The notes under the pieces are model-generated. The model did not search any database, had not been told where the DNA came from, and saw only the letters and a list, made by a program, of their open reading frames with translations. Of a DNA stretch of 20,359 nucleotides, positions 1 to 20,359 are shown in pieces. The position numbers and the translations under genes are program-made. The stretch is from a virus: positions 1-20,359 of the IMG/VR virus record IMGVR_UViG_3300044939_000283; one strand, written 5' to 3'. How positions within the stretch are numbered: the first letter of the stretch is position 1; every line of letters begins with the position of its first letter.

Positions 1-2
1 TG

Positions 3-422
3 GGAAGTATTGATGTTTACGGTGACGCGCGTATTCGGGGTACATTACGGGCCAAAACCGACTGGACGACGATACCATTGGAAAACAACTGGCAAGATTG
101 CGGGTCGTTAACCGGCGACCCGTCGGTAGCGTACCGGATCATGCCCGACGGTACGGTGCAGTTCCGCGGTGTTATCCGTCGCACGAGTGGTACGTCACAA
201 CGAATCTTCACGATGCCGACGGCTTTGCAAGGAAATGTTGTGCGGCGCGTTGTGGTGTCATATCGCGTAAACAGCTCTTCGGCATTTGCGGCGTCGGAGC
301 TTACGTATCTTCCTCCAAACAGTCACGGTGTGTTTTTTGGCGGCCCTGCGATTACCAACTCGTCAGGAACAACTCTCGAAGGTGTTGTCGTGTTGTGGAT
401 GACATGGAACTTGTTAGGGTAG
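3..422 (+). CDS. Tail-fibre/appendage-like protein, C-terminal part (5' end cut by window edge)
   Basis: The frame is open from the first bases of the window to the TAG at 420-422, so the gene begins upstream and only about 139 C-terminal residues are visible. The visible part is rich in Gly, Ser, Thr, Val and Asn, with alternating beta-strand-like stretches and motifs such as DVYGDARIRG and PDGTVQFRGVI. Repetitive beta proteins of this kind are typical of phage tail fibres, tail spikes and baseplate appendages, where the C-terminus contacts the host surface. A TTG at 78 could start a shorter product, but the reading upstream looks equally protein-like and no ribosome site precedes it. No enzymatic motif is seen. 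The structural role is inferred from composition and from the downstream connector-like gene; the exact part of the virion is unknown. Confidence 0.6.
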   Translation, partial: GSIDVYGDARIRGTLRAKTDWTTIPLENNWQDCGSLTGDPSVAYRIMPDGTVQFRGVIRRTSGTSQRIFTMPTALQGNVVRRVVVSYRVNSSSAFAASELTYLPPNSHGVFFGGPAITNSSGTTLEGVVVLWMTWNLLG

Positions 423-423
423 T

Positions 424-675
424 CTAACCAGAATGAAAGGGGACGTAACGGTCGGTGTTGGGAAGTGGTATGAGTTCGCAATCCCCCATCACCACCAACA
501 CCGACGGAAACGGAGCTGTGGAAGCAGTACCTGATGGTGGATTAAGCCATACATTTCCGTACCGTGGCACACGCAACCCGTCTCGATGATCCGGCAGCGG
601 ATGATCCAAACCGTACCATTCTTTGGCCTGGATATAGGCTTGTGCATGACAGTTGGATGCCGGATCGAGGTCAAA
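424..675 (-). pseudogene. Remnant of a phage Dam-family DNA N6-adenine methyltransferase
   Basis: Read on the minus strand, this stretch encodes FDLDPASN, then a WYGLDHPLPDHRDGL-type segment, then WLNPPSG, and after a short linker FPSVLVV. These follow in the same order as in the intact methyltransferase at 8957-9472 (DLDPASN, WCGFDHPDPAMRDGL, VNPPYG, FPSVLL). About 57 residues that separate NPPYG from FPSVL in the intact gene are missing, and so is the N-terminal WYTPKW region. The open frame continues to 747, but those residues do not resemble the family. The minus-strand stop (424-426) sits one base from the + strand tail-gene stop (420-422). The frame is unbroken, but the loss of the N-terminus and middle makes catalysis unlikely. 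It most likely arose by recombination inside the tail module. Its homology to the intact gene is read by eye. Confidence 0.6.
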
Positions 676-840
676 CAGCGCCGCGCCGCAATTGCTGCGT
701 GGACAACCGTTACACCGACGCCGGCAATTGTTGGGGCGGCACTCCATATCTTGTCAACTGGAGAATTGTATTATAACGGCCCGTCACTTTCGCTTAACAA
801 CAATTATGTGATGTTATATTGCCGCTATAGTCTCGACTAA
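586..840 (+). pseudogene. Tail-protein C-terminal fragment, fused to antisense methyltransferase DNA
   Basis: A + strand frame, open from 535 (after TGA at 532-534), ends at TAA 838-840. Its last 40 or so residues look like the C-terminus of a beta-rich tail protein, with runs such as ILSTGELYYNGPSLSLNN and CRYSLD. The upstream part of the same frame is antisense to the methyltransferase remnant and does not look like a tail protein. The simplest reading is that the 5' part of a second tail gene was replaced and only its 3' end survives from about 690 onward. No ribosome site precedes ATG 586 or 601. The stop overlaps the start of the next gene (TAATG), so translation of this frame could still feed that gene. 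Whether a product is made is unclear. Confidence 0.4.
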
Positions 841-1382
841 TGAGTAACCATGAGGGTCGTATGATCACAACACCGACAAATCTTGATTATCTCATTCCAT
901 TCGTTCGGGTTCGGATGGGTGATATTTCCTCGCCGCCGCAGTATTCCGAAACATTCATTCGCACGGCGTTAGTTAATGCAATTCCATCACTATCGCAAAA
1001 ATGGTCGTGGAGATATTTTATCTATACGTCATCGCTTAATCGCGGCGGCAATTTGGTTGAGACGCCGGCGGGAATTGTTGAACTAACACCGTTGCCGAAC
1101 GAATACGACATTGTACGTAATCCTGCGGCAACGTTTACCATGTCTCAGCCGCCGGTTGTCGAGCAAAACGATGAACCGATTATTGTTCTCGCCGCAACGA
1201 TTTTTCTGCGACGCGCACTCATTGCGTCATCAACCGCCGTTTTCTCGAATTGGTCAACGCCGGATTTTTCGTATAGCAACGTCGCATCAGCAAAAACGAT
1301 GCTTGAAGCATTAGCATCAGAACAGCAAGAGTTAGACGACCGGTTGCGCGTCTATGCAACGCCGAAGAAACGAGCGATCTGA
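840..1382 (+). CDS. Putative head-tail connector / neck protein
   Basis: The product has 180 residues. Its N-terminal half has the pattern of phage head-tail adaptor proteins: a YLIPFVRVRMGD segment, then a YSETFIRTALVNAIPSL segment, like the 'lR..lgD ... YsD..l...L..A...L' pattern common in connector proteins that close the portal and join head to tail. The C-terminal half has an apolar helix (IIVLAATIFLRRALIAS) and a charged helix near residues 148-170. The start at 840 overlaps the previous stop (TAATG) and lacks a clear ribosome site, suggesting coupling; ATG 861 is an alternative. It is the last gene before promoter 1441-1469, so it probably belongs to the upstream late transcript. The function is inferred from the pattern and the neighbouring tail gene, not from a conserved catalytic motif. 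Confidence 0.45.
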   Translation: MSNHEGRMITTPTNLDYLIPFVRVRMGDISSPPQYSETFIRTALVNAIPSLSQKWSWRYFIYTSSLNRGGNLVETPAGIVELTPLPNEYDIVRNPAATFTMSQPPVVEQNDEPIIVLAATIFLRRALIASSTAVFSNWSTPDFSYSNVASAKTMLEALASEQQELDDRLRVYATPKKRAI

Positions 1383-1400
1383 TGCAATTGCTTCGAGATA

Positions 1401-1469
1401 GCAACTACTGATGTGTTTATAGTTGCGCGCAAAACTTCCTTTGGTGGTTTTTCACAACCGTGCTATACT
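1401..1469 (+). promoter_or_regulatory. Promoter P1 with upstream TAGTTGC dyad
   Basis: An extended -10, TGCTATACT (1461-1469, core TATACT 1464-1469), lies 17 bp after a weak -35, TTGGTG (1441-1446). Upstream is the inverted repeat GCAACTA (1401-1407) / TAGTTGC (1420-1426), ending 14 bp before the -35. A second, imperfect dyad (TTGGTG ... CACAA around a T-run) overlaps the -35 and spacer. The same elements in the same register recur at 16829-16879. Transcription would start near 1476, giving a leader of about 45 nt before the gene at 1520, which has a good ribosome site (GGAGG 1509-1513). It probably drives the replication operon. Confidence 0.65.
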
Positions 1470-1519
1470 TCGAGCGCAAAGGTTATGGTCGTGTTGCGTA
1501 TATGTAACGGAGGTAAGCG

Positions 1520-1819
1520 ATGACACGAGCGGAAGACGACGAGTTGATCGAGTACCGGGCGTCCGGTCGAAAGATGAAGCAGGATTTTGATTATATGTTA
1601 AAGGAACTGCTCACGACGTTGAGCGAGTACGCGCAAGAGAATAACGGCGTGATTACGTGGGAAGAAGTGCGGCAAATTGTGTTGGATTACGTGAACAAGC
1701 ATCGTCGCGACATGTCAACGAAGTATGTGGTAAAGTTGCGCGACGAGCTGGAGCGTAAACTTGCCGTTCGTTCGTATGTGAAGGCGAAGCAATCGGCGGG
1801 ATACTATGGAAAGGAGTAG
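1520..1819 (+). CDS. Hypothetical small charged protein, first gene after P1
   Basis: The product has 99 residues, mostly charged and predicted helical, with no membrane segment and no family signature I recognise. Features include an acidic N-terminus (EDDELIEY), a Trp-Glu-Glu helix near residue 47 (ITWEEVRQIVLDYV) and a basic C-terminal third. The ATG follows GGAGG by 6 nt. As the first gene downstream of promoter P1 and the head of the replication operon, it is placed where phages often keep small early regulators or host-takeover proteins; that role is only inferred from position. Its stop (1817-1819) overlaps the ribosome-site region of the next gene, consistent with co-translation. Confidence 0.75.
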   Translation: MTRAEDDELIEYRASGRKMKQDFDYMLKELLTTLSEYAQENNGVITWEEVRQIVLDYVNKHRRDMSTKYVVKLRDELERKLAVRSYVKAKQSAGYYGKE

Positions 1820-1823
1820 TTTC

Positions 1824-2744
1824 ATGGACGTGTTTAGCATTGCAACCAGCGGGCAGCCGAAGGAAACGAAGCAAAAGCTGCCATACCATTTAGTATTTTT
1901 GTCAATTCCGGTCGAGAGCCAATGCACGTTTCGCATCGTTGGCGAACCAATTGTGATGGTTCGTCGTTGGGTCGCACAAGACCCGGAAACAAAACAGTGG
2001 GTTCCGGTGTGGGGGTATAATCCGAACGACAAGCGGGTTCGTCGCCCGATCGTTTTAGCAGTTAAGCGTGGCAACAAATGGATTGGTGATCATCGCAACG
2101 ATCCCATCAGTCGCGTCATTGCACAAATGCAATTGCCTGATGAGGTCAAAGAACAAGCGTTGCGTCCCGAGTTTCTAACGTTGTTCCCTGTATTTGACGT
2201 ATCGCGGGTAGTGCGCCAGGTTGCGGAGGATGGCTCGGTGACTCTTGTGTATCCAAATGTCAATGGTTCGTTCCCGCAAGCAATTGCGCGACATGCGGAG
2301 CTGCGTAATGAGCCGGCGATTTTGGAGTTACGCGGAGTGCCGCGTATTCGCGATGGCGTTGCGATCGGAGAAGCCGCGATTGATAAATTGTATCAGTTGT
2401 TCTTGAGTCTCGTTGAAACCGATCCGACGACCGGCAACGCGCAACAACTTGACATCACGAACTATTTGATTGTCATGAAACGAGTGCGCGGGGAGGGCGG
2501 CAAGCCGTTGACCCACTTCCTCGCGCAGCGTCCGCAATCGTTGCCGGAGATTACATCGTATTACGATCTGACAACGTGGCCAACGCCGGTCAATCACGAC
2601 GCATTGCAACAGTTGCTTGACGGAACATTGTCATATAGTGACATGTTGACGGCGAGCAATATTGAGTTGTTGCCGCGTCTGGTGACGGCTGAGCAGAACG
2701 AGCAACACGAGCAGGCGGCGGAAGAAGATCTGTTTGACGATTAA
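1824..2744 (+). CDS. Putative single-stranded DNA-binding protein
   Basis: The product has 306 residues. I chose ATG 1824 because AAGGAG lies 8 nt upstream; ATG 1806, in the same frame, would sit ahead of that site. The C-terminus is strongly acidic (EQAAEEDLFDD), as in SSB, T4 gp32 and T7 gp2.5, where an acidic tail recruits replication partners. A region near residues 195-235 (AIDKLYQLFLSL ... LDITNYLIVMKR ... LTHFLAQ) resembles the end of gp32-like phage SSB domains, where a 'DIT.Y.I...R' strand precedes a Thr/Tyr-rich strand. No zinc-binding cysteines are present, unlike T4 gp32. The gene lies directly before primase and helicase, the usual place for a replication-fork SSB. The assignment rests on tail, fold pattern and context. 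Confidence 0.45.
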   Translation: MDVFSIATSGQPKETKQKLPYHLVFLSIPVESQCTFRIVGEPIVMVRRWVAQDPETKQWVPVWGYNPNDKRVRRPIVLAVKRGNKWIGDHRNDPISRVIAQMQLPDEVKEQALRPEFLTLFPVFDVSRVVRQVAEDGSVTLVYPNVNGSFPQAIARHAELRNEPAILELRGVPRIRDGVAIGEAAIDKLYQLFLSLVETDPTTGNAQQLDITNYLIVMKRVRGEGGKPLTHFLAQRPQSLPEITSYYDLTTWPTPVNHDALQQLLDGTLSYSDMLTASNIELLPRLVTAEQNEQHEQAAEEDLFDD

Positions 2745-2750
2745 GCACTT

Positions 2751-2782
2751 GGTTCCCGTAGCAAGCAATTGCTGCGGGAACC
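2751..2782 (+). promoter_or_regulatory. Long intercistronic hairpin with GCAA tetraloop
   Basis: Arms 2751-2764 and 2769-2782 form a 14-bp stem with one G-U pair, capped by GCAA (a GNRA-type loop). It fills the gap between the SSB-like gene and the primase. No U-run follows (next bases TTGTCATC), so it does not look like an intrinsic terminator. It could be an RNA processing or stability element that sets different levels of SSB and primase; that is inference. Confidence 0.6.
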
Positions 2783-2814
2783 TTGTCATCGTGGCAAAGG
2801 GCAAGAGGTAGCGT

Positions 2815-3729
2815 ATGGCGAAGGGCTACAAAACAACGTGCCCGGAATGTAAGAAGGGTAACTTTTACGTAACGCCGCACAATGGTTTTGGATATTGCTT
2901 TAATTGCGGATTTCGCCAATCGAGCAGGTTTACTCATCAACCTATTGTTGTTTCGCACGAAGAAATTGCTGTTTTTCGTCAATTATACACCGAACTCGCT
3001 GCGTATTATCATAGTTGCCTTGACGAGCAGCATCGGGCGTGGTTGCATCGACGCGGTATTAGCGATGCGATGATCGATCAGTTTCAGATCGGGTATGTTC
3101 CCGCGTCGTTTCACATTTTGTACAGTAGCGAGTTTGCAGAAAAAGCGGGTATTGCGGTCAATAAACAACCGTTTCTTGCAAATCGGATCGTGTTCCCGTA
3201 CTTGTTGAACGGAATAGTATACGATTTGCGAGGAAGAAGTATCGCACATGAGGAACCAAAGTATCTTTCATTGCGCAATTCTGCAACGTTGCGCGGAGCA
3301 ACAATTGTGTATAACGCGGATGTCTTACGAGGAAGACCGGAAACGCTCGTGATTACCGAGGGAGAAATAAAAGCGATTGCGTCGCAACAAGCCGGCATTG
3401 CAACCGTCGCGTTCCCCGGCATTCGGTCACGTCGCGATCTTCAAGTTTTTTCATCACAGCGTGTTGTTATTTGCTTTGACAACCAACTGCGCCACTATTA
3501 CGACGTATATCGCGCTATTGTTGACCTTGCTACTGATTTGCTGCCGTTTACACAACGTATTTTTGTCGCGCTATTACCATTATGGAGTAACAACCGATGG
3601 TTTCAGTACGAAAAGATGGATATTGACACGTATATTTTACAGTATGGTGAAAAGGCATATCGAACTATCATCGAAACCGCTATCCCTTATGTGCGTTTTC
3701 TGCAATTAGCGAGAGGATTTCTACCATGA
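2815..3729 (+). CDS. DnaG-type DNA primase
   Basis: The product has 304 residues and makes RNA primers for phage DNA synthesis. An N-terminal zinc ribbon has Cys 9, 12, 28 and 31 (CPEC ... CFNC). A helical linker with the typical WLHRRGISDAMIDQFQIGY segment (76-94) and the RNA-polymerase basic region (NRIVFPY; EPKYLSL) follow. The TOPRIM domain has the catalytic Glu in TEGE (about 182) and FPGI after it. The metal-binding DxD motif reads FDNQ (Asp 222, Gln 224), so the second Asp is replaced. At 304 residues it is about half the length of cellular DnaG and has no obvious helicase-interaction domain. The start has an AGAGGT site upstream, and the stop overlaps the helicase start (ATGA), matching a primase-helicase pair made together. 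Confidence 0.85.
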   Translation: MAKGYKTTCPECKKGNFYVTPHNGFGYCFNCGFRQSSRFTHQPIVVSHEEIAVFRQLYTELAAYYHSCLDEQHRAWLHRRGISDAMIDQFQIGYVPASFHILYSSEFAEKAGIAVNKQPFLANRIVFPYLLNGIVYDLRGRSIAHEEPKYLSLRNSATLRGATIVYNADVLRGRPETLVITEGEIKAIASQQAGIATVAFPGIRSRRDLQVFSSQRVVICFDNQLRHYYDVYRAIVDLATDLLPFTQRIFVALLPLWSNNRWFQYEKMDIDTYILQYGEKAYRTIIETAIPYVRFLQLARGFLP

Positions 3730-4988
3730 CGAACGTTGTTGACTACACCAACGCCGCGTTGGAGATGCGTTTGTTGCTCGCATTGCGCGATCGCCAATAT
3801 CATCACCTTATCTCTGCGCTCGATCCACGTTTGTTTGCAGACGAACGAACGCGGTTGCTGTTTGACGCAATGCGGCAAAGTTTTGTGTTGTACGGCGATG
3901 TGACGGAAGACGGCATTGCTCGGTTTTATCGCGATCCGTTGCCGCAAGAACTATCGCTGCCGGTACACGTTGATCCGTTCCCCATCATCGACGAATTATC
4001 GCGATTGCAGAAAAAGCGCGCATTATACGAAGTGAGCCAGCATCTTCGTCAACTTTCGGCGGAACCCGACCCTGATATTACGCATCTCTTTCACGTGATT
4101 GAGCGCGAATTACCGCGAAATGTACGCTCAATAACGATCCAATCCGGCGTGGATGAGTTTTTGTCACTCTTTGAAGCGCGGCGAACTGGTACGTATCGCT
4201 GGTTGCGTACCGGATTGGAGTGGCTCGATCAAATGATTGGCGGGGAATGGCCACGCGGCGAAATCTCGATTGTTTCAGCGCGATCCGGCGGCGGCAAAAC
4301 CGCGTTGATCGGCGCTTCGGCGCTGAATATGGCGCGGAACTATCATTTAGATCAATCTGAAGGCTCGCCGACTGCGATTTTCTCATTAGAAATGCCGCGT
4401 CCGCAGCTCGTTGCGCGGTTTGTTGCGAACTTGTTAGGAATTGATAGCAGGATCGTTCGGAATGGTATGAATATTGACGGATCACCGATCGCACCAGACT
4501 TGATTGATCTTATTAAGGCGACAACCGAAGAAATTGCTCAACTGCCGCTGTACATCATCGAGGCTGAAGGGTTTGGCGCGGATGACATTATCGCAACGGC
4601 GCGGGCATTGCATGTTGAGCACAATGTACAGGTGTTCTTCGTGGACTATTTGCAATTGGTAAAATACGAAGGCGATAATATGCATTATGGATTAAGTAGC
4701 GCGATTAAGCGCATTCGCGATTTTGCAAAACAATACAATGTTGCATTTGTGTTAACCGCGCAAGTTAATGAAACGAAGGGGACAATCCGCGACAGCACCG
4801 ATCCCGAAAAAGACGCGGCGCTGTGGTTGCATATTGATATTGATTACGAAAGCCGCGATGATCAGGGCGTTGCGCGCACGCGGGTGACGGTCAAGAAGAA
4901 TCGCCATGGCCCGACTGGTTCGGCAAATGTGCTCTATCATTCGCGCAAACTTGCGTTTTTAGGGATGTCCGAACATTACCAGATGTAG
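3726..4988 (+). CDS. DnaB-like replicative helicase
   Basis: The product has 420 residues. A helical N-terminal domain of about 130 residues leads by a linker to a RecA-like domain typical of hexameric replicative helicases. Walker A is ARSGGGKTAL (Lys 191, Thr 192), the H1a Glu is in FSLEMP (Glu 222), and Walker B is VFFVDYLQLV (Asp 307). Downstream are the QVNETKG and VKKNRHGPTG regions expected for motifs H3 and H4. It would unwind the phage fork 5' to 3' with the adjacent primase. The start overlaps the primase stop by ATGA. No intein or frameshift is seen. Length and motif order are close to bacterial DnaB, with a shorter N-terminal domain. Confidence 0.88.
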   Translation: MTNVVDYTNAALEMRLLLALRDRQYHHLISALDPRLFADERTRLLFDAMRQSFVLYGDVTEDGIARFYRDPLPQELSLPVHVDPFPIIDELSRLQKKRALYEVSQHLRQLSAEPDPDITHLFHVIERELPRNVRSITIQSGVDEFLSLFEARRTGTYRWLRTGLEWLDQMIGGEWPRGEISIVSARSGGGKTALIGASALNMARNYHLDQSEGSPTAIFSLEMPRPQLVARFVANLLGIDSRIVRNGMNIDGSPIAPDLIDLIKATTEEIAQLPLYIIEAEGFGADDIIATARALHVEHNVQVFFVDYLQLVKYEGDNMHYGLSSAIKRIRDFAKQYNVAFVLTAQVNETKGTIRDSTDPEKDAALWLHIDIDYESRDDQGVARTRVTVKKNRHGPTGSANVLYHSRKLAFLGMSEHYQM

Positions 4989-6247
4989 TGATTATGACAA
5001 GTACCACGATAAAACGTAGAAAATTAACAAAAAAGCAGAGTGCCGCAAAAAAGGCAAATCGCGCAAAGAAGGTGCGCCGTATCAATAAAGAAGTGTTGCG
5101 GCAGCGAAAACGCGAACAGCGCTTGTTGCAGCGCGAACGCGAAAAAGCGCGAAAAGCGGCGCAGCGGCAGAAGGAACGATTGCGCAAGCAACAAGCAACA
5201 TTGCGCAAACAGGAACGAGAGCGACAATTAGCAGAGGCGCGAAAACAACAAACGGAAGTAGTTACGCCGGTTAAACTGCCACGATCGTCGTATCTTGCAA
5301 AACGAACGATTACACAACTGCACAAATTGTCGCAATTAACCGGGATATCGCCTGACATTGTGCGATTTTTAGTATCTCGAACACGCATGGCAGTGAGGCA
5401 TAAAATGAAAACTGACAGACAGCGGGTTAACCTCAATCAACGGCGCGGGAAACGAGCAGAATACAATGCGGTTGCGAACATTCGTTCGTTCGGGTTGTAT
5501 GCACAACGTGTTCCGCAATCCGGCGCGGGCGGAATGCGCGGAGATGTGTTAGTCACGTTACCGACCCGTGCGGTGTTGATGGTCGAGGTTAAATTCTCCG
5601 CGCAATTTACCCAAGGGAACGAGAAATGTATCAGATTGCAGATGGATTGGTTTGAGACGCTCGATGAAAATTATCGCGCAATGCAGCAATATAACGTGAT
5701 CGCTGCGTTGTTTTTGTTCAAATACGGGTTCTCGAACGTGTTTTTCGTCGCTATTCCGGCGGAATATTTGAAGAAACTCGAAGATCATCTGGGCGCTTCA
5801 CTCAATGATTATCAGCGACCGATTATGAACCAACCGTTTTTGGAGAGTTTAGAACCGGTTGATACAAAAGGGAAATCGTTAACCGTTCGTGCAACGCGGG
5901 CGTTACGCGGGTTGGCGTGTTTTCATACCGACACAAAATATCAAAAAGAACGCACAATCTATTGTTTTGCGGCGGAATACTTTTGGGATTGGATCGAACA
6001 AACGCTTAAAACGCAAGATCGCTGGTACGACGGCTCTATTCCAGATCGCAGCCTGGGTGGAAGGCCGCGAAAGAGCGAGTTCCCACGAATGTTTTTGCAT
6101 AAGAAAGGAGTACCACATGAACCGATCGCTGAAACCGCATTCGGTGATCTCGCAGACGATCAAGACGACGCCGGCGAAGCGGATTGGACAGACGCTGACG
6201 GAGCAGGTGCGGAACGCGAAGGTGATAGTTGCCAGCGCGACGGCTGA
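4988..6247 (+). CDS. PD-(D/E)xK nuclease, Holliday-junction-resolvase-like, with basic coiled-coil N-terminus
   Basis: The product has 419 residues if GTG 4988 (overlapping the helicase stop as TAGTG) is used, or two fewer from ATG 4994. Residues about 8-90 are a very Lys/Arg/Gln/Ala-rich helix, probably a coiled coil that binds DNA. Residues 150-205 carry the Hjc-like core: RGKRAEYNAV (Glu 158), RVPQSGAGG, RGDVLV (Asp 186) and MVEVKFS (Glu 200, Lys 202). This is the order of the archaeal-type resolvase family, which cuts four-way junctions. The last 43 residues are acidic and are encoded in the 131 nt that overlap the polymerase gene in another frame. A role in resolving recombination or packaging intermediates is likely; another nuclease role cannot be excluded. 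Confidence 0.7.
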   Translation: MIMTSTTIKRRKLTKKQSAAKKANRAKKVRRINKEVLRQRKREQRLLQREREKARKAAQRQKERLRKQQATLRKQERERQLAEARKQQTEVVTPVKLPRSSYLAKRTITQLHKLSQLTGISPDIVRFLVSRTRMAVRHKMKTDRQRVNLNQRRGKRAEYNAVANIRSFGLYAQRVPQSGAGGMRGDVLVTLPTRAVLMVEVKFSAQFTQGNEKCIRLQMDWFETLDENYRAMQQYNVIAALFLFKYGFSNVFFVAIPAEYLKKLEDHLGASLNDYQRPIMNQPFLESLEPVDTKGKSLTVRATRALRGLACFHTDTKYQKERTIYCFAAEYFWDWIEQTLKTQDRWYDGSIPDRSLGGRPRKSEFPRMFLHKKGVPHEPIAETAFGDLADDQDDAGEADWTDADGAGAEREGDSCQRDG

Positions 6248-8204
6248 TTTAGCAGCTATCGCGATTGAAGGAGATATTGTTGCGGTCGATCTTGAGACAT
6301 CAGGGTTAGACTGGCAGCGCAACGACGTGTTGCTCATCTCGATTGCGGATAGCTTGCAAACATCAATCGTGCTTGATGTCTCGTCGATCGATCCGCACGA
6401 ATTGCGGGCGTGGTTACATCGAAACCTGTTTGGCCGGTTGATTGTTGGTCATAATTTGAGTTTTGATCTTAAATTTTTGGCGCGGGTGTATGATTTTGAT
6501 CTTCGATCTTGCGCGTATTACGACACCATGCTTGCGGAAATTATACTTTTTGCCGGTCTCGACTACAGCAATTCACTGAAAGAAATTGTTGCACGTCGTA
6601 TCGGATTAGAACTTGACAAAACGATCCGCGCCGATTTCACCGCGTTCGGTCGAGCCTTGACGATGACCGACGCGCATTATCGGTATGCGTCACTCGATGC
6701 GCTAACAACGCTCGCAGTTCGAGAATTACAACTCGTCGATCTCAGAACGCATGAGCTAGAGAAGATTGCGGAATTAGAAATGCGCTTGTTGCCGGTCGTG
6801 GTTGAGATGGAACTTGGCGGCGTTCCGTTCGATTGGCAACGATTCGAAACATTTGTTTCCGTGTTACATGAAAAACGAACAATCGCTGAGCGGCTCATGC
6901 AAGAAGCGCTGCAACCGGCGGCGTTGAGGATCGCGGGGCACCAAGCCCGGCATACGCCGCAACTATTTATTGTTCCACAAATAATTAACATTAATAGCAA
7001 GCCGGTATGCAAAAATGGCGTCTGGAACTACGGGCAATTGTGGCCGGCGCTGCAACAGTACGGGATCGAAATTGTTGACAAAGACGGTAATCCGTCACTC
7101 TCGGCAAAAGATATGCAACGGTGGGACGCGGCGCATACGGTTGATGTCGCTATCCCGCCGGAAGCCGACGCATTGTTGCAATCATATAGACAGTATCGCA
7201 ACTCGTTGTTGAATCTCTATGCATATACCATTGCGATCCATAAACTCGATGATAGTTTTGTCAAGACGCTCAGGGAAATGTACCACAATGGCCGGTTGTA
7301 CCCGTGGTTTAAGCAGTTAGGTGCGAAAAGTACGGGGCGGTTTAGTAGCAATCTGCAACAGTTACCGAAAGACGAAAAAATCACACCGCTTGGTCTTCCA
7401 TCCTTGCGGCAATGTATCGCGGCGGAACCAGATCATTCGTTGGTGATCGCTGATTTTGCTGGTATTGAATTGGTGATTTTGGCGGATATGTCGGGTGACG
7501 AGGTGCTCGGTGATCTTATTGTCAAGTCAGCACGAGGGGAAGAAGATATTCATTTGTACGTCGTCCGGCAGGCGTTCGGCGATCTGTATCCTGAAGCGCG
7601 CAATGCAACCTTGGACAAGAAGAAAGTTGCGCCGTATTCGTTGTTGCGAAATGCGGCAAAACCAACGAGCTACGGGATCGCATACGGCATTACCGGCGTG
7701 GCGTTAAGCGATACGATCTCTCAACAATTAGCGCCGCTCGGTGTTACCTGCACGCCGGAACAGGCGCAGCAAATTATCGACAACTGGAAACAAAAGGCAT
7801 TTCGGAAAGCTGGTGCGTGGCTCGATAAAACGGCGCAGCAGGGGCAGAGGCCGGGCTATGTTCGCACCGCGTTAGGACGAAAACGCATGTTCGATCTGCG
7901 TCACGCGGATCGTAAATCGTTGTCCGCGATTGGCCGAGAAGCAAGCAACGCGCCGATTCAAGGAACCTGCGCGGATATGTTGAAGTTGGCGATGGTGTAC
8001 GTCGCGAAAGACCTCGATCCGACGCGAGCGCGATTAATTTTGACGGTGCATGATGAACTGGTGTTGCACGCAACGAATGACTACGTGCAGGAAGCGTCGA
8101 TGGTTTTGAAGCAGAGCATGGAAAAGGCAGCGCGGAAATGCATGCCACGGATGGGGCAATACGTTGTCGTCGAGCCTGCGATCTCATCGTGTTATGACAA
8201 GTAA
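6117..8204 (+). CDS. Family A DNA polymerase with 3'-5' exonuclease domain
   Basis: The product has 695 residues from ATG 6117, chosen because AAAGGAG lies 6 nt upstream; the frame is open further 5', but there it overlaps the nuclease. Proofreading motifs are DLE (58-60), HNLSFD (Asn 113, Asp 117) and YASLD (Tyr 190, Asp 194). Polymerase motifs are TGRFSSNLQQLP (406-417), motif A DFAGIEL (Asp 446, Glu 451), motif B RNAAKPTSYGIAYG (Arg 511, Lys 515, Tyr 519), NAPIQGTCAD, and motif C VHDE (Asp 646). There is no 5'-nuclease domain. Tyr 519 stands where E. coli Pol I has Phe 762 and T7 polymerase has Tyr 526. This is the phage replicase, in the same operon as primase and helicase. Confidence 0.92.
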   Translation: MNRSLKPHSVISQTIKTTPAKRIGQTLTEQVRNAKVIVASATADLAAIAIEGDIVAVDLETSGLDWQRNDVLLISIADSLQTSIVLDVSSIDPHELRAWLHRNLFGRLIVGHNLSFDLKFLARVYDFDLRSCAYYDTMLAEIILFAGLDYSNSLKEIVARRIGLELDKTIRADFTAFGRALTMTDAHYRYASLDALTTLAVRELQLVDLRTHELEKIAELEMRLLPVVVEMELGGVPFDWQRFETFVSVLHEKRTIAERLMQEALQPAALRIAGHQARHTPQLFIVPQIININSKPVCKNGVWNYGQLWPALQQYGIEIVDKDGNPSLSAKDMQRWDAAHTVDVAIPPEADALLQSYRQYRNSLLNLYAYTIAIHKLDDSFVKTLREMYHNGRLYPWFKQLGAKSTGRFSSNLQQLPKDEKITPLGLPSLRQCIAAEPDHSLVIADFAGIELVILADMSGDEVLGDLIVKSARGEEDIHLYVVRQAFGDLYPEARNATLDKKKVAPYSLLRNAAKPTSYGIAYGITGVALSDTISQQLAPLGVTCTPEQAQQIIDNWKQKAFRKAGAWLDKTAQQGQRPGYVRTALGRKRMFDLRHADRKSLSAIGREASNAPIQGTCADMLKLAMVYVAKDLDPTRARLILTVHDELVLHATNDYVQEASMVLKQSMEKAARKCMPRMGQYVVVEPAISSCYDK

Positions 8205-8487
8205 CGTCAGCACAATTGTTCGAGTTCCGCATCAGAATGCGCTAAAACGCGATCGCACAGGAAGCGTTCTAAGCAATTGTTCGTCGGGTCGTGATAGTTT
8301 GTCTTGTTGTTCGAGTGTAAAGCGTTTCTGAGCCGTTCTGTGAAGTCGTCGTTTTACCGCATTAGAACGCGGCAAACAACCGCACAAACGAGCGAAATCA
8401 CGGAATAATGCAGAAAACGCTTTACACTGTCAATCGGTCTCTTTTTGTCGCACAATGACACTAAGCATCAGAAAGCGGAGAAACGAA
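8205..8487 (+). repeat. Non-coding dyad and iteron-like region, candidate origin or operator array
   Basis: No convincing gene lies in these 283 bases. A near-perfect inverted repeat spans 8315-8330 (GTGTAAAGCGTTTCTG) and 8411-8427 (same word reversed, one extra A). The word GCGTTCTAA and relatives recur in both orientations: 8264-8272 (+), 8362-8370 (-, TTAGAACGC), 8232-8240 (-, TCAGAATGC), and CGTTCTG at 8334-8340. CAATTGTTCG occurs at 8213-8222 and 8274-8283, with TTGTTCGAG at 8307-8315. The region follows the polymerase gene and precedes dUTPase. Clustered short repeats around a dyad are typical of replication origins or multi-site operators. No DnaA box was found. Confidence 0.5.
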
Positions 8488-8937
8488 ATGGCACACAAAC
8501 CAAGCATTACCATCGTCGCACCGTCTGATCTCGACTATCGTTCGCCGCGTGACGGTGATGCCGGTATTGATTTGATTACGAGTGAAACTATCGAACTGCC
8601 GGCGTGGGAGTGGGTTGTTATCAATACCGGTTTAAAACTCGCTATTCCTGAAGGATACGTCGGGTTTGTGCGCGGTCGAAGTGGGAATGCATTCAAAGAA
8701 CGTTTGTTCGTGTTTGAGGGAACGATCGACTGTTCGTATCGCGGCGAAATTAAAGTGCTTGCGAGTTGGCAGCCTTCACACGCAACGTTTGATCATCGAC
8801 TGTCGCGAGTTGTGCAGAAAGGTCAGCGTATTGCGCAGTTGGTGATCGTTCCGTATTACGTTAGCACGCTTGTTCGAGTTGAAACGCTCGACACGACGGA
8901 ACGCGGTGAGAACGGATTTGGCAGTACGGGAGCATAA
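8488..8937 (+). CDS. dut: dUTP diphosphatase (dUTPase)
   Basis: The product has 149 residues. It hydrolyses dUTP to dUMP and diphosphate, keeping uracil out of phage DNA and supplying dUMP. All five motifs of the trimeric family are visible: GDAGIDL (near 23-29), RGRSGNA, GTIDCSYRGEI with the catalytic Asp, KGQRIAQLVI, and the C-terminal RGENGFGSTG arm. ATG 8488 was chosen because GGAG lies 8 nt upstream and motif spacing fits; ATG 8455 in the same frame would add 11 residues without a good site. The next gene starts 20 nt after the stop. It sits with the methyltransferase and ribonucleotide reductase as a nucleotide and DNA-modification cluster. Confidence 0.93.
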   Translation: MAHKPSITIVAPSDLDYRSPRDGDAGIDLITSETIELPAWEWVVINTGLKLAIPEGYVGFVRGRSGNAFKERLFVFEGTIDCSYRGEIKVLASWQPSHATFDHRLSRVVQKGQRIAQLVIVPYYVSTLVRVETLDTTERGENGFGSTGA

Positions 8938-8956
8938 TAGATCGGGGAGTGCAACG

Positions 8957-9472
8957 ATGAAGCCCGCGTTATTTATGTCACAAACCGGTGAATGGTACAC
9001 GCCGAAATGGGTTATTGACAAAGTGTCTCATGTACTCGATGGTATCGACCTTGATCCGGCCAGCAACGCGATAGCGCAAGAGATTGTGCAAGCGCGGCAC
9101 TGGTGCGGGTTTGATCATCCTGACCCGGCGATGCGTGATGGTCTTGCAATTGACTGGTCTCCGTATCGCTCTATTTACGTCAACCCGCCGTATGGTCGCG
9201 CTATCGTTCCGTTTGTGCAAAAAATTGCAAGGTATGCGCAAGACAAGCAGATGGCGGTTTTAGTTGCAGCGCGAACTGACACGCGATGGTGGCGGATGTT
9301 GACACAACACGATCACACCGTCGTCTTTTTCCGCAACCGAATATCGTTTTGGACAATTCGCGAAGACATCGCGCGGCGTTCAACCTTTCCTAGCGTGTTG
9401 TTGTGCTATCATTGCGATCTTGATCGTATCCGTGATCTGTTTTCCGATCAGGTAATCTACCGGCCCGTTTAG
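8957..9472 (+). CDS. Phage Dam-family DNA N6-adenine methyltransferase
   Basis: The product has 171 residues and belongs to the short phage 'DNA N-6-adenine-methyltransferase' (Dam) family. Motifs in order are EWYTPKWVID (12-21), DLDPAS (31-36), a GFDHPDPAMRDGL segment, the catalytic-type NPPYG (76-80), and a conserved FPSVLL (144-149) near the C-terminus. These enzymes methylate adenine using S-adenosylmethionine; family members are commonly thought to shield phage DNA from host restriction. The target site cannot be read from the sequence. GGGGAG lies 7 nt before ATG 8957; upstream starts overlap dut in another frame. A truncated relative lies antisense at 424-675. Confidence 0.85.
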   Translation: MKPALFMSQTGEWYTPKWVIDKVSHVLDGIDLDPASNAIAQEIVQARHWCGFDHPDPAMRDGLAIDWSPYRSIYVNPPYGRAIVPFVQKIARYAQDKQMAVLVAARTDTRWWRMLTQHDHTVVFFRNRISFWTIREDIARRSTFPSVLLCYHCDLDRIRDLFSDQVIYRPV

Positions 9473-9493
9473 CTTTTTGTTGCGGAGGTCTGC

Positions 9494-11404
9494 ATGTCCA
9501 CGCTCGATCTGTCATTTATTGAAGCATATCGTGATCGCCCGATCACGTGGGGATACGACGGTGTAGGTGAACTGGTGTTCTACCGCACGTACAGTCGCAA
9601 ACGTTCTGATGGTATGGCGGAGACGTGGGTAGATACGCTTAAGCGAGTAATCGAGGGAGCGCAAGAGATCGGGGCAGGATACACGCAAGACGAAGCCGAA
9701 CGTTTGTTCGACCACATGTTCAACTTTCGCGCACTGCCGGGCGGTCGCATGCTGTGGCAGTTGGGGACGGAAACGGTGCGACATCTTGGCGCTAATTCAT
9801 TGCTCAATTGTGCGTATGTTGACATTCAAACTATCGAAGATTTTTGCTTTTTGTTTGATAGTCTGATGCTTGGATGTGGTGTAGGATTTTCGACAACACA
9901 TTATGACAAGTTCCCGCCGGTCAAGCCAAACGTGACTATCAATCATAGTCCCTCTTCGGACGCGGATTTTATCGTGCCCGATAGTCGTGAGGGATGGGTG
10001 AAGTTGTTGCGTGAGGTACTCACTGCGTTTTTTGTAACTGGAAAATCATTGACCTATTCAACGTTGTTAGTGCGTCCGAAGGGAACTCTGATCAAACGGT
10101 TTGGCGGCGTGGCAAGCGGGCCGGAACCGTTGGTCAACGGCATGCAACAGATTGCGTCGCTTTTGCAGCGACGCGCTGGTCAACGCATTACGTCAATTGA
10201 TATTTTGGACATTGCGAATATTATTGGCTCCATTGTTATATCAGGCAACGTTCGTCGCTCGGCGGAAATCGCGTTAGGATTGCCGGATGACGCAGAGTTT
10301 CTAAAGGCAAAGCGATGGGATTTAGGCAGCATTCCGAATTGGCGGGCATTCTCGAATAATACCGTTATCTGTACAGATATTAACGAATTACCTGATCTCT
10401 TTTGGGAAGGGTATAACGGAAATGGTGAGCCATACGGGTTATACAATCCGTATGCAGTGCGGAAATATGGCCGTGCCGGAGAAGAATTGTTCGACCCTGC
10501 AACCGGCATCAATCCATGCGGTGAAATCCCGCTGGAAAGCTACGAGTTTTGCAATTTAAGCGAGCTGTTTTTGCCTAATTTCGATAACAAGAACCAATTT
10601 TTTGACGCTATCTATCTCCTGTATAAGCTGCAAAAAGCGATTACGCAAATGCCGTACCAGTGGGATCGGAGCCGCGAGGTTGTCCATCGCAACCAGCGGA
10701 TTGGAATGAGTATCAGCGGCTGGATGCAATGTTCGCCGAAACGGTTGAGTTGGATCAACGACGGGTATGTGCATCTCCGTTCGTTGAACAATGAACAAGT
10801 AATACCGTCGATCCGTCTGACAACAGTCAAGCCATCCGGCACGCTGTCGTTGCTAGCTGGTACAACGCCGGGTGTGCATCCCGCATTTGCACCGTATTTC
10901 ATTCGTCGAATTGCGATGGAAGCGACAAATCCGTTAGTGGATTATGCGAAATCACTGGGGTATTCGGTTGAATATCGTCGCAATTTTGATGGAAGCGAGG
11001 ACACAACTACTGTTTTAGTCGCTATTCCGTGCCGGGCACCATCGAATGCGAAAGTTGCGAAAGCAGTTTCGGCGATTGACCAGCTCGAAATGGTGAAATA
11101 TGCGGCAACAACGTGGGCGGATAATGCAGTAAGCGTGACGGTGTATTATCGCGATGATGAGTTGCCGGCGATACAGCAGTGGTTGCGCGATCATTATCAA
11201 GAGGCGATCAAATCGGTTTCATTTCTGAGACATTCGGAGCATGGGTTCGATCAGGCCCCGTATGAAGAGATTGACGAAACGACATACAAGGCGATGTGGG
11301 AAGAGATCAGGCAGCGACGGACGAAGAACGCTCGTGCTACGGTTGCGTATCAAGAAGCGACCGTGTTCGATGCCGAATGTGCCGGCGGCGTGTGCCCAAT
11401 TTGA
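9494..11404 (+). CDS. nrdJ: Class II adenosylcobalamin-dependent ribonucleotide reductase, compact
   Basis: The product has 636 residues. It reduces ribonucleotides to deoxyribonucleotides using a cobalamin-derived radical. Cys 106 (LLNCAYVDI), Cys 342 and Glu 344 in NPCGE, and Cys 353 (EFCNLSE) match the active-site residues of the monomeric Lactobacillus leichmannii enzyme, and the C-terminal CAGGVC pair (Cys 629, Cys 634) matches its redox relay. Other family landmarks are FDSLMLGCGVGFS, SGNVRRSAEI, NQRIGMSISGW and TTVKPSGT. The Lactobacillus enzyme is 739 residues; here loops after LLNCAYV and between ISGW and TTVKPSGT are visibly shorter. GCGGAGG lies upstream of ATG 9494. Two terminators follow, so it closes its operon. 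Confidence 0.9.
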   Translation: MSTLDLSFIEAYRDRPITWGYDGVGELVFYRTYSRKRSDGMAETWVDTLKRVIEGAQEIGAGYTQDEAERLFDHMFNFRALPGGRMLWQLGTETVRHLGANSLLNCAYVDIQTIEDFCFLFDSLMLGCGVGFSTTHYDKFPPVKPNVTINHSPSSDADFIVPDSREGWVKLLREVLTAFFVTGKSLTYSTLLVRPKGTLIKRFGGVASGPEPLVNGMQQIASLLQRRAGQRITSIDILDIANIIGSIVISGNVRRSAEIALGLPDDAEFLKAKRWDLGSIPNWRAFSNNTVICTDINELPDLFWEGYNGNGEPYGLYNPYAVRKYGRAGEELFDPATGINPCGEIPLESYEFCNLSELFLPNFDNKNQFFDAIYLLYKLQKAITQMPYQWDRSREVVHRNQRIGMSISGWMQCSPKRLSWINDGYVHLRSLNNEQVIPSIRLTTVKPSGTLSLLAGTTPGVHPAFAPYFIRRIAMEATNPLVDYAKSLGYSVEYRRNFDGSEDTTTVLVAIPCRAPSNAKVAKAVSAIDQLEMVKYAATTWADNAVSVTVYYRDDELPAIQQWLRDHYQEAIKSVSFLRHSEHGFDQAPYEEIDETTYKAMWEEIRQRRTKNARATVAYQEATVFDAECAGGVCPI

Positions 11405-11421
11405 TGAGATTGTGAAAGGGG

Positions 11422-11455
11422 GAGAGCGACACATATCGTCGCTCTCTTCTTTTTT
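11422..11455 (+). terminator. Rho-independent terminator after nrdJ
   Basis: GAGAGCGAC (11422-11430) pairs with GTCGCTCTC (11438-11446) around a 7-nt loop and is followed by TTCTTTTTT. It starts 18 nt past the nrdJ stop. Confidence 0.9.
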
Positions 11456-11458
11456 CCT

Positions 11459-11480
11459 CCGGCCATCGTGCCGGTTTTTT
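11459..11480 (+). terminator. Second, tandem terminator
   Basis: CCGGC (11459-11463) pairs with GCCGG (11470-11474) around CATCGT and is followed directly by six T. Two terminators in tandem insulate the replication and nucleotide genes from the packaging genes. Confidence 0.8.
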
Positions 11481-11490
11481 ATGTTTGCGT

Positions 11491-11509
11491 TTCTGTGATA
11501 GTAACAGAA
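11491..11509 (+). promoter_or_regulatory. Small dyad ahead of packaging genes
   Basis: TTCTGT (11491-11496) and ACAGAA (11504-11509) form a 6-bp dyad with a 7-nt loop, about 40 nt before the gene at 11549 and just after the terminators. A TGTGATAGT sequence inside it resembles an extended -10, but no good -35 is present. It may be an operator for a late promoter; support is weak. Confidence 0.3.
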
Positions 11510-11548
11510 CCACACTGAAACTCGCGAGAAAGTGCAGATAATCTTTCT

Positions 11549-12295
11549 ATGAAACGTCGATCTTTCGAGCAACGATTTCGCGACAAACTCGCAGAATATG
11601 AACAATCGTATGATTTGAGTTCGGTTAACAGCGCGAATGACAAAGATAATCTTCGCGCCTTGATCTCAAACGCGCTCATTATCGAGGATTTGCACGAAAT
11701 GTTACAGGAAATGAGCGATAGCCAGTCGCTCGATCCGGCAAGCATTGAAAAAACAACGCAACTTATTCAAAAATTGCTTGCGACGAATCAACAATTAGAG
11801 CGGCAGCTCGGAATAGATCGCAAAACGCGACGGGCAAGCGGATCGGATAGCGTGCCGGAGTACATCGCGGCGTTGCGAGAAGCGGCGAAACAGTTTATCG
11901 ATCAACGATTGACACGGGTTATCTGCCCAAAATGTCACGTCATGGTTGGTCGGTTTGCTCCGGTACACGATCACACACGATACGTTGTCGCATTTCAATG
12001 TTCGCAATGTGGCGACATGGTGGCGATCGAACGTGATGAACGCTCGGTTTGGTTCGATCTAAAGCCGCGGGAATACAAATGGCGGAAAAACTATCCGGTT
12101 TCGATCCGGCCCGCGAAAGCGCGAAAGATCAATCCAATCGTGACGGGCAACGTAGCAGGCGTCGTGTTGGAAAGCGAGTCGGAAGAACAAGAACCAGCGA
12201 CGCCCGCGCAAGAACGTATCGAAATCGAAGATGCGACCGTCGTTATTAACGATAAAGAAGTAGCAGATCATGGCAATAACACAGAAATTAACTGA
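11549..12295 (+). CDS. Putative terminase small subunit with zinc ribbon
   Basis: The product has 248 residues and lies directly upstream of, and overlaps by 26 nt, the large terminase gene, the usual place of the small subunit that recognises packaging sites. The N-terminal third is helical (FRDKLAEYEQSYDL, then NDKDNLRALISNALIIEDLHEML), a pattern seen in small-terminase-like phage proteins. Residues about 125-157 hold a four-cysteine zinc ribbon (CPKC ... CSQC) that could bind DNA or a partner. The C-terminus is Glu-rich and probably disordered. The ribosome site before ATG 11549 is weak. The role is inferred from position and fold pattern; a general DNA-binding accessory protein is the main alternative. 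Confidence 0.55.
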   Translation: MKRRSFEQRFRDKLAEYEQSYDLSSVNSANDKDNLRALISNALIIEDLHEMLQEMSDSQSLDPASIEKTTQLIQKLLATNQQLERQLGIDRKTRRASGSDSVPEYIAALREAAKQFIDQRLTRVICPKCHVMVGRFAPVHDHTRYVVAFQCSQCGDMVAIERDERSVWFDLKPREYKWRKNYPVSIRPAKARKINPIVTGNVAGVVLESESEEQEPATPAQERIEIEDATVVINDKEVADHGNNTEIN

Positions 12296-14885
12296 AAGCG
12301 AACTTGCGTTACTTGAAATTCTTGATGATCCGGTATGGTTTGGCGAGTTTTTGCGCAATACGAAAGACGGCCAAACCCAGCGGCATCTCTGGCCCAAACG
12401 CACGTTTTCGTATCGTTGGTATCAGAAAGATTTGTTGACGGATCAATCATCAGCAGTCGCGGCGCGTGGCGGTCGCGCAATCGGGAAATGCCAGCCGGCG
12501 ACTGCACAGGTTTTGACGCCATTTGGTTGGAAAAAAATCGGGCAAATTATCCAAGAGTACGAGCGGCGGCGGGTGCTTATTCCCACGAAACCCGTTCCGT
12601 TTGAAATCATTGCCGTCACAAAGGATATGAAATTAGTAAACGCGCCGGCGGTACTTTTTTACAACGGGCGTAAACCGGTGTTTCGCGTGACGACAAAATC
12701 AGGGTATAGCATCGAAGCAACAAAAGAACACCCGTTATTGACAAGGCACGGATATATTGCATTAAGCGAGGTAAAGGTAGGTGATGAAATCGCGGTTGTT
12801 GGTACTATTCCCGACGGGTTAGTGTATGAACGCGGGTTTACCAAGCCTGATGAATTACGATTACTAGGATATTGGTTTCTCGAACCTGACGAAAAAGTGA
12901 TCGGATTGTATCCGCGAACAAAGCACGTGCGTGATGATATTGCTCGCATTGCGCAATCGCTCAATATTGATTTTTACGAGCGATCTGATGGCGCAATTGC
13001 ACTCATGCGCGGCAAAAAATACTACTGGATGCTCAGCGATGTGTCTAAACGTATGGGAAGAACCTTCGGATATTTCGCGAAACGGTTCAATACGGACTAT
13101 CATTTCTCAGTGCATCAGCAAACAAAGCTGCCCAGCGAACTGTTCAATGAAGGAAAAGAGCAATTTCGCGCGTTTATCGAAGCGTTGTTTGCACAATACG
13201 CTGATATTTCGCGGAATGTTATCACAATTGACGTCATCACGGAACTAAATGTTCACATCTTGCGCCGCGTTTTACTTCGATTTGGTGTATTTTTTCGCGT
13301 CGTCAACACGACCATTATCATTGATGATCCCATCGCACTGTTCCGGTTTTTCAAGCAATTTCGCGTGCCGGGCGTTGCGGTTGCTTCTGTTCTTCCCCCG
13401 TCGAATTATACCGACGACTGGTATTTTTTCGATCCCATCGTTAGCATAACGCAACAACCGTCAACGCTTACATATGCTATTCAAGTGCACGAACATCACG
13501 TGTATTTGTCAGATTTTGTTGTTTCACATAATTCACTTTTTGTTGAAGATCGTATTTTGTGCGATATTTTTCAGCACGAAACGCGACTGCCGGACACGAA
13601 AGAGGTTCTCTTGTTGGCTAATAACGAGGCGCAGGTTGAACCGATCATGAAACGATTGTACGACCGGTTGCGTGCGTCTCCATTATTGCGCCACTATGTT
13701 CACAATATTAATCGTTCCGATGGCGTTTTTGATTTTCGATTTCCAACGGGCGAACAAGTGCTATTGCGTGTTCGGAACACCGGTATCGGAAATAATCAAT
13801 TAGTCGGGTTGCATGTTGGCAAAATGTACATTGATGAGGCGCAATTATTTTCAGAAGAAAGCTGGCAACAAGCTGCACCAGCATTAAACGATTGGGAGCA
13901 AAGTGCGCAAGTGTTTGTCACGGGCGTACCCAACGGTATGCGCAATTCATTATTGTATTTTGCAAGTAAACCATCATCAGGATTTAAAGAATATCACATT
14001 CCAGCCCCGAATAATCCATTTTACACTATCGAACAAGACGAATTGAACAAAAAACGTTATGGAGGGGAACAATCCGATGCGTATCAACAGTTAGTTTTGG
14101 GCAACCACGGCCAAGCGGTGCAAGTATTGTTGCATCGCGAACAAATTCAAACAAAACCAATTGACTACACGCCATCGATCTACACGGAACGAGAACTAAA
14201 AATTGGCGAACCTTACTATTCCGTGATCGAGCGTCCGCCGTTACCATATCAGCTTATCGCGTTTGGTATTGACTGTGGATTTGTCGATCCGACCGTTATC
14301 ATTATCCTTGGCAAAAACACAGATCAACCGTGGCAAATTGCGCATAAAGTGGTGTTGAAACGTGTCGATTTCGACACGCAAGTGAAAATTATCGATTGGT
14401 TGGCGACAAGTTACAAACCAACGCTTATTGCGATTGACACGAGCACCGGCGGCGGCGGATTGCATATTGTGCATACGTTGCAGCACAATGAGGGGTATGA
14501 CCGCAATTACTATCGCGCCGTCATTCATAGCGTCCAATTTCACGGCAAGATGAGCATTGGATATGATGCACAAGGGGAAGAGATCACGGATTACGTCAAG
14601 TCTGTGGGTGCAGCGACGCTTGTGCAAATGGTTTCAGATGGAATGATTGTATTCCCAGAAGTTGATCAGGAACTTATTTCGGAGATTGAACGAATTACGC
14701 GGGTTGTTTCTCGCGGTGGATCGTCGTCGTATTTCATTCTGTCCGAGCAAGGACATGGTCAATCGCCGAACGATCACCAATTCGCAGCGTTGATATGTTT
14801 CGCGGTTGCAATCAAGAGTCAGGCGACACAACGCATTCGCCGCCGGCTTGCGCTGCCGAAAGGATTGTATCAATCGCACAAATAG
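12270..14885 (+). CDS. terL: Terminase large subunit, intein-containing precursor
   Basis: The 871-residue precursor gives a 523-residue terminase once the intein (residues 74-421) is removed. Terminase is the packaging motor and nuclease. Joining the exteins restores the P-loop ARGGRAIGKS, split as GK/S. Walker B is KMYIDEAQ (Asp 522, Glu 523) and the coupling motif is FVTGVPNG (549-555). The C-terminal RNase H-like nuclease has Asp 668 (AFGIDCG), Asp 723 (LIAIDTS) and Asp 835 (SPNDHQF). The ATG lies inside the preceding gene, so translation is probably coupled. Without splicing the ATPase motif is broken, so packaging depends on the intein. Confidence 0.92.
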   Translation: MAITQKLTESELALLEILDDPVWFGEFLRNTKDGQTQRHLWPKRTFSYRWYQKDLLTDQSSAVAARGGRAIGKCQPATAQVLTPFGWKKIGQIIQEYERRRVLIPTKPVPFEIIAVTKDMKLVNAPAVLFYNGRKPVFRVTTKSGYSIEATKEHPLLTRHGYIALSEVKVGDEIAVVGTIPDGLVYERGFTKPDELRLLGYWFLEPDEKVIGLYPRTKHVRDDIARIAQSLNIDFYERSDGAIALMRGKKYYWMLSDVSKRMGRTFGYFAKRFNTDYHFSVHQQTKLPSELFNEGKEQFRAFIEALFAQYADISRNVITIDVITELNVHILRRVLLRFGVFFRVVNTTIIIDDPIALFRFFKQFRVPGVAVASVLPPSNYTDDWYFFDPIVSITQQPSTLTYAIQVHEHHVYLSDFVVSHNSLFVEDRILCDIFQHETRLPDTKEVLLLANNEAQVEPIMKRLYDRLRASPLLRHYVHNINRSDGVFDFRFPTGEQVLLRVRNTGIGNNQLVGLHVGKMYIDEAQLFSEESWQQAAPALNDWEQSAQVFVTGVPNGMRNSLLYFASKPSSGFKEYHIPAPNNPFYTIEQDELNKKRYGGEQSDAYQQLVLGNHGQAVQVLLHREQIQTKPIDYTPSIYTERELKIGEPYYSVIERPPLPYQLIAFGIDCGFVDPTVIIILGKNTDQPWQIAHKVVLKRVDFDTQVKIIDWLATSYKPTLIAIDTSTGGGGLHIVHTLQHNEGYDRNYYRAVIHSVQFHGKMSIGYDAQGEEITDYVKSVGAATLVQMVSDGMIVFPEVDQELISEIERITRVVSRGGSSSYFILSEQGHGQSPNDHQFAALICFAVAIKSQATQRIRRRLALPKGLYQSHK
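12489..13532 (+). mobile_element. Intein in TerL Walker A motif, endonuclease motifs degenerate
   Basis: It is 348 residues, from Cys (codon 12489) to His-Asn (ending 13532), with Ser as the first C-extein residue. Block A is CQPATAQVLTPFGW, block B is ATKEHPLLTRHGYIAL with the TxxH motif, a VKVGDEI turn follows, block F is YAIQVHEHHVYLSD, and block G is FVVSHN. All residues needed for splicing appear intact. The middle has the size and layout of a LAGLIDADG endonuclease, but the first motif reads LLGYWFLEP (GDG replaced by LEP) and the second FIEALFAQYA (DADG replaced by AQYA). The catalytic acids look lost, so it should splice but not home. The position, between Lys and Ser of GKS, is a highly conserved codon pair. 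Confidence 0.9.
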
Positions 14886-14915
14886 ATCAAGTATACAACA
14901 TCCACGGAGAGATCG

Positions 14916-16319
14916 ATGAGCCACCTACCGAACGCACGTTCATATTCTCAAACGCTTGACACGTCGCAGGGGCATCCGCTTGCTGGGTTTCGCGGGTTTC
15001 GTTCTGGCTCGACTGCGTTATCTTCGGCTGACTATCGCGCAATTATCCGCGCAACCCGCTACTATTATCGCGTTGATCCTATCATTTCGACCGTTGTTAC
15101 GCGATTAGCCGAAATTGCAACCACGGAATTGCGTGTTTCACGAGAATTATTGCAAGGTTATGAGCTTTCGGATGAACATGTTGCCTTCTTTCGTGCGGTT
15201 GCCAAAACGCTGCAACCATCAATCTTTCACATTATTTTGTCATATTTGATTGACGGCATGGCGGTTCCGCAGTATGAACTAACGCGGATGATGGGAAACC
15301 GGATTGGGGGCAATTCTGGCGAACTTGGCCGAACCCGCTATCTCGTACCGTCGTCGATTTGGGTTCGCGATGCGATGAACATTGTGCTGCAACCCAACGT
15401 GATCGGCGGCGAACCGTTGGTTTTTGTGCAAATCTCACAAAGCGACATTCATTTCGTGCTGTCAGGCGGAATGTACCCTGACGGCACAAAAGACTCGAAA
15501 ACGTTTCAATTGTTGACTAGTCAGTTTCCTGATTATGTAAAACGGATCAAAGCGGGGGAGACGTTGTTTCGCTTAGAGACGCCGGTGATTTTTCGCAATT
15601 TGTTGCCGGCATACCTGTATCCTCAGCCATACGTCGAACCGGCGCTAGAGGCGTTGCAACGCAAGCACCTTATGCATCGCGTTGATCGTGCTATCGCCGC
15701 TCGTACCATTGAAGCATTTCGTCATATAAAAGTGGGAAATGATAAATTTCCCGCGGACGATCAGGCGATTGAAGCGACAGAACAAGCGTTGCAGCAAAGT
15801 TCCGATGGCGTGTTATTTAATCTTTTCACCAACCATACCGTAGATATTTCCTGGATCGTGCCGCCGTTTAGCGAATTAATTGATAATAAAAAATACGAAA
15901 GCGTTATTCAAGACATCTTTTTTGCGCTGGGATTTCCGCGCATTCTCGCGGTTGGAGAGACGCAACGCAGCAACTCGGCAGATAATCAGGTGGCGGCGTT
16001 AGGGATTTTGTCAGCGATCCGGCACATTCATCGCGATGTGCTCCGGTGGGTCGAAGCAGTATTTCGAGATGTCGCAGAAGCTAACGGGATGGTGTCGATC
16101 CCGCAACCGCTCTTTGCGCCGGTTGTCACCGCCGATGTCACGCAATTGCTTCAATACGCAACTAATTTGCTGGATCGCGGCGTACTGTCGAAAGATACGG
16201 TTGCGCGGTTGTATGGTACGGATTTCGAGCGTGAACGTGACCAGCAAGCGAGGGAAGCAGCATTGGTGCAGGAACCGCCAGTTGTGCAATCTGTCCAAAT
16301 CGAACCTTCATCTGACTAA
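14916..16319 (+). CDS. Portal protein
   Basis: The product has 467 residues and directly follows terL, as portal genes do. It forms the dodecameric ring through which DNA is packaged and ejected. Portal-like features are an N-terminal helix with YYYRVDPIISTVVTRLAE, a long helical stretch around residues 240-270 (VEPALEALQRKHLMHRVDRAIAARTI), the EQALQQSSDGVLF region, and SELIDNKKYESVIQDIFFALGFPRIL followed by NSADNQVAA, resembling the portal 'stem and clip' C-terminal half. GGAGAG lies 7 nt before ATG 14916. The size fits a siphovirus-like portal. No protease or capsid gene follows directly. The assignment rests on context and pattern, as portals lack catalytic motifs. Confidence 0.75.
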   Translation: MSHLPNARSYSQTLDTSQGHPLAGFRGFRSGSTALSSADYRAIIRATRYYYRVDPIISTVVTRLAEIATTELRVSRELLQGYELSDEHVAFFRAVAKTLQPSIFHIILSYLIDGMAVPQYELTRMMGNRIGGNSGELGRTRYLVPSSIWVRDAMNIVLQPNVIGGEPLVFVQISQSDIHFVLSGGMYPDGTKDSKTFQLLTSQFPDYVKRIKAGETLFRLETPVIFRNLLPAYLYPQPYVEPALEALQRKHLMHRVDRAIAARTIEAFRHIKVGNDKFPADDQAIEATEQALQQSSDGVLFNLFTNHTVDISWIVPPFSELIDNKKYESVIQDIFFALGFPRILAVGETQRSNSADNQVAALGILSAIRHIHRDVLRWVEAVFRDVAEANGMVSIPQPLFAPVVTADVTQLLQYATNLLDRGVLSKDTVARLYGTDFERERDQQAREAALVQEPPVVQSVQIEPSSD

Positions 16320-16334
16320 CCACCAGGTGCATGT

Positions 16335-16790
16335 ATGCAATCGCTATCGCCCGAAGTGATCACTGCAATCACTGCCGCCGTGTCTTCCATTGCAACGGCG
16401 GTGTTTGGAATGCTTGCTGCTCGGTTAAAAGAGCGTAACGTTGCGCAACAAACATTACTAAGCACATCGTATAAACGGATCGCGGAATTAGAGGAAAAAC
16501 TAGAAAGGGCGTGGGATCGTGTTGTATTTGCGCAAGATCAAGCTGCGAAAATTAGAGAAGAAACTGCGGCATACTATCAACAACGTGTATCGCAATTACG
16601 CGAAGAGTTATATCAACAACTCGAATTAATGAGTAAGCGCGTATCAGAATGGCAAGAAAAATACTATACGCTACAGAATGAGTACGATGCATTGCAACAA
16701 CGACACGATGAATTGGAAGCGAAGGTGGCGAAAATGCAACGCACATTGGAGGCGTTAGGGATTTCGATTAGCGATATTTCGCAGTTATAA
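16335..16790 (+). CDS. Membrane-anchored coiled-coil protein of unknown function
   Basis: The product has 151 residues. One apolar segment at about residues 8-28 (VITAITAAVSSIATAVFGML) could span the membrane and is followed by basic residues, suggesting the rest lies in the cytoplasm. Residues 45-140 form a long charged heptad-like coiled coil (IAELEEKLERAWDRV onward). There are no catalytic motifs. It is 15 nt downstream of portal with an AGGTG site, and ends before promoter P2. This layout is seen in some phage scaffolding, spanin-like and membrane-tether proteins, and none can be favoured. A scaffold role would fit its place after the portal, but the membrane segment argues against it. 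Confidence 0.7.
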   Translation: MQSLSPEVITAITAAVSSIATAVFGMLAARLKERNVAQQTLLSTSYKRIAELEEKLERAWDRVVFAQDQAAKIREETAAYYQQRVSQLREELYQQLELMSKRVSEWQEKYYTLQNEYDALQQRHDELEAKVAKMQRTLEALGISISDISQL

Positions 16791-16828
16791 CCGAGAAATG
16801 GTCACACATGTGCACTATCTATACGCAA

Positions 16829-16879
16829 TTAGTTGCATGCGCAACTAAACTTGTACTTTTTGTACAATTGTGCTATACT
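16829..16879 (+). promoter_or_regulatory. Promoter P2 with upstream TAGTTGC dyad
   Basis: An extended -10, TGCTATACT (16871-16879), lies 17 bp after -35 TTGTAC (16851-16856). Upstream, TTAGTTGC (16829-16836) and GCAACTAA (16841-16848) form an 8-bp dyad with ATGC between. A second dyad, TTGTAC-TTTTT-GTACAA (16851-16867), overlaps the -35 and spacer. TAGTTGC ends 14 bp before the -35, exactly as in P1, and the spacer shares TTTT..ACAA..GTGC. It drives the membrane-protein genes from 16921. Confidence 0.75.
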
Positions 16880-16920
16880 CACAATTACTTCGTAACCTCG
16901 CTTCGAAAGAGGTGACTAAT

Positions 16921-17337
16921 ATGGAGTCGCAGCGTGAAGTACTGGATGACCAGCCGACCGAACCATTCCCCGTCATCGCTCGCATTGAGCGACACGCGCT
17001 GCCAGCGTTTGTCTGGTGGGTAGGCGGGGGATTCGTGTTGTCGTTTATGACATTCGTTGCGCAAGAAACCATGTATCTTCTTGCGCTGTGGGGCGTGCTC
17101 GGGTTTGCGGCTGCGGTAACGTTGCTCGTTATCGCTGCGTATCGCGTCTACACCGAACTACTGCAAGTGTACACTGATGTTCAAGAGATGCTTTATAGCA
17201 TTGCGCAAGCAACGCAACCACACGCAATTGCTCACGATACGCAACGATTGCAGACGCAACCTGTTTCGTCGTCAATCGTGTATGATCGAGACGGGGTGGC
17301 TATTCAGTTTAGTGAAATATTCAAAGAGATGAGTTGA
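16921..17337 (+). CDS. Small two-helix membrane protein, first gene after P2
   Basis: The product has 138 residues from ATG 16921, chosen because GAGGTG lies 6 nt upstream and promoter P2 lies just before; the frame is open further 5', but that part holds the promoter. Two apolar segments (about 28-47 and 50-73, including VWWVGGGFVLSFMTFVA and LLALWGVLGFAAAVTLLVIA) form a probable helical hairpin, flanked by an acidic N-terminus and a polar C-terminus of about 60 residues ending in EIFKEMS. A two-helix protein of this size could be a holin or an envelope-modifying early protein; no endolysin gene is nearby to support the first. Function unknown. Confidence 0.75.
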   Translation: MESQREVLDDQPTEPFPVIARIERHALPAFVWWVGGGFVLSFMTFVAQETMYLLALWGVLGFAAAVTLLVIAAYRVYTELLQVYTDVQEMLYSIAQATQPHAIAHDTQRLQTQPVSSSIVYDRDGVAIQFSEIFKEMS

Positions 17338-17363
17338 GTTTGATGTAATCAAAGGAGGAACGT

Positions 17364-17801
17364 ATGCGCATTGATCGCAACAACATTAAAACAGTCACTT
17401 CGTACATCATTCCTGCATTTGCGTTATTGCTTATTGTTTGGAACGCGGTCGGGAAGTTTTACTTTTTCTCGTTTTTTGCGCCAACGTCATCGCTTTATGA
17501 TATTTTCTTTCACATCAGCGCGGATAGTGATAATTTTTACAAGGCGCTGATGGTCGAAGCGGTATGCGTGGTGCTTCAGCTAACGGCGCAATTGCCGGAC
17601 TATCGAGAGAAAAAATTAGCGCGCCCGTTATACATCGGCGCGTTGTTGTTTAGCGTTCTCATGAGTTATCCCGCGATGTACACGATTTATACGCTTTGGT
17701 TCAATTTGTCACAATTTCCATCATTATTCGCCGCCGCGATTGTATTCATTTTAGTGATCGCGGTTGATGCATTTGCTGAATTAGCGTTGGTAAACGTTTA
17801 A
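17364..17801 (+). CDS. Four-helix membrane protein of unknown function
   Basis: The product has 145 residues with four likely membrane spans, at roughly residues 12-32, 58-76, 86-106 and 118-142; the last contains Asp and Glu (VIAVDAFAEL). The strong ribosome site AAAGGAGG sits 5 nt before ATG 17364, suggesting high translation. It is 26 nt after the previous gene in the P2 operon. I recognise no family. The absence of charged catalytic clusters argues for a structural or transport-accessory role, but this is not established. Confidence 0.75.
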   Translation: MRIDRNNIKTVTSYIIPAFALLLIVWNAVGKFYFFSFFAPTSSLYDIFFHISADSDNFYKALMVEAVCVVLQLTAQLPDYREKKLARPLYIGALLFSVLMSYPAMYTIYTLWFNLSQFPSLFAAAIVFILVIAVDAFAELALVNV

Positions 17802-17819
17802 GTATGAGGAACTATAACT

Positions 17820-18137
17820 ATGAACATTACCTACCACCCACAAACCTTCACTATTACCGCGCCGGATACTGATACTTTTGTCATTGACACCGTTTTCTTT
17901 TCTCTTCTTCGTAACGAACCTTTCAATGAAGACACTATTTACCACGCAATCGCTCAATTTTACACCGCGATGAAATACGTGCCGGTCTATATTCCAGATC
18001 GTGAAAGCACGTACAGGCTTGTTACGCATTTGCTTCTTAGCAATAATCAAGCATCGTTCGTGCAACCGGATACGTTCCATCAAGCGTTGATTGCGTTTTT
18101 GGCGGGGAAGGGATACGTTGTTTCGACCCAGCAATAA
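17820..18137 (+). CDS. Hypothetical small soluble protein
   Basis: The product has 105 residues with mixed beta and helix character, no membrane segment, no cysteine and no motif I know. It begins with a strand-rich stretch (ITYHPQTFTITAPDTDTFVI) and continues with helices rich in Tyr, Phe and His. GAGGA lies 9 nt before ATG 17820, and the gene starts 18 nt after the previous stop, so it belongs to the P2 operon. Confidence 0.7.
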   Translation: MNITYHPQTFTITAPDTDTFVIDTVFFSLLRNEPFNEDTIYHAIAQFYTAMKYVPVYIPDRESTYRLVTHLLLSNNQASFVQPDTFHQALIAFLAGKGYVVSTQQ

Positions 18138-18147
18138 CATGTAACCT

Positions 18148-18582
18148 ATGCAACCGCCGGTTTTATTTTTTACTATTGCAGTACATCATGTGTATCGCCG
18201 CCGGGATATTATGTATCTCTTTATCTTTATCGCGCTTCTTTGCAGCACTATCGCATTATGTATCCTCCAAGAACCGTTGCGCATCGTGCTTGCATCCGGG
18301 GTCGGATTAGCTTTTTCTGAAGCGCTTGACACTGAATTGTTTCATCGTCTCAAACGACATTGGATTATCCGTATTCTTACCAGCAATACGATCAGCGTTC
18401 CGTTCGACAGCGCGCTTTTCTTTCTTATCGCATTCGCTGGCATTCTTCCCAACGATATGCTTTTGTCGCTCATTGTCACGGCTACCATTGTGAAATATAG
18501 CATGTCCATCATCGCGATAGTTTTGGTGTATCCCGCGTTTCGTCGCGTTTTCCATTCGCCGCCCTTTTCATTCTTGCGTTGA
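18148..18582 (+). CDS. VUT/YhhQ-family membrane transporter homologue (queuosine-precursor type)
   Basis: The product has 144 residues and resembles the second half of VUT-family proteins. These include YhhQ, which imports the 7-deazaguanine precursors preQ0 and preQ1. Family landmarks seen are ASGVGLAFSEALDTELFHRL (normally 'A...SE..D...F..L'), then HWIIRILTSNTISVPFDSALFFLIAF ('SN..s..vDs.lF...AF') and a final membrane helix. It has four or so spans against six in full-length YhhQ, close to the short versions found in some phages and actinobacteria. No ribosome site precedes ATG 18148; ATG 18211 is an alternative start. No queuosine biosynthesis or DNA deazaguanine-transferase gene is in the window, so the substrate is inferred. 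Confidence 0.7.
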   Translation: MQPPVLFFTIAVHHVYRRRDIMYLFIFIALLCSTIALCILQEPLRIVLASGVGLAFSEALDTELFHRLKRHWIIRILTSNTISVPFDSALFFLIAFAGILPNDMLLSLIVTATIVKYSMSIIAIVLVYPAFRRVFHSPPFSFLR

Positions 18583-18796
18583 ACTGGACGTGATCGCTAC
18601 GTTTGACGTCAATCGTTGCATGTTCGCTTGCGTTCAATGTTTCTCGTTTCTGGTCTCTTTTCATTTCTTCAGATCGATGATTTTCTCTTATTCGCGCGGT
18701 TGTGCTCGATCGCCAACTAGCGCACAAACCAGCGCACAAACCGACACACAGCGCTAAACGAACAGACGTTTTGTCTTTCGATGAAGGTAACACGGT
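18583..18796 (+). repeat. Non-coding gap with tandem 12-bp repeat
   Basis: No gene is supported in these 214 bases. AGCGCACAAACC occurs twice in tandem (18719-18742), followed by GCGCTAAA (18751-18758). Both CGCACAAAC and GCGCTAAA also occur in the non-coding region 8205-8487 (8381-8389 and 8239-8246). No clear promoter of the P1/P2 type is present. It may hold an operator or replication element. Confidence 0.4.
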
Positions 18797-19450
18797 ATGG
18801 TTTTTCAACAAACAGCATCGTCCAACGAGGAAATCGCGCCGATCATCGTCGTGATCGCGGTTGGAAACGGTGACGGTTTGGAAAATGAGGGTTTCGGATG
18901 TATAAAAAATAGGTTTTTATGGCTTTCTGAAGCGGTAAATCGCGATTTGCTTTCGCTTCGATCACACGTTCTACCCGAACATTCGTTCGCTCGCTCGCCC
19001 GTTTCTGCACCCGCTTCTACACGCAACGTCGAGCAACGCAACGAAATCGAGCGCGCTATCGATCGCGCTGGCGACATCGAGCGCGCTGGCGACATCGAGC
19101 GCGCTATCGATCGCGCTGGCGACATCGAGCGCGCTGGCGACATCGAGCGCGCTGGCGAACAATTGTTTTACGAGCTGAAGCGATTAACCTTGAACGCGCC
19201 GGTTTACGTTGTTCCGATCGACGACCTCCCGTCGTTGCGAAGCGAACCGCCGCCGTTGCGAAGCGAACCGTCGCTGCTCTGTATTGTTGCGCATGAAACT
19301 GTTCGATCGACGCTTGATACGTCGACCCTCCCCATTCCGCATATGCTGATCGAATACAACGATGCGGGCGAATTACGATTTGTCGCGTTGGTCACAAAAC
19401 GAAAAGAGAAACGAACGCGAAAGCGAAGAAAGAGAAAGACGACGCGATGA
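18797..19450 (+). CDS. Repeat-containing hypothetical protein with basic tail
   Basis: The product has 217 residues in three parts: an N-terminal region of about 80 residues without known motifs, a central tandem repeat of IERAIDRAGD and IERAGD units (about residues 84-121), and a C-terminal region with a short SLRSEPP/PLRSEPS duplication and a very basic tail (KRKEKRTRKRRKRK). The repeats are alternately acidic and basic and should be helical. The frame is intact through all repeats, which supports coding. The stop overlaps the start of the GIY-YIG gene (ATGA), so the two are probably translated together. The ribosome site (AAGG about 10 nt before the ATG) is modest. Function unknown; a DNA-binding partner of the nuclease is possible given the basic tail. 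Confidence 0.55.
   Translation: MVFQQTASSNEEIAPIIVVIAVGNGDGLENEGFGCIKNRFLWLSEAVNRDLLSLRSHVLPEHSFARSPVSAPASTRNVEQRNEIERAIDRAGDIERAGDIERAIDRAGDIERAGDIERAGEQLFYELKRLTLNAPVYVVPIDDLPSLRSEPPPLRSEPSLLCIVAHETVRSTLDTSTLPIPHMLIEYNDAGELRFVALVTKRKEKRTRKRRKRKTTR
19046..19159 (+). repeat. Higher-order tandem repeat, 30+18+30+18+18 bp
   Basis: Units alternate between a 30-bp and an 18-bp form that share the word ATCGAGCGCGCT and the ending CTGGCGAC; the 30-bp form contains an extra 12 bp (ATCGATCGCGCT). The 30+18 composite occurs twice almost exactly, then one more 18-bp unit. All units are multiples of 3, so copy-number change keeps the reading frame. Confidence 0.9.
19233..19270 (+). repeat. Two copies of a 17-bp word at 21-bp period
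   Basis: CGTTGCGAAGCGAACCG occurs at 19233-19249 and 19254-19270, encoding LRSEP twice. The 21-bp period preserves the frame. Confidence 0.9.
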
Positions 19451-19791
19451 ATACTGAAACGAACGCCGGCATTTACTATCTGCGCGTCATTACGACCAGC
19501 GGGGACTACTATTACATCGGCCAGACCCGGCGGTCATTCGCGCAACGCTGGCGGGAGCATGTGCGCGATTTGCGATTAGGACAGCACGCGAACGCGCAGT
19601 TGCAGAAAATATATCGCGATGGCTCGGTCATTGTTGCGGGTGTGATTGTTGCATTAAAAACGACCATCTCGAAACAGCGTATCGAGATGATCGAGCAACA
19701 GGCGATCGCGCAGGCGAAGCGACGAGGGTTGCGCGTGGTGAATGTGATGACGGGGGAGAGCGAAATGCGAGAGGAGAGAGAAGAGGAATAA
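19447..19791 (+). CDS. GIY-YIG endonuclease
   Basis: The product has 114 residues and is essentially one GIY-YIG nuclease domain. GIYY (8-11) and YYIGQT (22-27) form the signature, followed by Arg 34 in FAQRWREH, the HANAQLQKIY helix, and Glu 83 in MIEQQAI as the metal ligand. These are the residues expected for catalysis. It has no added DNA-recognition domain, so target specificity may come from a partner or be low. It overlaps the upstream repeat gene as ATGA. It could be a free-standing homing endonuclease or a nuclease against competing DNA; the sequence does not decide. Confidence 0.8.
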   Translation: MNTETNAGIYYLRVITTSGDYYYIGQTRRSFAQRWREHVRDLRLGQHANAQLQKIYRDGSVIVAGVIVALKTTISKQRIEMIEQQAIAQAKRRGLRVVNVMTGESEMREEREEE

Positions 19792-19798
19792 AACGCGC

Positions 19799-19831
19799 AA
19801 AAGAAACCCCCACACCAGTTCGGTGTGAGGG
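19799..19831 (-). terminator. Rho-independent terminator for the minus-strand gene
   Basis: Read on the minus strand, CCCTCACACC pairs with GGTGTGGGGG (10 bp, one G-U) around GAACT and runs into TTTCTTTT. It lies about 20 nt past the stop of the gene at 19854-20333. On the + strand there is no good T-run, so it serves mainly the minus-strand gene. Confidence 0.85.
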
Positions 19832-19853
19832 TTGTTGAGGCTCGGCAGCTGGA

Positions 19854-20333
19854 TTAGGAATTCCAAAAATTCCACCAAGCGTACCAGCGCCGTGTTTCTT
19901 CCTCAACCCAGGCCTCGGCAGAGGCCCGGTCTGTGAACCTAATCCACTGGCCGGGGATCTTGTAGACCTCCCCGGCATCATTGGTCATTTGCCCGGACTC
20001 GAGAGCCCGGTCTCTATCGCTGCCCTCGATGACCGGTTCAATTCTCCAGAGGGCGGGGCGCTCAATCACCCCGCCTCCGTAGGTGGGCCTGTAGACCCAC
20101 CACACGATGGTCTTGTCCTCAAATCCTTCGTATCGGGCGACCGCATCCGCAGTCGCCTCCCACAGGTCGGAGAACGGCCCGTTGAAGTCCGTTCCCCAAA
20201 CCTCGCCGTGGCGGGCATCGCGCCCGCCTAAATGCCACCACCACGCGGCGGGCCCCTCTTGAACAATCCAGATGAACGTGTCGTCATCTAGTCGCGATTG
20301 AAACTTACCTGGCATTACCTCCACGAACTTCAT
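19854..20333 (-). CDS. Tryptophan-rich hypothetical protein, moron-like
   Basis: The product has 159 residues on the minus strand, with a good ribosome site (AAAGGAG, complement of 20341-20347) 7 nt before the ATG and its own terminator. It holds 15 tryptophans, including WWW, three WW pairs and a YAWWNFW C-terminus, which is very high for this length. It is acidic overall with no signal peptide, membrane span or cysteine. I recognise no family. Base composition is unlike the rest: 40 of the 60 bases at 20041-20100 are G or C. Opposite strand, own terminator and different composition are marks of a recently acquired cargo gene. Its promoter would lie beyond the right edge. Confidence 0.8.
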   Translation of the reverse strand: MKFVEVMPGKFQSRLDDDTFIWIVQEGPAAWWWHLGGRDARHGEVWGTDFNGPFSDLWEATADAVARYEGFEDKTIVWWVYRPTYGGGVIERPALWRIEPVIEGSDRDRALESGQMTNDAGEVYKIPGQWIRFTDRASAEAWVEEETRRWYAWWNFWNS

Positions 20334-20359
20334 TTTTGTGCTCCTTTCTAGGTTGCTTC

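Follow-up and report, generated by a model that had tools for sequence, protein, structure and literature searches.

Does a phage known from sequence alone place two distant operons under one control? Most environmental phages are known only in this form, and the timing of their genes is unknown. The window, by which we mean the whole stretch of DNA analysed here, is an entire virus record of 20,359 bases, and the virus infects bacteria of hot-spring mats. A preliminary description had claimed that two of its promoters, P1 and P2, share an identical regulatory layout and answer to one dedicated regulator of a replication operon and a membrane-protein operon. A fixed-register motif on named operons defines a regulon that can be tested in a hot-spring phage not yet cultured, and such a motif is a route to a regulator overlooked by homology searches.

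Gene content and relatives

Besides the replication genes, the window encodes a portal, a terminase with an intein domain and small membrane ORFs. The genes of interest are the following.

1520 to 1819, + strand: 99-aa ORF, first gene of the P1 operon, without a family match
1824 to 11404, + strand: remainder of the replication and nucleotide block 3' of P1, assigned by Pfam
12270 to 14885, + strand: large terminase subunit with an intein splicing domain (PF14890)
16921 to 18582, + strand: P2 operon, with 138-aa and 145-aa hydrophobic ORFs, a 105-aa ORF and a 144-aa half-size queuosine-precursor-transporter-like ORF

The 99-aa product has three predicted helices, and a fold search gave no significant match. 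The block behind it begins with a 306-aa ORF, a primase-like gene, a DnaB-like helicase, a further ORF and a family A DNA polymerase, and continues with a dUTPase, a Dam-like methyltransferase and a class II ribonucleotide reductase. Among isolated phages the nearest polymerases are only about 25% identical, and for the portal there is no match. Close relatives are G001 (IMGVR 3300027515_000001, 52.7 kb), G002 (3300028820_000040, 25 kb) and the fragments L002, L004, L005 and L007. The sample that yielded G002, 3300028820, appears as a red/grey mat in a study of Yellowstone hot-spring mats (PMC9600594).

Two promoters with a common register

P1 (1420 to 1469) and P2 (16830 to 16879) consist of the same parts in the same order: TAGTTGC (1420-1426 and 16830-16836), 14 bases, the TTG of a -35 hexamer, a 17-bp spacer and TGC-TATACT, or TAGTTGC-N14-TTG-N17-TGCTATACT. 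The preliminary description was accurate about the 14-bp distance and the 17-bp spacer at both sites, but the search pattern that it offered, with TTG-N20-TGCTATACT, has zero matches as spelled out, the true spacing being TTG-N17-TGCTATACT.

1402 to 1426, + strand: P1 far dyad, GCAACTA-N11-TAGTTGC, read from the sequence; its two arms are unchanged in G001 and G002
1423 to 1435, + strand: P1 element A, TTGCGCGCAAAAC, at about -53 to -41, in the same register as in P2 and P3
1441 to 1446, + strand: P1 -35, TTGGTG, matching TTGACA at 3/6 positions
1461 to 1469, + strand: P1 extended -10, TGC-TATACT, after a 17-bp spacer (-10 hexamer 1464-1469)
16833 to 16845, + strand: P2 element A, TTGCATGCGCAAC, within the dyad TAGTTGC-ATGC-GCAACTA (16830-16847)
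16851 to 16867, + strand: P2 -35, TTGTAC (3/6; 16851-16856), and second dyad, TTGTAC-TTTTT-GTACAA
16871 to 16879, + strand: P2 extended -10, TGC-TATACT, after a 17-bp spacer (-10 hexamer 16874-16879)

Aligned without gaps, the two promoters are identical at 35 of 56 positions; with the TTG/TGCTATACT core left out, 22 of 38 agree. For TTG-anchored pairs drawn at random from the window the figure is 9.6±2.8 of 38, with about 2e-5 of pairs reaching 22; for AT-rich TTG-anchored pairs the fraction is 5e-5. The flanks are near background, at 22/60 upstream and 8/40 downstream. This likeness is well beyond chance even when the number of promoter pairs per genome is considered. Downstream of each promoter lie a ribosome-binding site and an ORF, at most about 45 bases from the predicted start.

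The TAGTTGC word itself is a poor guide. The window has nine copies of it where about 2.5 would be expected (about 4x over-represented), TTGC/GCAA words are 2.5-fold over-represented genome-wide in the window and G001, and TTGCGCAA is found 46 times on the two strands of G001 where about 1.6 are expected (about 28-fold). As a general signature of these genomes, TTGC/GCAA words inflate dyad-like matches and leave TAGTTGC by itself as weak evidence. This composition signature, together with that of TTGCGCAA, could aid host assignment.

Of the claimed identical layout, the register is common to both promoters, but the first dyad is arranged differently: P2 has TAGTTGC-N4-GCAACTA, and P1 has GCAACTA-N11-TAGTTGC plus TTGC-GC-GCAA. 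The second dyad, described for both, is good in P2 but weak in P1, and it is broken in the P1 of G001 and G002, where the region reads TTTTTCAAAA rather than the TTTTTCACAA of the window. The dyads of P2 give it a stable RNA fold (z -3.4), and the fold of P1 is unremarkable (z -0.1). A transcription terminator was considered for both sites and set aside, given the unremarkable P1 fold and, in P2, no T-tract directly after a GC-rich stem.

A third promoter in a relative

A scan of G001 with the P1/P2 consensus returned a third site, P3 (TTGCATACGCAACAACCTTTGGTGGTTTTTGCATCGTATTGTATACT), whose position is 51990 on the minus strand, directly 5' of a 323-aa ORF (G001 50954-51925). The pattern TTGC-N14-TTG-N20-TATACT occurs in the 52.7 kb of G001 exactly three times, at P1, P2 and P3, each shortly 5' of an ORF, and the exact TAGTTGC pattern is found outside this phage group at about chance frequency. 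Occurrence at chance frequency across the genome had been named beforehand as an outcome that would speak against the claim, and the claim passes this check. From -53 to -36 the three promoters share 35 of 54 possible pairwise matches. In 200,000 random TTG-anchored triplets the mean was 13.6±3.3 and the maximum 32, with none reaching 35. On non-core letters P3 has a best score of 21, which 0.14% of TTG-anchored windows attain; P3 therefore rests on the element, the register and the promoter core combined. In dyad geometry P3 goes with P2 and differs from P1. The product of the P3 gene has no family match and a poor structure model (pLDDT 35), and an early guess that it is a sliding clamp was dropped for want of support from either.

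P3 also bears on whether the likeness could have arisen without a dedicated regulator, by duplication or recombination of promoter DNA. It resembles a chimaera, in that its upstream half is like P2 (TTGCAT.CGCAAC) and its downstream half like P1 (TTTGGTGGTTTTT), in identical register. However, identity among the three drops to background outside -53 to -7, so that the likeness ends at the promoter edges, with flanks of 29-32% identity in -95 to -54 and 20-27% downstream, and the element is kept where flanking positions have changed. We regard shuffling of promoter DNA as distinctly improbable.

Conservation and specificity

G001 and G002 retain P1, and G001, L004 and L007 retain P2. None of these relatives departs from the window in the TTGC, the -35 TTG or the -10 TATA; with so few and such similar sequences, three or four to a site, this is weak footprinting. 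The P2 of L004 has a -10 of TATAAT instead of TATACT. In the P1 of G002 there are two changes 3' of TTGC and one half-element is altered, namely the downstream half of element A. The arms of the second dyad in P2 are unchanged in G001 and L007, and one arm position differs in L004. The promoter class is absent from the distant portal relatives L009-L014. Within the group it is real and conserved; G001 has at least three members and the window has two.

In IMG/VR, the exact pattern is confined to this phage group and one unrelated phage, L015 (G003; IMGVR 3300033485_000302), where positions 360-409 hold an exact TAGTTGC-N14-TTG-N17-TGCTATACT and, slightly upstream, a CTGATGT as in P1. There is little match beyond the specified letters, and we take this site as chance rather than as a member of the class; a convergent origin is conceivable. 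Patterns of the P2/P3 and P1/P3 types find, within the phage group in IMG/VR, only the group's own P1, P2 and P3 sites, and their matches on unrelated contigs, which look like coding sequence by eye, were discarded.

The phage might instead borrow a host transcription factor that binds the element, a reading favoured by the host-type promoter core and by the failure to find a phage regulator in G000, G001 or G002. Against it, the exact pattern occurs three times in 84,980 species genomes (257 Gb), in two Treponema and one Flavobacteriaceae, near the roughly 1.9 matches that we estimate under uniform base use (2 x 257 Gb / 4^19). We dismissed these three as about a chance number; in a comparison that covers the exact pattern, the genomes do not point to any host regulon built on it in full. 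We consider a borrowed host factor unlikely, and favour a factor that would be made by the phage.

Two kinds of promoter in one phage

In G001, TATACT is rarer than expected (13 against 26), and nine of the 13 occurrences are recognisable promoters. In six of these the -35 agrees with TTGACA at 5-6 of 6 positions and the element is absent, and promoters with such a good -35 lie at 6430 (-), 12395 (+), 47952 (+) and 50251 (-), among others; the remaining three, P1, P2 and P3, have a -35 of 3/6 and all carry it (Fisher P=0.012). Non-core identity is 20-22 of 38 in pairwise comparisons within the class, 6-8 of 38 between the class and the TTGACA promoters, and 11-16 between the class and a TTGGCA promoter at 11136. 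A generic sigma-70 scan was abandoned as a means of finding promoters: it gave no excess over shuffles and missed P1 and P2.

Relative to the same phage's other promoters, P1, P2 and P3 thus combine a good -10 with a poor -35, and have at a fixed distance upstream an element that the others are without. A poor -35 together with an element absent elsewhere is what activator-dependent ("middle") promoters should show, and activator dependence is the most likely reading of these sequences.

The opposite sign of control deserves consideration, namely that the element is a repressor operator and that the promoters are used at once and then shut off by a phage or host repressor sitting beside or across the -35. 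Operators of this kind typically show palindromes close to or across the -35, and P2 has two; the dyad over the -35 is, however, not kept in P1, and -35 hexamers of 3/6 suit assisted rather than repressed promoters. Neither an integrase nor an HTH_3 repressor was matched in the three records (G000, G001 and G002), which may be incomplete. Repression strikes us as rather improbable, and we return to activation.

A proposed activator and its regulon

We consider it somewhat probable that P1, P2 and, in G001, P3 form one stage-specific, activator-type promoter class on a host sigma-70-type polymerase. Hypothetically, the three are active promoters read by this polymerase through a strong, mostly extended -10 and a poor -35. 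The element TTGC...C..AAC, at about -53 to -41 and always at one distance, would be the binding site of a protein, probably phage-made, which would sit directly 5' of the polymerase and make up for the poor -35 through contact with alpha-CTD or sigma region 4. On this model the P3 gene would be switched on jointly with the membrane-protein operon and the replication and nucleotide block as a middle-type set, and promoters with TTGACA-like -35s would be independent of such help.

The claim of a common control element on the replication and membrane-protein operons has held up: the likeness is above chance and conserved, recurs at a third promoter and accompanies poor -35s. It suggests that a single protein may switch on both sets of genes, in keeping with the proposal of one dedicated regulator for P1 and P2. 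No match to Sigma70_r4 or HTH_3 was obtained in G000, G001 or G002, records that may be incomplete, and the small ORFs behind strong promoters gave no regulator-like match. As these searches yielded neither a sigma factor nor an HTH_3 regulator, we infer both the identity of the regulator and the sign of its action. We propose only tentatively that this phage lineage encodes an activator of an undescribed family, acting on TTGC-N4-GCAAC at about -47, with a middle regulon of replication and membrane functions; such a family, if real, would have no match to known regulators.

Comparison with known phage systems

The promoter class is a good, testable prediction of a known general kind. In the middle promoters of T4 (MotA/AsiA, sigma appropriation), an activator box replaces the -35; this MotA box has a TGCTT core and is centred at -30 (PMC2988021). 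As in P1, P2 and P3, the T4 middle promoters have a good, often extended -10 and a missing or poor -35, serve replication and nucleotide-metabolism genes, and are distinct from early promoters with a good -35. However, the element described here lies at -53 to -41 rather than at -30 and has another sequence, and the stretch from -35 to -26 (TTGGTGGTTT in P1, TTGTACTTTT in P2) lacks a MotA-type TGCTT box. T4 has MotA and AsiA, for which a counterpart is not known in the hot-spring phage. With its element elsewhere and of different sequence, the class may work like the MotA system, but is not a member of it.

The activator-dependent CII promoters of lambda carry TTGC-N6-TTGC straddling a poor -35. 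TTGC half-sites near a poor -35 are common to both systems, but no TTGC-N6-TTGC crosses the -35 here: the TTGC lies 14 bases before the -35 TTG in P1, P2 and P3, and is paired with an inverted GCAA in P2 and P3. The Ogr/delta late promoters of phages of the P2 type (the phage, not our promoter) have TTGT-N12-ACAA centred near -55. They too are phage promoters for host RNA polymerase with a palindromic upstream activator site at a fixed distance; however, they drive tail and capsid genes rather than replication and membrane genes, and by eye no TTGT-N12-ACAA lies near -55 upstream of P1, P2 or P3.

Other differences among the relatives

Between 831 and 18140, the window is 92-94% identical to its relatives over most of the stretch. 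CGATCG occurs ten times in these 17.3 kb, but is absent from the corresponding G001 27661-45115 and from G002 (contig L003); GCCGGC occurs 12 times in the window stretch, once in G001 and nine times in L003. The absence of CGATCG suggests restriction-driven loss in one lineage, or a methylation difference. The Dam-like orphan methyltransferase of the window (8957-9472, + strand) is 57% identical to that of G001, in contrast to 82-93% for neighbouring genes, and this gene has likely been replaced.

The P2 operon ends with the 144-aa half-size queuosine precursor transporter-like gene (18148-18582, + strand; PF02592 4e-14, TIGR00697 1e-11), of which only a 23-aa match is left in G001; it may be relevant to 7-deazaguanine DNA modification. 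Further downstream (18797-19450, + strand), a 217-aa ORF contains a series of AGDIERAIDRAGDIERAGD-type repeats; its G001 counterpart is 63% identical and has a different repeat region.

The phage contig G001 also carries, behind its 11136 promoter, a gene (L019:10596-11033, minus strand) for a 146-aa protein that matches CAS_Csx15 (NF040560) at 36.7 bits against a cut-off of 35, a marginal match that is collinear over both model ends. Csx15 has been reported as not seen in phage genomes (2026 paper, PMC13148439). It is possible that this protein is an anti-type III CRISPR cyclic-nucleotide sponge.
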